From: Nitrososphaerota archaeon
Lineage (GTDB): Archaea > Thermoproteota > Nitrososphaeria > Nitrososphaerales > Gagatemarchaeaceae
Assembly: GCA_029785195.1 (NCBI GenBank)
Contig: JAFMAD010000002.1
Coordinates: 1 to 64,000, forward strand
DNA length: 64,000 nt
Direction of reading: 5' to 3'
A program made the translations under genes and the position numbers. Within the stretch, counting starts at the first letter, position 1; each line of letters opens with the position of its first letter. This document shows positions 1-64,000 of this stretch, piece after piece. Below the pieces are notes generated by a model that saw nothing but the letters and a program-made list of their open reading frames with translations, had not been told where the DNA came from and did not search any database.

Positions 1-131
1 GAGGAGAGCTTGTCTTCGGATGACACGTCCTCATTTGCTTCGGCAGCGATAATAAAGATTCGCGGAAGGGATTGCTGGCAGCAAAATTAGTGGTGGAGGT
101 GTCCCCGTCAGCGGAGCCCGTGAAAGTTTGG

Positions 132-263
132 TCACCCTTTCGTCAAAGACGCATTCCCAATCGATTTGTTTCTGTATCCGCATCGTGCGCAGACGAACGC
201 TCCCTGAGGGTCGAGCGTCACTCGGGAGGAGCCGCAGACCGGGCAGTGCTTGGGACGGGGCAA
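132..263 (-). CDS. small zinc-ribbon protein (43 aa)
   Basis: A 43-residue protein starting at TTG. It has two Cys pairs, CPVC (residues 7-10) and CARC (25-28), with the 14-residue spacing of a one-knuckle-pair zinc ribbon. It lies about 15 bp downstream of the 137-aa gene on the same strand, so the two could be co-transcribed. The basic tail after the second knuckle would suit nucleic-acid or protein contacts, but no function can be assigned. Sitting beside a recombinase gene in a GC-rich segment, it may be accessory. The start codon is inferred because there is no in-frame ATG. Confidence 0.5.
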   Translation of the reverse strand: MPRPKHCPVCGSSRVTLDPQGAFVCARCGYRNKSIGNASLTKG

Positions 264-278
264 ACGAACTCTGCCTGC

Positions 279-692
279 CTACTTCGTAGCGGCGAGATAC
301 CTGTTCAGGAATCTGTCCTCCGAGAGGGTGTACCTGTACTTGCCGACCACGATATCCTTTCCTTTCCTGAGCTGGTCCACGAACTCTCTCGCCGAGTCGA
401 GCTCCTCCCTCAGCGTACCCTCTCTGTCGCGGAGGAAGGTCCACTCCCCATCCTTCCTCTTGAAGCTCTTCCAGGTCAGGGACTGGAGAATCTCGTCGAG
501 GTCAGCCTCTGACGATTGGGGCAGCTTTGGTGGTGGAGCGACAGAAACCTTTTCAGAAGGCTTCTTCTCCGCCGTGACGGCCTCTTTAGCGTCCTGAAGC
601 TCCTTCCGCCTCCTTCGCAAGTCTTCGAGCAAACGGTCCACCTCCTCGAGCTTCGCGTTGATCAGCTTCTCCTCTCCATCGGCGTCCGGCAT
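279..692 (-). CDS. conserved-looking hypothetical protein with coiled-coil N-terminus (137 aa)
   Basis: Start chosen at the ATG that follows a purine-rich GGAAGG stretch; the longer open frame upstream of it is not protein-like. Residues about 8-45 are charged and helical with leucine spacing typical of a short coiled coil (NAKLEEVDRLLEDLRRRRKEL). A Pro/Ser/Lys-rich linker follows. The C-terminal 70 residues are compact (WKSF, GEWTFLRD, KYRYTLSEDRFLNRYL) and look like a small winged-helix or similar fold. I do not recognise the family. It is followed by a small zinc-ribbon gene on the same strand and points toward the window edge. Confidence 0.6.
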   Translation of the reverse strand: MPDADGEEKLINAKLEEVDRLLEDLRRRRKELQDAKEAVTAEKKPSEKVSVAPPPKLPQSSEADLDEILQSLTWKSFKRKDGEWTFLRDREGTLREELDSAREFVDQLRKGKDIVVGKYRYTLSEDRFLNRYLAATK

Positions 693-804
693 CGAGCCTT
701 CCTTCTTAGTCTCCTTGAACGTCCTATTATAGCATGATGCACGGGGACAGCAACGTGTAAGGCCCTTCAATGAGCGGGGTGGAGGGATCAAGTTCTACTG
801 CGAG

Positions 805-879
805 ATGGACGACAACACGGACCATTGTCCTCACACGGCGTTCGCGGCGGCTCTGCCACAGTTAGGAAACGCGAATTAG
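805..879 (+). pseudogene. possible small-gene remnant with Cys/His motif
   Basis: From the ATG, 24 codons read as a plausible protein tail containing a DHCPHTAFA segment. The same frame remains protein-like upstream (IKFYCE) back to about 780, but offers no start codon before an in-frame TAG near 734. The Cys...CxH arrangement resembles a small metal-binding module. Either the gene has lost its 5' end or it is a chance reading frame. It is divergent from the 137-aa gene. Confidence 0.2.
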
Positions 880-1305
880 GCGCCAAGGTCTTCTGGTCTT
901 TTGCCGCAGGATGCCCGGCATCCACCTCTGCGCTCCTCCCTCAAGGCAATTGTCTGAAGACAAGGCTGGACGGACCGTTAAGGAGAAACGGTTTGGTCGC
1001 TCAAAATAGATCTGGATTTACCACTGTCAAGTTGGCTTGATGGCCGTCAAGCCAGGGACGCCGCGAAGGCCCGAGGAACGGGTATAACGTAAGGTTCCGG
1101 ACTTCGATAAATACCATCCAAACCGCGCCTCTCGACGCCTTACACTTGTGAGATGCTTCGCTGGCTAGCCCTTCGTTAAATCCTTCAACCGGCGTTTACT
1201 CTGATGAGCGGTGACGGCAGATTAGAGCGAAAGATAGACCCGGCGATTCGGACAGGCTATCGACGGAGCGGGCCACGTTGCTGACGATGCCAAGAGTGGT
1301 GCTGT
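880..1305. other. intergenic stretch, no gene recognised; contains a hairpin
   Basis: About 425 bp without a convincing reading frame on either strand. The one distinct structure is a perfect 8-bp inverted repeat, tggcttga at 1033-1040 and tcaagcca at 1047-1054, with a 6-nt spacer. No T-tract follows, so it is not an obvious terminator. No tRNA, C/D box or att-like duplication was seen. Confidence 0.5.
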
Positions 1306-1398
1306 ATGGACGAGAATGACGTTTACATCCGGGTCAAGCGGTCTGACCTGGAGAAGATTCTCGAACTCGTAAAGAGGCTTGAGAGCCGCATGGGGTAG
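1306..1398 (+). CDS. possible small protein (30 aa)
   Basis: A 30-codon ATG frame with a coding-like composition: an acidic N-terminus (MDENDVYIRV), then an amphipathic helix (SDLEKILELVKRLESRMG). It ends 23 bp short of the convergently transcribed recombinase gene. It resembles the short helical proteins found next to integrases in archaeal islands, but it is too short for a firm call and may be spurious. Confidence 0.3.
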   Translation: MDENDVYIRVKRSDLEKILELVKRLESRMG

Positions 1399-1420
1399 GA
1401 CAACCCTGCTCAGGCCCGGG

Positions 1421-2650
1421 TCACGGGCTCTCGCCCGGGGCCTCCTGGAGAGGTTTGGAGAGAAGCTGACCGAGCAGCTTCTTTATGTCCTGGATGTCGT
1501 TCTTCATCTCCTGCGTGTCAATCGAGGACCTTGCGAGCTCGGCCCGGTTGAGGGGCATCCCGCACTTCCCGCAGAACCTCATCCCCGGCGTGTTCGCCTC
1601 TGAGCACCTGGGACACACGTCGGGCGAGAACTCCGGCTTCTGCGGCTCCATCGGCTTCCCCGAGTAGAGCTTCGCGAGCTTCGGGTCCAGGTCCTGCGAG
1701 CTCAGGTGCACGTAGACAGCGGGCATGCCAGAGTCCATCGTCCAGCCGTACCTGACCTTCATCTCGGCGTCGGTGAGATACCTGGCAGCGTCCGTGGCCG
1801 AGCCGTGCCGGAGGAGGTAGCTGTGCACGCGCTTCCCCTTGATGCCCGCCTTCTTCGCTATGTACCTGAGCGAGTTGTTCCAGCTCCTCCAGGAAGCCCT
1901 CCTGTTCTTCCAGTTCCCGACCTCGGTCAGCCAGAGCGGCGCGACGGGGTTGGAGGCCTCGGGGTGCGTCTCGAGGTACGCGGTAAGGAGCGGGGCGCTC
2001 GAGATCAGCCTCACTATCCTCTCCCCGGTCTTGCCTCTCACCTTCGCCCTGACGCCGACCTGGTCGAAGGAGAGGTCGCGGATCTCGAGCCCGAGCAGCT
2101 CGCCCGTCCTGAACCCGCCCTCGAACCCGACCGCTATCATCGCCTTGTCGCGGAGCTTCTCCGCGGCGACGATCATGCTCCTCACCTCGGCCGGCGTGAA
2201 GAACTCGGCCCTCCTCCCCTCGTTCGGCTTGACCCGTCTCTTGATCCAGGCCACCTCCTCAGGGTAGGGGTTCTCCCTGTCCACGTTCCCGTACTTTGCG
2301 AACTTGAAGAACCGCTTGATGATGAACAGGTAGTCGATCAGGGTGACGGGTCGGAACTGCTTCTCCTCCAGCCTGAGGACGAGCCTCTCAACGTCCTTCC
2401 GTGTGGCCTTCTCGACGTCGACCCCGAGGATCTCGAGCATGATCCTGAGCTTGAAGACGTGCTTGGCGACCCTTCCCGTCCCTATCGACCTCACCCTGAG
2501 GTGGTCGGCGAAGGCCCTCACGAGCTCCTTGTCCTTCTGGCTTATTCCAGACGACCGGTCCAGAAGGTTATAGGCGCTCCTGAGCCAGTAGTCGTAGTTG
2601 TACAGCGTTCCATCCTCACCGTCCCGATAGCTTGAATAGTGCTTTAACAC
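1421..2650 (-). CDS. tyrosine recombinase/integrase with C-terminal zinc ribbon (409 aa)
   Basis: Catalyses site-specific DNA strand exchange, probably for an integrated element. Residues about 35-125 form a core-binding SAM-like domain and 140-320 the catalytic domain. Visible active-site candidates are Arg181 in GGFRTGELLGL, Arg281-His282 in YLLRH, Trp303 in YGW and the nucleophile Tyr313 in AVYVHLS. The His expected three residues before Arg281 is Tyr278, although His276 lies close by. The C-terminus adds a zinc ribbon (Cys346, 349, 360, 363) and a short helix. Start is GTG. Base composition is richer in G+C than downstream genes, suggesting horizontal acquisition. No matching att repeat is visible here. 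Confidence 0.85.
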   Translation of the reverse strand: MLKHYSSYRDGEDGTLYNYDYWLRSAYNLLDRSSGISQKDKELVRAFADHLRVRSIGTGRVAKHVFKLRIMLEILGVDVEKATRKDVERLVLRLEEKQFRPVTLIDYLFIIKRFFKFAKYGNVDRENPYPEEVAWIKRRVKPNEGRRAEFFTPAEVRSMIVAAEKLRDKAMIAVGFEGGFRTGELLGLEIRDLSFDQVGVRAKVRGKTGERIVRLISSAPLLTAYLETHPEASNPVAPLWLTEVGNWKNRRASWRSWNNSLRYIAKKAGIKGKRVHSYLLRHGSATDAARYLTDAEMKVRYGWTMDSGMPAVYVHLSSQDLDPKLAKLYSGKPMEPQKPEFSPDVCPRCSEANTPGMRFCGKCGMPLNRAELARSSIDTQEMKNDIQDIKKLLGQLLSKPLQEAPGESP

Positions 2651-2704
2651 GGTAGGCAGCAGGACGCGTGGCGTGCTTCGACGGGCGACCTAGACTGATT
2701 CACA

Positions 2705-3313
2705 TCAGGATGAAGATGAAACTGCCACGCGTCTAAGTCTTTCCCTGATGATTGCGTCGCTTGTTACCGAGCGGGCCCCTTTTGATATCATAGTCTTGAT
2801 GGCGTTGGATGAGTCAGTCGGACTCAAATTGACCCCCCTGACGCCGTCGCTCACGAGGAAGACCCTGAATCCTTCCGCGAGGCCATCGAGGACCGTGTCC
2901 TTGACGCAGTAATCGGTTGCTAACCCGAGAACGTACAGATCCTTCACTTCAAGGCTTCTAAGACGCTCGGCCAGCTTGGTGCCTTGGAAACCGGAATAGG
3001 CTTCGCTGTCTCTGCGTATGGCTTTGCTGATTATGACCGCGCCAGCCGGGACGTTCAGCGAGGGATGAAACTTCGCGCCTTCGGTGTTCTTGATACAGTG
3101 AGATGGCCATAGTCCTCCTCTTGATTTGAATGACCGATGGTCCGCTGGGTGCCAGTCGCGCGTGAAGAATATTGGTGACTTTTCCTTCTCGAAAAGAGCA
3201 ATTAACCTGTTCGCCGGTCCAATTATCTCGTCTCCATCTTTGACTGGGAGTACCCCGCCAGGACAAAAGTCCCGCTGAGCATCGATTACCACCAAAGCGC
3301 GTTTTCGAGTCAT
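2705..3313 (-). CDS. pncA: nicotinamidase
   Basis: Isochorismatase-fold hydrolase converting nicotinamide to nicotinate and ammonia in NAD salvage. Family marks are the N-terminal VVIDAQRDF (catalytic Asp), metal-site FTRDWHPADH, the region with the catalytic Lys (VIISKAIRRD), and the nucleophilic Cys in LATDYCVKDT. The start is placed at the ATG giving MTRKRALVV; an ATG four codons upstream would overlap pncB by 10 bp. Only a few bases separate it from pncB on the same strand, so the two form an operon performing consecutive steps of the Preiss-Handler branch. Length (about 200 aa) is normal. Confidence 0.93.
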   Translation of the reverse strand: MTRKRALVVIDAQRDFCPGGVLPVKDGDEIIGPANRLIALFEKEKSPIFFTRDWHPADHRSFKSRGGLWPSHCIKNTEGAKFHPSLNVPAGAVIISKAIRRDSEAYSGFQGTKLAERLRSLEVKDLYVLGLATDYCVKDTVLDGLAEGFRVFLVSDGVRGVNLSPTDSSNAIKTMISKGARSVTSDAIIRERLRRVAVSSSS

Positions 3314-3315
3314 CT

Positions 3316-4563
3316 TCAGGCCCAACTAAGTGAGGGTTCAACCCGGGCAACTGACTCAATCTCCTTCATCGTATCGGCTCGGATTCTAGCGACATCGCGG
3401 AATTTCGAGACTATCTTACCGTTACTTATCAGTGGTTTTAGCATACTCCCCTGACCCGCGGGAGGCTCTCTCTTTTGAAGAGTGACAAGGTCTGTGTAGC
3501 CTCTCGACCTGTAGACGGCCTTTCTTCCCCCAAGTCCGCCTCTCTTTCCTCTATAGTGCCACTGGTCCTGCTCTTTGACCTCGACAATCTTTGCGCTGAA
3601 GTCGACCCCCGGTGGATAGGCCACTGCAGTTCCTATCCCGAAACCGTCAACCAGACGGTCAAGCTGAGTCATGTCCTCCTCTGTTAGCCTGCCAGAGACG
3701 ATTATCTTCACGTCCTCGCCTCCCCTGATATCTAACTCCCATCTGACCTCCTCGATTATCTTGCGGAAATCGCCGCGTCTTGAACTGGGCGTATCGAGAC
3801 GTACTGCCCACAGTTTCTTTCCCAATGTCTCGAAGGCTTTCACCGACTCCGACTTCTCATCCCAGAATGTGTCGACGAGTGCCGTCCGAAGCACCTTCTT
3901 GGATATCGTCTGGTCGAACAACTTCCAGGCCTTCACCTGGTCTCCTATTACCTGCACAAGGGCATGGGGCATCGTCCCGGTAGGTTCCCGGCCAAGTAGC
4001 TTCCCTCCTAGGACGTTCGACACTCCATCGAAGCCAGCGACGTAACAGTTCCGCTCGACCAAAGGTGCAAGCGCCGGATGTACCCGTCTGGTTCCGAAAC
4101 TGAATAGTGTTTTTTTGCCCGCGGCTGCTCTGAAGCGAGCGGCCCGCGTGGCTATACTCGTCGAGGAAGAAAGTAGTCCGAGGAGCGGGTTCTCGTATTC
4201 AACGAAGTCGCTGTACTTCCCCACTATGGTCATAACAGGCTCGTACATCGCTGTCTTGTGATCCGCCAGAAAGATTGATCCTTCGTCGAAAGACCAGACG
4301 TCTATCGGCAGTCCTTCGAGCAGCTTGGCTACCTCGTATACACCGGTTAGAACCCCCCATATCCCTTCGTAGGGCAGCAAGTCCCGCACGTAAACCTCCA
4401 TGACGACCTCAGACTCTATGTGATTCTTCTTGAGGACCTCCTTCGTGTTGAGAAAATATACGTCGGTCGTTTTGGCCTCCTTAATCTCGTCCTCGCGAGC
4501 CATCCAGAAAAGACGGTCTGGGAGGTCCCGTTGACTCATCGAACCAAAGCGAAACCACCCCAT
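3316..4563 (-). CDS. pncB: nicotinate phosphoribosyltransferase
   Basis: Transfers a phosphoribosyl group from PRPP to nicotinate to give nicotinate mononucleotide. Characteristic segments are the N-terminal half-barrel (VEYENPLLGLLSSSTSIATRAAR), FSFGTRRVHP, the GFDGVSNVLGG loop, and the C-terminal VSGRLTEEDM and GFGIGTAV elements that bind phosphate. At 415 aa it is the archaeal short type. ATG codons at 4563 and 4539 are both possible starts. It is divergent from the NadE-like gene across about 40 bp and is followed immediately by pncA. Confidence 0.92.
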   Translation of the reverse strand: MGWFRFGSMSQRDLPDRLFWMAREDEIKEAKTTDVYFLNTKEVLKKNHIESEVVMEVYVRDLLPYEGIWGVLTGVYEVAKLLEGLPIDVWSFDEGSIFLADHKTAMYEPVMTIVGKYSDFVEYENPLLGLLSSSTSIATRAARFRAAAGKKTLFSFGTRRVHPALAPLVERNCYVAGFDGVSNVLGGKLLGREPTGTMPHALVQVIGDQVKAWKLFDQTISKKVLRTALVDTFWDEKSESVKAFETLGKKLWAVRLDTPSSRRGDFRKIIEEVRWELDIRGGEDVKIIVSGRLTEEDMTQLDRLVDGFGIGTAVAYPPGVDFSAKIVEVKEQDQWHYRGKRGGLGGRKAVYRSRGYTDLVTLQKREPPAGQGSMLKPLISNGKIVSKFRDVARIRADTMKEIESVARVEPSLSWA

Positions 4564-4602
4564 AGAAAAAGTATTTCACGGAAGATAACTAGCGCCCCAG
4601 AG

Positions 4603-5373
4603 TTGCTCAGAACCGATTCGAATCTCTCTGAAGCTAAGAGGAGTATAATCTCGTTCATCAGGGAGAATGTCGAAGAGTCAGAGACGGACGGGCTGTTGCT
4701 GGAGCTCGATGGCAGCGTCAATTCAGCCGTGACTGCCCATGTGTGCGTCGAGGCTCTGGGAACCAGGAGGGTCACCGCTTTCATAATGCCTGACCTACGC
4801 GTGGCAGGCTCCGATGACCTTGAGGATGCGCGTACTGTCGCCGGAGAAATCTGTTTGGATACGCGTTATTTCGACATCGCTCCTATTCACAAGACATTCA
4901 TGAAGAATCTCGAGGGCAACAGACCTGCCGAGGAGAACCTTGACGCGCGCATCCGGACATCGTTTCTATGTTACCAAGCGGATCTTCTGAACGGACTTGT
5001 GGTCTCTTCTATCGATAGGTCGGAGTATCTGCTCGGCAACATTGGCAAGCACGGGGATAACTCGGCCGATATCCTACCGATTGCCGACATGTACAAAGAC
5101 CAAGTGAGAAAGTTAGGAGAGGTGCTCGGAATCAATAGAAGAATCGTGGCGAAGCGAAGCAAGAAGCTCACCATACGGCAGGCTGAGAGAATGTTCAATC
5201 TCGACTACGATGTTGTGGACGAGATTTTCAAGCTCCGGCTTGACCTCGGAGTCGATACTCAGGGAGTGGCTATGCGCCTTGGCGTTTCTAGTGCAGAAGT
5301 GGAAGCGGTATTCTCCCACTACGAATCTTCCTCGCACAACAGGCTGCTTCCCAAGTTATGCTCGCTGCCTTGA
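4603..5373 (+). CDS. NAD synthetase-like protein with degenerate ATP-binding motifs
   Basis: Overall it aligns by eye with archaeal NadE: the FIMPDL strand, the DLEDARTVA helix, the ENLDARIRTSFLCYQADLL dimer helix, and the SEYLLGNIGKHGDNSADILPIADMYKDQVRKL block. The residues that define the N-type ATP pyrophosphatase are altered, though. The PP-loop SGGxDS reads DGSVNS, the AGTxNxSE motif reads SSIDRSE, and the P-SAGLW segment is KRSKKL. A pseudoenzyme or repurposed paralogue is therefore likely. The start is TTG 4603, the only in-frame canonical codon near the divergent promoter. It sits opposite pncB-pncA, so a role in NAD metabolism or its regulation is plausible. A true nadE would have to be elsewhere. 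Confidence 0.75.
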   Translation: MLRTDSNLSEAKRSIISFIRENVEESETDGLLLELDGSVNSAVTAHVCVEALGTRRVTAFIMPDLRVAGSDDLEDARTVAGEICLDTRYFDIAPIHKTFMKNLEGNRPAEENLDARIRTSFLCYQADLLNGLVVSSIDRSEYLLGNIGKHGDNSADILPIADMYKDQVRKLGEVLGINRRIVAKRSKKLTIRQAERMFNLDYDVVDEIFKLRLDLGVDTQGVAMRLGVSSAEVEAVFSHYESSSHNRLLPKLCSLP

Positions 5374-5412
5374 TGAGACCTTATTACCCGTCCTCATTCT
5401 GGCGCCTGACAA

Positions 5413-5486
5413 GGGCCGGTAGTTCAATCTGGTAGAATGCCTCCCTCGCACGGAGGAGGTCGGGGGTTCAAATCCCCCCCGGTCCA
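5413..5486 (+). tRNA. tRNA-Ala(CGC)
   Basis: A 74-nt cloverleaf without intron. The acceptor stem gggccgg pairs with ccggtcc and contains the G3-U70 pair that identifies alanine tRNAs. The anticodon loop is ctCGCac in a cctcc/ggagg stem, and the T-arm is ggggg-ttcaaat-ccccc. The discriminator is A and CCA is not encoded. Confidence 0.95.
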
Positions 5487-5508
5487 CTTCCATACCCATA
5501 AGCCCTGT

Positions 5509-5997
5509 TTACGATTTTGGCTTCCTGGAGAGTTTCGTTCCACAGACATCGCACACCGTTGCTTTCGGGTCGGAGTACTCTTTTCCGCAGCCTTTGCAAT
5601 AAGTTACCCAGGTGATCTGCTTCCATTCCCCGCGCACGTTCGTTTGCGACAAGTCTATTCCAAGCGCCTCCGCAACGTTCCTGACCGCGAAATCGTCCGT
5701 CACCAGGATTACTTGGCTTCCGGATGAGGCTAAGTCGAGGCTCACTGCGATTATCGATGTGTCCGCCTCGGAGAGAGACTTCGAGTCTCCTGTCCTGAGC
5801 GAGACCTGCTTGACCTTCTGCACCGATTCTTTCGACGGTTCTGTCACTTGGACGCGTGAATGTATTAGCTGCGAACCTATCCCTCTGCTACCGACTTCGT
5901 CCATGACGTGATACGTGGTGTAATAGCGACCTTCTCCTTGGAAGGGTATGCCAGCGAAGAAGGCGGTCGAATCGAGGACGTGAATCTTCTCGCTCAA
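5509..5997 (-). CDS. nob1: rRNA endonuclease Nob1 (PIN domain plus zinc ribbon)
   Basis: Endonuclease that matures the 3' end of 16S rRNA. Residues 1-120 form a PIN domain with acidic residues at Asp9 (HVLDSTAFF), in the EAD of SLSEADTSIIA, and TDD in LVTDDFAVRNVA. The C-terminus is the diagnostic zinc ribbon CKGCG...CDVCG. The length of 162 aa is typical for archaeal Nob1. It is transcribed toward tRNA-Ala. Ribosome-assembly and translation genes nearby support the role. Confidence 0.93.
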   Translation of the reverse strand: MSEKIHVLDSTAFFAGIPFQGEGRYYTTYHVMDEVGSRGIGSQLIHSRVQVTEPSKESVQKVKQVSLRTGDSKSLSEADTSIIAVSLDLASSGSQVILVTDDFAVRNVAEALGIDLSQTNVRGEWKQITWVTYCKGCGKEYSDPKATVCDVCGTKLSRKPKS

Positions 5998-6228
5998 GAT
6001 TCGTAACCCACTGCCAGAGTGATTAGTTCGAATGATGTCGTATCCAACAAGAAGGCTTCATCCAAACTAGTATCATGTTCGCCGGCTTGGCGGTAAGTGA
6101 CTGTCCTTCATGCGCTGCCGTACCCTTTACAGTTTGCGATAATATACGATTCGGTGATTCGGACTCTTCTGGCGTTTACCGAGTTCAAGGCTTAATTACC
6201 GAGAGTTGAAAACTCGGAGGTTAGGAAA

Positions 6229-6630
6229 TTGAGTAGGCCAGTAGACCTCGGCAGCTTGAAGGAAGGAAGTTACATCATAATCGATGGTGAACCATGTAAG
6301 ATTGTCGAAGTCGAGAAGAGTAAGCCAGGAAAGCACGGAAGTGCGAAAGTAAGGTTGACGGCGATATCGGTATTCACAGGTTCCAAGAAGAGTTTCATCG
6401 GTACGGTGGATACACACGTGGAAATTCCCATGATTGATAAGCGGTCGGCCCAAATCGTTTCCACCACTCCAACGAGTGTCCAACTCATGGATTTGCAGAA
6501 CTTCGAAGTGACCGAGAGTCCCATTCCCACGGAACCAGAGCTCCAAGGAAGACTGGTTGCTGGCGCGGAAGTAGAGGTATGGGTAGTCCTCGGCAAGAAT
6601 AAGATTATGCGAGTGAAGGGCTCCGGCTAG
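6229..6630 (+). CDS. eif5A: translation initiation factor aIF5A
   Basis: Elongation/initiation factor that relieves ribosome stalling. Two beta-rich domains are evident: an SH3-like N-domain with the hypusination loop SKPGKHGSAK (Lys35 is the predicted deoxyhypusine/hypusine site) and a C-terminal OB domain. Start is TTG, preceded by a GGAGG Shine-Dalgarno element at about -11. An inverted repeat, ccgag and ctcgg around 6199-6217, lies just before that element. A TATA-like ataatatac lies at about 6138. Confidence 0.95.
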   Translation: MSRPVDLGSLKEGSYIIIDGEPCKIVEVEKSKPGKHGSAKVRLTAISVFTGSKKSFIGTVDTHVEIPMIDKRSAQIVSTTPTSVQLMDLQNFEVTESPIPTEPELQGRLVAGAEVEVWVVLGKNKIMRVKGSG

Positions 6631-6683
6631 AAGACGATACCAATGCAACTTATTAGCAGCTGGCGAGACCGAATGGTCTGCCC

Positions 6684-6749
6684 GCTCTAGATGATCGAAT
6701 CGGAAGAGCCGTCTGAACTTCTAGTGATGAAATCCAATTCTGATAGAGC
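6684..6749 (+). ncRNA. candidate C/D box sRNA
   Basis: A 66-nt element in the gap between aIF5A and dph6. A 6-bp terminal stem, gctcta (6684-6689) and tagagc (6744-6749), flanks a degenerate C box (atgatcg at 6691), a D' box ctga (6713-6716), a perfect C' box gtgatga (6724-6730) and a D box ctga (6740-6743). The order and terminal stem match archaeal 2'-O-methylation guide RNAs. The C'-D spacing (9 nt) is short and the first C box is imperfect. The guide targets were not determined. Confidence 0.45.
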
Positions 6750-6754
6750 TGGCT

Positions 6755-7447
6755 TCATCCCTGCGACTGCTTGTCGACCAGCCTGAGGCCCAAGAACTCT
6801 AGGTGACCGTTAACGTCGTTCCAATATTTCTTTGAAGAAACCACTTCAATCCTCTTCTCGAATAAGGGACAGTCGAGCACGAATGTCTCGCCCTCTCCTC
6901 CTTCTAATGCCGCATGCAAAGCGTATTTCTTCTGAAGGTCGGTCAATTCGTCGACCATCTTCGCATCAAGAATTCTTCCTAGCCACGTTTCGTCCAAACC
7001 CATCGCTGCGACGCCGGTCACCATGACAGTGAAACGGTCTCTAATCAGGTTCATCAGGTGCGTTCTAGGGTCAATTCCCCAAAAGGGAGATATGCTCTTG
7101 AGTTTCAACTCTTCACACACCCTTTCCACCCTAGACTTTTGGTAGACACTCGCAAGAGCACCTGTATACACCCCCTCTATCGAATAGTCAGCGATTGCGG
7201 ACTTGAGTGCTGATTGCATATCCTCAAGTTCCTCTTCTTTCTTTCCTTCAGTCTGGAATATGATCTGTGGTAGGCCCATCGCCTCTGCCTGGAGCTTGGT
7301 CCATCGTATGTTTGGGAAGTGGAACATATAGGAGTCTTTGCGTTGTGGTTGGAGGGTCAACAGGCAAATCAACGTGTCTTTCCGGCTAGCTACATAAGCG
7401 GCATAGGTCGAGTCCTTTCCGCCGCTGAACAAGACTCCTATTCTCAA
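6755..7447 (-). CDS. dph6: diphthine--ammonia ligase Dph6
   Basis: Final step of diphthamide synthesis on elongation factor 2: ATP-dependent amidation of diphthine. It carries the PP-loop FSGGKDSTYA at residues 8-17 and the family segment GVYTGALASVYQKSRVERVCEEL, followed by SISPFWGID. Its length of 230 aa matches the archaeal ATP_bind_4 family. dph2, for the first step of the same pathway, lies at 14.9 kb. It converges on the sRNA candidate. Confidence 0.93.
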   Translation of the reverse strand: MRIGVLFSGGKDSTYAAYVASRKDTLICLLTLQPQRKDSYMFHFPNIRWTKLQAEAMGLPQIIFQTEGKKEEELEDMQSALKSAIADYSIEGVYTGALASVYQKSRVERVCEELKLKSISPFWGIDPRTHLMNLIRDRFTVMVTGVAAMGLDETWLGRILDAKMVDELTDLQKKYALHAALEGGEGETFVLDCPLFEKRIEVVSSKKYWNDVNGHLEFLGLRLVDKQSQG

Positions 7448-7573
7448 TATGATGATGCTCTGCCGGCCCCTCTTTAGGAATTCTCCTCAAGAATCGGGCC
7501 CGAGGGCCACGACTTTCTCGTTGGGCACCAAAGGCTTTATCTTTTTCAATCGAATCCGGCCGATGAGGACCTT

Positions 7574-8911
7574 TTGCTAGAATCACTCAGGAGCGGGTTG
7601 CAGGGTGCAATCAAGAAGCTCCTAGGAAGTTCGGTCGTCGACGAGGCTGCGATCAAGGAGTTCGTGCGAGATTTGCAGCGGACCCTTATCCAGGCAGATG
7701 TCAATGTTAAGCTGGTCCTAACGGTGACTGAGAGTGTGCAGAGAAGGGCTCTCGAAGAGAAGCCCATCGGAGGAATGACCCGCAAGGACCAGATTGTCAA
7801 GATACTCTACGAAGAGCTAGATAGAATGCTCGGAAGCGAACAGGCGCTCAAACTCGACCGTTCGAAGACCAACGTAATCGTCATGGTGGGAGTGCAAGGC
7901 TCAGGGAAGACGACTACGGTCTCGAAACTTGCAAGACTCTACAGTAAGAAGGGCTTCAAAGTCGGAGTCGTCGCGGCAGATACCTTCCGACCGGGAGCTG
8001 TCACACAGCTCAAGACGTTAGCTGAGCGCATTGGAGTCGATATATATGCTGACGAGAAAGAGATTGACTCCATCAAGGTGGCCGAGAAAGGGAGGAAGTT
8101 TTTCGAAGGTAGCAAGAATCTGATAATAGTCGATACAGCTGGGAGGCATAAGGAAGAGAAGAGCCTTCTCGACGAGATGAGCAATATCATTTCGAAGGTA
8201 AAACCAGATGTTAACCTGTTGGTGGTTGACGGTACCATTGGTCAACAGTGTTATAACCAAGCTCTTGCATTTCATAAGGTGTCTCCGGTTGGTGGAATCG
8301 TTATCACCAAACTCGATGGTGCTGCGAAGGGCGGAGGCGCGCTTGCAGCGGTAGCGGCAACCGGTTCCAGGATATGCTTCATAGGGGCTGGTGAGAGAGT
8401 CGATGATCTCGAGGAATTCTCCTCGACACGATTCGTGGGTCGTCTTTTGGGCATGGGGGACCTCAAGTCTCTACTTGACATGGCAAAACAGCTGGAATCG
8501 GACGTTGATGAGAAGAGGGTCCAACGGATGACATCAGGCAAGCTCACGATGGACGACTTTCTGTTCCAGTTTGAGCAGGTCAACAAGATGGGTTCCCTGA
8601 AGAAGATTCTAGACCTCGTACCTGGCCTAGCTGGGAATATGAAGAGTGAGGACTTGGAGAAGGCCGAGAAGAACATGAAGATATGGAAGAGCATAATCCA
8701 ATCAATGGCAAAGCAGGAAAGAGAAGCTCCCGACGTGATCAACGCTACTAGGATAAGGCGGATTGCCAAGGGTTCGGGAAGAAGCGAGAAGGAGGTCAGA
8801 GAACTGCTCTCCAGATATAAGCAGACCAAATCGTTGATGAAGGCTAGCAAGGGTAGGGAATTCAGACAGATGCTGCGAAGGGCCGGAGGACCAGGAGCCC
8901 TTGGAGGATAG
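7574..8911 (+). CDS. srp54: signal recognition particle GTPase SRP54
   Basis: Binds SRP RNA and signal peptides and targets ribosomes to the membrane. It has the N domain (residues 1-95), a G domain with P-loop VGVQGSGKTT, DTAGRH, TKLDG and the AAVAATG box, and a C-terminal M domain with methionine-rich helices and a basic tail (RQMLRRAGG). Start is TTG; the nearby ATG at 7563 is out of frame. It overlaps pus10 by 11 bp, starting a translationally coupled run through pus10, rpl21e and rpoF. Confidence 0.96.
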   Translation: MLESLRSGLQGAIKKLLGSSVVDEAAIKEFVRDLQRTLIQADVNVKLVLTVTESVQRRALEEKPIGGMTRKDQIVKILYEELDRMLGSEQALKLDRSKTNVIVMVGVQGSGKTTTVSKLARLYSKKGFKVGVVAADTFRPGAVTQLKTLAERIGVDIYADEKEIDSIKVAEKGRKFFEGSKNLIIVDTAGRHKEEKSLLDEMSNIISKVKPDVNLLVVDGTIGQQCYNQALAFHKVSPVGGIVITKLDGAAKGGGALAAVAATGSRICFIGAGERVDDLEEFSSTRFVGRLLGMGDLKSLLDMAKQLESDVDEKRVQRMTSGKLTMDDFLFQFEQVNKMGSLKKILDLVPGLAGNMKSEDLEKAEKNMKIWKSIIQSMAKQEREAPDVINATRIRRIAKGSGRSEKEVRELLSRYKQTKSLMKASKGREFRQMLRRAGGPGALGG

Positions 8912-9980
8912 AGAGTTCTCCCTCTGCAACGTTTGCTCAAAACGACAAAGCGAAGAAAACGTCATCAGGGTGGTGTCTACGCGGCAGTGTTTCATCTGTC
9001 GTGGTATGTTGCTCCGCCTCCCGAATGTTGAGCGACGAATAGTAAATCTGATGGGGCGCTACGAGTTCGAAACCTTCTCGGTGGGCATGGTGGTCCCAGC
9101 GGAGGTACAGGAACGAGAGGACCAGTTAAGGTCGGAACTGAAAATCCGCGGGATGGAGACCATCAAGTCTCAAATCGCGAGGGATATAATCGCGTCTCTG
9201 GAGTCCAAGACCCGAAAGAAACTCGACCGTAAGAATCCGGACCTTACGGTACTCGTCGATATGGGTCAAGGCGGTCTGCTCGTGACCACCAAGTCATTAT
9301 TCCTCTCTGCGAGATACACCAAACCCAGCGGTGTCTCTCAAAAAATAGAGCTTTGTCAGAATTGCTCGGGACGGGGGTGTGACAAGTGTAGGAGTGGTCG
9401 TCATGACCGTCCCAGCATTGAAGAAATCTTGGGCAAGAAGCTTGGCAATGTTGTTGGTTCCTCAAAGGCAAAATTCACGTGGATAGGTAGTGAAGATGAA
9501 GAAAGCGTGGTCTATCCGCCGGGACGACCGTTTATAGTGGAGGTGAAGAATCCAAGGCGTCGCCACGTCCCTTCCCGATTCCGGGTGACGACTGGTAAGG
9601 GGATGGCGGAAGTGACTGCCGTCAGATTGCTTAAGGAAAGACCAGCAACTATACCATCGTTTGTATTCAAGACGCGTGTCTTTATCGAGCCGGTGGAGCG
9701 TCTTGATAGGCTGGATACGTCTATTATCAGACGTATTACGAGGACGACGATTCGATACAGGAACAACAAGGGTAAGGATGTGGCCAAGAGGGTGTATTCG
9801 ATCCGCGTCAAGAAGGTTGGGAAACTGGCAGCGGTTGAGATCAAGCTCGATGGAGGCCTACCCGTAAAGAGGTTCATCAGTGGTGAATCCGTGTCCCCAT
9901 CTCTCTCCGAGGTCCTTGGAATTCAGCTTGAATGCAAGAAGTTCGACATCTTACGAGTGTGGGAGTCTGTTCCACCGTGA
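8901..9980 (+). CDS. pus10: tRNA pseudouridine synthase Pus10
   Basis: Makes pseudouridine 54/55 in the tRNA T-loop. The N-terminal THUMP-containing part holds two Cys pairs (CNVC, CFIC) for zinc, with further cysteines at CQNCSGRGCDKC. The catalytic core contains GSEDEESVV, in which the Asp is the nucleophile, followed by the conserved GRPFIVEVKNPRRR. Start is TTG inside the last codons of srp54. This T-loop enzyme is notable here because two tRNAs in the window have T-loop introns, which would need removal before modification. Confidence 0.94.
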   Translation: MEDREFSLCNVCSKRQSEENVIRVVSTRQCFICRGMLLRLPNVERRIVNLMGRYEFETFSVGMVVPAEVQEREDQLRSELKIRGMETIKSQIARDIIASLESKTRKKLDRKNPDLTVLVDMGQGGLLVTTKSLFLSARYTKPSGVSQKIELCQNCSGRGCDKCRSGRHDRPSIEEILGKKLGNVVGSSKAKFTWIGSEDEESVVYPPGRPFIVEVKNPRRRHVPSRFRVTTGKGMAEVTAVRLLKERPATIPSFVFKTRVFIEPVERLDRLDTSIIRRITRTTIRYRNNKGKDVAKRVYSIRVKKVGKLAAVEIKLDGGLPVKRFISGESVSPSLSEVLGIQLECKKFDILRVWESVPP

Positions 9981-10087
9981 TGTACTACAGACGTTCGAGC
10001 GACGGTCGGATTCTATCATAAGCATAAGAAAAGCTTTAATGAAGAACGAGTTCGGGTCTACGTTCCTCTAAGAGAGTTTGAGCGAGT

Positions 10088-10381
10088 TTGGGAAGATCCA
10101 AAGGATATCGAAGGCGAACAAGGTCCCTATTGAAGAAGAGTAATCTCGGCGGATTGAGCAGGATGTTGAGGGACTACTCTGTCGACCAGAAGGTCGTAAT
10201 CAAGATAGACTCCACTCAGGTCAAGGGCATGCCGCACAGGAGATTCAATGGTCTCGTAGGTACCGTGAGGGAAGTAGGTCTGAGGTCTCTAATTATAGAC
10301 GTTCCTGTGGGCGATAAGATGAAGACGGTGGTGGCAAGGAAGGACCATATCTCACCATTAGAGGGAGCCGGCAGTGTCTGA
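10088..10381 (+). CDS. rpl21e: 50S ribosomal protein L21e
   Basis: Large-subunit protein of 97 aa. The basic N-terminus GRSKGYRRRTRSL and the SH3-like core (HRRFNGLVGTVREVG) are family hallmarks. Start is TTG 10088. It overlaps rpoF by 8 bp, the common archaeal L21e-RpoF order. Confidence 0.96.
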   Translation: MGRSKGYRRRTRSLLKKSNLGGLSRMLRDYSVDQKVVIKIDSTQVKGMPHRRFNGLVGTVREVGLRSLIIDVPVGDKMKTVVARKDHISPLEGAGSV

Positions 10382-10706
10382 ACCACGCGAAAGGAAGCTT
10401 CTCACCTTGAGCGAGGCACACCAGATACTTGAGAAAATAGATGTCGAAAAGGCCGACCAGATTCAGAAGAGGACGCTTGACTATGCTGCCAAGTTCGCCA
10501 AGATTAGTGCCGAAAGTGCTAAGAAATTGCGGAAGCAGCTTGAGACCGAATGTGGTCTAAGCACCGAAGAGGCAGTAGAGGTAATTAACATAATGCCAAA
10601 GTCGATTGAGGAGCTCAGGACATTCACCGCGGGATGGAGAAAGCTACTTCCAACCGAGACCCTCGAGAAGATGCTGAAAATCCTCAAGACGGCTAAAGAG
10701 GCATAG
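10374..10706 (+). CDS. rpoF: DNA-directed RNA polymerase subunit F (Rpo4/Rpb4)
   Basis: Stalk subunit that pairs with Rpo7 and affects open-complex formation and elongation. At 110 aa it shows the all-helical HRDC-like layout with LTLSEAHQILE at the N-terminus and the conserved VINIMPKSIEELR near the C-terminus. Start is GTG within the end of rpl21e. Confidence 0.95.
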   Translation: MSEPRERKLLTLSEAHQILEKIDVEKADQIQKRTLDYAAKFAKISAESAKKLRKQLETECGLSTEEAVEVINIMPKSIEELRTFTAGWRKLLPTETLEKMLKILKTAKEA

Positions 10707-10768
10707 GCACTCATCCGTAGTCGTTGCCCGTCGTCGTTGTCTTCACGTTGCATCTAGTCGCTAAGTAA

Positions 10769-10802
10769 GATTATATAGGAAGGCGACCTAGAAAATCTAG
10801 GT
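10769..10802 (+). promoter_or_regulatory. TATA-like element with inverted repeat at predicted start site
   Basis: A TATA-like attatatagg near 10770-10779 is followed by a perfect 7-bp inverted repeat, acctaga (10786-10792), spacer aaa, tctaggt (10796-10802). The repeat covers the position where transcription of the DUF655 gene should start, as an operator would. Alternatively it forms a hairpin in the 5' leader. Confidence 0.4.
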
Positions 10803-10839
10803 TCGAAGGGATGTTCACCGTCTCCGGCTCGCAACAATG

Positions 10840-10860
10840 CGCGACGAGGAACTTGTCGCG
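10840..10860 (+). other. stable hairpin in DUF655 leader
   Basis: A 9-bp stem (cgcgacgag / cttgtcgcg, one G-U pair) closed by the triloop gaa, in an unusually long (about 100 nt) leader upstream of the DUF655 gene. An ACA trinucleotide lies 13 nt downstream, so an H/ACA-type RNA was considered, but no lower stem is convincing. Confidence 0.35.
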
Positions 10861-10894
10861 TTTGGCTTGACATAAGGGGAGAGTGCCCTGAGAG

Positions 10895-11452
10895 ATGCTT
10901 ACGAACGAGAAAAGGTACGAGGAGTACGCTTACGTCCTAGATTTTCTTCCTCGCGGTAAGTCGATTGTCATCAAGGGTAGAGAGGGGCCTATAGTTCAGG
11001 CAATCGGGGAGGAGCGTCTGACCCTGCTTGAGCTGTTGGCAGTCGACGACCAAGATTTCGACTCGGGGGAACGACTGAGAATAGGTAGGGAGGGGAGAGA
11101 CAAAATCGTAAGTGTACTGGGTAAGCTTTCGTATGAGGACTTGACCCAGGACGCGAAGCTGCAGCTCCCTACAGTGTGTGAGACTGTTGTGAAGAACAAC
11201 GAGCAGAGGTACGTTGCATACTTCAACGACCTGCAGCCCCTTACTCCAAGGCTTCACGGTCTGGAACTAATCCCCGGAATAGGAAAGACATTCATGAAGT
11301 CGATAGTGGAACTCAGGGAAAGGCAACCCTTCGTCTCTTTTGATGATATACAGACCAAGGTGGGCCTGAGGGAACCTGCCAAGCTTGTGGCGAAGAGGAT
11401 AACCGAGGAGATTTCCGGTGACTCGCGCATCAACATATTCGTAAAGAAATGA
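10895..11452 (+). CDS. DUF655 family protein (HhH-containing)
   Basis: A conserved archaeal protein of 185 aa. It has an N-terminal OB-like part (YAYVLDFLPRGKS, PIVQAIGEERLTLLELL) and a C-terminal double helix-hairpin-helix unit (LELIPGIGKTFMKSIVELRE, FDDIQTKVGLREPAKLVAKRI), suggesting nucleic-acid binding. In many archaea the gene lies next to rpoF and ksgA as here, implying a role in RNA metabolism, but the function is unknown. It ends 1 bp before the GTG of ksgA. Confidence 0.93.
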   Translation: MLTNEKRYEEYAYVLDFLPRGKSIVIKGREGPIVQAIGEERLTLLELLAVDDQDFDSGERLRIGREGRDKIVSVLGKLSYEDLTQDAKLQLPTVCETVVKNNEQRYVAYFNDLQPLTPRLHGLELIPGIGKTFMKSIVELRERQPFVSFDDIQTKVGLREPAKLVAKRITEEISGDSRINIFVKK

Positions 11453-11453
11453 T

Positions 11454-12203
11454 GTGGGCCGGATGAAAGAACCTGTTTCCCCAGCTATGGGCAGTAGAAG
11501 GAGAAGGTCGCTCGGTCAGCACTATCTGACGGACGCGTCGGTGATCGACCTGATGGTTCGGACCGCAGGCATAACGAAAGCGGATAGAGTCCTTGAAGTC
11601 GGCACGGGTCGAGGAGTGGTCACAAGGGAGCTTTGCAAGGCCGCGGAACGTGTGGAGGCTTTCGAAATCGACCGCGAAAACTACTTGACCACTAAAAGAG
11701 TCGGTCTAGATAGACTCACTCTTCATCTCGAAGACGCCTTTTCAGCGCCCCGGGACTTTGATGTATTGGTCTCCAGTCTACCGTATTCCGAGTCCTCCAA
11801 TTTCGTGGAATGGTTGTCTAGTTTACGGTATCACCGGGCGGTGGTGCTGCTTCAGAGGGACTTCGCTGAGAAACTCCTGGCTGTTCCGGGGGACGAGCAA
11901 TACAAAGCTATCTCGGTCATATCACAGATTTCGTCGAGCGTCCGGGTCATCAGGTACGTTGGTCGGGAATCATTCGACCCTCCGCCTCACGTGTCATCAG
12001 CGTTGGTTCTGATTGTACCTAGGCGTGAGCTGCAGTCAGAGCAAATAGGCTTGATCAAGATGCTGTTCTCTCAGAGGAAGAAGAGACTTGCGAGTGCCGT
12101 CAAGAAGCTGAGCCTAGAGTTGCCGGGAATCAGACCCCCAATGCTCTCTCTAAGGGTCGAGTGGCTCACACCGGGCGAAATCGAGAACCTTCTGACGCGT
12201 TAG
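11454..12203 (+). CDS. ksgA: rRNA adenine dimethyltransferase KsgA/Dim1
   Basis: SAM-dependent dimethylation of two adjacent adenines near the 3' end of 16S rRNA. It has SLGQHYLTD at the N-terminus, motif I VLEVGTGRGVVTREL, EIDRENY, and LEDAFSAP. Motif IV, normally NLPY, reads SSLPYSESS, so the Asn that orients the target base is Ser. The C-terminal domain has FDPPPHVSSALVLIVPR and FSQRKKRLASAVKKL. Start is GTG 11454; ATG 11463 is an alternative. Compared with the family, the enzyme is otherwise intact. Confidence 0.9.
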   Translation: MGRMKEPVSPAMGSRRRRSLGQHYLTDASVIDLMVRTAGITKADRVLEVGTGRGVVTRELCKAAERVEAFEIDRENYLTTKRVGLDRLTLHLEDAFSAPRDFDVLVSSLPYSESSNFVEWLSSLRYHRAVVLLQRDFAEKLLAVPGDEQYKAISVISQISSSVRVIRYVGRESFDPPPHVSSALVLIVPRRELQSEQIGLIKMLFSQRKKRLASAVKKLSLELPGIRPPMLSLRVEWLTPGEIENLLTR

Positions 12204-12244
12204 AGCTTGCAAACAATATCAACCCATCTGCCGATGTGAGGTCA

Positions 12245-12967
12245 ATGAGATTTGACGGTGTCAGTATAACATTGGTCGGACCTGAATATCCAATCAACGT
12301 CGGCTATACTGCGAGGCTCGCAAAGAACTTTGGTATCCACAGATTGTATCTGGTGGAGCCGAAATTCGATAGGAGGGTTGCCTCGGTTTATGCAGCGCAT
12401 GGCGCTGATATTGTGGAAGCGGCCGAGGTGGTGAATCTCAAGCAGCTCAGAGAAAGGCATGACCTTCTAGTGGCTACTACTGCCATCACTGCCACCAAGA
12501 GGACCAACTCGAACAGACTTAGCATCAGTCCTGAGGAGGTCAGCGCGTACCTGTCGTCCTCGAAATCTGCATCTCTCGTGCTAGGGAGGGACACCACAGG
12601 ACTGAAGAATGATGAGATTGCCAAATGCGACATCGTAACCACCATACACACCGGAACAGAATATAGAACACTGAATGTCAGTCACTCTGCAGCAATCCTA
12701 CTTTATGTTCTCTCCAAGACCAAGAAGAGGAGGACGGTACCGAAACTGCGAGAGCGAGATGTATTTGTGATGTACGCCTATCAGCTAGCTCTTGCTTCTG
12801 GACTGCAGAAGTACCGGGCCGACAGATTGAAGAAACTGGCGGCGAGAATGGCAATCAGATCTCAGCTCGACGGTAAGGAACTGGGCCTCTTTGTTTCCCT
12901 GATGAGAAAGGCTACTACGACGATAGAGTCCTCTACCGGTGCTCGAATACGTAGACAAGACGTCTGA
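12245..12967 (+). CDS. trmJ: tRNA (cytidine/uridine-2'-O-)-methyltransferase TrmJ-type SPOUT protein
   Basis: SPOUT-fold 2'-O-methyltransferase, most likely acting on tRNA position 32. Characteristic segments are ITLVGPEYPINVGYTARLAKNFG at the N-terminus, SLVLGRDTTGLKNDEIAKCD (SAM-knot motif 2, with the Gly-Arg pair) and YRTLNVSHSAAILLY (motif 3). The C-terminal 80 residues form a helical tail. The ATG with an upstream GAGG was chosen, but GTG 12236 is also possible. Its 3' end overlaps the opposing THUMP methyltransferase by 35 bp. Confidence 0.88.
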   Translation: MRFDGVSITLVGPEYPINVGYTARLAKNFGIHRLYLVEPKFDRRVASVYAAHGADIVEAAEVVNLKQLRERHDLLVATTAITATKRTNSNRLSISPEEVSAYLSSSKSASLVLGRDTTGLKNDEIAKCDIVTTIHTGTEYRTLNVSHSAAILLYVLSKTKKRRTVPKLRERDVFVMYAYQLALASGLQKYRADRLKKLAARMAIRSQLDGKELGLFVSLMRKATTTIESSTGARIRRQDV

Positions 12968-14129
12968 CCCATCGCGTCTTCTCGTGAGAGATTTTAGCTG
13001 GGTAGTCGAAGTGTTTCACTCGAGGTTGGAAGGGTACCAGCCCCACCTCTTCCAAGTTTTCTAGCACGACAGAGACTTCCTTACCTGAAGAGGCGGTAAG
13101 AGCAGGGGTCACTATCACTACCCTGCCTCCCTGCTTGACGATACCGGTAATCGAGTAAAGAGATTCCGAGTAGAGTCTACTGGAGTTCCGGACCAGTTTC
13201 TGTGCTCTTTCAAGACTAGGGGCGAAGGTAATCCTCGGAAGGAATATTGGTTCGGTGACGACGGCGTCCACTTTTGCGCTGTCCTCGAATGTCTCTGGTC
13301 GCGTAGCGTCACCTACTTTCAATGAATATGACGCACTTTTTGCGCTCAGAGTCCTCGAGGTCCACTCAAGATTCCTCTTCGTGTTCTCGATTCTTTTCCG
13401 GTCCCTGTCTACACCTATACAGTTCACACCGGCAAGAAGAGCTTCAGAAAGTATCGTCCCAGACCCACAGAAAGGGTCAAGGATGGTCTGACCTTTCTCG
13501 ACCCCACTGATGTTCAAGAGAAGTTTCGCAAGTCTTGAAGACATGGATATGTCGGCGCTGACAACGGGTCTTTCGTTGGACCTGAGCCTGAACTGTTCGG
13601 TATCAGGAATGTAGGCGGTAACTCCCACCCAATAGCCACCCCGCACACGTAGAAATACGAAATCGATAATCTTGCGCGAGACAATCTCCTTCGTCAGCAC
13701 CTCACTTCCATTTCTTGGTCTTACCATGTTCGCCTTTCTGAAACCTGCTTTTCTCACAGTGGCGAGGACTGCTGTCGCAAGAGACTCGTGTTCCTGCTCG
13801 TCGGCCAGCTCCGAGCCGTAGAGACTGACCGAGAAGTTGAAGTCATCGTCTAGTTCTCTCAGGAAATCTTCTACCTCTGTGACCAGATTAGACCAGCTCT
13901 TCGTCTCTTGCGTAATGGAGATGGCGACCTTGTGTATGCCGACCAGCTTTTCATAACCTCCCTTGTCTTTCTTCATCTCTGCAAGAGCGACCTCGCTCCA
14001 TGGCTGCTCAATCTTCAGTAGGCGTTCGCCTAGCGTAGTGCACGCTTCGAGATAGGAGAGGTCTCCGAAGGCGAATATGAACGCAAGATTCCTATTTTCA
14101 GTTAGGGAGCGCGGCAGGAGATATGGCAA
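12933..14129 (-). CDS. THUMP-domain tRNA guanine-N2 methyltransferase (TrmG10/Trm11 type)
   Basis: Methylates guanosine in tRNA, probably m2G/m22G10. The N-terminal half (1-165) is a ferredoxin-like plus THUMP region; the C-terminal half is a Rossmann methyltransferase with KGQTILDPFCGSGTILSEALL (motif I) and CIGVDRDRKRIENTKRNL (motif II). The catalytic D/N-PPY motif is replaced by VVTEPIFLP, which departs from the bacterial and euryarchaeal form. Length 398 aa. It is divergent from the L10e gene and overlaps trmJ tail to tail. Confidence 0.87.
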   Translation of the reverse strand: MPYLLPRSLTENRNLAFIFAFGDLSYLEACTTLGERLLKIEQPWSEVALAEMKKDKGGYEKLVGIHKVAISITQETKSWSNLVTEVEDFLRELDDDFNFSVSLYGSELADEQEHESLATAVLATVRKAGFRKANMVRPRNGSEVLTKEIVSRKIIDFVFLRVRGGYWVGVTAYIPDTEQFRLRSNERPVVSADISMSSRLAKLLLNISGVEKGQTILDPFCGSGTILSEALLAGVNCIGVDRDRKRIENTKRNLEWTSRTLSAKSASYSLKVGDATRPETFEDSAKVDAVVTEPIFLPRITFAPSLERAQKLVRNSSRLYSESLYSITGIVKQGGRVVIVTPALTASSGKEVSVVLENLEEVGLVPFQPRVKHFDYPAKISHEKTRWVRRLVYVFEHR

Positions 14130-14273
14130 CTAGATTGGAATCGATTTGTACGCTAATTAAGGTAGTATGACCTCGATTCAGTGACTCGGGGAAGCTCGGA
14201 ACCGGAACAATATGAAGGCGATTGGTGGAAGATTTCCTTACGGGGCTTAGAAAATGGTTTTCCCACCGAAGTC

Positions 14274-14283
14274 TATTTAAATA
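14274..14283 (+). promoter_or_regulatory. TATA box of rpl10e
   Basis: The palindromic tatttaaata predicts transcription starting near 14300-14308, exactly where the L10e coding frame opens, so the mRNA should be leaderless or nearly so. Confidence 0.6.
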
Positions 14284-14307
14284 GCCCAAGGACCGGCAAA
14301 GAAATAG

Positions 14308-14832
14308 AGGCGTTCGGACATCCACGGAAGCAATTATAGACAAAACAAGTCCCAGGCATACACAAAGAAGTTTGCACCTGGGACACCCAACCCGAAGATA
14401 GCCCGATTCACTACAGGCAAGTACAGCACAGATTACGATTACATGCTGGAGCTGATCTCCGAGGGGAGGGTCCAGATTAGGTCGAATGCGCTCGAATCAG
14501 CACGCGTTGCAGCCAACAAGAAGCTGGCGAGTTTGGGAGAGGAAGGGTACTATCTCATCGTCAAGCCCTATCCTCACATCGTCCTTCGCGAGAACAAAAT
14601 GATTGCCACAGCAGGTGCAGACAGGCTTCAAGAGGGGATGCGAAAGGCCTTCGGTAAACCCATAGGCGTCGCTGCACGAGTGTACATTGGGTCGACAGTA
14701 CTCGAGCTACATGTAAAGTCGGCCGACCTTCAGAAGGGTAAGGACGCCATGCATGCAGCCAAGACCAAGCTCCCTATGCTTACGAGCGTCAAGATTTCGG
14801 CGATAGCCAAGTCCCAACAAGTGACGGCGTAG
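14308..14832 (+). CDS. rpl10e: 50S ribosomal protein L10e, start codon unresolved
   Basis: The frame contains the whole L10e: YTKKFAPGTPNPKIARFTTG near the N-terminus, YDYMLELISEGRVQIRSNALESARVAANKKL, RENKMIATAGADRLQEGMRKAFGKP, and the C-terminal half. The first in-frame ATG is 14443, about 45 residues too late. Upstream of it the frame is open and well conserved (HGSNYRQNKSQAY) back to a TAG at 14305-14307, with no ATG, GTG or TTG. The coordinates begin after that TAG. Possible starts are a non-canonical ATC at 14320, or an ATG if one base of the 14304-14306 region is an insertion error (aaaTAGagg versus aaATGagg). Confidence 0.85.
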   Translation, partial: RRSDIHGSNYRQNKSQAYTKKFAPGTPNPKIARFTTGKYSTDYDYMLELISEGRVQIRSNALESARVAANKKLASLGEEGYYLIVKPYPHIVLRENKMIATAGADRLQEGMRKAFGKPIGVAARVYIGSTVLELHVKSADLQKGKDAMHAAKTKLPMLTSVKISAIAKSQQVTA

Positions 14833-14911
14833 GTACTACCGACTGTCTTAGCGAGAGGGAGAGAACCCTAATTAAGACAGGGTCGGTCGCAGGCTTTCGA
14901 ATTCGAGCTAA

Positions 14912-15949
14912 ATGACGGTCTACATTGACGAAGAAAAGATATTCAGGCTCATAGATGAGCGGAAACCAAAGGGTATTGTTGTCAATGCACCAGGAGGGCT
15001 AATCAGACAGACCCGAGGTATAATCGATAGAATAGAGACGACGTATGGTATCCCATGTTTCCTTCTGGGAGACTCCTGTTTCGGCATCTGCGACACTGTC
15101 GATGACGAGGTCGAGAAGCTAGAAGCGGATATGGCTCTCCACATAGGGCATAACGCGGTCGTACAAGATATCGGGAAGTATACACATCTAATCGATGCCA
15201 TAGATGACGTGAAGTTTGAGTCTGTGATAGATAGGTCTGTACCATTGCTGAAGAGATACAAGCGACTCGGACTGGCTACATTCAGCCAACACTTACACGA
15301 GCTTAAGCCTGCAAAAGAGAGGTACGAAGCCGCTGGGTTTGATGTACGCCTTGGAAGAGAGAACAACCTTCTCTTCCAGAGCCAGACTTTCGGGTGCGAC
15401 TTCTCGACCATATATTCGATGGCTAAGGATGTGGATGCGTTGTGCTATCTGGGCGAGAGTGAGTTCCATGCTGTTGGTGTGGCGCTCTCCAGTGGAAAAC
15501 CGACCTATGTCTTGGACCCCTACCTCGAAGAAGTCCGGGACATGCAGCAGGAGGCAGAAATAAGGAGAAAGCGTTCAATACTTTCGGTCTACAAGGCGCT
15601 CGATGCCAACGTCTTTGGAGTGATAACCGGTTTGAAGGAAGGCCAAAAGATGCTCCCCAGGACTAATTGGATAACTAAAAGGTTGGAGATGAATGGCAGG
15701 AAAGTGGTACAGTTGACCATGCGGGACGTGACGCCCGACAGGCTGGCTCCGTACAGGGACATAGAGGCATTTGTGCAGACTGCGTGCCCTAGGATATCGG
15801 TGGATGGATTCAACTTCGAGAAGCCTGTTCTCTCGATACCCGAGGCGGATGCTTTGGTGCGATTAATGGAAGGAAGAGAAATAGGAGAGTATTTACAGAG
15901 GCCGAAATGGATTGAATTGACTGTGGGGCTCATCCCAAGGTTGGATTGA
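14912..15949 (+). CDS. dph2: diphthamide synthase subunit Dph2
   Basis: Radical enzyme with a [4Fe-4S] cluster that transfers the 3-amino-3-carboxypropyl group of SAM to a histidine of EF-2. The three cluster cysteines are visible in DSCFGICD, TFGCDFS and TACPRIS, one per domain of the threefold pseudo-symmetric protein. The length of 345 aa is typical. It ends 1 bp before the ATG of csl4. Together with dph6 it indicates a working diphthamide pathway. Confidence 0.94.
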   Translation: MTVYIDEEKIFRLIDERKPKGIVVNAPGGLIRQTRGIIDRIETTYGIPCFLLGDSCFGICDTVDDEVEKLEADMALHIGHNAVVQDIGKYTHLIDAIDDVKFESVIDRSVPLLKRYKRLGLATFSQHLHELKPAKERYEAAGFDVRLGRENNLLFQSQTFGCDFSTIYSMAKDVDALCYLGESEFHAVGVALSSGKPTYVLDPYLEEVRDMQQEAEIRRKRSILSVYKALDANVFGVITGLKEGQKMLPRTNWITKRLEMNGRKVVQLTMRDVTPDRLAPYRDIEAFVQTACPRISVDGFNFEKPVLSIPEADALVRLMEGREIGEYLQRPKWIELTVGLIPRLD

Positions 15950-15950
15950 T

Positions 15951-16517
15951 ATGAAATCAGATAATCAGAAGAAAGTGCTGCCGGGAGACGCACTGGCGGT
16001 CTCAGAAGAGTTTCTCCCTGGAAGGAATGCGTATGATGCCAATGGGACGATCAGGGCCCTGCTGATGGGGACCATGATCAAGGACCTCGGACAGAGGGAA
16101 GTTAGCGTGAAGCCTGCGGTCGCGGCTAGGATGCCAGACGTGGGTGACATCGTAACGGGTCAAATTGAGACGGCACAGTCGAGTGTATCGAATCTCAAAA
16201 TTTACTACGTCAATGGTACCCCCACAGCTGCGGGTTTTGTTGGCTTGATCTTCCTACGCGAAGAGAGAGGAGGCAGAGGCGCCAGAAGGACACAGGTTAG
16301 GTTGGGAGACATCGTAAGGGCCAAGGTAGTGAGCACCGTCAACGCCATGATTCATTTGTCCATAAACGAACCGCGCCTAGGGGTGATAGCGACGCTCTGT
16401 AGCAATTGTGGTAGGCCGATAAGTGATCAAGGAGGTAGAGCGCGCTGTAACGAATGCGGGAATCAAGAGGACAGGAAGTTCGCTGATGACTTCGGCAGAG
16501 AACCAATCCAACCATGA
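15951..16517 (+). CDS. csl4: exosome complex RNA-binding protein Csl4
   Basis: Cap subunit of the archaeal RNA exosome, recruiting RNA and DnaG to the Rrp41-Rrp42 ring. It has an N-terminal domain (VLPGDALAVSEEF), an S1 RNA-binding domain (about 62-150; PDVGDIVTGQIE...LGDIVRAKVV) and a C-terminal zinc ribbon (CSNCGRPI...CNECGN). Length 188 aa. It follows dph2 closely and precedes rpoL and tfs, linking RNA decay with transcription genes. Confidence 0.95.
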   Translation: MKSDNQKKVLPGDALAVSEEFLPGRNAYDANGTIRALLMGTMIKDLGQREVSVKPAVAARMPDVGDIVTGQIETAQSSVSNLKIYYVNGTPTAAGFVGLIFLREERGGRGARRTQVRLGDIVRAKVVSTVNAMIHLSINEPRLGVIATLCSNCGRPISDQGGRARCNECGNQEDRKFADDFGREPIQP

Positions 16518-16518
16518 A

Positions 16519-16527
16519 CTTATAAAC
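16519..16527 (+). promoter_or_regulatory. TATA box of rpoL-tfs
   Basis: cttataaac overlaps the last codons and stop of csl4. A start about 25 nt downstream would fall at 16546-16550, giving a leaderless or very short-leader mRNA for rpoL. Confidence 0.5.
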
Positions 16528-16554
16528 CCACGAAATTCCGAGCGCGTGGAAAAC

Positions 16555-16842
16555 ATGCAAGTCGAAGTGTCACGGGAAGGTGAAAGAGAGTTCACCGTGG
16601 AAGTCACGGGTGAGGACTACTCTCTCGCAGAGATAATTCATCATGAGCTCCTTGATGAGAAGAACGTGACATTTGCTGGCGTTCTGCCACCGCACCCCCT
16701 AATCAAGAAGCTTGTAATCAAGATTAGGGCCCAGAGAGTGAAGCCCGAGCGCGCCTTCATGGGAGGACTTGAGAAGGCCCAGACGAACGCTCATGAACTG
16801 CTCGAAGTAACGACGAAGGCGTTCGGCGGTGGAACCGAGTGA
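16555..16842 (+). CDS. rpoL: DNA-directed RNA polymerase subunit L (Rpo11)
   Basis: Assembly-platform subunit pairing with Rpo3. The 95-aa sequence shows the alpha-like motif LAEIIHHELLDEKNVTFAGVLPPHPL and KLVIKIRAQ. The ATG giving MQVEVS was chosen from family length; GTG 16546 adds three residues and would be exactly leaderless with the upstream TATA box. The stop overlaps the GTG of tfs (GAGTGA). Confidence 0.93.
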   Translation: MQVEVSREGEREFTVEVTGEDYSLAEIIHHELLDEKNVTFAGVLPPHPLIKKLVIKIRAQRVKPERAFMGGLEKAQTNAHELLEVTTKAFGGGTE

Positions 16843-17183
16843 AATTCTGTCCGAAGTGTGGAACCAGACTCAAGCTCAAGCAAATCAAGCTGGAGAAAAG
16901 CGCAGCGATGACTTACGTCTGCGATAACTGTGGCTTTTCGGATAAGGCGGGAAAGACGGTCTCGCAGGCTACGGAGGAGGAATTTGTCGATGCCCCGACC
17001 ATAAAGGTTGTTGGGGAGAAAGAAGGTAAGCTAACGGCGCTGCCCACTACGAAGATTGAATGCCCGAAGTGTGGACATGGTGAGGCTATGTGGTGGTTCC
17101 TTCAGACCAGGAGTGGCGATGAGCCACCGACTCAGTTCTACAGGTGCATGAAGTGCAATCACACCTGGAGAAGTTATTCCTAG
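16839..17183 (+). CDS. tfs: transcription factor S (TFS, RPB9/TFIIS-like)
   Basis: Stimulates RNA cleavage by backtracked RNA polymerase. The N-terminal zinc ribbon has FCPKCGTRL and YVCDNCGF; the C-terminal ribbon has IECPKCGHGEAMWWFLQTRSGDEPPTQFYRCMKCNHTW. The RSGDEP loop carries the acidic Asp-Glu pair that reaches the polymerase active site. Length 114 aa, start GTG overlapping rpoL. It converges with gins51, overlapping by 4 bp. Confidence 0.95.
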   Translation: MKFCPKCGTRLKLKQIKLEKSAAMTYVCDNCGFSDKAGKTVSQATEEEFVDAPTIKVVGEKEGKLTALPTTKIECPKCGHGEAMWWFLQTRSGDEPPTQFYRCMKCNHTWRSYS

Positions 17184-17743
17184 AGCGTATCGTTCGGATA
17201 GATCCTTCTAGCATCCCCATTCGAGACAAGGACTTCGGCGTTAGCGGCGGGAAGTTGGGCAACGTCGTGAACCTTGAAAGGTCCGTACTTGTTTAGGTCG
17301 AATCCTACTATCTCTCCGAATGGTCTCTGGAAGCTTACCGTGACCATTTTCTCCATCTGGTTCTTTTGCAGCAAGATGAAAACAGAAGGTTGGCCGCTTG
17401 AGATGGCGTCAGTGAACTTCCTGCGGATTCGCTCGAACTCCGAACACAATTCATAGACGTATTTCTCTTCGGGCAAGAGTTGTCTTGCATCACCAGTGTT
17501 GATTGCTTTCACCAACCTTCTGTGAACGAGTTGTCTGCTCATCCCCTCGAGGAGCCAGAGTTGCCTCCTTGCCAGCGTGCTGGATGTGTCCGACGTGTTG
17601 GCATCCGTACTCTTCCTGAGCCTCTGGATGTAGGAGGCGGTATTCTGATACAGGTTTGTCGGGAGTCGGGTAAGACCCTCGGATTGTTCCTCTGAGTCGA
17701 GGAGCTGTCTTAGTGTCTGAATTGTTTCGCTCGTTGCGTTCAA
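17180..17743 (-). CDS. gins51: DNA replication complex GINS subunit Gins51
   Basis: Component of the CMG-like replicative helicase assembly with Mcm and GAN/Cdc45. At 187 aa it has the helical A domain (about 1-125; YVYELCSEFERIRRKFTDAI) followed by the small B domain (about 135-187; VTVSFQRPFGEIVGFDLNKYGPFKVHDVAQLPAANAEVL), the archaeal Gins51 order. It directly follows priS with a 4-bp overlap, the arrangement priS-gins51 known from other archaea. Confidence 0.9.
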   Translation of the reverse strand: MNATSETIQTLRQLLDSEEQSEGLTRLPTNLYQNTASYIQRLRKSTDANTSDTSSTLARRQLWLLEGMSRQLVHRRLVKAINTGDARQLLPEEKYVYELCSEFERIRRKFTDAISSGQPSVFILLQKNQMEKMVTVSFQRPFGEIVGFDLNKYGPFKVHDVAQLPAANAEVLVSNGDARRIYPNDTL

Positions 17744-18813
17744 CTGGCTACGTCCCCCAGTCCTCTGGCGAGTAGAAAAACAGCTGCATATGTAGGTAAT
17801 TTAGTCGAAACTGAGTCATATGGTCCGAATTTTCTACCTTTGAGATAGAACTCCGGAGAGTAGTTGATACGAATGTTGACGGCATCTTCTCCCAAGACAA
17901 CGGGGTCAGACTGTGGGTCGAAACTTTCGAGCGTCTCGACCTTCATCTTCAGCAGCCCGGAGTTTCCGTGCAGCGTCCCTGGCATGCGAAAGACCCTGTG
18001 AACATCAGTAGTAACTGATTCGTCTATCAGCGCCGCATTGGCTTTGATTATCTGCTCAGCGGTCTTCTGATTATTCTTCTTCATAGAGAGGTCCGACTTG
18101 GACAGGAAAAGGTTGGCTCTGCGACCCCATCCAAGGGTCGGAAGCGAGAGTGTTTTGTCTTGAATGGTCTTCAGGTTGAAACCAACCCCTTTGATGTAAT
18201 TGGCGAGTTCTGCCCTCATGGGCGAATCGGCCGTATCGAATCTTTCATCCTTAACATACGCGTGATATCCGCGATTGCCAGAAAAATACAGGTTGATGCT
18301 CGCTCTCTTGACCCCAAAGTCATCTGTGAGGAAGTCCGTCAGCCTCCTGACTTGCTCTTTGGTAGCGTTGAGACACTCGCGGCAGCTCCAGTGCATCTGA
18401 TTGACGCCGTGTCGACGGCAGACCGGACATTTCGTAGGCTTGGGACCCATCCCGCCCTTGTGGCAGTCCTGGCAGAACCACCAGTCGTGTGTGGTCTTGC
18501 AGGTCGTGGGAACCGAATCGGCATCTATATCGAATATCAGCTCGGCGCCGGTCCACCCCTTCTCGTCCATCTGCAATGTGGGACGCTCATAGACGGCGTT
18601 GGAGCAGTAGACCGATGAGGGCGCTTGTTTGACGAGCTCGGCCATTAGCTCTCCCGGACTCTTGAACGACAGGTGCCTGACCATGCCTCCGCCGAACGGT
18701 ATGTAACCAAATTCACGAGAGGCGATCTTCGAGGGTATCTCGACTAGCTCACGGTTTTTGAAGTAGTGTTCGCGATACACCTTTCGTAAGAATGAGATGA
18801 CCTTCTCGTCCAT
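17740..18813 (-). CDS. priS: DNA primase small subunit PriS
   Basis: Catalytic primase subunit that synthesises RNA/DNA primers. The metal-binding pair is Asp95/Asp97 in LIFDIDAD; the nucleotide site shows NLYFSGNRGYHAYV, and VHRVFRMPGTLHGNSGL lies near the C-terminus. An extended cysteine cluster (FCQDCHKGG, KCPVCRRH, WSCRECL) makes the zinc region larger than in minimal PriS. Length 357 aa. No priL is in this window. It lies between pcn and gins51 on one strand as a replisome operon. Confidence 0.95.
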   Translation of the reverse strand: MDEKVISFLRKVYREHYFKNRELVEIPSKIASREFGYIPFGGGMVRHLSFKSPGELMAELVKQAPSSVYCSNAVYERPTLQMDEKGWTGAELIFDIDADSVPTTCKTTHDWWFCQDCHKGGMGPKPTKCPVCRRHGVNQMHWSCRECLNATKEQVRRLTDFLTDDFGVKRASINLYFSGNRGYHAYVKDERFDTADSPMRAELANYIKGVGFNLKTIQDKTLSLPTLGWGRRANLFLSKSDLSMKKNNQKTAEQIIKANAALIDESVTTDVHRVFRMPGTLHGNSGLLKMKVETLESFDPQSDPVVLGEDAVNIRINYSPEFYLKGRKFGPYDSVSTKLPTYAAVFLLARGLGDVAS

Positions 18814-18890
18814 TGATTAACTTCAGATTTGTGAGATGGCTAAAAACAGATTGCTTTCAGCCACGAAAATGCACCGTTGGCTGCGGCGGT

Positions 18891-19661
18891 CTACTCTGAG
18901 ATGCGTGGGGCGAGGAAGTACCTGATTGCGGCGCCTTGTTCGTTAAGCTTCCATTCGAGACGGAGAGGCTTCTTCGAACTGAAATCCATGGTAACTGTCT
19001 CTACAGCACCACCCAGAGCCTTACTAATCGACATGAGATAGTCGATATTGTAGCTTGATTTTGCCTCCTGTTTCACATCGAGCTCTAGGATATCGGCTCC
19101 CGTCTTGTCCAGGGCAATCGTCGCTGCACCTACGTCGCTCTTCCCACTGAAGGACACGCTCTCCTTGAGGGCACTGATTGATACCTGATCTGCTACAACT
19201 GAGATATCAGCTAGAACCTTCTCAAAGACGCTCTTACTCATTGAAATGCGGGCATCGAGCTCGAGCTTCGGTAACGGGGCAGTGCCGGATGTACTCTCGA
19301 TTAGGTGTATCTTGAATTCTCTCTTATAGCCGTTCATCAGCCTCAAGAGAAGTGCGTCTTCCTCTGTTGATGACAACTCGACACTGTCCTTTGCATCGGT
19401 TCTTCCAATGAGCTTGACGAAATCCTCTACCCTGATGCTGAACTTGAATGGCTTGTCGCACTCGTACTTCTCGAAACCGGTGTTCGGCCAGTTCAAATCG
19501 ACCAGTGCAATATGAGAAGGATCCATCGCTCGGAAAATCAGGGATTCACTACTGGCTTCGAATGTGGCTTCTTCAACAAGCGTCTTGATGGCCGAAGCTA
19601 CAGCTTTCCATTCAACTGCAGTGGAGGTTTTTGTGAAGAGCAACTCGGTATAATCATTCAT
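18891..19661 (-). CDS. pcn: DNA polymerase sliding clamp PCNA
   Basis: Trimeric clamp giving processivity to PolD and organising repair. Two pseudo-repeats can be traced; family segments are FRAMDPSHIALVDLNWP, KFSIRVEDFVKLIGR, and near the C-terminus SYNIDYLMSISKAL with LRLEWKLNEQGAAIRYFLAPRI. The length of 256 aa is normal. Downstream on the same strand lie priS and gins51. Confidence 0.95.
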   Translation of the reverse strand: MNDYTELLFTKTSTAVEWKAVASAIKTLVEEATFEASSESLIFRAMDPSHIALVDLNWPNTGFEKYECDKPFKFSIRVEDFVKLIGRTDAKDSVELSSTEEDALLLRLMNGYKREFKIHLIESTSGTAPLPKLELDARISMSKSVFEKVLADISVVADQVSISALKESVSFSGKSDVGAATIALDKTGADILELDVKQEAKSSYNIDYLMSISKALGGAVETVTMDFSSKKPLRLEWKLNEQGAAIRYFLAPRISE

Positions 19662-19844
19662 GGTTCCTCAGCTGAGAGCTATTAACTTTTGAGGTTTCGT
19701 TTCGGAATTCTGGATTGAGGTATCCTTCTTGCAGCCATGATAGCCCAAGAGAACCCGGTATCGATAAGGGCACAGAGCTCTCGCATGCATGACCAACGTT
19801 TTTAAAGACCTGTAGGGCCGTGCCGAAGAGTACCGGTAGAGATT

Positions 19845-20123
19845 GTGAAGATTCCAAAGGAAATGAGAACGTTTTGCCCGTCTTGCAAGAAGCATACGCC
19901 GCATTCTGTTGCTATCTACAAGAAGGGGAAGGAAAGGGCATCCTCGTGGGGCGCAAGACGCCAGGCCCGAAGGAAGTCTGGATATGGAGGTCAGAAGTTC
20001 CCCGAACTTATCAGAACCGCCAAAACTACGAAAAAGGCGACCCTTAAGCTAAAATGCAAGGAATGTAATAAGGAGGTCATGCGCAAGGGCATGCGCCTCA
20101 GAAAGGCGGAGATAACCCAATGA
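19845..20123 (+). CDS. rpl44e: 50S ribosomal protein L44e
   Basis: A zinc-binding large-subunit protein of 92 aa. CPSCKKHTPHSV and CKECNKEVMRKGMRLRKAEI contain the four zinc cysteines; RKSGYGGQKFPE is the family signature. Start is GTG, about 40 bp below a TATA-like ttttaaag at 19799. It overlaps rps27e by 4 bp. Confidence 0.96.
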   Translation: MKIPKEMRTFCPSCKKHTPHSVAIYKKGKERASSWGARRQARRKSGYGGQKFPELIRTAKTTKKATLKLKCKECNKEVMRKGMRLRKAEITQ

Positions 20124-20317
20124 AGAGAGAAAGAGAGTTCATACCAAAGCCGCGAAGCAGCTTCGTGCTAATCAAGTGCCCCGACTGTGGTGAAGAGAGG
20201 GTCATGTTCTCAGCGTCGACTAGGGAAGTAACTTGCAAGGGTTGCGGCAGGAAGCTCGCGGAGAGAACTGGTGGCAAGGTAAGGGTCGACGCCCAGGTCA
20301 TAAAGAGGCTCGACTAG
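20120..20317 (+). CDS. rps27e: 30S ribosomal protein S27e
   Basis: A 65-aa small-subunit protein with the zinc motif IKCPDCGEERVMFSASTREVTCKGCGRKL. Start ATG overlaps the rpl44e stop. It continues the order L44e-S27e-aIF2alpha-Nop10 that is standard in archaea. Confidence 0.97.
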   Translation: MKREREFIPKPRSSFVLIKCPDCGEERVMFSASTREVTCKGCGRKLAERTGGKVRVDAQVIKRLD

Positions 20318-20325
20318 GTCTAGGA

Positions 20326-21159
20326 ATGGCTAAAACTCCCACCGATGGACGTACATCTATGGAAGGTGCCGGGTTACCAGACCGTGGAGAAATAGTCCTC
20401 TGTACGGTTAGGGAAATTACGCCACATGGAATCTACGTGGACCTCGACGAATACAACAATATGAATGGTTTCCTGCATATATCAGAGATATCCACGGGAT
20501 GGGTCAGGAACATCGAACGGGTAGCGAAAACCCAGCAGAAGATGGTCCTCAAAGTCATAAGGGCCGAGAGGTCACGTCGTGAAGTAGACCTCTCTCTCAG
20601 GCAGGTGACCAATGAAGAGAAGAGGAACAAGCTCATCGAATGGAAGCAGAAGGAAAGGGCCATCACCATCATGGGGATGGTCAAGAAGAAGCTCCAGCTG
20701 GACGATATACAATTTGCAGATATTGCGGCGAAAATGGAGAAGGAATATGGTTCTCTGTATGAGGCTCTCGAAGTAGCTTCAAAGAAGGGCGAAAAATCGC
20801 TTAGTGTACTCGAGATTCCTGGTGCAATTGCGCAGGAGATAGTCTCGGCGGCCAGAGAGAAGATTTCGTCACCGAAGTACGAGGTGGGCGCAATCGTAGA
20901 GGTCAGTTCTAGGGTGCCGGACGGTATCCAGAGAATCAAGGAGGCGTTGGAGTCAGCGACGACTGCATCTTCGACCGCCGAGATAAGAGTGACCTACGTA
21001 GGAGCACCGCGTTATCGCTTAAGAGTAGTGGCAGACGACTACAAGCAGGCCGACAAAGTGATGAATTCTGCCCTCGAGCGCATACAGGAGGGCGTCGGAA
21101 AGTCTGGTACTTTCGCTAGCAAGCGCGAAATGTCGCGCAAGTACGGCGGTATGGCTTGA
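20326..21159 (+). CDS. eif2a: translation initiation factor aIF2 alpha subunit
   Basis: Subunit of the ternary complex that delivers initiator tRNA. The S1-type OB domain (GEIVLCTVREITPHGIYVDLDEYNNMNGFLHISEIS) is followed by a helical middle domain and a C-terminal alpha-beta domain (EIRVTYVGAPRYRLRVVADDYKQAD). The ATG just after the S27e stop was chosen; the longer open frame upstream runs through rps27e. Length 277 aa. Confidence 0.96.
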   Translation: MAKTPTDGRTSMEGAGLPDRGEIVLCTVREITPHGIYVDLDEYNNMNGFLHISEISTGWVRNIERVAKTQQKMVLKVIRAERSRREVDLSLRQVTNEEKRNKLIEWKQKERAITIMGMVKKKLQLDDIQFADIAAKMEKEYGSLYEALEVASKKGEKSLSVLEIPGAIAQEIVSAAREKISSPKYEVGAIVEVSSRVPDGIQRIKEALESATTASSTAEIRVTYVGAPRYRLRVVADDYKQADKVMNSALERIQEGVGKSGTFASKREMSRKYGGMA

Positions 21160-21323
21160 GAAGCCTTCTCTCGAAGTGCACGGCATGTGGGTCGTATACC
21201 ATGAAATTTGTATGTCCCAAGTGCGGTCAGGCTACCGGATTTGCCCATCCGGCAAAATATTCGCCAGACGACAAATACGCCAAGTACCGTAATCCCAGGG
21301 CCTACGAAGAGAAGCTCAGTTGA
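21156..21323 (+). CDS. nop10: ribosome biogenesis / H/ACA RNP protein Nop10
   Basis: A 55-aa protein from a TTG overlapping the end of aIF2alpha. It contains the zinc knuckles CTACGSYT and CPKCGQAT followed by the family's HPAKYSPDDKYAKYR linker helix. Nop10 bridges Cbf5 and guide RNA in pseudouridylation complexes. It overlaps the opposing aglB stop by 8 bp. Confidence 0.93.
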   Translation: MRSLLSKCTACGSYTMKFVCPKCGQATGFAHPAKYSPDDKYAKYRNPRAYEEKLS

Positions 21324-23658
21324 CCTTGTAGATGAGGACGGTCGTGAAGCAGTATATGGGCTGCGATGAGGACCCTCCGCACTGTATTGGGCTGTTCAGA
21401 CTCGATGACGTAAAGGCTATCTGGAACGGGCTAGTACCTCCGTTAAGCTGGTAGCTAGGAGGGTAGCTGAACAGTTCCAGTGGAGGATTACCGTTGGAGT
21501 CGAAAGCATAGGTCGTGCTGGTACCTCCAGTTGCCAAGTTGTAGTATCCTGCAAAGGTAAAGGGAAGCATCTGACCGAACAATGTATTCTGTATGGCGTA
21601 GGGAGTGAGATTGAAGCCATCAACACCCGTGCACGTGGTACCCTGGACGGTGGGACATTCTATGTACTGTGTCTCGTTAAGCCCCGCGATTGCGATGAAC
21701 CATTGCTTCTTACTTTCGTCTCCTCCGCCAGCAGTGAAGCCGTTACCGGCAGGGATTTGGAGTGTGTAATATTGCTGGGATGAGCTGAATTGTATCAGGC
21801 TTCCAGTAATGAAAGTCAGGACGTACGCAGGTCTTCCATCCGCCATGTCCTTTGCCAGAACGGCGGCCTGCGTTGTGTTAGACATCATCATCTGTCCTAT
21901 CTCGGCGATTCTGGTATCGTTTAGTGTAGCATTATCGGCTACAGTTGTCCTATTCCCCATAACGTTGATCCAGTAGCCGTAGTCCCACCAGGCAATGATT
22001 ACGGCGTTCTGGGGTGTGTTCTGACTGATCCAGGTGAGGGCTTGTGTCCAGTCGGTCAGCTCAGAGTGAGCGAATATAGTCCCTCCATTCGAAATGCTCG
22101 TACCGTAGTCGGCCGGACTCTGGTCGCATACCAGGCTGCTAGTAGTGCATGGCACCGGGTTGGGAATCCAGAAAATGCTCGCAGGGAACGCGAGTAACGC
22201 AATGAAGGCGACCGAATAGACGGCTCGCATCTCGCTTCCGGCCGCGTATGAAGGCTTACGCTTTACCAGCGAGGAGACGTTCGGCTTCATGAGTGAGAAA
22301 GCCAGTTCGGCGAATCCGATACCGCCAAGTAGTACGAACGCAATCGAAGAATATACTAGAAGACGGGAGAACGCATCCGAGGCGTACAGCAGGGCGATGC
22401 CGACCACCAAGGCAAATACGGTGGAAGGGTTTCTCCTCCTGAATGCGACTATGGCGCCGAAGATGCCGAGGAAGAGAAGCAACAGATAGGACGAGAAGTA
22501 GTCGCTACCAGTTGGCAGCGCTTGCTCCGCCACAGACTCCACGAGCGGGCTGGTGCTTCTTACCCATGGGAAGATGACGGAAAGATATCTGGTGCTGAGC
22601 GCAGATACAGACCCAAAGCTCACCAGAGCAACTCCTGCGAGCCCGGCTCCGAGGAGGAGCTTTACTAGCGTCTTCCTGAAGTCATCGGGTTTCACCCACG
22701 TCTTGAGCCAGTTGGCGACGATAAGGAACATGGTCCCTCCGATTATCGCCAGGCCTTCGGCGCTCGTGACGACCTCGACACCGTGGGATGTCCCCGGAAG
22801 TATCGCACTGCCGAAGATATCGGCGATTGCGAAGAGCAGAGCGGTAATCGTCAGCTTCGACAGGTCGACGTCCATGAATGGGAGTATTATGAAGAACAGT
22901 CCGAAGATTGCCGTGAAGTAGTCAGCACCACCCCATGTAGTATTGGCAAATCCAAGGAGGAAGCCGGCTAGAATGGCTCTGAAGGTCCTTTGCCTTGTAC
23001 TCATATCGCTATCAAGGATTGTGAGAAAGAGGTAACTGGAAATCGCGAATAGGAATATGCCAAGAGGTTCAGATTTGAACCACCCCAAGTTTCCTCTCTC
23101 AATTAGTGGAGGTGATACTGCTATCATGAGAGCGGCGAACAACCCGCCCGCCTCTCCGGCTATCCGCTTTACTAGGAAGTAGAAGATGATGGCGGTGAGC
23201 GAACCGACGAACACCGGAAAGAGTACCAGGAAATTATAGAGGCTAGTGGTCGTTGAGCACGGCCCTGCAACACCACAGAAGTTCAGCCCGAAGACGTCTC
23301 TGAAGAAGAGGAAGCTGAGGGCTCCTGCGAACTGAAGGCCGTCCTGCGAGGTTGGCGCGACAGCCCTTCCTTCAGGGAACCAAGTAGTGTAGTCGGTCCA
23401 CGAGAAGTACTTCAGGAGACCCGGGAAGCCTCCTTGACCGGCGGCCCAGCTTTGGTCGAATGACGAGACTATGTAGTTGGCGGCCTTGAAGTCGTAGTAT
23501 GGATCGAATTCGTTGAGAAAGAAGCCGTATTTGGCCGGGAATGCGCGCATGAAGAGTGCTATGACAAATACGCTCACCAGAGTCAAGGCAACAATCATGT
23601 TACGCCTAGTTATGGCGGGCCTTCCAGCTAGAGCGCGCAGTTGGCTGGATATGGTCAA
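21316..23658 (-). CDS. aglB: oligosaccharyltransferase AglB/STT3
   Basis: Membrane enzyme transferring lipid-linked oligosaccharide to Asn-X-Ser/Thr sequons of exported proteins. The N-terminal 470 residues hold about 12-13 membrane segments; the first external loop carries NEFDPYYDFKAANY with the metal-binding Asp. The soluble C-domain starts with the catalytic signature WWDYGYWINVMGNRTT. The C-terminal region is Ser/Thr/Gly-rich. Length 780 aa. It stands alone, so no N-glycan pathway is apparent beside it. Confidence 0.95.
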   Translation of the reverse strand: MTISSQLRALAGRPAITRRNMIVALTLVSVFVIALFMRAFPAKYGFFLNEFDPYYDFKAANYIVSSFDQSWAAGQGGFPGLLKYFSWTDYTTWFPEGRAVAPTSQDGLQFAGALSFLFFRDVFGLNFCGVAGPCSTTTSLYNFLVLFPVFVGSLTAIIFYFLVKRIAGEAGGLFAALMIAVSPPLIERGNLGWFKSEPLGIFLFAISSYLFLTILDSDMSTRQRTFRAILAGFLLGFANTTWGGADYFTAIFGLFFIILPFMDVDLSKLTITALLFAIADIFGSAILPGTSHGVEVVTSAEGLAIIGGTMFLIVANWLKTWVKPDDFRKTLVKLLLGAGLAGVALVSFGSVSALSTRYLSVIFPWVRSTSPLVESVAEQALPTGSDYFSSYLLLLFLGIFGAIVAFRRRNPSTVFALVVGIALLYASDAFSRLLVYSSIAFVLLGGIGFAELAFSLMKPNVSSLVKRKPSYAAGSEMRAVYSVAFIALLAFPASIFWIPNPVPCTTSSLVCDQSPADYGTSISNGGTIFAHSELTDWTQALTWISQNTPQNAVIIAWWDYGYWINVMGNRTTVADNATLNDTRIAEIGQMMMSNTTQAAVLAKDMADGRPAYVLTFITGSLIQFSSSQQYYTLQIPAGNGFTAGGGDESKKQWFIAIAGLNETQYIECPTVQGTTCTGVDGFNLTPYAIQNTLFGQMLPFTFAGYYNLATGGTSTTYAFDSNGNPPLELFSYPPSYQLNGGTSPFQIAFTSSSLNSPIQCGGSSSQPIYCFTTVLIYKVN

Positions 23659-23717
23659 TGCGAGAGGAGCCCTCTACGTCTGTTTATGAGGTTTTCTAAC
23701 CTACTACATTCCTTTTC

Positions 23718-24119
23718 CTAATCTGGAGATGACAAGAAAGCTGCATACTGCTTGGAGTCGAGCAGCTTTTCCTTCTCACCCTCAAGGTCTGAAGGCCTAA
23801 TCTTGATGATCCAGCCTTGGTCATATGGTGATTGATTGACGAGTTCCGGATGGTTCACGAGTTGGGAATTGACTGCAGCCACCTTCCCAGAGAGTGGAGC
23901 ATAGAGTTCCGACACGGCTTTGGTGGATTCAACCGTGCCGAACGAACTGAGTTGCTTCAGGTCCTGGTCTGGCGATGGTAGAGAGAGATACACGATGTCA
24001 TTCAGCGTTTTGGCTGCGTAGTCAGTTATACCCACCGTAACGATGCCAGACTCTATTCGTGTCCATTCATGTTCTTTGGTGTAGTACAGGTCTTCAGGTA
24101 TGCTGTATTGGTCCCTCAT
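23718..24119 (-). CDS. gcvH: glycine cleavage system H protein
   Basis: Lipoyl carrier that shuttles the aminomethyl group between the P and T proteins. Lys67 in GTVESTKAVSEL is the predicted lipoylation site. Other marks are KEHEWTRIESGIVTVGITDYA and the C-terminal NQSPYDQGWIIKI. Length 133 aa. It lies downstream of gcvT on the same strand; gcvP is not in the window. Confidence 0.96.
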   Translation of the reverse strand: MRDQYSIPEDLYYTKEHEWTRIESGIVTVGITDYAAKTLNDIVYLSLPSPDQDLKQLSSFGTVESTKAVSELYAPLSGKVAAVNSQLVNHPELVNQSPYDQGWIIKIRPSDLEGEKEKLLDSKQYAAFLSSPD

Positions 24120-24153
24120 TGCGTTTCACGTCGGAAGGTGCATACTATTACCC

Positions 24154-25260
24154 TTACTGTTTGTGGCGCTTCCAACCGTATAGGTTCTCATCATAGAATG
24201 GAGGTTTCGTTATGGAGCCGTTTGCCTGCGACTCTCTCACCGTCACATGCACAGGTTCACCTGTGCGCGAGTGAGCGGGATTGACGTATGCGATGGCTAC
24301 CCCCTTCTTCAGGATTGGCGAGAAGGTACCGCTCGTCACTACTCCTATCTTCTCGTCAGTGGGCGTCGTGACGGCAAAGCCATGTCTCGGAATCTTCTCT
24401 TGAAGTACAATTCCCCTTCTGATTCTTGTCAGAGACAGACTAGACCGCGCCAGGGCTTCACTACCGATGTATCCGGTCTTCTCCTTCGTAATTACCCAAG
24501 ACAGCTCTGCCTCGAATGGGTTTGTGGAGTCATCGATGTCTGACCCGTACAGAGGAAGTCCCGCCTCGACCCTCAAGGAATCCCTTGCACCCAGCCCGCA
24601 CGGACGCGCCGTAGCGGAAAGTTCTGTCCAGACTTGCATTGCCGCAGAATTGTTCTGCAGTCCAGAGTCGTACAATATTATCTCGAAGCCGTCTTCTCCG
24701 GTGTACCCCGTACGAGTTATCATAGCCCTGCTCCGTCCGACGGTCCCGGCCACGTGTGTGTATCTCTTCACCTGCGATAGGTCGACGGAGGAGAGCGGTT
24801 GGAGAGCCGGAATCGCCTCCGGCCCCTGAACTGCAATCATAGTGCTTGAATCGGTCAGGTCATGTATCGTCACATTGTAATCTTCGGAGACCGATTGTAT
24901 GTGCGAAAGATCTTTGGTCTTGTTGGCGGCATTGACCACAAGCAGATATCCCGTATCTGTCTTCATTATAATGAGGTCGTCGATGATGCCACCCTTGGGA
25001 TTCAACAACAGAGTGTAGAACGACTTCCCCGGAGCCTGTATCGACGCGCTGGTTGGGACAACCCGGTCGACCAATTTGGTGGCATCTGGTCCTTCCAGAG
25101 TCACCCGTCCCATGTGTGAAACGTCGAATATTCCAGCCTTGTTTCTCACCGCGAGATGTTCGTCGACGACGCTCGTGTACCACAGAGGCATCTCGTAGCC
25201 CGCGAATTCGGCTAGTCTTCCATGGTTTGCATGAAATTCGTAGAGCGGGGTCTGCTTCAT
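24154..25260 (-). CDS. gcvT: aminomethyltransferase (glycine cleavage T protein)
   Basis: Tetrahydrofolate/tetrahydropterin-dependent release of ammonia and a C1 unit from the H-protein-bound aminomethyl group. It opens with TPLYEFHANHGRLAEFAGYEMPLWY, then the catalytic Asp region GIFDVSHMGRV, and RTGYTGEDGFEIIL. Length 368 aa. It is in one transcription unit with gcvH, with glyA at 36 kb as a functional partner. Confidence 0.95.
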   Translation of the reverse strand: MKQTPLYEFHANHGRLAEFAGYEMPLWYTSVVDEHLAVRNKAGIFDVSHMGRVTLEGPDATKLVDRVVPTSASIQAPGKSFYTLLLNPKGGIIDDLIIMKTDTGYLLVVNAANKTKDLSHIQSVSEDYNVTIHDLTDSSTMIAVQGPEAIPALQPLSSVDLSQVKRYTHVAGTVGRSRAMITRTGYTGEDGFEIILYDSGLQNNSAAMQVWTELSATARPCGLGARDSLRVEAGLPLYGSDIDDSTNPFEAELSWVITKEKTGYIGSEALARSSLSLTRIRRGIVLQEKIPRHGFAVTTPTDEKIGVVTSGTFSPILKKGVAIAYVNPAHSRTGEPVHVTVRESQANGSITKPPFYDENLYGWKRHKQ

Positions 25261-25285
25261 TTGAACTGGCTGCCTTGCTAAGGTC

Positions 25286-25294
25286 TTTATTTAA
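25286..25294 (+). promoter_or_regulatory. TATA box of cofE
   Basis: tttatttaa, centred 25 bp before the GTG start of cofE, predicting a leaderless transcript. It lies in the 50-bp gap between divergent gcvT and cofE. Confidence 0.5.
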
Positions 25295-25313
25295 GCCACA
25301 AGCCAGCCAAATT

Positions 25314-26111
25314 GTGATACGGCTCTGGCCCGTAGAGACTGAAAGGAAGAGTCGTCCTTTTGACATCTCGGGCCTTCTGGATGAGACCGCTGGGGCGGAC
25401 CTGAAGACAGGGGATGTTATCGTCGTATCCAGTAAGTTCGTGGCTATCTCGGAGGGAAGGGTGATCAATCTCAAGTCGGTTGTGCCTTCGAAGGTTGCTA
25501 CAGAGCTCTCCTCGCGATACAACATCCCTTCAGAATTATGTGAACTGATAGTTAGAGAATCAGATGAGATACTAGGTGGCGTTGTAGGCTTCATACTCGG
25601 CGAAAAGGAAGGAATGTTATCGCCCAATGCAGGGATAGACCGTTCAAACATTGAGCCAGGAAGGGCGGTCCTTTACCCCAGGAACCCGCTGGAGTCTGCA
25701 TCTACTATGGTCGAGGAGATGGAGTTTCGAAGAGGGATAAAGGTAGGGGTGGTCATCTCAGATAGCAGACTCATGCCGACGCGAAAGGGTACAACCGGCG
25801 TGGCACTGGCCAGTTCAGGGCTCAAAGCCGTCCTAGATTTGCGCGGAAAGGAGGATCTCTTCGGGAGCATATTGAGAGTAACTAGTCAAGCCATAGCTGA
25901 CGATCTTTGTTCGGCAGCACAGCTAGTCATGGGGGAATCTGATGAGAGCACTCCTTTCGTCGTCGTGAGGGGACTAGGTCAGGAACTACTAGCCAAGTCT
26001 GAATATTCCACAGGAAGATTTGGGGTGAGACCTGATCAGTGCGTGTTCATGAGGAGCTTAGGCTACAAGACTAGGCGAACTTCCCTTCGAGCTTCACGAC
26101 TTCGATCTTAA
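25314..26111 (+). CDS. cofE: coenzyme F420-0:L-glutamate ligase CofE
   Basis: Adds glutamates to F420-0, so the organism probably makes F420. Start GTG 25314 gives MIRLWPVETER, matching the family N-terminus. GDVIVVSSKFVAISEGRV, PNAGIDRSNI, VGVVISDSRLMPTRKGTTGVALASSGLK and the C-terminal VRGLG are family segments. The length of 265 aa is normal. An open frame extends upstream but runs antisense through gcvT and is not used. Its 3' end overlaps an antisense zinc-ribbon gene by 41 bp. Confidence 0.92.
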   Translation: MIRLWPVETERKSRPFDISGLLDETAGADLKTGDVIVVSSKFVAISEGRVINLKSVVPSKVATELSSRYNIPSELCELIVRESDEILGGVVGFILGEKEGMLSPNAGIDRSNIEPGRAVLYPRNPLESASTMVEEMEFRRGIKVGVVISDSRLMPTRKGTTGVALASSGLKAVLDLRGKEDLFGSILRVTSQAIADDLCSAAQLVMGESDESTPFVVVRGLGQELLAKSEYSTGRFGVRPDQCVFMRSLGYKTRRTSLRASRLRS

Positions 26112-26247
26112 AGTTGTGCGGTGTTAGTTTGGCACCACACTTCTTGCAAGTATATCCGAACGGCTTGAGGATGTCACTGGGTGAACGCAGGTCAAATCCC
26201 GAGTATATCGTAAGACCACACTTGGAACATATGAGCTCGTACGTCAC
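26071..26247 (-). CDS. small zinc-ribbon protein (58 aa)
   Basis: From GTG 26247, a 58-residue protein with ICSKCGLTIYSG (Cys7, Cys10) and YTCKKCGAKLTP (Cys34, Cys37), then a beta-like tail FKIEVVKLEG. The spacing and the aromatic residues after the knuckles suggest a ribosome- or transcription-associated ribbon, but I do not recognise a named family. It is convergent with cofE and divergent from topA, overlapping the last 13 codons of cofE. Confidence 0.7.
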   Translation of the reverse strand: MTYELICSKCGLTIYSGFDLRSPSDILKPFGYTCKKCGAKLTPHNFKIEVVKLEGKFA

Positions 26248-26314
26248 ACCGAATGTTCTGACCTTTCATCTTAAAAGCCTTGCAAATCGCGGTGAGAGTC
26301 TGAGTGTAGGTGGT

Positions 26315-28417
26315 ATGAAAGAGCGTTCTTCCGATTACACCCTTGTATTATGTGAGAAGCCGGACGCGGCTCGCAAGGTCGCAGAAGCGCTCGGTGATGG
26401 TCAGGTGACTAGCACGCTCGCTGGAGGTGTAGAGGTCCTCGATTTCGAGAGAGATGGCGTAAGATATGTCGTGTGTTCTGCGCTAGGGCATTTGTATGTC
26501 CTGTCCGATGCATTTTCACAAAGAGAGACATTTCCAGTGTTCGATCTCGAGTGGTATCCTGCAAATCTAGTGAAAGACCGAAACAAAGGCATACGGAAGA
26601 GAATTGCTTCCATCGAGCGCCTCGCTCGGGATGCGAAGGGTTTCATCAACGCTTGCGACTACGACACTGAAGGAGAGACGATAGGTGAAAACATCCTGAG
26701 ATACGCTTGTGGAGAGAGGCAGGGCACAGCGTTGCGCGCCAGATTCTCTACTTTGACTAGAGAGGACCTCATATCGGCATTTCAACATGCGATTCCCTGT
26801 GCTGGGAGTGGTTTGGCTAGAGCAGGCAGGGCCAGGCACGTCCTTGATTTTGTCTGGGGAATCAATCTTTCGAGGGCACTTTCAGCGGCTGCGAATGCGA
26901 AGGTCGCTGGTTACAGAACGATTAGTATGGGACGAGTGCAGGGTCCCACCCTCGCATTCGTAGTAGACAGGGAGGTTGAGATTCAGAGCTTCGTTCCTGA
27001 CCCATATTGGACCTTGTCAGCATCGTTCGAAAAGGATGGGGTACGATTCAGGGCTTTGAGTTCGATGGGAAGGTTCCGGACGAGGTCTGAAGTCGAAACA
27101 GTCATGACCGAATGCGAAGGAGAACCAGGGGTCGTCTCCAAGGTCGTGCATACTGTCTTCAAGGAGCAGCCACCGCCTCCCTTCAACACCGGGGATCTAC
27201 AGAGAGAGGCGTATCGGCTCCTTGGTTGTTCCCCAACAAGAACGCTACAAATCGCGGAGCGCCTTTATCTTGACGCGCTTATCTCGTACCCAAGGACAAA
27301 CAGCCAGAAGCTCCCGGTGTCGATAGGGTATCGAGAGATTCTGTCTAGGTTGAACAGGATGAGCGAGTATGCAGGCTCATGTGATGAGCTGCTGGGCGGT
27401 CGACTATCACCCAGAGAAGGCGAGAAGATGGACAGGGCGCATCCTGCCATCTATCCTACCGGTGAGCGACCAAAGAGACATTTGGTAGGCGCTGACGCTA
27501 AGCTCTTCGATATGGTAGTCAGGCGATTCTTAGCCTGCTTCGGCGAAGACGCATTACGGGAACGGGTCAATTCTACGATTGATGTAGCCGGTCATGAGTT
27601 CGATGTCACGGGGCGAACGACGCTGAAGCTAGGTTGGATGGAGTACTATGGAAACTACTCCGGCAAAGAAGACAGGAAGATACCAAGACTCACAGAAGGA
27701 GAGGTCCTGATGCATCTTGGGATGGACTTTGAGGAGAAACTGGAATCGCCGCCGACAAGGTACAATCAGAGTACTCTTCTTGAGCAAATGGAAAAGGAGG
27801 GGCTCGGTACCAAGGCGACGAGGGCCGAGACAATAGCGACTTTGATTAAGAGAGGATATGTATCCGGAGAGCCGCTTAGAGCGACTGATCTAGGCATCTC
27901 GCTTGTGTCTACGATGCGGGAATACTGCCCGAAGGTCGTGTCCATGGAGCTTACCCGTGAGATTGAAGAGGAATTGCAGGACATCGAGGAAGGAAACGCT
28001 GACGATGCAGAAGTGATGACTAGAGCTATTGCCGTCATCTCGAAACAGGTCGAGCTCTTGAAGTTCAATGAGGATGGTGTCGGAAAGAATTTCGGAGAGA
28101 CGGTCGAGAGCAAGAGCCCATCGAGACTTCTGGGAGTCTGTCCTGTATGCAAGACCGGTAGCCTAATCGTCATAAGGTCTAGAAAGTCTGGAAAGAGATT
28201 CGTTGGATGTACAAACTACTCTCACGGCTGCAGAGCCTCGGCGCCGCTACCGCAGAAGGGTACAATCAAGGCCGCCCTTAAGCCATGTGGTAAGTGTGGA
28301 TGGCCAATCGTGTACGTTAGGCGAGATAGGTTTCCTTGGAAGCTATGTGTGAACATCGGTTGTGAAGGCAAGGTGGGGATGAGAAATACTCTGCAAGCTA
28401 TGCAAAAGACCAAGTAA
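26315..28417 (+). CDS. topA: type IA DNA topoisomerase
   Basis: Relaxes or decatenates DNA by single-strand passage. The Toprim domain begins TLVLCEKPDAARKVAEAL and contains the acidic DYDTEGE metal triad. The active-site Tyr is in LISYPRTNSQ. LLEQMEKEGLGTKATRAETI and LTREIEEELQDIEEG are further family elements. The C-terminus has zinc modules (CPVCKTGSL...GCTNYSHGC; CGKCGWPIV...CVNIGCEG). The 700-aa frame begins at ATG 26315; the longer frame upstream overlaps a promoter-like cttaaaagc at 26270. No reverse-gyrase helicase part is present. Confidence 0.94.
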   Translation: MKERSSDYTLVLCEKPDAARKVAEALGDGQVTSTLAGGVEVLDFERDGVRYVVCSALGHLYVLSDAFSQRETFPVFDLEWYPANLVKDRNKGIRKRIASIERLARDAKGFINACDYDTEGETIGENILRYACGERQGTALRARFSTLTREDLISAFQHAIPCAGSGLARAGRARHVLDFVWGINLSRALSAAANAKVAGYRTISMGRVQGPTLAFVVDREVEIQSFVPDPYWTLSASFEKDGVRFRALSSMGRFRTRSEVETVMTECEGEPGVVSKVVHTVFKEQPPPPFNTGDLQREAYRLLGCSPTRTLQIAERLYLDALISYPRTNSQKLPVSIGYREILSRLNRMSEYAGSCDELLGGRLSPREGEKMDRAHPAIYPTGERPKRHLVGADAKLFDMVVRRFLACFGEDALRERVNSTIDVAGHEFDVTGRTTLKLGWMEYYGNYSGKEDRKIPRLTEGEVLMHLGMDFEEKLESPPTRYNQSTLLEQMEKEGLGTKATRAETIATLIKRGYVSGEPLRATDLGISLVSTMREYCPKVVSMELTREIEEELQDIEEGNADDAEVMTRAIAVISKQVELLKFNEDGVGKNFGETVESKSPSRLLGVCPVCKTGSLIVIRSRKSGKRFVGCTNYSHGCRASAPLPQKGTIKAALKPCGKCGWPIVYVRRDRFPWKLCVNIGCEGKVGMRNTLQAMQKTK

Positions 28418-28448
28418 GGAGGGAGACAGGCTCTGCAAGTATCATGTG

Positions 28449-28601
28449 ATGGCTAGAATGACTTTGAGAAACGGTTATGTAACCTGGACCAAGGCTTATT
28501 CCGAACTGTCGTGGAATGATTACTTGAATAGAGTTAAAACGGCTCAAGGGACGGGTCAATGGGTAAAAGACGTGATTTCCCTCGAGGAGGAAAGGCGGTA
28601 A
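28449..28601 (+). CDS. small hypothetical protein (50 aa)
   Basis: An ATG-initiated 50-codon frame between topA and the membrane protein gene. The product is rich in aromatic and charged residues (MARMTLRNGYVTWTKAYSELSW, ending VISLEEERR), consistent with a small folded helical protein. Its TAA abuts the TTG of the next gene, indicating translational coupling. No recognised family. Confidence 0.55.
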   Translation: MARMTLRNGYVTWTKAYSELSWNDYLNRVKTAQGTGQWVKDVISLEEERR

Positions 28602-28997
28602 TTGATAAGAAGCTGGTTCGAATCGCACTTCAATGGTCTCCTGAATAGGGTTACTAAGTTCGCCGGCAGGAACGGACTCGCAGGTGAGGTTAGACAGAGA
28701 TGGATGGAGGTTCTCTACATCGTCGGTATTGTCCTGATGACGGCGGGATTGGTAAATGCTGTACTACAGCCTGTCAATATTGGATATGTGATATATCCAT
28801 CAAGCAGTGATCAGTCGGCCACCGAAACTGGTGTCGACGCACTTGCCCTGCTCATAGGCGCTTTGGGAATGTACCTGTCATATCTTAGTGGAAGACAGAC
28901 GACCAAATCCAGAATGGTCAACTTCTATCTAACGATTGGGCTGCTTATGATTGCCATTGCGGTATACATGGGTATCTACGTTCTAGGCTCCAAGTAG
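28602..28997 (+). CDS. small membrane protein (131 aa)
   Basis: Unknown function. The basic N-terminus (about 35 residues, including NRVTKFAGRNGLAGEVRQRW) is followed by three hydrophobic segments at about 37-57, 80-96 and 109-128. The Ser-rich loop after the first segment is probably external. Start is TTG directly after the stop of the 50-aa gene. It overlaps the antisense RecA-like gene by 22 bp. Confidence 0.65.
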   Translation: MIRSWFESHFNGLLNRVTKFAGRNGLAGEVRQRWMEVLYIVGIVLMTAGLVNAVLQPVNIGYVIYPSSSDQSATETGVDALALLIGALGMYLSYLSGRQTTKSRMVNFYLTIGLLMIAIAVYMGIYVLGSK

Positions 28998-29602
28998 ATG
29001 GGTGTCCGGAAGCCGCCGATTGGCCAAGTCGGTATCTTGTCGCATCGGAATATGATTTCAGTCGGCTGTGCTTCTACGGTAACCTGCAAGTCTGCAATGT
29101 CAGCAAGCGAACGTTTGTGGGTGTTGCTTGCTGTATCTTGCGATTTGGACTTGTAAATCGAGCCTAAGATGAAAAGCTCGTTCATCCTGGCTTCGTAGGA
29201 CAGCAATCGATAAAGTGTGGCTAAACGATGGATTCCTGACCTTCTGCTTTGTGAAGACAGTAGGTGAAGGATAGCGTTCAAATCGTCTATCATGATGACG
29301 CGACTCTCTATTGTAGTGATATCTGATAGCGATACTTCAGGACTGAGTTTTTCGGAGAGTTGTATCAAGGTAGTTTGCTGAAGGAACTCCTTTGGGAGCC
29401 CTTGTGTAATCCACTTGATGTTCACACCGTAGAAGCAACTTGTATCGAATAATGCGGTGTTGTATTTCAGTGCGGCCAGGCAACCTAAAAGAAAACGTAA
29501 CATTACGGCGTTCTCCTGCCTATCAGCTATCAGAAAGACTGTAGATTTGCCTCTTAGCGGCTCAAGGAAGGTATAGCCCTGCCTACGGGTAGGAAGGCTC
29601 AT
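28976..29602 (-). CDS. RecA/KaiC-like protein lacking a Walker A motif (208 aa)
   Basis: The order of strands resembles a RecA-fold ATPase: GKSTVFLIADRQENAVMLRFLLGCLAALKY where the P-loop would be, and SRVIMIDDLNAILHLL as a Walker B-like strand, followed by an arginine-rich helix. The GxxxxGK[ST] element is absent (PLRGKSTVFLI is the nearest), so ATP binding is doubtful. It may be a RadB/KaiC-derived pseudo-ATPase, but this is inferred from pattern only. It is divergent from the RuvC-like gene across 29 bp. Confidence 0.55.
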   Translation of the reverse strand: MSLPTRRQGYTFLEPLRGKSTVFLIADRQENAVMLRFLLGCLAALKYNTALFDTSCFYGVNIKWITQGLPKEFLQQTTLIQLSEKLSPEVSLSDITTIESRVIMIDDLNAILHLLSSQSRRSGIHRLATLYRLLSYEARMNELFILGSIYKSKSQDTASNTHKRSLADIADLQVTVEAQPTEIIFRCDKIPTWPIGGFRTPIYLEPRT

Positions 29603-29631
29603 TAAGAACGAGTGTGTTCTATGATTAAGAT

Positions 29632-30246
29632 ATGAAGGTTGTCAGTGTCGCAACCTTGGACAGTAGAGCCTACTATTCGATTTTGAACAGACTCAAGATG
29701 ACGAATCTGCGTTTTGTCAGTATGACTCCTTCTGAAGCACGGATACAGAGGAGGGAACCGATCATCACGACCGAGAGGGAACGAGAGTTCTTTGTCGGCA
29801 TGTCAATCCCAATCGAAGAGCTTGATGAGAATCCCCTGATTATGGAAGGTCAAATCCTCTCAAAGATTGCGACCGACCGGGTCCTTCTAGTTGGTATTGA
29901 CCCAGGATCGAGGACGGGAGTCGTGGTGTACTACGGTGATTCAAAGCTCGGCTCTTTCACAGTCGAATCCTTGGACAGACTGCAGACTAAGCTATTGAGC
30001 ATGATACGGGGTATTCCAAGTACCAAGACTATGGTAAAGGTGGGGGACGGCGCACCCAAGTTATCGAAGAGTATAGCGCAAATGATCAAGAATGACTTGC
30101 CTGAAGCAATAATAGAAGTGGTAGACGAGAGAGGGACTACCACGAGCAAGCGCAAGTCTGACGGATTGATTGGAGATCAAGGTGCAGCAGCGAGGATAGC
30201 GCGTCGGAAGGGAACTCTTCTCACTGGTTATCAAAGAAACTCTTGA
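29632..30246 (+). CDS. RuvC/YqgF-like RNase H-fold protein (204 aa)
   Basis: Residues about 83-200 look like a RuvC-type nuclease core: VLLVGIDPGSRTGVVVYYGD (first catalytic Asp), an IIEVVDERGTTTSKR strand with an acidic residue, and DQGAAARIARR, resembling the HxxDAxAIA-type last RuvC helix. The first 80 residues form a separate alpha-beta domain. All three acidic positions are present, so nuclease activity is plausible. The true function is unknown: resolvase, RNase or other. It ends inside the 3' end of the opposing XPD-type helicase gene (26-bp overlap). Confidence 0.65.
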   Translation: MKVVSVATLDSRAYYSILNRLKMTNLRFVSMTPSEARIQRREPIITTEREREFFVGMSIPIEELDENPLIMEGQILSKIATDRVLLVGIDPGSRTGVVVYYGDSKLGSFTVESLDRLQTKLLSMIRGIPSTKTMVKVGDGAPKLSKSIAQMIKNDLPEAIIEVVDERGTTTSKRKSDGLIGDQGAAARIARRKGTLLTGYQRNS

Positions 30247-32083
30247 CAATTTGTTCGATGTATTCCGGCTTGAAGTCTCCTACCATAATATCATTCTTGA
30301 GCCACGCTGGAATCATTTGCATGACCTCCGGTTGGTTGAATCGCGAGTCCATGAAGAAGACCATTCCTTTCTTGTCAGGACTGCGTATGTGCCTTCCTGC
30401 GGCTTGGATTGCTTTCCTCACAGCAGGAAGAAGAGAGACTACGAGGTACGTCTCATGCTTGTTGAACCTTGAATCGGCTAGCTCTGCATACATCATGGGA
30501 GATGGCGGTGGTAGCGAGAATCCAACGACGACCGACGCATCCATCTGATCTCCAGGAAAGTCTTCTCCTTCCGAGAAGCGGGCTCCCTGGACTGCAAGTA
30601 AAATGGACCCTTGATTTGACTTGAATTTTCCCATCATCTTTTCGGCTTCTGTGTTCGACAGCCCTCTTGTCTCTGCTAAGATTTCCTGACCAGTTCTTGC
30701 TTGTAGGTAGGGTGATAGAGAGTCGAGGACAGCGTAGGAAGGTACGAAGACTCCTATGCTTCCTCTTGCGGCTCTACGGATTGCCGATATCTTCCCCGCT
30801 ATCTTCGAATAGGTGTCTGAGTTTCGTAGTTTGAAGCGGGTACTGACTCCTGTGTCTATGATTGTGCGTACTCTGAACATCTGTGTGGGATTTACCTGAT
30901 GGATTGGTGTCGACTCGTCAAGACCGATTGATTTCAAAAAGAGTCTTTGTGGATTGATGGTGGCCGATAACAGTACCAAGCTGCGGAAGTCCTCTATCAA
31001 ATTCAGGAACCGCCTCGAAGGGTTGGTGTCAACCAGATAGAAGTGATCATCCGACCTTGTAATTGTGAGACCTCCTTCTGGGGAGGACAGGAGTTCCCTG
31101 ATGAACGTCCCCGCCTTCATTATTGAAGTCGGGAGATTTCTACCGCTGGATATCGATTGCCAGCCTACTCCGGCGCAGGTCGAGAGCTCTAATGCTATGT
31201 TGGGTAACCAGACATCATCGTGGCCGGCCTTTATCGTCTGAAGCAGCTCTTCCCTGTCTACGTACCAAGAGTCTTGTTGAGCAGAGAAGAGTTGGAGCTT
31301 TGAGGTAAGTTCCTCTAGAAATGATATTGCGGTCTCCATGTTCAGCGCTCTTGCGTCGTTTAGTGCCGCATGAATGTCCTGGATGGCGAATCGGGTCGAA
31401 GATAGGTCTCTAACGAAGTCTCGTAGGTTGTGGGCTTCATCTATGATTGCTATGGTCTGCGACGGATTCCATCCTGTACTGCTCATCAAGAGTGACTTAG
31501 CAGCCTGATTGAGCAGATAGTGATACGTCGTTACTATGACATTCGAACTGGCGACGGCAAGCCTCGTGACCTCGTACGGACAGACGTGCATCTGCCTGCC
31601 GAATTCCAGAAGTTGTGAGTGGTTCGGGGTGTCACTCTGGAATCTCTGCACAAGTCCTTCGACTTCCCTTCCGAGTAGACTTATGTTGAGAAAATAGGAG
31701 CAGAGATTGTTTGAGGTGTGAAAATCGCAGTACCACTTGAAGGAGTCTTGGTTCACCGTAAAGCTAGAAGTCTCTTTTAGCAGGCAGTAGTCGAGCTTCG
31801 CATATAATGGGACAGCACCAAAATGAAGTCTGCCTTGTATACGCTGGACTTCCTCCATGACACGAAATACCTGTCTCTTGGTCCTGCACGCGTAGATGAC
31901 GCGGCTTCCATTCTCTTTGGCGGCAAGAAGGGAACCGGCGAGTACTGGAGAGGTCTTCCCGAAACCACTCATGGCGTCGACCACTAGTCTATTTCCACTC
32001 TTGCAGGTATCGTATACAGAGCGAGCTAGGTCACGTTGACCGACTCTGAACGACTCATAAGGGAATAAGTCTTCGAGTTCCAC
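30221..32083 (-). CDS. xpd: XPD/Rad3-type Fe-S DNA helicase
   Basis: Superfamily 2 5'-3' helicase for nucleotide excision repair or related work. Walker A is MSGFGKTSPVL; the DEAH box is IIDEAHNLRDF. Four cysteines for the Fe-S cluster lie in DYCLLK, WYCDFH, NLCSYF and HVCPYE. The C-terminal motor has GSILLAVQGARFSEGEDFPG and QAAGRHIRSPDKKG (motif VI). The length of 620 aa matches archaeal XPD. Confidence 0.93.
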   Translation of the reverse strand: MELEDLFPYESFRVGQRDLARSVYDTCKSGNRLVVDAMSGFGKTSPVLAGSLLAAKENGSRVIYACRTKRQVFRVMEEVQRIQGRLHFGAVPLYAKLDYCLLKETSSFTVNQDSFKWYCDFHTSNNLCSYFLNISLLGREVEGLVQRFQSDTPNHSQLLEFGRQMHVCPYEVTRLAVASSNVIVTTYHYLLNQAAKSLLMSSTGWNPSQTIAIIDEAHNLRDFVRDLSSTRFAIQDIHAALNDARALNMETAISFLEELTSKLQLFSAQQDSWYVDREELLQTIKAGHDDVWLPNIALELSTCAGVGWQSISSGRNLPTSIMKAGTFIRELLSSPEGGLTITRSDDHFYLVDTNPSRRFLNLIEDFRSLVLLSATINPQRLFLKSIGLDESTPIHQVNPTQMFRVRTIIDTGVSTRFKLRNSDTYSKIAGKISAIRRAARGSIGVFVPSYAVLDSLSPYLQARTGQEILAETRGLSNTEAEKMMGKFKSNQGSILLAVQGARFSEGEDFPGDQMDASVVVGFSLPPPSPMMYAELADSRFNKHETYLVVSLLPAVRKAIQAAGRHIRSPDKKGMVFFMDSRFNQPEVMQMIPAWLKNDIMVGDFKPEYIEQIVKSFFDNQ

Positions 32084-32120
32084 TACTACGAACTTCTTCA
32101 GCGTATTTTAGGGGCACTCA

Positions 32121-33416
32121 TTACTTCGGAATTTGGGAGATAAGCTCCTCTTTGCCGAATACATTCTGGACTGCAGACGCTACCTTGTGTCTGTGTTGTG
32201 GTAGCGTGTAGACCCGTAGCATGTCGGTGAAGCCGGTTATCGAGCCGGCGAGAGGCAGCTCTGTAATCGACATCTTGGATGTATGTTCTCCTTGTTCGCC
32301 TCCGCTGACCAGGGTTATCGAGTTGAGTGCTTCTCTTGCATACGTATATGGTACGGATGGTGTGGTCGGAACGTCGATGTAGACAGCATCGGTATCGACG
32401 CCGGATTGCTTGGCTATTTCGCCGACGAGCTCATTTCTGAATCTCTTCTGATTGAAGATTCTCTGGACGACCCTGTCTTTTCGTTGCATTACCCTTTCGA
32501 AAACGCATTTAACTAGTCTTCGATCGTTGTAGTCTTCCGCTAGCTTCTTCGCGAGCCGGAGCTTCACGTTGTGAGGTTTGAGTGACCTTAGTCGATAGAC
32601 GACCACTTCATCTGTCATGTCCAGATATCTTCTTATTCTCGACAGATCGGTAAGGTGCAGTTCGTCGTCAGCCAGAGTCATGGAATGCGCGAGCATGAGC
32701 TCCGCTGCTCTGACAGTTCTATGGAAGTAGACCGCCTTAAACATCTCGTATCTTGCGATGAGAAGTGCTTCGAATGCGTAGAGAGCGGCGTTGTCCAACA
32801 CGAGATGGTCGGACCTTACGCGTAGAGAATCAATGACTCTGTGTATGTCCACTTTACCGTATTCGACACCAGTGAAGTATGAATCGCGTAGAAGATAGTC
32901 CATCATGTCAGCGCTGAGGCTGCCCGAGATGACTTCGTTCATGTATGGGTGGATCTTTGATTTCCCGATGCATAGCTGTGACATTGTCTTCGCCGAGATT
33001 CCGCTTTTCTCTAGCAGGTCATGTATGTCCGACTCTAGTACAATTCGCTGGGATATTTCCTCGTGAGAAACCTTCGTTCGCTCGTCCAAGACTTCTTCGA
33101 AGAGATGTGAGAACGGTCCGTGCCCCAAGTCGTGTAACATGCCGGCAATTCTGATCTCCTGAATTCTTCCCTCGTCGAGACCCGCTTCGTCTGCTATGGA
33201 GCTGGCAATTAGTCCCGAAACATGCATGGTTCCGATTACGTGCTCGAACCGACTGTGGACTCCACCAGGATACACCATGTAGGCTCCTGCCAACTGATGA
33301 ATCCGCCTTAGTCTCTGCAAGAATGGAGAATCGATGATGTGGCGCTCTTCTTCGGTTATCTTGATGTAACCGTGTACGGGATCTCTTATCTCAGCGACGA
33401 AGTTCAGTTTCTTCAT
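32121..33416 (-). CDS. HD-domain phosphohydrolase (dNTPase/SAMHD1-like)
   Basis: The metal site is complete: HSRFEHVIGTMHVSG (His), MLHDLGHGPFSHLFE (HD pair), and SADMMDYLLRDSYFTG with the last Asp. The N-terminal IRDPVHGYIKIT is typical of the dGTPase-related YdhJ/SAMHD1-like group. The protein would hydrolyse dNTPs to deoxynucleosides. Length 431 aa. It overlaps tmk by 4 bp on the same strand, so synthesis and breakdown of deoxynucleotides are coupled in one operon. Confidence 0.88.
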   Translation of the reverse strand: MKKLNFVAEIRDPVHGYIKITEEERHIIDSPFLQRLRRIHQLAGAYMVYPGGVHSRFEHVIGTMHVSGLIASSIADEAGLDEGRIQEIRIAGMLHDLGHGPFSHLFEEVLDERTKVSHEEISQRIVLESDIHDLLEKSGISAKTMSQLCIGKSKIHPYMNEVISGSLSADMMDYLLRDSYFTGVEYGKVDIHRVIDSLRVRSDHLVLDNAALYAFEALLIARYEMFKAVYFHRTVRAAELMLAHSMTLADDELHLTDLSRIRRYLDMTDEVVVYRLRSLKPHNVKLRLAKKLAEDYNDRRLVKCVFERVMQRKDRVVQRIFNQKRFRNELVGEIAKQSGVDTDAVYIDVPTTPSVPYTYAREALNSITLVSGGEQGEHTSKMSITELPLAGSITGFTDMLRVYTLPQHRHKVASAVQNVFGKEELISQIPK

Positions 33417-34018
33417 GTGGTCCCAATTCCCGTCATGCGCATATGCTTGCGAACTACTTTGACAACCGATGCATGCACGCTCTCAACACCTTCGTGAGCG
33501 TCCACAATCGTCCATCCGAACTGGGAAGCCAGCTTTCTGTACAGTTGCTGGGCGGTGAGCTGAAGCTGAACATCCTTCTCATTAGAGTCTCTGGCTTTTG
33601 GTCTTCTAGACATGGGTTTCAGCTGGGCTGTGTCTAGGACTATTACGAGGTCGGACTTGGGTATTCCCTCCTCTAGGGATTTTAACCACTCTATTCTGAG
33701 TCCCTTTGCGGCTCCATAGACTATATTTGATTCGGTGTATCTATTGACTATGATGATTTTGTGCTCATTCTTGTACTCGTTGATGATCGGTACCTTTTCC
33801 CACCTGTTTGCGGCAAAGAGGATGTGCTGGAGTTCGGGAACGAATCTTCTCTTGTCCGACAAGAAGGCTTTGATTTCCTTGCCTATTGTGGTGCGATAGT
33901 CGGGAAAGGAAAGCCTTACCGTGTGAAATCCATTGTTTCTCAGCCAGGCCTCGAGGAGTCGACTCTGAGTATGCTTACCCACAGCGTCTATTCCCTCGAT
34001 ACTGATAATGTAGCCCAT
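33413..34018 (-). CDS. tmk: thymidylate kinase
   Basis: Phosphorylates dTMP to dTDP. P-loop EGIDAVGKHTQSRLL (residues 8-22), DR-Y-like motif NRYTESNIVYG and LDTAQLKPMSRRPKARD (lid with arginines) are visible. Length 201 aa. It precedes the HD phosphohydrolase. The thymidylate source is ThyX at 51 kb. Confidence 0.93.
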   Translation of the reverse strand: MGYIISIEGIDAVGKHTQSRLLEAWLRNNGFHTVRLSFPDYRTTIGKEIKAFLSDKRRFVPELQHILFAANRWEKVPIINEYKNEHKIIIVNRYTESNIVYGAAKGLRIEWLKSLEEGIPKSDLVIVLDTAQLKPMSRRPKARDSNEKDVQLQLTAQQLYRKLASQFGWTIVDAHEGVESVHASVVKVVRKHMRMTGIGTT

Positions 34019-34049
34019 TTAGCTCAGCGTGTAATCATCGCTGTGTCGT

Positions 34050-35804
34050 TCAATAAAAGAGGGTTATGGTTAGCAGCAGTAGAGTAATCGGGACGATGAT
34101 TTCAGAATATTGCTTGGCTTTTGATATGGTAATCTTGGTAAGCTCTGCGAAGTCGTCCAAGGAGTCCGAACCAATAAGAGGTATATCAGACTGAAGCTTT
34201 ACTACTTGTAGTTGATATGTATCCAGTCTGCTGTCAGCTATCGCCGCGAGTTTCTTTACGCATTCGAGTATTTTCTGAGAGTCGGTTCTTTCTCCTAGGG
34301 CAAAGTACCCTCTACTTGTTAGATTCGTCGCAGCGAGTTTGTGTGTATCGGAGGTGCAGAGTTCGAGAAGATCGAAGCCTAGGCCAGCGAGCTCGCTTTG
34401 AACCCTTTCTTTTAAACCCGATTTCGCGTTGTTCGAGTCCGCGGTTACCAGAACATATTTGGCTAGCTTGGTAGCAAAGATTACGACTGAGACACCTCCA
34501 TCACTGATGTCGATGTCTTGGTTGAGCCCTATCTCATTTGAGTTGGCAACCCCTAACTTGAACTCGAGCTCGTCGAGCTCGAGCGTGTCTCGGAATATCG
34601 TCGACCATGTTTCTTTAGTGATATTCTCCTGTAGTGGATTCTGGCCGTCGACTGAGTTGTGTGCATCCACTATTACGATATGGAGATCCTGTGCCGAGGA
34701 GACATCAAACGCATCTCTTATTGTGCTCGGATCGAGGTCGTCTGAGCGATAAGGAGAGCTTGACACTAGTGTGAGAATGTTGTTACCGATCGCCAGAGTA
34801 GTAATGTTTACGGCCCCAATTTTAGTGCGCAGGGGACCTCTCATCACTGGTTTTTGGAGATTGTTTTGCGCCTTTACGAATTGCGAAACGGTCAAGATGT
34901 AATCACGTGCGATCTTGTTCGTAGGCACGTTCCTCTCATGTCCACCGGTGCCGTGCAGAACAATAGGGGTAACTTCTGAACTCTTCAGCTCCTCGTAAAG
35001 GAGTTCGGAAAGATTGTAACTCCCGACGGGCGAGAATGGTCCTGGATGAATTCCTGGGATTATGATTACCACCTTCTTTTCGTTGAGTCCGCCGATTATG
35101 ATATCTGTGGGAACCGAGTCTTGTTTAGCATACGTGGAAAAGAGCGCTTCCAGTTCTGCTGGCTCGTGCTCCACCCACGTCTTCAGGAATGCGCGCAGCA
35201 GCTCGAGAGATGATATTCCGGTCTTAGTCTTGATCATGTTGATTCTTGATAGAAAGGCTAGCGCCATCAAGAGAACGATAACACCTGTGATGGGAGCGAT
35301 GATGCTGCCAGATCCAGTGGTCCAAAGCACGACTAGTGTTATTGGAATGGAAGGGACAGCCGAGATTAGTAAGCTTTGAATTGTTCCTCTAAGGAAGACG
35401 CCGTTGATGACCACGAGGTCGAAACTCCATGCGAGAAATGCGCCGAAGATGAATCCACTTGCGATTGATTTATTCAGGAAATGCGATGATAGTGTACCCA
35501 AGAATGTCGGCAGAATCCAGATTAGAGTGGAGATGAAGAGTAATCCGAAATAGCGTCTTGTCGAGATAATTGATGTAGGGTCTACTCTTCGCATGATCCA
35601 CGTGACAGTCAGGCTGCATACGGCTACGATTGTTATAGAGGTGACGATTAGGAACGTGACCAGGGTGATGCCCCGGCCAAATGAGGCCAACCAAATCAGC
35701 ATTATGGTTGATATGCAGAGTAGCGCGAATGAGACTGGGAGAGAAGGAAGGACGAAGAGATGTTTGTATCTCTTAGAGAGTTGCTCGGTCGATGATCCGT
35801 ACAG
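34050..35804 (-). CDS. DUF2070 membrane protein, possible CTG start
   Basis: An archaeal membrane protein of unknown function. Six hydrophobic segments lie in the first 200 residues, then a large soluble domain (LNEKKVVIIIPGIHPGPFSPVGSYNLSELLYEEL; HGTGGHERNVPTNKIA; VIVDAHNSVDG) that resembles a metal-dependent hydrolase, and a final C-terminal hydrophobic segment. The first ATG (35702) cuts into the first membrane segment. Upstream the frame remains protein-like (YKHLFVLPSLPVSFALL) back to CTG 35804, right after a TAA and with AGGTAGG 6-14 nt before it. I extend the gene to that CTG. It follows sec61-beta with a gap of only 6 nt. Confidence 0.82.
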   Translation of the reverse strand: MYGSSTEQLSKRYKHLFVLPSLPVSFALLCISTIMLIWLASFGRGITLVTFLIVTSITIVAVCSLTVTWIMRRVDPTSIISTRRYFGLLFISTLIWILPTFLGTLSSHFLNKSIASGFIFGAFLAWSFDLVVINGVFLRGTIQSLLISAVPSIPITLVVLWTTGSGSIIAPITGVIVLLMALAFLSRINMIKTKTGISSLELLRAFLKTWVEHEPAELEALFSTYAKQDSVPTDIIIGGLNEKKVVIIIPGIHPGPFSPVGSYNLSELLYEELKSSEVTPIVLHGTGGHERNVPTNKIARDYILTVSQFVKAQNNLQKPVMRGPLRTKIGAVNITTLAIGNNILTLVSSSPYRSDDLDPSTIRDAFDVSSAQDLHIVIVDAHNSVDGQNPLQENITKETWSTIFRDTLELDELEFKLGVANSNEIGLNQDIDISDGGVSVVIFATKLAKYVLVTADSNNAKSGLKERVQSELAGLGFDLLELCTSDTHKLAATNLTSRGYFALGERTDSQKILECVKKLAAIADSRLDTYQLQVVKLQSDIPLIGSDSLDDFAELTKITISKAKQYSEIIVPITLLLLTITLFY

Positions 35805-35810
35805 TTAGAC

Positions 35811-35972
35811 CTACCTGAAGAGCAAATTGATTAGGATGGAGCCAACGATGAGCGCCATCGAAGCTGCAAGTACGAATTGTGGCCTTATCTTCACACCCTC
35901 GGTCTCGTCTTCGAAGAAGCGTAGAAGCCCGGCGCTCGATGCGGGCATTGGTGAACCTTTCTTCTTACTCAT
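35811..35972 (-). CDS. secG: preprotein translocase subunit Sec61-beta
   Basis: A 53-aa tail-anchored subunit of the SecYEG channel. It has a basic N-terminus (MSKKKGSPMPASSAGLLRFF), the family's GVKIRPQFVLAASMALIVG, and one C-terminal membrane helix ending NLLFR. Start is ATG; a TATA-like cttttaaaat (36012-36021 on the other strand's numbering) lies about 40 bp upstream. It forms an operon with the DUF2070 gene. Confidence 0.93.
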   Translation of the reverse strand: MSKKKGSPMPASSAGLLRFFEDETEGVKIRPQFVLAASMALIVGSILINLLFR

Positions 35973-36054
35973 TCTTTACCGGCTCTTTGCTCGATATGCC
36001 GCCCAGGATGCCTTTTAAAATAGATTTTGTATTCGGTCGCAACTTGTCGTAAAC

Positions 36055-36064
36055 ACATAATTAG
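36055..36064 (+). promoter_or_regulatory. TATA-like element of glyA
   Basis: acataattag, centred 29 bp before the ATG of glyA, giving a very short leader. The sec61-beta promoter (ttttaaaat) lies 35-45 bp upstream in the opposite direction. Confidence 0.4.
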
Positions 36065-36088
36065 CGAAGCCCTTCGTTAAAGGCCGAT

Positions 36089-37396
36089 ATGACTGGTAAG
36101 GCTTCCGAGTATGATGCGATAGTAAGTCTGGTAAAGGATCACGAAAAGTGGTTTTCTGAAAGCCTACCGCTTGTAGCGAGTGAGAATGTCGCCTCAAGAG
36201 GTGTCAGGGAAGTATTGTCTTCTGATTTGGGCCAGCGCTATGCTGAAGGTTGGCCCGGCGAAAGAGTGTACGCCGGATGCAAATACATAGATAAGATTGA
36301 GCTAGCTGCAATCGACCTAGCCAGGAGACTTTTCAAGGCGGAATTTGCTGATGTAAGGCCAGTTTCCGGAGCTTGCGCTAACCTGGCGGTATACTCAACG
36401 ATATCGAATCCAGGGGACACTATGATGGCGCTTTCGATACCGAACGGGGGGCATATCTCGGCTGGGAAGAAGGAATTCTCAGGGACGGCGGGACTTGTTC
36501 ATGGGCTAGAGATAGAATACTTTGCATTCGACCGAGAGAACATGACAATCGACGTTGACGGGACCAAGAAGAGGCTGCGTTCATTGAAGGCTCAGGGGAA
36601 GGCCCCGAAAATCGTGATGTTTGGTGGCAGCTTGATACTGTTCCCCCAGCCTGTGCAAGAAATCGCCGAAGAGGCTGAAGGGATTGGTGCGGTGCCGTGT
36701 TATGACGCGGCTCATGTGGCCGGTCTGATTGCAGGTGGGCAGTTCCAAGATCCTTTGAGGGAAGGAGCCCATCTGATGTCATTCAGCACTCACAAGACCC
36801 TGTTTGGACCGCAGGGAGGAGTCATAGTTGGAAAGAGGCGCTACGCTGATGGCATAAAGAAGGCTGTATTTCCAGGAACATCGAGTAACCATCATTTGCA
36901 CAATGTCGCTGGCAAGGCGCTAACATTCACTGAATTCTTGAAGTACGGAAAACTATATGCGAAAGACGTGGTGACAAACGCCAGCGTCCTGGCTGAGAGT
37001 CTAGCTGAACTGGGAGAGAATGTGATTGGGGAAAGCAAAGGCTATACGAGATCGCATCAAGTCGCTCTCGATGTCACCAAATATGGAGACGGAGGTGTGG
37101 TGGAGAAGAAGCTCGAGTCGATGAACATAATTGCGAACAGGCAATTATTGCCCGGAGATCTTCAGGCTGGGCGACATTACACCAATCCTGGGGGAATCAG
37201 GTTAGGCGTGGCTGAAATCACAAGGCTGGGAATGGACAAGGCTGATATGAGGGAGGTGGCCGACATTCTGCACCAAGCACTTGCGACCAACAAAACAGTA
37301 ATTGTCAGAAAGAGAGTCGCGGACCTGCGCAAAGATCACCAACACGTAGCTTACGCGTTTGACAAATCCGATGCTTATTTTTATGAGAGAGCTTGA
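36089..37396 (+). CDS. glyA: serine hydroxymethyltransferase
   Basis: PLP enzyme interconverting serine and glycine with transfer of a C1 unit to a tetrahydropterin. ASENVASRGVREVLSSDLGQRYAEGWPG at the N-terminus, YDAAHVAGLIAGGQF, and STHKTLFGPQGG with the PLP-binding Lys are diagnostic. The archaeal form has PGTSSNHHLHNVAGKA and a 435-aa length. It connects with gcvH/gcvT and thyX. It overlaps the polymerase gene tail to tail by 16 bp. Confidence 0.96.
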   Translation: MTGKASEYDAIVSLVKDHEKWFSESLPLVASENVASRGVREVLSSDLGQRYAEGWPGERVYAGCKYIDKIELAAIDLARRLFKAEFADVRPVSGACANLAVYSTISNPGDTMMALSIPNGGHISAGKKEFSGTAGLVHGLEIEYFAFDRENMTIDVDGTKKRLRSLKAQGKAPKIVMFGGSLILFPQPVQEIAEEAEGIGAVPCYDAAHVAGLIAGGQFQDPLREGAHLMSFSTHKTLFGPQGGVIVGKRRYADGIKKAVFPGTSSNHHLHNVAGKALTFTEFLKYGKLYAKDVVTNASVLAESLAELGENVIGESKGYTRSHQVALDVTKYGDGGVVEKKLESMNIIANRQLLPGDLQAGRHYTNPGGIRLGVAEITRLGMDKADMREVADILHQALATNKTVIVRKRVADLRKDHQHVAYAFDKSDAYFYERA

Positions 37397-40300
37397 GCGA
37401 AGTCGGTGAGGGCGAGTTGAGTGGTTCGTTCCCGCTCTTGGAACAGCTGATTCAGTTCCTGTGTTATCAAGTCTAAGCGATTCTTGATGTATTCATCCAC
37501 GTCGTAGTCGTTGGCAAGACGCTTAGCAAGTGCGAGGTATTTTTCGACCGAGGCCCTCGTGAGGGTTTCTCTTAGCTCATCACCGCAAGAGTCACAGCGA
37601 CCAGATATCGTCGGACGTCGGAAAGACTTGCCACATCCTTTGCACTTGAAGGATTGAGTTGCGTATTTCTTCGTGTTTCCCATAATGTCTCTTAGCAGAT
37701 GGGTCTTGATGATAGACTCGACCACTTCCTTGGTGGATACAGCATCGACCTTTTGGGCGACTTCAATTTGTTTTGCTATCTTATCCTTCAGACTTGTGAG
37801 TGTTGGGTAGGCACTTCTCGAGTGTTTGATTGTGATGGAATCGGTGCTGTTGGTAAAGCCGAATCCGTAGAATTGGTTCTCTGTGTTGAGTCGGTTGCCA
37901 ATTCTTTCGATTAACTTGGACGCCTTTGATGCGTTGGGTGACTCTCGTGTCATCTCATAGAATTCCAGAGGATATAGTTTCGTGATGTCGAAGTTGTGGG
38001 CCTGGTCGTCTACTTCGGCTGGAAGGAGTATGGGTTGGATTAACAGAGGTGTATCCATGAGACCGCCTATCTGATTCGGGATGTATTCGACTGAGAAGTT
38101 TAGGAGCACGTCGAGGAGGAGAAGTAGAGAATCTCCATCGCCGTCACAGTCTCTCCTCTTTGCTGCATGCCAGCACGGATTGGCAAAGCAAACCTGTGCG
38201 TTTGTGAATCCTATGATTCGTCCCACAACTCCGACTGAGGTGTGGGGGGCAAGGCCAATGGCGATTCTTCCCACTAGGTCGGCTATCTCATTTATGTTGT
38301 ATATCCGCTCCAGCCCGTACACGCTTTCCAGTTCGTCGTCAGAGAATTTCGCTATGCGGACAAGGTCGGTTGCTATGTTTTCAGGTATGACGATGTCCTG
38401 GGGCCTTAATTCCAGGAGTTGGTCCGGGCTTGTAAGGACGGCACCATCAGTGTCGACCATGTATCCTATGGACTTGAGCTTCTCTATGTTGACATGAATG
38501 TCGCGTGGACGGAAATGTGTAAGGGGAGCGTTGGTGAGGTCTATCCTTCCGGTTCCGTCCTTGTATACGAAGATGTCGTGCTTGCTTCGAAGGGCACCCT
38601 TCTCGATGAATTCGCAGAACTTGGATTCGCTCGACAGACCGCGTACACCTTTGATTGGCCTCGAGCCTAGTCCGTTGACCTTGGCATGAACGTGGTCGAC
38701 TGCTAGTCGAAGATCGAATCCATAGTTCGAGTGCGTGACCCCTTCTAGTTTGCAGTTTGGACAGGTCGTCCCTTCTTTCAATCCTTGACCGCACCTGGGA
38801 CAGCTCAAGAAGCGAATAGTCGCCTCACCGCACTCCTGACATCGACTCGAAAGCCTTCTGTTTCCGCATGAAGGACAAATGATGTTAACTACATCGATCG
38901 ACAACATCCCTTTCTTCGAGGCGGTTACGATATCTCTTGTGCTTCCGCCTGCCGTTCCTACGGGAAAGAGTACGTGGACTGGAGGCTTCATGTGTCGTAA
39001 CATCGCCTTCTCGGGGCGACCCACTCTCATGCCCACTGTAGCAGTAGTTTGCGTGCCGAGAGTGACACCGGATATCTTGGCGATGAGGTCCAAGGAGCTC
39101 CCAGAGTTCATTTCAACAGGAAGATTCTGTCCTACTCTCAGAAGGCGGTCAATCACTACCGCATTATCGCTTTCTATGCTGGCTTGGTTCCGGTCGCGAT
39201 TGTATGGAATCAGCAATTGTTGTAGCACTTTCTCAGTTTGGTTTGAGCTGATATCTATCACGATGTCATTCCCGCTCTTTTTCATCATCGACCGGAGTTC
39301 GAGTATCTGAATTTGGGTAAGGTTATCGAAATGTGGCGTGTACGATGGATGCAGAGGTATCTTGAGTAGGTCGGCTAGGATGAATGCCTCGTGAACCGAT
39401 GGAATAGAACCTTCGATGATTTCTCTGTATCTCTGTCTTCCAAGAAGGGATTCTAGTTTGTCTGTGATGTCACTCTGGGAGAGCGCTTTGGCAAAGTCCT
39501 GCTTCCACCATTCGATTATGTAAGGCGAGGGTTGGACATTCTTGTTGTTCTCAAGGAAGTCGCCGAAACTAATCAGGGCATCGCCAAGGTCGAGAATCCG
39601 CGTGACCTTGTCATGCAACAATTCGGCCTCGTGTACCGACTTGATCTTCTTGACAGAACCGTCTCTCAATAGGACGGTAGGACCTTCAAGAGAGTCCACA
39701 AAGGCTATTGTGGCCGCCTTGCCTGGAGTGTCGACCTTGACCTGAGTACCAACAACCACTGGGTCGTCGAGTAGGGTTGCAATAGCTGGATGAATTCCTA
39801 TCGTTGATAGCCCTGTGTTAATTGCTCGTCCATATCTGATTCTGAAGCCACCTTTGGCGTTGTGCGACGATAGTACAGCCCGTCCGGAGATTACCTCTTC
39901 GAAGTGCGCGCCGGCTTTCTCTGTCTCGTTGGTCGATTCCTGTTTCCCTCCCTTGAGTTGCGGCAACCATTCCCATCCGGATATGTTCAGTTCGCGTAGG
40001 ACTTTGGAGATTTTGTGAGCGCGACCAATTATCCCATCGTTCAGAACCCGGAGTGCACCACCCCTCACTCTATCTGTGCTCACGCGTTTGAGGTTCCTGT
40101 GAACGACGACTTCGACGGGGTCGGTTTCGATTCCATCGATTTCGACGGGTAGGTTGGAAATGGCTACTCTGATGTCGTCATCGGTCACGTGATACTGAAA
40201 GTTGCCCACTTCGCGTTCGTACACCCTCAATTCTTCAATGTATCGCCCAATCTCTTCTTCTCTAGCTCTGTACGGCGAGAGACCCAATTTCTTAGCCACG

Positions 40301-40836
40301 ACATCTCCGATTAGTACGGATAGAGCGGCTTCCGTCCCGCCAGCCGAACGCATCGGTCCAGCGTAAGAAATCGATGCGTACTCGCTGTTGTCATCGTTCT
40401 TCTTGATTGAAACGGAGTAGATTCCCTGTATTGGCGCGACGGTCACCCCATCAGTGATTACAGCCAGACCCGCCCGTACTGCATAGTCCAGCGCGTTCTC
40501 TATCTTCATAGGCCCGAACTTACCGAGTGCAATCTCCTCAGCGATTGTGAGAGTGGCTCTCTCCTTGGTAGTGGTCTTGAGTAGTTGTCTCAGTCTTTCG
40601 TCGAGTCCCTCGAACTGAGTGAGACCGAGCATCTGGTTGACTCTGTCGGCCAAGTCGAAGGCCGTCTTGGATTCAACGAACTCGTTCGGGTCTAGTCCCT
40701 TTGCCTTGGCCTTCTCAGCGGTGTTGTAGGTGATTTCATATTCCCGGAGTAGGTTTACGTAGTATTCGTCAAGATGATGTGGAAATGTCGTGAGAGATCT
40801 GGTTCTTTCCCACGCTGAGTCGGCTGAGAATGGCAT
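37381..40836 (-). CDS. polC: DNA polymerase D large (catalytic) subunit DP2
   Basis: Catalytic subunit of replicative PolD, related to multisubunit RNA polymerases by its double-psi barrels. The active-site loop is AAKRRDCDGDGDSLLLLLDVLLNFS. Zinc modules lie at CPSCGNRRLSSRCQECG, CPRCGQGLKEGTTCPNC and CKGCGKSFRRPTISGRCDSCG. The C-terminal tail TQLALTDFAQAL is a PIP-box-like clamp-binding peptide. Length 1,151 aa with no intein. The small subunit is 7.4 kb away at 48.2 kb on the same strand. Confidence 0.96.
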   Translation of the reverse strand: MPFSADSAWERTRSLTTFPHHLDEYYVNLLREYEITYNTAEKAKAKGLDPNEFVESKTAFDLADRVNQMLGLTQFEGLDERLRQLLKTTTKERATLTIAEEIALGKFGPMKIENALDYAVRAGLAVITDGVTVAPIQGIYSVSIKKNDDNSEYASISYAGPMRSAGGTEAALSVLIGDVVAKKLGLSPYRAREEEIGRYIEELRVYEREVGNFQYHVTDDDIRVAISNLPVEIDGIETDPVEVVVHRNLKRVSTDRVRGGALRVLNDGIIGRAHKISKVLRELNISGWEWLPQLKGGKQESTNETEKAGAHFEEVISGRAVLSSHNAKGGFRIRYGRAINTGLSTIGIHPAIATLLDDPVVVGTQVKVDTPGKAATIAFVDSLEGPTVLLRDGSVKKIKSVHEAELLHDKVTRILDLGDALISFGDFLENNKNVQPSPYIIEWWKQDFAKALSQSDITDKLESLLGRQRYREIIEGSIPSVHEAFILADLLKIPLHPSYTPHFDNLTQIQILELRSMMKKSGNDIVIDISSNQTEKVLQQLLIPYNRDRNQASIESDNAVVIDRLLRVGQNLPVEMNSGSSLDLIAKISGVTLGTQTTATVGMRVGRPEKAMLRHMKPPVHVLFPVGTAGGSTRDIVTASKKGMLSIDVVNIICPSCGNRRLSSRCQECGEATIRFLSCPRCGQGLKEGTTCPNCKLEGVTHSNYGFDLRLAVDHVHAKVNGLGSRPIKGVRGLSSESKFCEFIEKGALRSKHDIFVYKDGTGRIDLTNAPLTHFRPRDIHVNIEKLKSIGYMVDTDGAVLTSPDQLLELRPQDIVIPENIATDLVRIAKFSDDELESVYGLERIYNINEIADLVGRIAIGLAPHTSVGVVGRIIGFTNAQVCFANPCWHAAKRRDCDGDGDSLLLLLDVLLNFSVEYIPNQIGGLMDTPLLIQPILLPAEVDDQAHNFDITKLYPLEFYEMTRESPNASKASKLIERIGNRLNTENQFYGFGFTNSTDSITIKHSRSAYPTLTSLKDKIAKQIEVAQKVDAVSTKEVVESIIKTHLLRDIMGNTKKYATQSFKCKGCGKSFRRPTISGRCDSCGDELRETLTRASVEKYLALAKRLANDYDVDEYIKNRLDLITQELNQLFQERERTTQLALTDFAQALS

Positions 40837-40887
40837 CCCTAATCCAAGTTACTGAGCTGGCCTTATAGGTTTGAGGTTGGTTATCCG

Positions 40888-41088
40888 TCATTCCTTTACG
40901 ATGACCAGTTTCTTTCCTTTGGTCCTTTGGCGTAGCTCTTGCCCCTCTTTCCAGCCTAATTCCTTAATTTTGGATGGAGGAATGATGATTGTCCACCTAA
41001 AGTACTCTTTACCGTTCACTTCTCTTGTCTTCTGCTTTTGTAGACGCAACTGAACGTTTAGGTATCGCTTTAGATTCCTAATAAGCAC
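40888..41088 (-). CDS. AbrB/SpoVT-like DNA-binding protein (66 aa)
   Basis: Short swapped-hairpin-type protein. Residues 24-66 (EVNGKEYFRWTIIIPPSKIKELGWKEGQELRQRTKGKKLVIVKE) follow the AbrB pattern: strand, I-P-x-x-h-x-x-x-G-W-x-x-G-x-x-L, strand. The basic N-terminal 20 residues could contact DNA. Start is GTG. Such proteins act as transcription regulators or antitoxins; no toxin gene is adjacent. It sits upstream of polC and next to another small putative DNA-binding ORF. Confidence 0.65.
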   Translation of the reverse strand: MLIRNLKRYLNVQLRLQKQKTREVNGKEYFRWTIIIPPSKIKELGWKEGQELRQRTKGKKLVIVKE

Positions 41089-41235
41089 AATTAGACTCCT
41101 AAGCCCACACTTCGCAGCTCTGTACGGCGGAACTTTTGAGAATGGTCTTTGAGGAGTTGGACGCTCTCCTTAAGGTCATGCGAAATTACAAAGGCAGATT
41201 AGGCTAGGCTTCTCGTGATTGGCTCCTGAACTGTT

Positions 41236-41417
41236 TCACTTTTCCGAAGTCCTTAACGTCGACGCGTACTTCCTCGCAGCCTCGAGTATCCTTCTTCTCG
41301 CCGTCTGTGGATGGCACTTGTCAGCTATAACTTGATTGAATCGAGCCATCACATTACTGGGCAGGCGTACTTGGATGCGGACATCTTCTCTCTTTGCTCC
41401 GTGGACAACTTCGCCAT
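41236..41417 (-). pseudogene. ribbon-helix-helix-like ORF with start/frame conflict
   Basis: One frame encodes VHGAKREDVRIQVRLPSNV, then MARFNQVIADKCHPQTARRRILEAARKYASTLR, i.e. a strand followed by two helices as in RHH repressors, ending at TGA 41236. That frame has no ATG, GTG or TTG before the strand. A well-placed TATA element (aataaataa, 41444-41452) points to an ATG at 41417, but that ATG reads another frame and stops after 22 codons. A -1 shift near the start would join the two. Either an assembly indel, programmed shift or gene decay. Confidence 0.45.
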
Positions 41418-41574
41418 GTCTATCGGATAGTTTTTAGCTCCGGTTATTTATTGGAAGAAGCAGATTCTCCAGCGACAATATTACCGAAAAGAGTCGCGAT
41501 TTCGCCAGATCTCTTGATCTGGTATTCGTCCAGAGGTTAGGCGTCTGATATTAGGAACTAGTAGGTATCTAATC

Positions 41575-42342
41575 TTACTTGACAGCCTTTATTATGGTCG
41601 CTAATCGATTCTCAAAGTCGTTTGTCTGTAACATGTTCCCGATGACGAGCAAGTCCGCACCCGCATGGGCGATTGCCGATGCCTTCTCAGGGGATGTTAT
41701 CCCCCCACCAACGATGAGCAGACCAGGGTAGTTGTTACGGACCGCACTAACGACCTCACTCGAAATGGCCTTGTCAGAGCCGCTGCCAGCCTCGAGGTAC
41801 AGGCTCCGCATGCCTAGATAATGGGCGGCCATTGCGTACATCACGGCAATGCCCGGTTTGTCGAGGGGAATAGCCCTAACTTGACCTACGAAACCTGTTG
41901 TGCTTTGGTCGCCGAAGACAAGGTAGCCCATGGGGATTGCCTCGAGCTTTGTCTTCATGACTTGGATTGAGCCTATTGCCTGTGCGCCAATGATGAAATA
42001 GGTATTCGTCGAGTTGAGAAGGGAACTGAAAAGAATGGCATCCGCATGTTGTGATATACCTGTGATGTTACCCGGAAAGAGAAGCACAGGAAGTGATGTC
42101 TCATGTTTGATTGACATCACAATATGATCGAGGTGGGCTTGATCGGCTATCGTGCTTCCTCCAATGAAGACGCAACCCGCGCCAAGTTTCTCGACCGTCT
42201 TGCCAACTTTGGTGGCCTGCTCCACATTGAAGTCCTCCGGGTCTATCAGCGCGGCTACCATGGTACCCGCGGCTTTTCTTGTGCTCAGGAGCCGCGATTC
42301 TGTGGGTCCTGGCTGGCTCAAACTAGCCACCACTCTTGGCAA
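41575..42342 (-). CDS. geranylgeranylglyceryl phosphate synthase
   Basis: Makes the first ether bond of archaeal lipids from sn-glycerol-1-phosphate and geranylgeranyl diphosphate. A TIM-barrel of the PcrB/GGGPS family: ALIDPEDFN, FIGGSTIADQ, LFPGNITGISQHADAILFSSLLNS, LEAGSGSDKAI, VGGGITSPEKASAIAHAGADLLVIGN. The length of 255 aa is usual. Start TTG 42342 overlaps elf1 by 20 bp; downstream GTG codons (42333, 42330) would reduce this. Confidence 0.93.
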   Translation of the reverse strand: MPRVVASLSQPGPTESRLLSTRKAAGTMVAALIDPEDFNVEQATKVGKTVEKLGAGCVFIGGSTIADQAHLDHIVMSIKHETSLPVLLFPGNITGISQHADAILFSSLLNSTNTYFIIGAQAIGSIQVMKTKLEAIPMGYLVFGDQSTTGFVGQVRAIPLDKPGIAVMYAMAAHYLGMRSLYLEAGSGSDKAISSEVVSAVRNNYPGLLIVGGGITSPEKASAIAHAGADLLVIGNMLQTNDFENRLATIIKAVK

Positions 42343-42577
42343 AGTCGTCTACGAACGTATTGTAGACATCGATCTCGGGCTTCTCGGTGGCGAACCTGAA
42401 TTCCCTTCTGAGTTTACAGGCTGCATTCCCACAGGCGACTACGGTGATGTAATCTTGTGATGCTTCGTCTTTTTGTGATGTGATTCTCACCGCTACAACA
42501 CCGCAACGAGGACATGCGAAGACCTTCGGCAGTGTTCGCCTGTTACTGCGTAATACTTTCCTTCTCCTTCTTCCCAT
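42323..42577 (-). CDS. elf1: Elf1-like transcription elongation factor
   Basis: An 84-aa protein with the family start MGRRRRKV and a zinc ribbon ACPRCGVVAVRI...CGNAACKL. Archaeal Elf1 associates with elongating RNA polymerase. The internal ATG 42577 was chosen from family length; the frame is open 25 codons further upstream. It overlaps the GGGP synthase gene by 20 bp, suggesting coupled translation. Confidence 0.88.
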   Translation of the reverse strand: MGRRRRKVLRSNRRTLPKVFACPRCGVVAVRITSQKDEASQDYITVVACGNAACKLRREFRFATEKPEIDVYNTFVDDFAKSGG

Positions 42578-42786
42578 CTCGCTCGCTGGACACCTCTGTT
42601 TGTGCTTAATAAATTGAGTCTTGGTCCACTCTTCCGTCAACTTTGCGTCCATAGAAGTTGCATTATTTGTAGGTATATAGTATCGTATGTAGAAAATACT
42701 TGCCTCTTTCGCCCGTTTATCTTGGGATTTCCTGAGTCGACCTGCAGTAAGACTAATACAATAATGGAGAGTGAGCCGGGGTCGAG

Positions 42787-43149
42787 ATGACTAAGGAACT
42801 CAATGACTTTCTGGCGGACCGCTCTTCTCTCACGAAAAGACAAATCGAGTGCCTATCCCTATACACTACTGCACAAAGGAGTGTCCGCGGAGGGGCGAAT
42901 GATGAGAGACCATATGCAATTGCCGGTGTAAGTGAGGGCGCATACTACCGTGTTGTGGGACAAGCAAAAAACAACGTGAATCAGGCCATCTACACTATCC
43001 TTCTTTCCACTAGGATGGGTATAATCGATGCCACTGACGTTCAGCGTCTCCTAAATCTTGTGGGAAGAATTCCTCAAGAGACATCAGATAGCTCGAACGA
43101 GGTGATATCTTTGATAGAAGCTCTTGTGAGCAAGATTGTGATGCTATGA
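42787..43149 (+). CDS. putative HTH protein (120 aa)
   Basis: Residues about 15-70 (LTKRQIECLSLYTTAQRS...YAIAGVSEGAYYRVVGQAKNNVNQAIY) look like a sigma-4/LuxR-type helix-turn-helix: a TxRQxECL helix followed by a recognition helix. The C-terminal part is a short helical segment. ATG start; TATA-like actaataca at 42752. It is divergent from elf1 and only 5 bp ahead of a membrane-anchored winged-helix gene, so the two probably form a regulatory operon. No named family recognised. Confidence 0.6.
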   Translation: MTKELNDFLADRSSLTKRQIECLSLYTTAQRSVRGGANDERPYAIAGVSEGAYYRVVGQAKNNVNQAIYTILLSTRMGIIDATDVQRLLNLVGRIPQETSDSSNEVISLIEALVSKIVML

Positions 43150-43153
43150 TGTC

Positions 43154-43762
43154 ATGCTTAAATCCACTCTCATCACATCCAGTGATGTGGCGCTTCTCGA
43201 CGATATCGTCATCGGGGTAGCCGCGGCTGTCTCGACGACTTGTATCGTAATCATGTTCTCTTTGCTCACGAAGTATCGGCGACTTGTGAGTGACCAAACA
43301 AAGTCTGGGGAGCTTGCAAAGAGCCTCTGGGAGTCTATGAGTGCGCGTCTAGCCACTCAGGACGCAAGAATTGTGGACCTAATGGCACGATTTGAGGTGT
43401 ACTCGGTCAGGAGAACCGCTACTTCAGCTCCCGTTTCGGCTCATGATCCTGGTGTAAAGGTGGCAGTATCACAAGAACTCACTAGTCAGATTCCGACATC
43501 ACAGGTTTTATCACAGCCCAGAGTCCAATCCGGGCAGGCAACAAGGACTACCAACAACACAGAAGCTACTATCTTACGTTCGCTTCTAGAGGGTCCCAGG
43601 ACCTCTAACTCCATTCGTCAGGTTATTCAGGTCACTCGAGAGCATAATGCACGGCTGCTAAAAGGACTTTACAATCGTGGACTAGTTATGAGAAATGACC
43701 AGCATAAGCCCTTCGTATACGAGATAACTGAGGCTGGTAAAACCTACTTGAGTGTTTCCTGA
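43154..43762 (+). CDS. membrane-anchored winged-helix protein (202 aa)
   Basis: A single hydrophobic segment (about residues 18-40, IVIGVAAAVSTTCIVIMFSLL) is followed by a polar Ser/Thr/Gln-rich linker (about 85-135) and a C-terminal winged helix (ATILRSLLEGPRTSNSIRQVIQVTREHNARLLKGLYNRGLVMRND...YEITEAGKTYL) of MarR/ArsR-like shape. This layout suggests a membrane-tethered transcription regulator. Unknown family. It converges with and overlaps the next gene by 19 bp. Confidence 0.65.
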   Translation: MLKSTLITSSDVALLDDIVIGVAAAVSTTCIVIMFSLLTKYRRLVSDQTKSGELAKSLWESMSARLATQDARIVDLMARFEVYSVRRTATSAPVSAHDPGVKVAVSQELTSQIPTSQVLSQPRVQSGQATRTTNNTEATILRSLLEGPRTSNSIRQVIQVTREHNARLLKGLYNRGLVMRNDQHKPFVYEITEAGKTYLSVS

Positions 43763-44145
43763 TCAACTCTTAGGTGCACCATTCGGTAAACCCACGAGCT
43801 CCCAAACTTCTGCCTCGCAAGGTATCCCCTTTGCGCCATTCTTGCCAGGTAGGTGGATATGACGCTCAATTCGACAGGTTGGCCATACGTGTCCTCGTAG
43901 TCGTGAGCAATGTCAGCTGACGAGAACTCCTTCGCCAAGTAAGATTTCTGTAGAATTTGTTGGACTTTGCCGAATCTTGTGGAGCCGTCTGGTTTTGGTG
44001 CTTCAATGTCATGTGAACCATCATCGACCATGTCCATGAGATCCATAAGTTTCATGACTTTTTCGCGTGATAGTCGTCCCTCTACCGCAAGGCTGTACTT
44101 GGTACCGCTGTCATCTTGAAACTCGACCTTAACCCTCCGGCGCAA
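43744..44145 (-). CDS. winged-helix protein (133 aa)
   Basis: The N-terminal 40 residues form a small beta region (RVKVEFQDDSGTKYSLAVEG), followed by a helix with MDLMDMV and a C-terminal winged helix (FGKVQQILQKSYLAKEFSSADIAHDYEDTYGQPVELSVISTYLARMAQRGYLARQKFGSSWVYRM). The wing is followed by a short tail. Probably a DNA-binding regulator; no named family. It is transcribed away from the 560-bp non-coding region that carries the three-copy motif. Confidence 0.65.
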   Translation of the reverse strand: MRRRVKVEFQDDSGTKYSLAVEGRLSREKVMKLMDLMDMVDDGSHDIEAPKPDGSTRFGKVQQILQKSYLAKEFSSADIAHDYEDTYGQPVELSVISTYLARMAQRGYLARQKFGSSWVYRMVHLRVDQETLK

Positions 44146-44295
44146 AGGAGCTCATCCCGCTTTGGCAGTCGATAAAACCGGTTGTGGTGTGAACTTGTGA
44201 ACCATCTGCAAACTAAGGTTGACCGAAGGATGATACAATCGGCCCTGTTAACACGACTTCACTGGAGTGCTTCAGAGCATGATTGGTTTCAGTGG

Positions 44296-44319
44296 CTCCA
44301 GTGGAAACACAGGGGTGTC
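44296..44319 (+). repeat. motif copy 1 (ccartggaa-n4-aggggtgtc)
   Basis: The sequence starting ctccagtggaaa and ending aggggtgtc. It shares the first 12 bp exactly with copy 2 (inverted) and the last 9 with copy 3. Confidence 0.6.
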
Positions 44320-44423
44320 CAGGGTAGAAGAACAAAGAATAAGTTGATTTTTGGTCTCTGTTTGGGCTTTAGGGGAGGAATTATGGTCAGATAGTAATCA
44401 GATTCACAGACCTTCACATTGGG

Positions 44424-44451
44424 AGGAGCCACCCCTTCATTTCCACTGGAG
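44424..44451 (-). repeat. motif copy 2, inverted
   Basis: Reverse complement begins ctccagtggaaa, then tga and aggggtgg. It forms a perfect 12-bp inverted repeat with copy 1 (44296-44307 against 44440-44451). Confidence 0.6.
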
Positions 44452-44604
44452 ATCAATCGTGCTTGTTTTCTCCTTTGATGCTTCCACTGTTCATCTATAG
44501 TCAGTCATAGTAGTCAATTAGTCATATTCAGGTGCAGTGGGAACCAAGAGCGAGCATTATCTCATACACGTTTAATACATAACGAGCAATCCATTAGTCA
44601 AGGG

Positions 44605-44628
44605 TTCCAATGGAAGGTGAGGGGTGTC
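44605..44628 (+). repeat. motif copy 3
   Basis: ttccaatggaa-ggtg-aggggtgtc, the same orientation as copy 1 and differing at few positions. It lies about 80 bp before the start of the next gene. Confidence 0.55.
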
Positions 44629-44707
44629 GGACCAATCATCCTAGATTGCATTTTACAGAATACTTTAATGACGATATCTATACGAGTCTCAGCCGAGCAA
44701 CGATAAT

Positions 44708-45070
44708 ATGCACGAAGGAGCACTAGACGTCAAAGCAAGACAGATTTTCAACTTCGATGAAAGAATACGGTTCATTGCAGTACTCACCACGGAAGGGGAT
44801 GTCCTCGACGAGATCTTTAGACCAGGTGTCATCTCGCTCGAGCCTGAGAGCGATACTAAGATGATCTATACGAAGGCAGGAATTGCCTTGGGAATGACAA
44901 GCCCGATGGATAAGTATCACGGTCGAGTAAAATCAGTTGTGATGAATAGGGAGAAGGTCATGGTGATATGCTTCAACCGCGGTCCCAAGATTGTGCTGGT
45001 GTCAGTGGAACCCGGATTCGAGAAGGTAACCGAGCTCGGGCACCTAGTAGAAAAGGCTGGTATAGGCTGA
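44708..45070 (+). CDS. conserved small protein, DUF6659-like (120 aa)
   Basis: The alternating strand/helix pattern (IFNFDERIRFIAVLTTEGDVLDEIFRPG; HGRVKSVVMNREKVMVICF; PKIVLVSVEPGFEKVTELGHLVEKA) resembles the roadblock/profilin-like small proteins abundant in thaumarchaea and annotated DUF6659. Function unknown. ATG start. The preceding region carries the three-copy motif, which could be its control region. Confidence 0.65.
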   Translation: MHEGALDVKARQIFNFDERIRFIAVLTTEGDVLDEIFRPGVISLEPESDTKMIYTKAGIALGMTSPMDKYHGRVKSVVMNREKVMVICFNRGPKIVLVSVEPGFEKVTELGHLVEKAGIG

Positions 45071-45153
45071 ATGCTTTATGCTCATCACAACAGGTTCACT
45101 CAGCCATATCTCATACTGGTGTTCAAACCCACCATCTACCCGTGAATCTCTAC

Positions 45154-45918
45154 ATGCCCCACATTGACAATCACAACCACATAATTCTTGCAAATATACA
45201 GGAAATGGTCGCGGCAGCCAGAGCAAAAAACATCCAGCAATATTCCATAACAGAACACGTGTCACAGTTCAGACCCATGAAGGAATCACTCGCATTTGGG
45301 TCCACACATTCGGACGGGCGTATCTTCAACAACCTGAATGAGTATAGAAGCGAATTCTCAAGAATTGATGAATCAGTTCTCTCAGGTATGAAGCTCATGA
45401 ATGGCCTAGAGGTTGACTATTCACCCCGTTACGAGTCAAAGGTGGGCCAGTTCGTCAACCAGGAAGAATGGGACATCCTCCTGTGTTCCATACATGAACT
45501 TGGCGACTCCACTGAAATCGAGCATCCAAGAAGGGAAGTATCTGATTCCTCGAGTGCCTCTAAGCTGTGGCACGAATACTTCGGACTTGAGAAGAGCGCG
45601 CTCGAGAGCGACTTTATCCCCTTCAAAGTGCTGACCCATCCTACGAGGATGATGAAAGGAGTGACAAGGCTGCCTGACGACTTCGACGACCTACTATTAG
45701 AACTCGCAAGAACTGCAAGAAGACGAGACAAGGCTCTCGAACTCAATGGTAAGGACATAGGATTCGCGCCGTCCGTCGTCCGCAGACTCGCCGCGGCGTG
45801 CTCCAAAGCTGGATGCAAGGTGAGCCTCGGGTCCGATTCACACTACCCAAAGGATGTATTCGGGAACATGGAGAGAGCCGAAGACATGATGAAGGAGTTC
45901 AAACTGCAACTCATATGA
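45154..45918 (+). CDS. PHP-domain phosphoesterase (histidinol-phosphatase-like)
   Basis: Metal-dependent hydrolase with the PHP motifs HIDNHNH (I), YSITEHV (II), GLEVDY, LLCSIHELG (III), VLTHPTR and SLGSDSHYP (IV). Histidinol phosphatase is the usual annotation, but no other his genes are near. ATG 45154 was chosen; GTG 45142 is an alternative. Length about 254 aa. Confidence 0.82.
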   Translation: MPHIDNHNHIILANIQEMVAAARAKNIQQYSITEHVSQFRPMKESLAFGSTHSDGRIFNNLNEYRSEFSRIDESVLSGMKLMNGLEVDYSPRYESKVGQFVNQEEWDILLCSIHELGDSTEIEHPRREVSDSSSASKLWHEYFGLEKSALESDFIPFKVLTHPTRMMKGVTRLPDDFDDLLLELARTARRRDKALELNGKDIGFAPSVVRRLAAACSKAGCKVSLGSDSHYPKDVFGNMERAEDMMKEFKLQLI

Positions 45919-45951
45919 GAAAACTAGAATACAGCTGAGTGTGTAGAGGAC

Positions 45952-46989
45952 GTGACTCCGCTACAGCAAGTCTCCGAGCATGTTGACCCTCTAATCTACA
46001 TCTCTCTCGCATTGCTCTTCGGCATAGCGGCCCAGTTCAAGGCAATGCATGGCTCCTCCTTTCTCAGGAGAATTCTCACAACATTCGGAAACAAATTCGG
46101 CATACTCTACGCCGTCATAATCGTCACGTCCCTCTTCTCACCACTAATCTTGAATGACGTGGTCATACTCATACTTACTCCGGTCTTGATAAGCTACTCA
46201 AAGGAATTCGAAGTCGACATCGCACCTCTAATTGTGGCCGAAATTACATTCACGAACATAGCGAGCACCCTAACCCCTCTCGGAAATCCACAGAACATTC
46301 TACTCTGGCAGGCATCTGGAGTGTCAGCAACCGATTTCGTACTCGGGACTTGGTTTCCTCTTCTTGTTTCAGCGATAGTGTCAGCCACTGTACTATATCC
46401 GCTCAGCAAGAAAATGAAAAATCGAAGCAACGACATTCTGAACAATACGGGAAGCTCAATCCCACCCATCTACCTCCTCATTGTAATCATCACAATATTC
46501 TCGTCGAACCTACTAGGAATCCCAAGTGTGCTCGCGCTCGGCATAAGCTTCATGCTGGGATTCATCTTCACTTTCAGGTCGCTTCCTAGCATTCAGAGAG
46601 AATTCGACCTGAAGAGCCTGTTCATTCTCTATTCACTCATCGCATCAATCACAATAATCGGAGTACTAATCGAGCCGTTCGTTGCATCATATGCGTTCCA
46701 GGCCGCATCAGGTGCACAGCCATTCTCTGCGCTCTTTATAGGAGCGCTTTCCAACCTGATTAGCAACGTACCGACAACACAGCTGATTCTCAGCCTGACT
46801 AATGTCTCTCCGCATCAAGCGCCAAACATCGCCGTAGAAGCAGGTCTAGCGGGCAATATCGGCCCTATCGGCTCATTTGCTAACCTTCTCGCCCTGCTCT
46901 TGCTCAGAAGAGCCGGATTTGAGATAAGGAAAGCAATTCTCTTGCAACTCGTCATCGGATCAATATCCTTCTTGCCTGCCTTTATCTGA
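45952..46989 (+). CDS. SLC13/ArsB/NhaD-type anion or ion permease
   Basis: A polytopic membrane protein of 345 aa with about 10 hydrophobic segments. The two pseudo-repeat hairpins are recognisable: VVILILTPVLISY with NIASTLTPLGNPQN (first hairpin) and NLISNVPTTQLILSL with NIGPIGSFANLLALLLL (second). These NP/PxGNPQN loops are the substrate site in the ion transporter superfamily. Substrate unknown. It is shorter than the 420-450 aa typical of ArsB. Start GTG. Confidence 0.85.
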   Translation: MTPLQQVSEHVDPLIYISLALLFGIAAQFKAMHGSSFLRRILTTFGNKFGILYAVIIVTSLFSPLILNDVVILILTPVLISYSKEFEVDIAPLIVAEITFTNIASTLTPLGNPQNILLWQASGVSATDFVLGTWFPLLVSAIVSATVLYPLSKKMKNRSNDILNNTGSSIPPIYLLIVIITIFSSNLLGIPSVLALGISFMLGFIFTFRSLPSIQREFDLKSLFILYSLIASITIIGVLIEPFVASYAFQAASGAQPFSALFIGALSNLISNVPTTQLILSLTNVSPHQAPNIAVEAGLAGNIGPIGSFANLLALLLLRRAGFEIRKAILLQLVIGSISFLPAFI

Positions 46990-47030
46990 ACGATAACTGC
47001 TTATCTAACCAGTGTTTCCAGTGCAACGCC

Positions 47031-48221
47031 ATGTCCGATTCTGTGGACGCCATCTTCAACAAGACAAAGAAAGGTAAGGCCTTGTTCCAGAACAGGAACG
47101 CGCTCTCAACCGAATTCGTTCCCGACCACCTACCATTCAGAGAATCACAGACAGAAAACGTCGCACAAGTCCTATCACCTGCGCTACTCGGTTCAAAACC
47201 ATCCAATCTCCTTCTCTACGGAAAGACGGGTACTGGAAAGACTGCGGTGGCTACCTTTGTCGTCCACAAGCTACGCACGCAGGATGACACCAAGCAAATA
47301 GTCACTGCATACGTCAACTGTAGGCTCGCGGGCACCGAGTATCTTACGCTGGCGAGAATAGCAGAAGCTCTACCTATGGACAAGGACAAACGAATTCCAC
47401 TGACGGGGCTCTCATTAAGTGAAGTCAGCAGCCGGATATTCGATACCATTTCGAAGCACGCCATCCATCTAATACTCGTACTTGATGAAATCGATTACCT
47501 GGTCGAGTCGACCGATGAGACGCTCTACAAGTTTACGAGGTCTGGGGAGGACACGGCGCCAGGTTTCCTAACAATAGTAGGCATATCCAATGACCTCAGG
47601 TTCAAGGAGCGACTCGGCGCCAGGGTCCTGAGCAGCCTTGGAGAAGAAGAAATAATCTTCCCCCCATACACAATGGAAGAATTACGCTCCATTCTCGAAG
47701 AGAGAACGAAGATTGCATTCAGAGCCGGAGTTATCCCCCAATCAACAATCAACCTATGCGCAGCACTAGCCGCTTCCGAACACGGCGATGCTCGGAGAGC
47801 AATCGACATGCTAAGGGTAGCTGGTGATGTAGCTGAGCGAGACGGGCGTCAGAGTGTCGACGAGGATAGTATGCGAAAAGCCTCCGAGAAGATAGAGCGC
47901 GATGCCGTCGAAGTTGCTCTGCACTCTCTCCCACTCCAAAACAAGATGATAATCATCGCTGCATCGAAGTTTCCTGGTGGTACCAACACAGGTGAACTTT
48001 ACCTCACTTACGTCAACATCGCGAAAAAGTCAAGCGTAGAGGTGCTGACCCAGCGAAGGGTCAGCGGCATAATCGCTGAACTGGATACACTCGGCCTGCT
48101 GGAGGCTGCAATCGTAAGCAAGGGTCGGAAGGGAAGAACCAAACGCATCAAACTCCTCGTAGACGATGATACACTAAGACGCGTTATCGGAGATGACGCG
48201 GAGCTGCTGGAGTTGCACTAG
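47031..48221 (+). CDS. cdc6: origin recognition protein Orc1/Cdc6
   Basis: AAA+ ATPase that binds replication origins and loads Mcm. DHLPFRESQTENVA at the N-terminus; Walker A LLYGKTGTGKTAV; Walker B LILVLDEIDYLV; sensor I IVGISNDLRF; sensor II GDARRAIDMLRVAG; C-terminal winged helix (VEVLTQRRVSGIIAELDTLGLLEA). Length 396 aa. No cluster of origin-recognition-box repeats was found in the immediate 40-bp upstream gap. Confidence 0.95.
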   Translation: MSDSVDAIFNKTKKGKALFQNRNALSTEFVPDHLPFRESQTENVAQVLSPALLGSKPSNLLLYGKTGTGKTAVATFVVHKLRTQDDTKQIVTAYVNCRLAGTEYLTLARIAEALPMDKDKRIPLTGLSLSEVSSRIFDTISKHAIHLILVLDEIDYLVESTDETLYKFTRSGEDTAPGFLTIVGISNDLRFKERLGARVLSSLGEEEIIFPPYTMEELRSILEERTKIAFRAGVIPQSTINLCAALAASEHGDARRAIDMLRVAGDVAERDGRQSVDEDSMRKASEKIERDAVEVALHSLPLQNKMIIIAASKFPGGTNTGELYLTYVNIAKKSSVEVLTQRRVSGIIAELDTLGLLEAAIVSKGRKGRTKRIKLLVDDDTLRRVIGDDAELLELH

Positions 48222-48233
48222 TTAGCGATGACA

Positions 48234-49703
48234 CTATGCCTGGAAGACCTGTTTGGTGAAGCTTCTCTTTACTACATTCAAGGTGGAAAGGTCCACTATT
48301 GGCACAATCGACACGGTAGGTTCCATCCCCATGTTCGCCTGAAATGGTGTCTGCGCTTGGAAAGTCCCAGAGTTCACAATGAGCGTGCCCCGATAATCTA
48401 AGACGTCTATCGCGTGCACATGACCCGAATGGAATACGTCCGGCACAGGGTCGATGACTAACATGTCCCTCAGCTCGGGCGAAAGCGCCGTCCTCTTCCC
48501 GTACATAGGAGCAAGATGCCTAGATTTGAGAAGGACCTGCATGGCAGCAGCTGGCCTACTATAGCTCAAATCCGGAATAGTTGCTATTATGTCATCCAGA
48601 CTTCTTCCATGATATACTAAGAAATTTACGCCATCAAGCTTCACATAAGACGGATTACCAACACTCTTGATGTTTTCCAACGCATATAGGTCGCTGGCGA
48701 GGTCTACGGAAACTGAGGGCTGAGGTAACGCCTGACGAACCGGATCATGATTCCCTGGAGAGACGACTATTTTGATATGCTTAGGAATCTGCGATATTAA
48801 CTGGGCAGCGAGCGCGTATTGTCTCCTGAGGTCCCTTTCGACCAGCTGGTTCTCCTGCCCCGGATAGACACCGATCCCGTCGATTACATCTCCGGCGATT
48901 ATCACATACTTGACCCGGCTGACTATTTCTAGGTCGCCGAGCTTTCCGTTCAGCCACAAGATAAACCTCCCAAAGTCATCGCCGAGGAACATCTTGCTAC
49001 CAATATGAAGGTCCGAAAGTAGTACGGCGTAGCCCTTGCGTGAAGATGTCGTAGCCTTATGACTCGGTAGGTCGGGCATGTTCAAAGAACTCGCGAATAC
49101 CTGACCACTGCGCCCGCGGCTAACTTCTGCAAGCACAAAACTGTCCAGTGGGATGCGCAGCGCCGCATCCACACATTCTTCCTTGCACTGTACCCTAATG
49201 GTCCCCGTAGGGTCATCAATCGTAAGTTCCACATTACCCCGTCTGCTATCTCTAGAAGAGACAAGTCCACCGATCTTCATCTTATCAGCCCTCTGGCCCT
49301 TGACCGTCTCAATATCTTGCAAATTCTTCGAGTCTGGCCTCTTCCGAGCCACCCCTAACAATCTCCAGTACCTATCCTGGAAGAGTTTTTTGAAGCCTAT
49401 ATCCGCTTCCGCAGGTGCGATTTGCGCGGTAGGGTCACTGACTACCTCAATGTCACCAGGCTCTGTCGAGACAGTCACAACACTCTCACCTACCGACAGG
49501 ATTTCTTTCGGGATAAACTCCTCAACATCGGCCTTCGTCAATATCCGCTCCCCGGTCTCCGCTTTCCTGCGGATAGCGTGATTCACTATGAGCTCGCCAT
49601 CCACCTCTGATGGAAGCCGCGAAATCAAATCGAAAGCCTCGCCATCCAGCTGGTACCCTTCCGAGAGAGCCTTTGAGACGACTCTAGCTACGTCCAATGT
49701 CAT
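48234..49703 (-). CDS. polB: DNA polymerase D small subunit DP1
   Basis: 3'-5' exonuclease subunit of PolD. The OB domain (about 135-215; IGGLVSSRDSRRGNVELTIDDPTGTIRV) is followed by a calcineurin-like phosphoesterase with VLLSDLHIGSKMF, VIIAGDVIDGIG, VVSPGNHDPVR, FLVYHGRSLDD and VFHSGHVHAID, so all metal ligands are intact. Length 489 aa. It starts inside the end of the upstream hexomutase gene (20-bp overlap) and converges with cdc6. Confidence 0.95.
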   Translation of the reverse strand: MTLDVARVVSKALSEGYQLDGEAFDLISRLPSEVDGELIVNHAIRRKAETGERILTKADVEEFIPKEILSVGESVVTVSTEPGDIEVVSDPTAQIAPAEADIGFKKLFQDRYWRLLGVARKRPDSKNLQDIETVKGQRADKMKIGGLVSSRDSRRGNVELTIDDPTGTIRVQCKEECVDAALRIPLDSFVLAEVSRGRSGQVFASSLNMPDLPSHKATTSSRKGYAVLLSDLHIGSKMFLGDDFGRFILWLNGKLGDLEIVSRVKYVIIAGDVIDGIGVYPGQENQLVERDLRRQYALAAQLISQIPKHIKIVVSPGNHDPVRQALPQPSVSVDLASDLYALENIKSVGNPSYVKLDGVNFLVYHGRSLDDIIATIPDLSYSRPAAAMQVLLKSRHLAPMYGKRTALSPELRDMLVIDPVPDVFHSGHVHAIDVLDYRGTLIVNSGTFQAQTPFQANMGMEPTVSIVPIVDLSTLNVVKRSFTKQVFQA

Positions 49704-51051
49704 CTCTAATCAGCGCTTGACCGGGTACGCTCACGCGACACTCTTCGAGCACGGCTTGACCTATGCCCAGTAATTCCTCAAGCTTGACTTGGTCCAATGC
49801 CTCACAGTAGATTCGCGTCTTCGGCTCCGTCCCTGACTTTCTGAACATTATCCAAGATCCATCTTTGAATATAATCTTCAGGCCATCGAGCTGTCTAACC
49901 TCTGAAATTTTGAAGGAGGAAAGCTCCTCCTGAGACTTTTCAGCGAGCTTTTCAAAGTCCACTACTATCGACAGATTTACCTGCCTGAAGTGCCATTTTG
50001 GCTCGTTATGAAGCAATGCGAGCAGCTCGCGGTTACGAGCCAGCAGGTCGGATATCAGTACAGCAGTATACATGCCGTCTTCCCATATTCCCCAAGACGG
50101 GTCCACTACTTTACTTGGTTCTGATGCAAATACTGCGCCCTGTTTGTCTATGTCGCCAAATGTCTTCCCAATCCTGCTCCGGACTACCTTCAACCCCATC
50201 GCCAGTGCTTCCTCTTCCACTAGCATGGAAGAATTCTCTGATAACGCAACAACTCCTTGTCGCTTGACAATCGCCTTCATGGCTAGAATCGACACTATGG
50301 AATCAGGAAGTATATGCCCTGCCGAGCTTATCATCACGAGCCTATCTGCATCGCCATCGTGGGCGAAGCCGAAGTCGACGTTCAAGGCACCAACCATCGC
50401 GGCAGTCTCAGCCAGATTCCGGCTCGTAGGCTCGGGTAACCTCGCCGAGAATCTGGATGATATCTGGGTGTTCAGCGCTGTAACACGATGACCCTCAACA
50501 TCTAGGACCTTGGGAGTCACGAGCGCTCCCGGTCCATTGGAACAGTCAACGGCTATTCTAAGACCTTCATTCACCGGTGTGAATCTACTGTACATAGATT
50601 CCAGATATGAGGTCAATGCCTGCTCCTCGGTGACCTTACCGAGCACTCCCGATTCCATCCTCATGCCAACACTCATCACTCGTTCGATTCTTGATTCATC
50701 CTCCTTGGATAGCTCCATCCCTCTCGGGCCGAAGACCTTGACCCCAGAGTATTCGGGAGGGTTATGGGACGCAGTAACAGAGAATCCAAGTCTGCATGTA
50801 CTGTTCCTTGACCCAAAGGCAGTGACAGGGGTGGGAACCATACCGAAAACGAGAATATCGCTCCCCGCCGCCACAACAGCCGAAGCTACAACTCTCGACA
50901 ATAACGATGAGCTGTGCCTTCCATCCCACCCTACACCATACCTCCCTTTCCCAAACGTGAACGCAGAAGCGAGAGCTAATCCGTAGACCTGCTCCGGGGT
51001 TTGTCCAACATTGAATACGCCCCTTACACCGGCGGTACCGAAGGCTCTCAA
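49684..51051 (-). CDS. glmM: phosphohexomutase (phosphoglucosamine/phosphomannomutase)
   Basis: Alpha-D-phosphohexomutase. The phosphoserine loop is VTASHNPPEYSGVK; the metal loop is DFGFAHDGDADRLVM; sugar-binding loop (ASEPSKVVDPSW, where GEESGH is usual) and the C-terminal phosphate loop RKSGTEPKTRIYCEA follow. The GEESGH change (to a shorter ASEPS) hints at a specificity shift. Substrate cannot be fixed from sequence; the glmM symbol is tentative. Length 455 aa. Confidence 0.85.
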   Translation of the reverse strand: MRAFGTAGVRGVFNVGQTPEQVYGLALASAFTFGKGRYGVGWDGRHSSSLLSRVVASAVVAAGSDILVFGMVPTPVTAFGSRNSTCRLGFSVTASHNPPEYSGVKVFGPRGMELSKEDESRIERVMSVGMRMESGVLGKVTEEQALTSYLESMYSRFTPVNEGLRIAVDCSNGPGALVTPKVLDVEGHRVTALNTQISSRFSARLPEPTSRNLAETAAMVGALNVDFGFAHDGDADRLVMISSAGHILPDSIVSILAMKAIVKRQGVVALSENSSMLVEEEALAMGLKVVRSRIGKTFGDIDKQGAVFASEPSKVVDPSWGIWEDGMYTAVLISDLLARNRELLALLHNEPKWHFRQVNLSIVVDFEKLAEKSQEELSSFKISEVRQLDGLKIIFKDGSWIMFRKSGTEPKTRIYCEALDQVKLEELLGIGQAVLEECRVSVPGQALIRDDIGRS

Positions 51052-51074
51052 TTCGTTTCAGAAACCGACCACAC

Positions 51075-51084
51075 GTTAATTAAT
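51075..51084 (+). promoter_or_regulatory. TATA box of thyX
   Basis: gttaattaat, centred about 27 bp before the ATG of thyX, indicating a near-leaderless transcript. The motif is palindromic and could also serve the divergent hexomutase gene. Confidence 0.5.
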
Positions 51085-51106
51085 GTAGCAGCCCGAGCCG
51101 ACACGA

Positions 51107-51901
51107 ATGAGATTCGTCGAACCAAAGGTGTACATGATAGGTGAGACGAAGCTTGACCTCGGTCAGACGAGACTCATGCTGAGGGCCCTTGGAGGAAGAA
51201 CTGCACTTGAGTGGATGTCAAGGACCTCTCCGAACTCGCGGTCCGAGGGGGAATTGCTGACGGAGATTGCAGGACGAATCTGTTACAAGAGCTTCGGGGT
51301 CGGTCTTAACCCCAACGTTAAGAAGATACGCACGAGCTCCAAAGAATACATACAGAATACTCTTTCAAAAGGCGACGGCTCAATCTTTGAGCATGCTAGC
51401 TGCACATTCGCCTTCATAGACGTGAGCAGAGTATTCACACACGAACTCGTAAGGCATAGGGTGGGAGTTGCAATAAGTCAGGAGTCATTGAGATATGTGA
51501 GACCGACCGACCTCGCCCTCTGGATTCCACCGGAACTCGCTGAAAGGAAGATGGAGTTCAAGGCAATAGTCGAACGGATGGAAGAGGACTACAAGAGCCT
51601 CGAAAACGACTATGATTGGGACAGCATGAACTTCGACGAGAAGAAGCGTGTCACGTCAGCTCTCAGGCGTATCGCACCCGACGGTATGGCCACGTCAATA
51701 ATATGGACCGCTAACCATCGCACAATACGGCATGTAATCACGATGCGTACGGCAGAATCCGCGGAGGTTGAGATACGGTACATCTTTGATAAGGTGGCAC
51801 GAGTTATGAAGAGAAAATTTCCGCTAATCTATGGAGACTTCCAGCACACGAAGTTACCTGACGGAACGTGGAGCTGGCGCCCAAAGTTTGTTAAAGCATA
51901 G
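51107..51901 (+). CDS. thyX: flavin-dependent thymidylate synthase ThyX
   Basis: Converts dUMP to dTMP using FAD, NADPH and methylene-tetrahydrofolate. The signature is ELVRHRVGVAISQESLRYVR, close to RHRxxSxxxxSxRY; the N-terminal ISxSFG region appears as ICYKSFGVGLNP. The C-terminal AESAEVEIRYIF contributes to the active site. Length 264 aa. No ThyA is visible. The C1 unit would come from glyA/gcvT; Tmk at 33.4 kb takes the product onward. Confidence 0.94.
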   Translation: MRFVEPKVYMIGETKLDLGQTRLMLRALGGRTALEWMSRTSPNSRSEGELLTEIAGRICYKSFGVGLNPNVKKIRTSSKEYIQNTLSKGDGSIFEHASCTFAFIDVSRVFTHELVRHRVGVAISQESLRYVRPTDLALWIPPELAERKMEFKAIVERMEEDYKSLENDYDWDSMNFDEKKRVTSALRRIAPDGMATSIIWTANHRTIRHVITMRTAESAEVEIRYIFDKVARVMKRKFPLIYGDFQHTKLPDGTWSWRPKFVKA

Positions 51902-51950
51902 TCCGGTTGTCATGCCAAAGAATAAGAGTGCACGACTGACTAGGTCCTTC

Positions 51951-52116
51951 GCCGGGGTGGCGGAGTCTGGCTAACGCGCGGGCAATTCGCTCGTCTAGGA
52001 AAAGCGAATCCGCAACTCGAGATCGACGACCAGTCAGCCCGTGACCCTTGGGTCATGTGGGTTCAAAGCTCGCAGGGATCCTCTGGGTACCTCGAGTGGA
52101 AGTCCCACCCCCGGCG
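51951..52116 (+). tRNA. tRNA-Ser(CGA) with three inferred introns
   Basis: Acceptor gccgggg / ccccggc with discriminator G (serine type), a D-arm, and a long variable arm (tgaccc-tt-gggtca, 52042-52055). The anticodon stem cgggc (51979-51983) pairs with gcccg (52037-52041). Between them only 52016-52022, ctCGAga, makes a proper 7-nt loop, leaving introns of 32 nt (51984-52015) and 14 nt (52023-52036). The T-stem gtggg (52057-52061) and cccac (52104-52108) enclose 42 nt instead of 7, giving a 35-nt T-loop intron (about 52068-52102). Intron removal gives an 85-nt tRNA. Intron 1 holds a 7-bp hairpin attcgct/agcgaat. Exact splice points could shift by a base or two. Confidence 0.85.
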
Positions 52117-52128
52117 CTTAGCTTAGAC

Positions 52129-52488
52129 TCATGCCGTCTTGAAGGACTCGCCACAACCACATGTCGATACAGCGTTCGGATTCTTTACCACGAAACCTCC
52201 ACCCATCAGCTTGTCTGATTGGAAGTCAATCACTGAACCAGCGATGAACGGCATACTCGACTTGTCTACAATCAACTTGGCGCCATGTTGCACTATGACA
52301 TAATCATCTTCGCTAGACTTGTCCTCCGGGACCATACCATAAGATAGACCGGAACAGCCTCCCGCCGAAACGAAGACGCGTAGTCCAGCACCAGGCTTCC
52401 CCTGCTTTTCCAGATATAGGATCAGTTCATGCGCAGCCTGCTCGCTTATCTCGACGACCGGCTTGATTTCTTTGACTTCCTGAGACAT
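52129..52488 (-). CDS. iron-sulfur cluster carrier, HesB/IscA/ErpA family
   Basis: A-type Fe-S carrier of 119 aa. The three cluster cysteines are in VFVSAGGCSGLSYGM and the C-terminal STCGCGESF. AAHELILYLEK at the N-terminus and FQSDKLMGGGFVVKNPNA are family segments. A single gene with no suf/isc partners nearby. Confidence 0.93.
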   Translation of the reverse strand: MSQEVKEIKPVVEISEQAAHELILYLEKQGKPGAGLRVFVSAGGCSGLSYGMVPEDKSSEDDYVIVQHGAKLIVDKSSMPFIAGSVIDFQSDKLMGGGFVVKNPNAVSTCGCGESFKTA

Positions 52489-52531
52489 CTTCTAACGGTC
52501 GATCTGACCTTCTTCTATAAAAAGAAACCTT

Positions 52532-53014
52532 CTAGTTCAGCTTACCGAGCGCTGAAGCTACTTCCTCATATGGCGGCTCTTGTTCAGGGCTTTCTCCTAT
52601 CCAGCGATACCTTAACACACTCCTCTTATCGACGACAAATACCGCTCGTTTTGCGACTCCTTTGTATCCGAATCCCGCCCACGTCTCCTGCAGCACGTTG
52701 AACGCCTTCGTCACTTTCTTATTGAAATCACTGAGAAGGGGAAACCCTAGGCCGTATGTCTCACCGAAAATCTTGAGAGTGAACACGCTGTCCACGCTTA
52801 TCCCTACAAAGTTGTCCCCGACAGAAGTCGGACTCAGGCCATCCCTGAACACACACATTTCTCTATCGCAGACGCCGGAAAAGGCAAATGGAAAGAACGC
52901 AATCACAAGACTCCCACTCTTGATTAGTTCCGAGAGCTTTCTTTCCTTGCCCTCAGAGTCGAACAGCGTGAAGCCAGGAACCTTCTGACCGATTCGCAGA
53001 ACCACACCCCGCAC
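52532..53014 (-). CDS. peroxiredoxin (AhpC/TSA family)
   Basis: Thiol peroxidase of 160 aa with the thioredoxin fold. The peroxidatic Cys is in FFPFAFSGVCDREMC (in place of PxxxTxxC), with a second Cys five residues later, as in the AhpE/BCP-like group. DFTLFDSEGKERKLSEL-type opening strand (GFTLFDSEGKERKLSELI) and GVAKRAVFVVDKRSVLRYRW follow. The start could be the first or second Val/Met; the longest was used. Confidence 0.9.
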   Translation of the reverse strand: MRGVVLRIGQKVPGFTLFDSEGKERKLSELIKSGSLVIAFFPFAFSGVCDREMCVFRDGLSPTSVGDNFVGISVDSVFTLKIFGETYGLGFPLLSDFNKKVTKAFNVLQETWAGFGYKGVAKRAVFVVDKRSVLRYRWIGESPEQEPPYEEVASALGKLN

Positions 53015-53029
53015 GACAACTCAGGAAAC

Positions 53030-53371
53030 TTAAGTTCTTTGTGATACCTCTAGCTTGTTTAGCAAGTCTACGCATCTGGTTATGAGAGCCACAATTTCGT
53101 CCTGTCTCTTGGGATCCTTCTCGTTCTCGAGCACAGCAGCATTCTCCTTCAACTTGACCAAAATCAAGTCTCTCAAGCTCGAAGCGATGTCAGCATATGT
53201 GACTTCCTTCGTAGATAGAGCGGTTTCAAGGTCATCATGAGTTGTACAGTAGACCTTCCCTTTGTACCTCACTTGAACACCGTTGTCGATTGGGCAAGGT
53301 TCCTTCATCATCACGGCACCTCTTCTCATTAGTTCAACGGTTAGCTGCATCTTTTCGCGTGACTTGCTCAT
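53030..53371 (-). CDS. Sjogren's/scleroderma autoantigen 1 (p27) family zinc-ribbon protein
   Basis: An archaeal protein of 113 aa. The N-terminal half is the family signature: LMRRGAVMMKEPCPIDNGVQVRYKGKVYCTTH, a half zinc-ribbon. The C-terminal half is helical and probably oligomerising. Function unknown in archaea. It is followed on the same strand by the peroxiredoxin gene at 15 bp. Confidence 0.85.
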   Translation of the reverse strand: MSKSREKMQLTVELMRRGAVMMKEPCPIDNGVQVRYKGKVYCTTHDDLETALSTKEVTYADIASSLRDLILVKLKENAAVLENEKDPKRQDEIVALITRCVDLLNKLEVSQRT

Positions 53372-53432
53372 CGTCCATTTTCCACGTGCGGCGCTCTATT
53401 AATCATTCGGGAACTCTGGAGTAACGCCAAGC

Positions 53433-53795
53433 GTGAGCCCGCTCACAAGAGAAAGCCAAATATGCCTCCCAAGGGAGGCTGAAGAATCCAGCTTGGCTAC
53501 CGGTGTTCACAATTTGAGCAGCAAATCAAAAAAACAACAGGAAAATGACGGTAAGTTAGTCAAAGCATCGGCTAGTCTCCAGCAAATAGCGGATTCTAAC
53601 ATCACTCCGAGGAACATACGCAAGATAGTGAAGGACTCGATTACTGTGCTTCAGGACACAAAATTGAGTGTCGCTGTCAGGGCCGCAAATGCCATCAGCA
53701 TGCTCGACGAAGTGGCCCAGGATCCGAACATGCCATCCTTTGCGAGGGTCACACTCTGGTCAGCGGTCTCTGAGCTCGAATCAATTCGCGAGTAG
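53433..53795 (+). CDS. UPF0147 family protein
   Basis: The C-terminal 75 residues (ITPRNIRKIVKDSITVLQDTKLSVAVRAANAISMLDEVAQDPNMPSFARVTLWSAVSELESIRE) match the all-helical UPF0147 family, whose function is unknown. The GTG start adds a polar N-terminal extension; TTG 53514 would give a family-length protein of about 93 aa. Next gene begins 20 bp downstream. Confidence 0.85.
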   Translation: MSPLTRESQICLPREAEESSLATGVHNLSSKSKKQQENDGKLVKASASLQQIADSNITPRNIRKIVKDSITVLQDTKLSVAVRAANAISMLDEVAQDPNMPSFARVTLWSAVSELESIRE

Positions 53796-53814
53796 CAAGA
53801 CTTAACACAACCAC

Positions 53815-54264
53815 TTGCCGTATACGGACGACGAAGAATTGCCTGCCTGTCCAAACTGTGGAACGCCCAACGACACTCCATCGAAGGTGTTCTCTGTCAT
53901 AGTCGAGCCAAAGGAGGGCGAAAGGGGGCTGACTCAGCGGAAGGTCGGTATGTACCAATGTTCCAAATGCGGCACGAAGTACCCCATCATAGTAAGCAGA
54001 CAGAAGTACCTTGTTATCGCTGAAGACCAGCTCAAGAAGATACAGAGCGACGTGAAGGACCTGAAGAGGACGAATGAGGACCTAGAGCAGAGTGTAGGCA
54101 GTCTGAAAAGGAACCAAGAGGAGCTCGAAGAAATGATCAAGGAGAAGGAAAAGGAGTCCCAAGTTAAGCAACTTGAAGTGAAGTTGCGGGCACTAGAGGG
54201 CCAGGTTTCCTATCTAAAGAAAGAAAAGGGAGAGCTCGAAGAGAAGGTTTCCAGGTTCCGCTAA
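53815..54264 (+). CDS. zinc-ribbon coiled-coil protein (149 aa)
   Basis: The N-terminal 60 residues form a zinc ribbon (CPNCGTPN at Cys12/15, and QCSKCGTKYPI) joined to a coiled coil of about 85 residues rich in Lys/Glu/Leu heptads that reaches the C-terminus. The layout suggests a structural adaptor that dimerises through the coil. TTG start inferred. The family is not recognised. It meets another coiled-coil gene tail to tail with a 4-bp overlap. Confidence 0.7.
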   Translation: MPYTDDEELPACPNCGTPNDTPSKVFSVIVEPKEGERGLTQRKVGMYQCSKCGTKYPIIVSRQKYLVIAEDQLKKIQSDVKDLKRTNEDLEQSVGSLKRNQEELEEMIKEKEKESQVKQLEVKLRALEGQVSYLKKEKGELEEKVSRFR

Positions 54265-54518
54265 ACCTGGTACCCTTCGCTCGAAGCTACAGACTCTACT
54301 GAGTAGGAAGAGATCTTCTCTTCCAGAACAGCCTTCTCCGTCCGGAGGGCCTCAACCTCGCTAGAAAGGGAAGAAGCATGTCTTTCCATTTCCAGCGTTG
54401 TCAATCTCTCCTTGAGGGCCGAGATGTCACTTATCAGCGACGCCTGCTCTGCTTCGAGAGCCACTATGTGCTGCTCGAGCTCCGTCTTATGGTCGATATA
54501 CTGTGTAACTACTTCCAT
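54261..54518 (-). CDS. coiled-coil protein (85 aa)
   Basis: Almost the entire product is a coiled coil (HKTELEQHIVALEAEQASLISDISALKERLTTLEMERHASS...EVEALRTEKAVLEEKI), with Leu/Ile at a/d positions. The internal ATG 54518 (MEVVTQYID) avoids overlap with the divergent winged-helix gene. It is convergent with the zinc-ribbon coiled-coil gene. The two could form hetero-oligomers, but that is inference. Confidence 0.6.
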   Translation of the reverse strand: MEVVTQYIDHKTELEQHIVALEAEQASLISDISALKERLTTLEMERHASSLSSEVEALRTEKAVLEEKISSYSVESVASSEGYQV

Positions 54519-54541
54519 CGAAGACCGAATATGAGATTGCG

Positions 54542-54931
54542 GTGGACGTGATTTCACCGCCCAAACTTAAAACAATTGATACAATCGTTAAACCGTTTCA
54601 ATCACTTGAAATCTTATCAACATACACCGTCCTCCATTCCAGGATGAAAGGCATCTGGGCAGCACCAGAAGACGATAAGAATCGTGAGCTAGCCAAGTTA
54701 CTCACACCGCAGATGGTACTGATACTCAAGGCATTGAGGGGCAAGCTTGACGTCGGACTTTCGAATGCCGAAATTGATTCACAGCTCGGGGCAGGATCCC
54801 AATGGATAGTGTTCTGGGGACTACGTGAACTAATGGCCTTGGACATCATCGAATTCGACGTACACTTGTTCGGTGAACCCGGTAAGTATCGTTTGACGCA
54901 GACAGGTGTCTCCGTCGCTGAATCACTCTAA
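54542..54931 (+). CDS. winged-helix protein (129 aa)
   Basis: No named family. Residues 55-128 read as a winged helix: LTPQMVLILKALRGKLDVGLSNAEIDSQLGAGSQWIVFWGLRELMALDIIEFDVHLFGEPGKYRLTQTG. The N-terminal 50 residues include ILSTYTVLHSRMKGIW. Start ATG; TTG/GTG alternatives are nearby. It ends 11 bp before the antisense tRNA-Leu. Confidence 0.65.
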   Translation: MDVISPPKLKTIDTIVKPFQSLEILSTYTVLHSRMKGIWAAPEDDKNRELAKLLTPQMVLILKALRGKLDVGLSNAEIDSQLGAGSQWIVFWGLRELMALDIIEFDVHLFGEPGKYRLTQTGVSVAESL

Positions 54932-54941
54932 AGAGAGATGG

Positions 54942-55026
54942 TGCGGGGGGTGGGATTTGAACCCACGAACCCCTGAGGGACGAGGTCCTGAGCCTCGCGC
55001 CGTTGACCAGGCTGGGCGACCCCCGC
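54942..55026 (-). tRNA. tRNA-Leu(CAG)
   Basis: An uninterrupted 85-nt class II tRNA. Acceptor gcggggg/cccccgc, anticodon loop ctCAGga in a cgagg/cctcg stem, variable arm around ccctcagggg, T-arm gtggg-ttcaaat-cccac, discriminator A (leucine type). Confidence 0.95.
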
Positions 55027-55103
55027 AGCTGTCGACTCGACTGAAAAAGTGGTTTTAAAGTAATCTGAAGTCTTGCATATCAATCGTTTTGAGCTGGGCA
55101 AAG

Positions 55104-55193
55104 AGCCTCGGCCGGGATTTGATCCCGGGACCCCTGCCTGTTTGGATTCTTGGTTTACCAAGGCAGTGCTCTACCAGGCTGAGCTACCGAGGC
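55104..55193 (-). tRNA. tRNA-Thr(GGT) with canonical 37/38 intron
   Basis: Acceptor gcctcgg/ccgaggc, anticodon stem ctgcc/ggcag, loop ttGGTa|a. A 16-nt intron (55140-55155) follows position 37; it begins aacca, which can pair with the anticodon. T-arm ccggg-atcaaat-cccgg, discriminator U, as expected for archaeal threonine tRNAs. Mature length 74 nt. It is followed on the same strand by tRNA-Leu. Confidence 0.9.
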
Positions 55194-55312
55194 GATGTGG
55201 ACAGACACCAATATGTGCGATTTTTTAGTGTTTGGTAGGTCAGATACGCAGTAAGAGCCCATTAGCCCTATAGTGTGATTTAAAAGACGATGAATCCTCG
55301 GTCGAAAGGGGT

Positions 55313-55447
55313 GCCGGGGTAGCATAGCTTGGCTTATTGCGCCGGGCACGACCCTTAAGTGGGCGAAACTCATAATCCCAAGCTCGGATGCGATATCCGG
55401 AGGTCGCGGGCTCGAAAGTAAGGAGAACGAGAATCCCGCCCCCGGCA
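55313..55447 (+). tRNA. tRNA-Met(CAT), elongator, with three inferred introns
   Basis: Acceptor gccgggg/ccccggc with discriminator A. Anticodon stem ccggg (55342-55346) and tccgg (55396-55400) enclose 49 nt; only ctCATaa (55369-55375) makes a loop, so introns of 22 nt (55347-55368) and 20 nt (55376-55395) flank it. Because tcc is repeated, the second intron could equally be shifted to 55379-55398 with the first ending one base earlier. T-stem gcggg (55406-55410) and cccgc (55435-55439) enclose 24 nt, giving a 17-nt T-loop intron. Position 54 appears to be C rather than U. Mature length about 76 nt. Confidence 0.8.
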
Positions 55448-55493
55448 CTTCAGAAAACTTATACCCGACCAATCTCGAAGCCCACCAACACAC

Positions 55494-55628
55494 ATGATTT
55501 CAGCGCTCAGTACTGCCAGCTACTACAACTTTCTCAGCGGTACAATGATAGCGTTGTTCGTCATCACACTCGCAATCATCTTCGTTTATGAGTATGAAGT
55601 GCTCCGAAGACCGAAGAACCAGGGTTAA
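55494..55628 (+). CDS. small single-span membrane protein (44 aa)
   Basis: A 44-residue ATG frame: short N-terminus (MISALSTASYYNFL), one clear membrane helix (about 18-33, MIALFVITLAIIFVY) and a basic cytoplasmic tail (LRRPKNQG). It lies between the Met tRNA and the opposing RPA gene, overlapping the latter's stop by 4 bp. Unknown function; its length and topology are those of a genuine small membrane protein. Confidence 0.6.
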   Translation: MISALSTASYYNFLSGTMIALFVITLAIIFVYEYEVLRRPKNQG

Positions 55629-56803
55629 CCTGAGACCTTCTCGACCTTCGATTCTTCATCCAGTTCTAAGAACAGGTTTCCCATTCGAGATGTCTGAGAA
55701 ATCGCATTGATTATTCGCACCTTTTCCCCAACATCAATCTTACCCACTTGCTCGGATTGACCTCTCCATCCTACGACCATAATCTCCCCGGTGTCGTCTC
55801 CCATCGTGGATTCCGCCTTCTGGACCACTTCACCGTTCTTAAGATGGACATCACGAACTGTCGGATTGGAGAGCGCCATCACCTCCACACTGTATTTCTC
55901 GCGGTTCTTGGTCACTTGATTGATTTTAGAGTACGTTCGTACGGCCGCAAGCCTATCTCGACCGCGAAACAGAATCGCACTTCCTGCATCCCCATGGAGC
56001 TCGCGGTCACCATTCATGCCCTTCTTGACCCTGAGATGCGTAACGGTCACTTCCTGACCTGGCTTTATTTCGACATCGAGCAAGCTCCAGATGACTATCC
56101 TAACCTTCTCATTCTCCGAACCGCTCCCCAATTCAAATTGCGTCAGTGAACCCGAAGAACCGTCATTTCTGGTGAAGGTCGAGCTCCTGCTGCCTGAGAG
56201 CACGATACCTTCGACCGCTACAATATTCTGCATATCACCAATGTTCGTAAGTTTCTTGGACAGGCTGCTCAAGGATGGTAGCTTGGAAGAGACTTTCTCC
56301 TCTTTGACGAGTTCAACCTTGCCTTTCTTGCCCAAGTTCAGCACCGGCTTGCCGTCCAAACCTTGCCTGACATATCCATTGACCACTCTGACTGGCGTGT
56401 CTATGATTATGCCATCCAGTTTCAACGCATCTGGACTATCATCCCAAACTGTCAACTTGGTCACATTGTTCTTGTCGAAGAGTACTACTCGCCTATACCG
56501 TCCCGTATCACCTTCCTTTCTCTTGTACTCGGCGATGGGGTAAAGTGCGAGCACCCTGGCAACTATGGTGATATCGTTGGCTCCGACGTAAAGGTCGTTC
56601 AATGTGAGGTCTGAAACAGTCGCCTGCTCGAGTTTGACTCCCATTTCTCCCGCAATAAGAAACAGTGCACCTTGGTCGGTAAGGAAGCCCGCTCCGACTG
56701 TCCGCTTCTTATCCTCCACCATGCTCACCACCTCTTCCCTGGTAATCTCAGGTCTATTCCTCAGTATTTCGTCCATGAGAGAGTCGAAGTCATACATCGC
56801 CAT
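55625..56803 (-). CDS. RPA-like single-stranded DNA-binding protein
   Basis: A 392-aa protein with two or three OB folds. The N-terminal helical part (DEILRNRPEITREEVVSMVEDKKRTVGAGFLTDQGALFLIAGEMGV) is the usual archaeal RPA start. OB 1 spans about 72-165 (ARVLALYPIAEYKRKEGDTGRYRRVVLFD), a second about 195-275, and a third about 300-385 (MGDDTGEIMVVGWRGQSEQV). No zinc finger is evident. Part of a replication/repair block with Alba and the Y-family polymerase. Confidence 0.9.
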   Translation of the reverse strand: MAMYDFDSLMDEILRNRPEITREEVVSMVEDKKRTVGAGFLTDQGALFLIAGEMGVKLEQATVSDLTLNDLYVGANDITIVARVLALYPIAEYKRKEGDTGRYRRVVLFDKNNVTKLTVWDDSPDALKLDGIIIDTPVRVVNGYVRQGLDGKPVLNLGKKGKVELVKEEKVSSKLPSLSSLSKKLTNIGDMQNIVAVEGIVLSGSRSSTFTRNDGSSGSLTQFELGSGSENEKVRIVIWSLLDVEIKPGQEVTVTHLRVKKGMNGDRELHGDAGSAILFRGRDRLAAVRTYSKINQVTKNREKYSVEVMALSNPTVRDVHLKNGEVVQKAESTMGDDTGEIMVVGWRGQSEQVGKIDVGEKVRIINAISQTSRMGNLFLELDEESKVEKVSG

Positions 56804-56897
56804 CCATCACGACTCCTGCTGTGCGACGGGTACAGACGGTTTCAAGCCATCAATCCATTACGAAAGAGGAGTTAAGCGACGACGAGCTAGGGCTTGC

Positions 56898-57197
56898 TCA
56901 GGTCGTGCTTTGTGCCTTTGGCATCGAAAGCTCAATCTCCAACACCGGAAGACTGAGTTGCCTTCCATCCCTTGATACTACATCTTCACCATCGATCTGA
57001 ATCTTCGAAATCTGGACCTGACTGAAGAACCTCTTTTTGAGTAACTGTGCTACGTCGACCGCCATGTTGATAGCCTCTCCCCTCGAGCGAAGTACTACAT
57101 GATCGGCTCCGCCGTTGAACATGGTGATACACGCGGTGACGTAGTTCAGGATGGGTTTTGACTGACCAACGATTACGGTTTTCGTAGCTTCCGTCAT
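56898..57197 (-). CDS. albA: chromatin protein Alba
   Basis: DNA/RNA-binding architectural protein of 99 aa. VIVGQSKPILNYVTACITMF includes the DNA-contacting Lys; LRSRGEAINMAVDVAQLLKKRF is the second helix, and IQIDGEDVVSRDGRQLSLPVLEIEL forms the beta-hairpin arm. A TATA-like ttataag lies just upstream (57223-57229, complementary strand). Confidence 0.95.
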   Translation of the reverse strand: MTEATKTVIVGQSKPILNYVTACITMFNGGADHVVLRSRGEAINMAVDVAQLLKKRFFSQVQISKIQIDGEDVVSRDGRQLSLPVLEIELSMPKAQSTT

Positions 57198-57270
57198 AGC
57201 AGATACACCGAACGGCCCTACTTATAACGCCTACGCGCTCACAAATTTTGTCAGTTCGCTACTACAGATT

Positions 57271-57280
57271 GAGATATAAC
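57271..57280 (+). promoter_or_regulatory. TATA box of tRNA-Pro
   Basis: gagatataac, about 30 bp before the first base of the tRNA, the normal archaeal promoter distance. Confidence 0.5.
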
Positions 57281-57305
57281 CATCGGTTTAGGTCGGGGCA
57301 CGAGC

Positions 57306-57381
57306 GGGGTCGTCGGCTAGTCTGGTCCAGGCTTCAAGCCTCGGGCGCTTGAGAGCGCCGGTTCAAATCCGGCCGACCCCA
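57306..57381 (+). tRNA. tRNA-Pro(CGG)
   Basis: A 76-nt class I tRNA without intron. Acceptor ggggtcg/cgacccc, D-stem ggct/ggct (two G-U pairs), anticodon stem caagc/gcttg with loop ctCGGgc, T-arm gccgg-ttcaaat-ccggc, discriminator A. The genome sequence continues with cca, so the 3' CCA may be encoded. Confidence 0.9.
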
Positions 57382-57422
57382 CCAAAAAACCTCTTAAGCC
57401 GAGAACCAAGGCTTGCGAAAGC

Positions 57423-58511
57423 TTGACGCGTGTTGTAGGCCATCTAGACCTTGACTACTTCTACGCCCAAGTAGAAGAGATAGAGAATCCGGCTCTTAGA
57501 GACCTTCCGCTAGTGGTGTGTGTGTATTCCGGGCGCACAGAGGACAGCGGAGTCGTCAGCACCGCAAACTACAAGGCCAGAGAGCTCGGCGTCAAGTCTG
57601 CTATCCCGATAGCAGCGGCCAAGAGGCTACTTGAGGGGACCTCCGCGACATTCTTACCAATGAATCACGGAAAGTACCAGGAATACTCCAACCGTGTGAT
57701 GGAAATCCTCGGAGAGCAAGTCGATATAATGGAGCAGACTGGTATAGACGAAGCCTTCTTCGACATAACGAAAAAATCGGCGGAAGACTACGAGACTGCC
57801 ACCAAGATTGCTGTGAGGATAAAGACGGTCATTTTGGAGAAAGAGAAGCTTACCTGTTCGATAGGCCTGGCTCCAAACAAGATCATCGCTAAGCTGGCAT
57901 CCGATTTCAAGAAACCCGACGGTCTGACTTCGGTCCCCCCATCTCGGATTCCCCAATTCCTCGGTCCTACATCAGTAGAGAAGCTCTACGGGGTCGGTCC
58001 CAAGAGCGCAAACATACTGAAGGGTATCGGGATAGTTACTGTGGCCGACCTAGCGGGGAAGGACCTAGACGAGCTCGATCGTGTGCTCGACCACAAGTTC
58101 TCAATCTATCTGCACGACGCTGCGAACGGGGTTAATGACGAACCTGTAGTGGAGAGCGGAGAGGTAACGCAGTTGAGCAGGATGATAACTCTGAAGCGCA
58201 ATTCTCGAGAAGTACAAGACATAGTCGCGCAGCTCTCTCCTGCAATAACTGACCTTCAGAGCAAGATAACCAACAAAGAAGTGTTCTTTCATTCGGTCTC
58301 GGTGATTGGAGTACTCCCTGACCTTTCGACGAAGACAAGGAGCAGGACACTGAACGCTCCGACAAGAGACTTTCTATCGCTCGGGAACGTACTGACGGAG
58401 CTCTTTACCTCGCTTCTCGACGACGGACGCGAACTCAGACGAGCCGGAATACGCGTAAGTGACCTCACAAAAGCTAAAGCTCAGCGCTCCCTCGTAGAGT
58501 TCTTTGGGTGA
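57423..58511 (+). CDS. dbh: Y-family DNA polymerase IV (Dpo4/Dbh)
   Basis: Translesion polymerase of 362 aa. HLDLDYFYAQVE holds the first catalytic Asp residues and steric-gate region; QTGIDEAFFDIT holds the second Asp-Glu pair. KLASDFKKPDGL, the thumb HhH region (GVGPKSANILKGIGIVTVADLAG) and a little-finger domain follow. The C-terminal KAQRSLVEFFG is a PIP-like peptide. Start TTG, 40 bp after tRNA-Pro. A SWIM-domain gene follows at 6 bp. Confidence 0.95.
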   Translation: MTRVVGHLDLDYFYAQVEEIENPALRDLPLVVCVYSGRTEDSGVVSTANYKARELGVKSAIPIAAAKRLLEGTSATFLPMNHGKYQEYSNRVMEILGEQVDIMEQTGIDEAFFDITKKSAEDYETATKIAVRIKTVILEKEKLTCSIGLAPNKIIAKLASDFKKPDGLTSVPPSRIPQFLGPTSVEKLYGVGPKSANILKGIGIVTVADLAGKDLDELDRVLDHKFSIYLHDAANGVNDEPVVESGEVTQLSRMITLKRNSREVQDIVAQLSPAITDLQSKITNKEVFFHSVSVIGVLPDLSTKTRSRTLNAPTRDFLSLGNVLTELFTSLLDDGRELRRAGIRVSDLTKAKAQRSLVEFFG

Positions 58512-58517
58512 GGAGAC

Positions 58518-58937
58518 ATGCCAGTCCTAACAAGAGGCGAACTTCTCTCGAGATACGCTGACCGTTCGAGCTCGAAGTATGTAGAGAGAGCTGTAGACGC
58601 CGTGCTGCAAGGTCGCGTGAAGGAACACGTATTCCTTCCGAGCAACCATGCCGTCTATACGGTCGTCGGAAGGAATGGAGACGAATTCATCGACTCAGGG
58701 CTGCCCTTCTGTTCGTGTAGTCACTTCTTCTTCAGCGTCATGAGAGGCAAGAGTAAGACGTGCTATCATCTACTCGCTAACTCGATCGCCAGCGAGTGGA
58801 ACTTAGCGACCAGAACGGAATTCCATGATGAAGAATTCCCGTACTTCCTGAAGCTCATCGCGTCTGACCTTCTAGCGCGCCAAGGGGACAAAGAAGATAA
58901 GGACAATAGCGAGCCGTCTGATACTGGGCCTCGGTAG
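58518..58937 (+). CDS. SWIM zinc-finger protein (139 aa)
   Basis: The central SWIM motif is CSCSHFFFSVMRGKSKTCYHLL (CxC...CxH; about residues 65-86). The N-terminal 55 residues form a small alpha-beta region (VERAVDAVLQGRVKEHVFLPSNHAVYTVVGRNGDEF), and the C-terminal 25 residues are acidic and disordered. Archaeal and eukaryotic SWIM proteins of this size include relatives of the recombination mediator Sws1. Its position directly after the Y-family polymerase supports a repair role. The last 10 bp, including the stop, lie inside tRNA-Thr(TGT). Confidence 0.8.
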   Translation: MPVLTRGELLSRYADRSSSKYVERAVDAVLQGRVKEHVFLPSNHAVYTVVGRNGDEFIDSGLPFCSCSHFFFSVMRGKSKTCYHLLANSIASEWNLATRTEFHDEEFPYFLKLIASDLLARQGDKEDKDNSEPSDTGPR

Positions 58938-59027
58938 CTCAGTGAAAGGCGCGGCGCCTTTCGAGTAACCTGGTAGAGCACCTGCCTTGTAAGCAGGTGG
59001 TCGAGGGTCCAAATCCCTCCCGAGGCT
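58928..59027 (+). tRNA. tRNA-Thr(TGT) with D-loop intron
   Basis: Acceptor gcctcgg/ccgaggc, anticodon stem acctgc/gcaggt with loop ctTGTaa, T-arm gaggg-tccaaat-ccctc, discriminator U. The D-arm is interrupted: gctcag is followed by 26 extra nt (58943-58968) containing a 7-bp hairpin gaaaggc/gcctttc, after which cctggtagagc completes the arm. Removing these gives a normal 74-nt tRNA. The flanking D-arm matches tRNA-Thr(GGT) at 55.1 kb base for base, which strongly supports the intron. It starts within the last codons of the SWIM gene. Confidence 0.9.
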
Positions 59028-59031
59028 CTTC

Positions 59032-59997
59032 TCAACCAGACGTGAGCATGTATGACTTTACTTTGTCCTTATCCAAGTCGCATAGGAGACCCTTCAATAT
59101 GCCTGAGTTGTATTCACTTCCCGGATTGAAGCAGACTGTCCGACCAATTTTGACCATCCCTCGTGATTCGTGAATGTGACCATGAATACCGGCGAGAGGC
59201 TGATATTTCTCGATACTTGCTCGGACTGCAGTGCTACCTGCCGACGTCATGACTATGCTGCCTCCAGAGATGACTGGCTTCAATGTCTCATCCAGCTTCG
59301 GAGCTTGGTCGATTACGGTATTGATAGGAGGAACGTGGAGGTTGAACAGCGCCGTCTTCATGTCCTTAATCTGAGACGCCATCTTGTCTATCTTCTGCTG
59401 CAGGACTTCCTCGTCAACTTCCCTTGGGCTGTTCCATGGGGTATGGTTGGCGTATCCCAGCGTAATCATCTCGTGCTCACCATCAATATCCACTGTCTTT
59501 TCCTCGGGGTTTATCACATAGGTCGCTGAGTCAAGGGCCTCGTCGATTTCGAAGAAATCATCGTTGCCTGGTGAGACGTAACACTTGATGCCCGTACCCT
59601 TCAACCTCTCCTCGGCCAACCTCATCCAACCTTCTATGCTTTCCTTCATCAGCTTTTTGAATAACTGATTAACAAGTTCCGGTTTTGCGGACAACTCCTC
59701 AACATCTTTCGGCTCCGACAAGTATGGATAGAAACCAGAGTCCTTGATGTTCTTGACTACATCGGCCAGTTGCTCAGGCGACTTTACCACATACGCCGTC
59801 CCACCAAATTCACTCTTGTAGTTACCATCGGGTTGCTTAACCACTGGGACAATCATCTTTCCAGTGATGTCACCACCGAGTATGAGTATGCTCGCGTTGT
59901 AGAACTTTCCTGCATTTACGAACTTGCGGAAGCACCTGTCCGATCCGTGGACGTCCGTTACGAAGAACAGTCTTGTTTTGACCAATGCCTGACTCAC
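59032..59997 (-). CDS. calcineurin-like metallophosphoesterase
   Basis: A 321-aa hydrolase with metal motifs FFVTDVHGSDRCF, ILILGGDITGK, YVSPGNDDFFEI (GNDD in place of GNHD) and GIHGHIHESRG. FFxTDxHGS and the spacing resemble the Rv0805/YfcE-like groups, but the substrate is unknown. Interposed DVEELSAKPELVNQLFKKLMKES is a helical insertion. The C-terminus has NPGSEYNSGIL. The start is ATG; no operon partner is obvious. Confidence 0.85.
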   Translation of the reverse strand: MSQALVKTRLFFVTDVHGSDRCFRKFVNAGKFYNASILILGGDITGKMIVPVVKQPDGNYKSEFGGTAYVVKSPEQLADVVKNIKDSGFYPYLSEPKDVEELSAKPELVNQLFKKLMKESIEGWMRLAEERLKGTGIKCYVSPGNDDFFEIDEALDSATYVINPEEKTVDIDGEHEMITLGYANHTPWNSPREVDEEVLQQKIDKMASQIKDMKTALFNLHVPPINTVIDQAPKLDETLKPVISGGSIVMTSAGSTAVRASIEKYQPLAGIHGHIHESRGMVKIGRTVCFNPGSEYNSGILKGLLCDLDKDKVKSYMLTSG

Positions 59998-60017
59998 CAG
60001 CTGGAGGTTTTAAAACC

Positions 60018-60884
60018 TCACGTGCCCCGCGTTCCGTTTTCGGTAGAGACGCGCGAATCCACCACTTCCTTGTCTGCTTCTGGAAGCTCATACCATTGTA
60101 CGCGCTCTCCGACTCTGGCTCGCATCTTCCACCCTGTGCTCTTGGGCGCATCCTCTATCATCTTCCTGAGTTTGTTGACTCGTTCAGTCACTAGAGCCTT
60201 CTCGGGGTCGGAGAGCTCGAACTCATTGACTACTTTGAGGACTCTGTCCAGATTCATCGTGAGTGTCTTATACAACCCCCATTCGCCGCCGCACAGCTTA
60301 GCAAGATATGCACCATTGATTGCCTCCGGAACATCGCCGCTGCTCACGTCGTGGTCAACGAACATGCTCACAATGTCCTTCAGGTCCTTTTGATTGATTT
60401 CGACTATCTGTAGCTTCGTCGCCAGCATGTCGGCCAAGGAAATCGTATACTGATCAATCTCAAGACGGTCCTTGAAGTTGAACTTGTGGCACATCTCGAA
60501 GACATCTAGGAAAATATCCACACGCCTTTGATGTTCAATATCGTTGAAAATCAAGCGTCGGTAACCCTGCATAGCGTTGAACCTGTCCCTCGGTACATAG
60601 CCAAGTTCCACGAACAACTGCTTGATTTCCTTCGATTGTTTTGCATGGCCCATGAAGTCCACATCGACATAGTTTCTCTGAAGGCTCCTGTGTTTGGCTG
60701 AAGGACACCTAAAGAAGAACGACACCCCTCCGAACAGCCTGAGCGTTATCTTTCTTTGCTGAGCGACCTCGATTATCCTTTTAGCCTCATCAGTAGGGCT
60801 CTCAAGAATGGACATCGGTCGGCTGTTGCCCGTTCCGTTTTCTTTTAACCTTTTGTAGGCACCATCATGGTAATCACGCTCCAT
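60018..60884 (-). CDS. nucleotidyltransferase-fold protein (288 aa)
   Basis: Resembles the nucleotidyltransferase family of AbiEii/toxin-like proteins: ITLRLFGGVSFFF (place of the hG[GS] motif), YVDVDFMGHAKQS (first acidic pair), RVDIFLDVFEMCH (third acidic position) and helical C-terminal half (ISLADMLATKLQIVEINQKDLKDIVSMFVDHDV). Acidic residues needed for catalysis are all present. The internal ATG 60884 was chosen because the longer frame overlaps the aldo/keto reductase start. No antitoxin-like partner is adjacent; function unknown. Confidence 0.75.
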   Translation of the reverse strand: MERDYHDGAYKRLKENGTGNSRPMSILESPTDEAKRIIEVAQQRKITLRLFGGVSFFFRCPSAKHRSLQRNYVDVDFMGHAKQSKEIKQLFVELGYVPRDRFNAMQGYRRLIFNDIEHQRRVDIFLDVFEMCHKFNFKDRLEIDQYTISLADMLATKLQIVEINQKDLKDIVSMFVDHDVSSGDVPEAINGAYLAKLCGGEWGLYKTLTMNLDRVLKVVNEFELSDPEKALVTERVNKLRKMIEDAPKSTGWKMRARVGERVQWYELPEADKEVVDSRVSTENGTRGT

Positions 60885-60921
60885 CAGATAGAATAAAACG
60901 GGGGTACGCGCCTGTGGCGCT

Positions 60922-61731
60922 GTGGACCGCAGGCCGCTCGGGCGCACGGGAGAGAGGATCTCTGTCATAGGCATGGGCACCTATGCCCTCGGAAACTCGA
61001 CCGGGGATAAGCGCAGGGGCGAGATTGTGGCGCTCCAGAGGGGTATAGAGCTCGGGATGACTTTTATCGATACTGCCGAGGTCTACGGGCACGGCAGGTC
61101 GGAGACGCTCGTAGGAGAGGCAATCGCTCAGTCGAGGGAAAGCGTGTTCCTTGCCACCAAGGTTGCTCCGGAGCATTTCGGCTACGACGACGTAATCCAG
61201 TCGTGCGAGGCTAGCATACAGAGGTTGAGAGTGAAGTTCGTCGACCTCTACCAACTCCACTGGCCTAATCAACGGATTCCGATACGTGAAACGATGAAGG
61301 CGATGGAAGAACTGGTGGCAACGGGTAAGACGAGATACATAGGTGTGAGCAACTTCTCCGTAGAACAGACCATGCAGGCACAAGAGTCTCTACCGCGCAG
61401 CGAACTCGTTTCCAATCAGGTAAGATACAGTCTTACCTCACGTTCGATAGAGGCCGACATCTTACCATTCTGTGAACGTGAGAAACTTACTGTAATCGCG
61501 TATAGTCCTCTTGACACTGGAAGCATCCCTGCCAGCAGGATTCCGAAGGAAATCACAGAGAAGTACGAGATGACGCCCGCCCAGATTATGCTGAACTGGG
61601 TAACCTATCCGGAACCCGTGGTCACAATTCCTAAAGCTGGTCAGATTTCACACATAGAAGAGAACGCCGCCGCAGTCAACACTAGGTTATCCCGGATTGA
61701 CTACCAAACCCTCTCGAAGAGATTCGAATAG
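60922..61731 (+). CDS. aldo/keto reductase
   Basis: NADPH-dependent oxidoreductase of 269 aa, TIM barrel. The catalytic tetrad can be read in FIDTAEVYGHGRSE (Asp, Tyr), FLATKVAPEHFG (Lys) and DLYQLHWPN (His). VIAYSPLDTGSI and VVTIPKAGQISHIEENAAAV form the cofactor-binding end. Substrate unknown. GTG start. It converges with valS (1 bp gap). Confidence 0.9.
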   Translation: MDRRPLGRTGERISVIGMGTYALGNSTGDKRRGEIVALQRGIELGMTFIDTAEVYGHGRSETLVGEAIAQSRESVFLATKVAPEHFGYDDVIQSCEASIQRLRVKFVDLYQLHWPNQRIPIRETMKAMEELVATGKTRYIGVSNFSVEQTMQAQESLPRSELVSNQVRYSLTSRSIEADILPFCEREKLTVIAYSPLDTGSIPASRIPKEITEKYEMTPAQIMLNWVTYPEPVVTIPKAGQISHIEENAAAVNTRLSRIDYQTLSKRFE

Positions 61732-61732
61732 C

Positions 61733-64000
61733 TTAGCTCGTGATGTGATGCATCCGGACCAGGTCCGGGAGGTACGGATTGAGCTTCCTTGGAACGTCGA
61801 CTTGGATGGGTTCCTTCAAGGCTAGTCCCTTATCCCTTTTCGCCTTCCACACTCGCATATTGAATTCTATCAGAGTCTGCGTGACCGAGGGAGCAACCTT
61901 GTGACCCGTAGCTTTCGGGAAAAGCTCCAGATGGATCGCGGTCGTGCCATACAGCCTGCGCCACACATAATCCGTAACGTGGGGGACTATCGGCGCTAAG
62001 AGCAATAGGATGCTCCTCATCACACGATGGAGTGTGTAACGAGCAGCGTCCCTGTCGGCCTCGCTGTTGGTGTCTCCGTAGGCTCTACCCTTCACCATCT
62101 CGATGTAATGTGCCGCGAAGATGTTCCAAAGGAATTCTCTTATTTTCGTGCTCGGAACGAACATGTTGAAATCCTCGTAACCATCAATGCATTCAGAGGT
62201 TAGCTTGTTCAGTTCGGCTAATATCCACTTGTCTGTCTGCGTGAGCGTCGCCGATCTGGGCTCGGGGAAGGACCCAATGAAGCGGGCCGTGTTCCAAAGT
62301 TTCGTGAGAAACTTGCCAGCACCTGCTATTCTATCCTCACTCAGCCTGAAGTCGTACCCAAGGTTGGCTTCTGAGGCCCCCCAGAAACGGAAATTATCGG
62401 TCCCATACTTCTGAAGCAGCGGCTCCGGGTCTACGAAGTTACCCAAGCTCTTCCGCATAGCACGTCCCTGTGCATCTTGACCCAGACCGCCTATCCAGGC
62501 GTGCTTGAACGGCGTCTTACCGGTCAGCAGGTAGCATCTAAGCAGAGAGTAGTAGAGCCATGTCCTAACGATATCCTTCCCCTGTGTCCTTATCGTCGCT
62601 GGGTAAGTGGCACGAAAGAACTTCATGTTCCTTAACCGCTTGGTCACGTACAGAGCTGAAATACTCGAATCCATCCAGGTGTCAAAGGTCTTCGTCTCCC
62701 CGACGAACTTCGAGTTTCCGCACTTCTTACACTTCTTAAAAGGAGCAGGGTCTCTCCATGGTCTGTAGTACCTACCGGGTTTGGGCAGATGAGGTTCGCT
62801 GCACTTGCTGCAGTACCAGATTGGAATCTCGGTGGCGTAGTATCTTCTTCGGGAGATGGGATAATCTGTAGTCAGCGAGTTCATCCAGTTGGTCAGAATC
62901 TGTCTGTGAATCTCAGGATGGAAAACCATCTCCTTGGCCAGCTTCCTAAGTTTTGGAAGGAACTCGAGCTGCTTGAGATAGAATTCTTCCATCGGTATTA
63001 TCTCGATGGCCGTATGACTCCGTTCACACAACGGCGTCCTGTGCTGAATCTGCTCCACCTTCACGGCTATCTTCTGCTCCTGAAGGTCTTGGATTATCTG
63101 CGAGCGAGCGTCCTTGATGACCATGCCTGCGTATTTGCCCGCTGACTGAGTCATCTTACCGTCAATGTCTATCGCTACTATCTCCTTCAGCCTAAATTCC
63201 CTGAAGAGCTGGACATCATGGTAATCACCATAGCTGCATATCATCACTGCCCCAGTACCGAACGCCATGTCGACACTCTTATGCGCCACGACCGGGACTT
63301 CCCTACCGAATATTGGTACCACTACATCTTTACCGACTATGGTCTTGTATCTGTCGTCGTCCGGATGGACTACCACCATTTGACAGGCCTCCAGAAGTTC
63401 TGGTCTAGTCGTCGCGACAAGCAATTCTTCGTCACCTTCTTTCAGCTTGAATCTGATGGTGACAAGATAGGTTGGAAGCTCCTCGTACTCTATCTCTGCA
63501 TCAGCGATTGTTGTACCACAGTCGGTACAGTAGTTGTTCGGTCTGTTCGCGATGTAGACCAACCCCTTGTTCCAGAGCTCTATGAATGACCATTGGGTCA
63601 GTTTCCTGTAATCTTCGGAATCTGTCCTGTACCTGTTCTCAAAATCCCCAGATATTCCCATTCTTCTCAGTAACTCGAGCATGTAGGCTTCGATATCATC
63701 GAGCGCATGCTTGCAGAGGGCAATGAACTCATCGCGTGGGGTCTTTCTAAGTTGTATCCTGTACTTGCGTTCAGTGGCAATCTCGACGGGAAGCCCGTTC
63801 CTGTCTATCCCGACCGGATATAGAACATTGAAGTTCCTCATGCGAGCTGAACGCGCTACCATGTCAATTTGGGAATACTGCGTGAGCGCACCGGGGTGCC
63901 AGGGCTTCCCTGAGGGATACGGTGGAGGCGTGTCTATCACGAAGTTACGCTTTTTGTTGCTATTTGGTTGAAAAACGAAGTCATTCTCTGATTCCCAGAT
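61733..64000 (-). CDS. valS: valyl-tRNA synthetase, 5' part beyond the window
   Basis: Class I synthetase. The visible 755 residues run from just before the Rossmann core (IDTPPPYPSGKPWHPGALTQYSQIDMVARSARM, with HPGA at the HIGH position) through the editing domain (LLVATTRPELLEACQMVVVHP, AFGTGAVMICSYGD) to the catalytic RAMRKSLGNFVDPEPL, where KMSKS reads AMRKS. The anticodon-binding domain and C-terminus are complete to the stop at 61733. GIDRNGLPVE supports valine specificity. The frame continues through the window edge with no stop, so the N-terminus is missing. Confidence 0.92.
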   Translation of the reverse strand: MWESENDFVFQPNSNKKRNFVIDTPPPYPSGKPWHPGALTQYSQIDMVARSARMRNFNVLYPVGIDRNGLPVEIATERKYRIQLRKTPRDEFIALCKHALDDIEAYMLELLRRMGISGDFENRYRTDSEDYRKLTQWSFIELWNKGLVYIANRPNNYCTDCGTTIADAEIEYEELPTYLVTIRFKLKEGDEELLVATTRPELLEACQMVVVHPDDDRYKTIVGKDVVVPIFGREVPVVAHKSVDMAFGTGAVMICSYGDYHDVQLFREFRLKEIVAIDIDGKMTQSAGKYAGMVIKDARSQIIQDLQEQKIAVKVEQIQHRTPLCERSHTAIEIIPMEEFYLKQLEFLPKLRKLAKEMVFHPEIHRQILTNWMNSLTTDYPISRRRYYATEIPIWYCSKCSEPHLPKPGRYYRPWRDPAPFKKCKKCGNSKFVGETKTFDTWMDSSISALYVTKRLRNMKFFRATYPATIRTQGKDIVRTWLYYSLLRCYLLTGKTPFKHAWIGGLGQDAQGRAMRKSLGNFVDPEPLLQKYGTDNFRFWGASEANLGYDFRLSEDRIAGAGKFLTKLWNTARFIGSFPEPRSATLTQTDKWILAELNKLTSECIDGYEDFNMFVPSTKIREFLWNIFAAHYIEMVKGRAYGDTNSEADRDAARYTLHRVMRSILLLLAPIVPHVTDYVWRRLYGTTAIHLELFPKATGHKVAPSVTQTLIEFNMRVWKAKRDKGLALKEPIQVDVPRKLNPYLPDLVRMHHITS

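Follow-up and report, generated by a model that had tools for sequence, protein, structure and literature searches.

Positions 51951-52116 on the forward strand of an archaeal contig were proposed, in a sequence-only reading of a 64,000-nucleotide stretch (the window, meaning the whole stretch of DNA that was analysed), to encode a tRNA-Ser(CGA) interrupted at three places, among them the T-loop. The question raised by this locus is whether these 166 bp represent a working tRNA gene, with its transcript assembled from four exons, or a disrupted remnant, and, if the gene works, where its introns lie and in which order they would have to be removed.

Gene structure and mature product

Exons 1-4 of tRNA-Ser(CGA) were read from the sequence, separated by three introns (Table 1). 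A split or permuted tRNA was rejected, as every exon is collinear inside the 166 bp. No tRNA was called on the unspliced precursor with ARAGORN or Rfam RF00005, nor with ARAGORN on the gene with introns 1 and 2 alone removed. Removal of all three introns restored a full cloverleaf, as expected for archaeal bulge-helix-bulge (BHB) introns, with ARAGORN calling a class II tRNA-Ser(CGA) of 85 nt that carries the CGA anticodon, a long variable arm and the discriminator base G73; the earlier claim that such a product appears on excision of 32, 14 and 35 nt was thus borne out, the call being obtained only after removal. The T-loop resulting from excision of intron 3 reads UUCAAAU.

The tRNA is situated 49 nt 3' of a gene that we take to be thyX-like (51107-51901) and is followed directly, on the opposite strand, by a presumed IscA/HesB-like gene (52129-52488), both names deriving from a reading of the translations.

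Table 1. Features of the tRNA-Ser(CGA) locus (window coordinates; tRNA positions in standard numbering)
Feature	Coordinates	Strand	Remarks
Promoter-like BRE/TATA box CCAAAGAATAAG	51915..51926	+	About 25-36 nt upstream of tRNA 5' end; counterpart in relatives AAAGAAATAATAG
Exon 1, positions 1-31 (5' strand of acceptor stem, D-arm, 5' side of anticodon stem)	51951..51983	+	
Intron 1, 32 nt, position 31/32	51984..52015	+	Strict BHB, covariation
Micro-exon CTCGAG, 6 nt, positions 32-37	52016..52021	+	Anticodon CGA at 52018-52020
Intron 2, 14 nt, canonical position 37/38	52022..52035	+	Relaxed BHB
Exon 3, positions 38-59 (anticodon stem 3' half, long variable arm, 5' side of T-stem, most of T-loop)	52036..52067	+	
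Intron 3, 35 nt, T-loop position 59/60	52068..52102	+	Strict BHB
Exon 4, positions 60-73	52103..52116	+	Discriminator G73; CCA not encoded

Bulge-helix-bulge motifs at the junctions

A BHB was defined as two 3-nt bulges, each cut after the second base, with a central helix of 4 bp between them. Such a motif was found at every junction, strict for introns 1 and 3 and relaxed for intron 2 (three of four central pairs), and not the lack of any compatible fold that would have spoken against an interrupted gene.

Intron 1 possesses the bulges GC^A and AA^C (the caret marking the cut), a central helix GCGG/CCGC, with GCGG at tRNA positions 26-29, and a 7-bp inner helix AUUCGCU/AGCGAAU. When the local 60 nt were folded, the minimum-energy structure contained the same base pairs. 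For intron 3 the outer helix is the T-stem itself (GUGGG/CCCAC), with bulges AA^G and AG^U, central helix UUCA/UGGA and inner helix CUCG/CGAG. Placement of this intron at 56/57 to 58/59 was rejected, as the BHB is formed only at 59/60; the T-loop intron recognised by the sequence-only reading therefore stands, with its position now fixed. With a strict BHB taken as four of four central pairs and an inner helix of at least 4 bp, shuffled sequences with the junctions held fixed formed one by chance in 27 of 200,000 cases for intron 1 (0.0135%) and in 120 of 200,000 for intron 3 (0.06%). Unconstrained RNAfold recovered the cloverleaf for neither the precursor nor the mature RNA, the global minimum thus being uninformative.

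At 37/38, intron 2 forms an outer helix CGGGC/GCCCG, bulges AG^A and UC^A, and an inner helix of 2 bp, with its central helix CUCG/CCAG containing one C-C mismatch, constant in occurrence, at position 34. The register of this intron is ambiguous by one base due to an A repeated at both ends, and excision at 37/38 or 38/39 gives an identical product. The latter junction had been proposed earlier together with 31/32; the position of intron 1 was upheld, and intron 2 is best read from its base pairing as lying at the canonical 37/38. As the BHB favours this site, the exon carrying the anticodon comprises 6 nt instead of the 7 nt originally described.

A different register in the anticodon region, such as 38/39 or a single composite excision, or a departure of intron 2 ahead of intron 1, would be compatible with the identical product of the two registers and with the relaxed BHB of intron 2. 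However, composite excision would remove the anticodon, a cut at 38/39 was read as giving a worse central helix and costing one outer-helix pair, and intron 2 lacks its 3-nt bulge as long as intron 1 is present. We regard these alternatives together as improbable.

Proposed order of splicing

With intron 2 placed at 37/38, its outer BHB helix is the anticodon stem. The central helix of intron 1 makes use of positions 27-29, which pair with positions 41-43 in the mature anticodon stem. As this 5' strand is shared, the BHBs of introns 1 and 2 cannot coexist, and intron 1 would accordingly have to precede intron 2: its removal would allow the anticodon stem to form and to present the BHB of intron 2. 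Intron 3, with a BHB built on the T-stem, could be removed at any time. In the proposed pathway the transcript would be cut at the bulges by a splicing endonuclease of the (alpha-beta)2 type, and an archaeal tRNA ligase, for example RtcB, would join the exons. Computed precursor energies were nearly equal for the state with the intron 1 BHB and that with the anticodon stem (-47.8 and -47.1 kcal/mol, respectively), so the proposed order rests on geometry. Departure of one intron before the BHB of the next can form is described for other archaeal tRNAs with closely spaced introns (PMC8450103).

Possible rather than probable, in our estimate, is a broader reading in which the Ser tRNAs of this thaumarchaeal family would constitute an intron hot spot, with recurring sites (29/30-31/32, 37/38 and 59/60) spreading between isoacceptors, and in which intron 1 would act as an order switch, preventing formation of the anticodon stem for as long as the intron remains in the transcript.

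Conservation of the layout among homologues

Twenty-eight tRNA-Ser(CGA) genes of such layout were identified in Thaumarchaeota, comprising the window gene, 21 genes from a DNA search of 60 relatives (in 20 genomes) and six found with a covariance model in 300 genomes of the order. Introns 1 and 2 are present in all 28, with intron 3 shared by 11; three independent BHB introns within one functional-looking gene were accordingly found for the window gene and 10 homologues. Lengths range from 19 to 38 nt for intron 1 and from 14 to 17 nt for intron 2 (28 genes), and from 20 to 55 nt for intron 3 (11 genes). The arrangement put forward in the sequence-only reading, with two introns flanking the anticodon loop and one in the T-loop, is thus supported by a BHB at each junction and by 27 other genes sharing the layout. 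Its description of an anticodon exon between two introns as unusual was overstated for this lineage, where 28 of 28 Ser(CGA) genes found have the layout; the same or related intron layouts also occur in other Ser tRNAs of the order.

The micro-exon is kept as CTCGAR in every gene, and the central helix GCGG/CCGC of intron 1 is fully paired in 27 of the 28. For the inner helix of intron 1, two-sided changes were observed at all seven pairs in an alignment of 22 sequences, in which the covariation score was reached by none of 500 shuffles and lay far above all slid controls. The central helix of intron 3 is complete (4/4 pairs) in all 11 carriers, with an A-U to G-C swap at position 57 in two of them (L004 and L108). 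Upstream, the genes have in common an A/T box about 26-36 nt ahead of the tRNA, with positions -28 to -26 being A or T in 28 of 28 regions. An archaeal TATA box would be expected at this distance, provided that the transcript begins close to the tRNA 5' end. These patterns indicate that the layout is conserved across the thaumarchaeal family, with intron sequences that drift by way of compensatory changes.

The lack of a call by standard gene finders might be expected of a decayed tRNA pseudogene carrying random insertions. However, 28 genes from many species retain the exons, the anticodon, the promoter box and the BHB pairs, with introns that change in a compensatory manner. Furthermore, two complete genomes (G004 and G015) encode one Ser(CGA) gene each, of the two-intron type, and an intronless Ser(CGA) copy that could serve as an intact replacement was not found in either. 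A pseudogene origin is very unlikely on this evidence. As far as sequence goes, the tRNA-Ser(CGA) gene is real and functional-looking, and the locus is with high probability a working gene interrupted by three BHB introns.

Among genomes of the genus in which the window's metagenome-assembled genome (MAG) is classed (g1), Ser(CGA) was not found in six (G001, G012, G022, G024, G029 and G011; 79-95% complete) using two patterns allowing introns of up to 30 nt and no mismatch; the gene may be lost in these or only more disrupted.

When the first six bases of the T-loop intron are compared with the six that open the 3' exon (TCCCAY), the Ser(CGA) genes with three introns show two to five identical positions, with five in 4 of 11. 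This likeness might be a trace of integration at the T-loop, and is suggestive only, given the relatedness of the sequences and the constraint that the helix places on them. The frequent resemblance of these intron starts to the 3' exon (TCCC), as if left by target duplication, is also what an inserted mobile element would explain. Such an element, or a self-splicing intron, in place of BHB introns is nevertheless hardly credible, since a length of 14-55 nt could not accommodate a group I or II ribozyme, Rfam gave no group I or II match at the locus, and a BHB is found at every junction.

Splicing endonuclease

Splicing endonucleases of the (alpha-beta)2 type are associated with broad specificity. 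Two EndA paralogues, alpha and beta, were identified in well-assembled relatives. EndA alpha retains the catalytic His motif HAPY and aligns with Aeropyrum pernix EndA (3p1z_B) at 3.7e-46, whereas EndA beta is without the catalytic histidine. By sequence, the pair is of the (alpha-beta)2 type, and such relatives thus encode an enzyme of a class ((alpha-beta)2 or epsilon2) able to cut noncanonical and relaxed sites. A Lys of EndA alpha (residue number counted by hand) aligns with A. pernix Lys44 of the Crenarchaea-specific loop (CSL), the role of which has been described previously (PMC6379350, PMC12397907). The MAG containing the window has a single PF01974 match, an alpha copy on contig C11; the GC content of this contig is clearly higher, and the copy may not be from the window's organism.

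Host lineage and composition of the MAG

A pattern scan of named genomes gave 22 matching stretches, two of them from one genome, of which 20 were labelled Nitrososphaerales, Thaumarchaeota or "archaeon", one Bathyarchaeota and one "bacterium". Several matching genomes bear SubAcS or AcS isolate names, series belonging to Gagatemarchaeaceae, a family of group I.1c, and to neighbouring lineages (PMC10640624), and from these names the carriers of the gene family are probably group I.1c (Gagatemarchaeaceae). The two main genera are predicted to grow best at about 36-40 C (PMC10640624), so the layout is not a hyperthermophile trait in this family. Introns are not mentioned in the main text of that study.

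The GC content of the window is 50.9%, compared to about 64% for two loci on contig C11 of the same MAG (G000). Its ThyX shares 70% and 69% identity with G035 and G051, respectively, and about 30% with g1 genomes; the tRNA exons likewise match G035, G051, G031, G032 and genus g7, and not g1. G000 is probably a chimeric bin, with the window's contig (C22) appearing to derive from another lineage than C11. The tRNA finding is unaffected by this, as the contig is 117 kb long and homologues exist elsewhere.

Several contigs of G000 (C58, C20, C1, C3, C17, C18 and C68) have an end lying no more than a few hundred bases from a tRNA gene, a pattern that could arise from strain variation or from integration at such genes.

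Relation to known multi-intron tRNAs

Reviews describe archaeal tRNAs with up to three introns, mainly from Thermoproteales, and three introns each have been reported for pre-tRNA-Glu(UUC) of Pyrobaculum calidifontis and pre-tRNA-Pro(UGG) of P. islandicum (PMC4390854). Like the window gene, these tRNAs mix canonical and noncanonical positions among up to three BHB introns, and some need sequential removal (PMC8450103). They differ in belonging to hyperthermophilic Crenarchaeota, whereas the window gene is from a soil and groundwater lineage of Thaumarchaeota with the mesophilic growth predicted above (PMC10640624), and in that the family described here consists of Ser isoacceptors with a 6-nt anticodon exon between two introns.

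Closer in lineage, 107 noncanonical tRNA introns were counted in the thaumarchaeal genomes assessed with tRNAscan-SE 2.0, and some Crenarchaeota and Thaumarchaeota were noted to possess tRNA genes with multiple noncanonical introns (PMC8450103). These are likewise BHB introns at noncanonical positions, in the same phylum in its older sense; the passages on them mention neither group I.1c nor the present three-intron layout. Caldiarchaeum subterraneum, a relative of Thaumarchaeota, also has several introns per tRNA, including in the T-arm, with gain by mobile elements proposed (PMC3293823); it differs in isoacceptors and positions, and population heterogeneity was shown there (PMC3293823). No description of a three-intron Ser(CGA) layout in Gagatemarchaeaceae was found in the open-access literature, an absence that is not proof of absence elsewhere. 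It is well supported that the window gene extends the known archaeal multi-intron tRNAs (up to three introns) and does not constitute a new habit.

Three-intron tRNAs are accordingly not confined to hyperthermophilic Crenarchaeota: an important tRNA is encoded as four separate exons in many species of a widespread lineage of soil archaea with predicted mesophilic growth. The existence of close two-intron and three-intron homologues would allow intron gains to be dated and their origin, by transposition or T-loop integration, to be tested.

Introns in other tRNA genes

A pattern search for T-loop introns revealed further genes with three introns, a T-loop intron at 59/60 among them: G027 has such a gene for Ser(GGA) (L149), and G013 and G001 have them for Ser(GCU) (L150, L151). 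With three introns removed from each, these were called tRNA-Ser(GGA) and tRNA-Ser(GCU). A T-loop-intron-like match in G032 (L148) could be linked to no particular tRNA. Elsewhere in the order, two introns interrupt several Ser genes of other families, and in one family tRNA-Ser(UGA) (L123-L125), read by eye, appears to possess three (in the D-arm, near 29/30 and at 37/38). In intron mode, ARAGORN called Ser(GCU) genes of relatives as Ala, a warning that tRNA annotation can miss or mislabel such genes.

Two further interrupted tRNA genes were observed in the window. A tRNA-Thr(UGU) at 58928-59028 contains a 26-nt D-loop intron (58943-58968, position about 15/16), for which a strict BHB (GCUC/GAGU) with a 7-bp inner helix was read; unspliced, it was called by ARAGORN only with a wrong 5' end, and the spliced form was called Thr(UGU). 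On the minus strand, a tRNA-Thr with anticodon GGU (55104-55193) carries a short intron at the canonical site.
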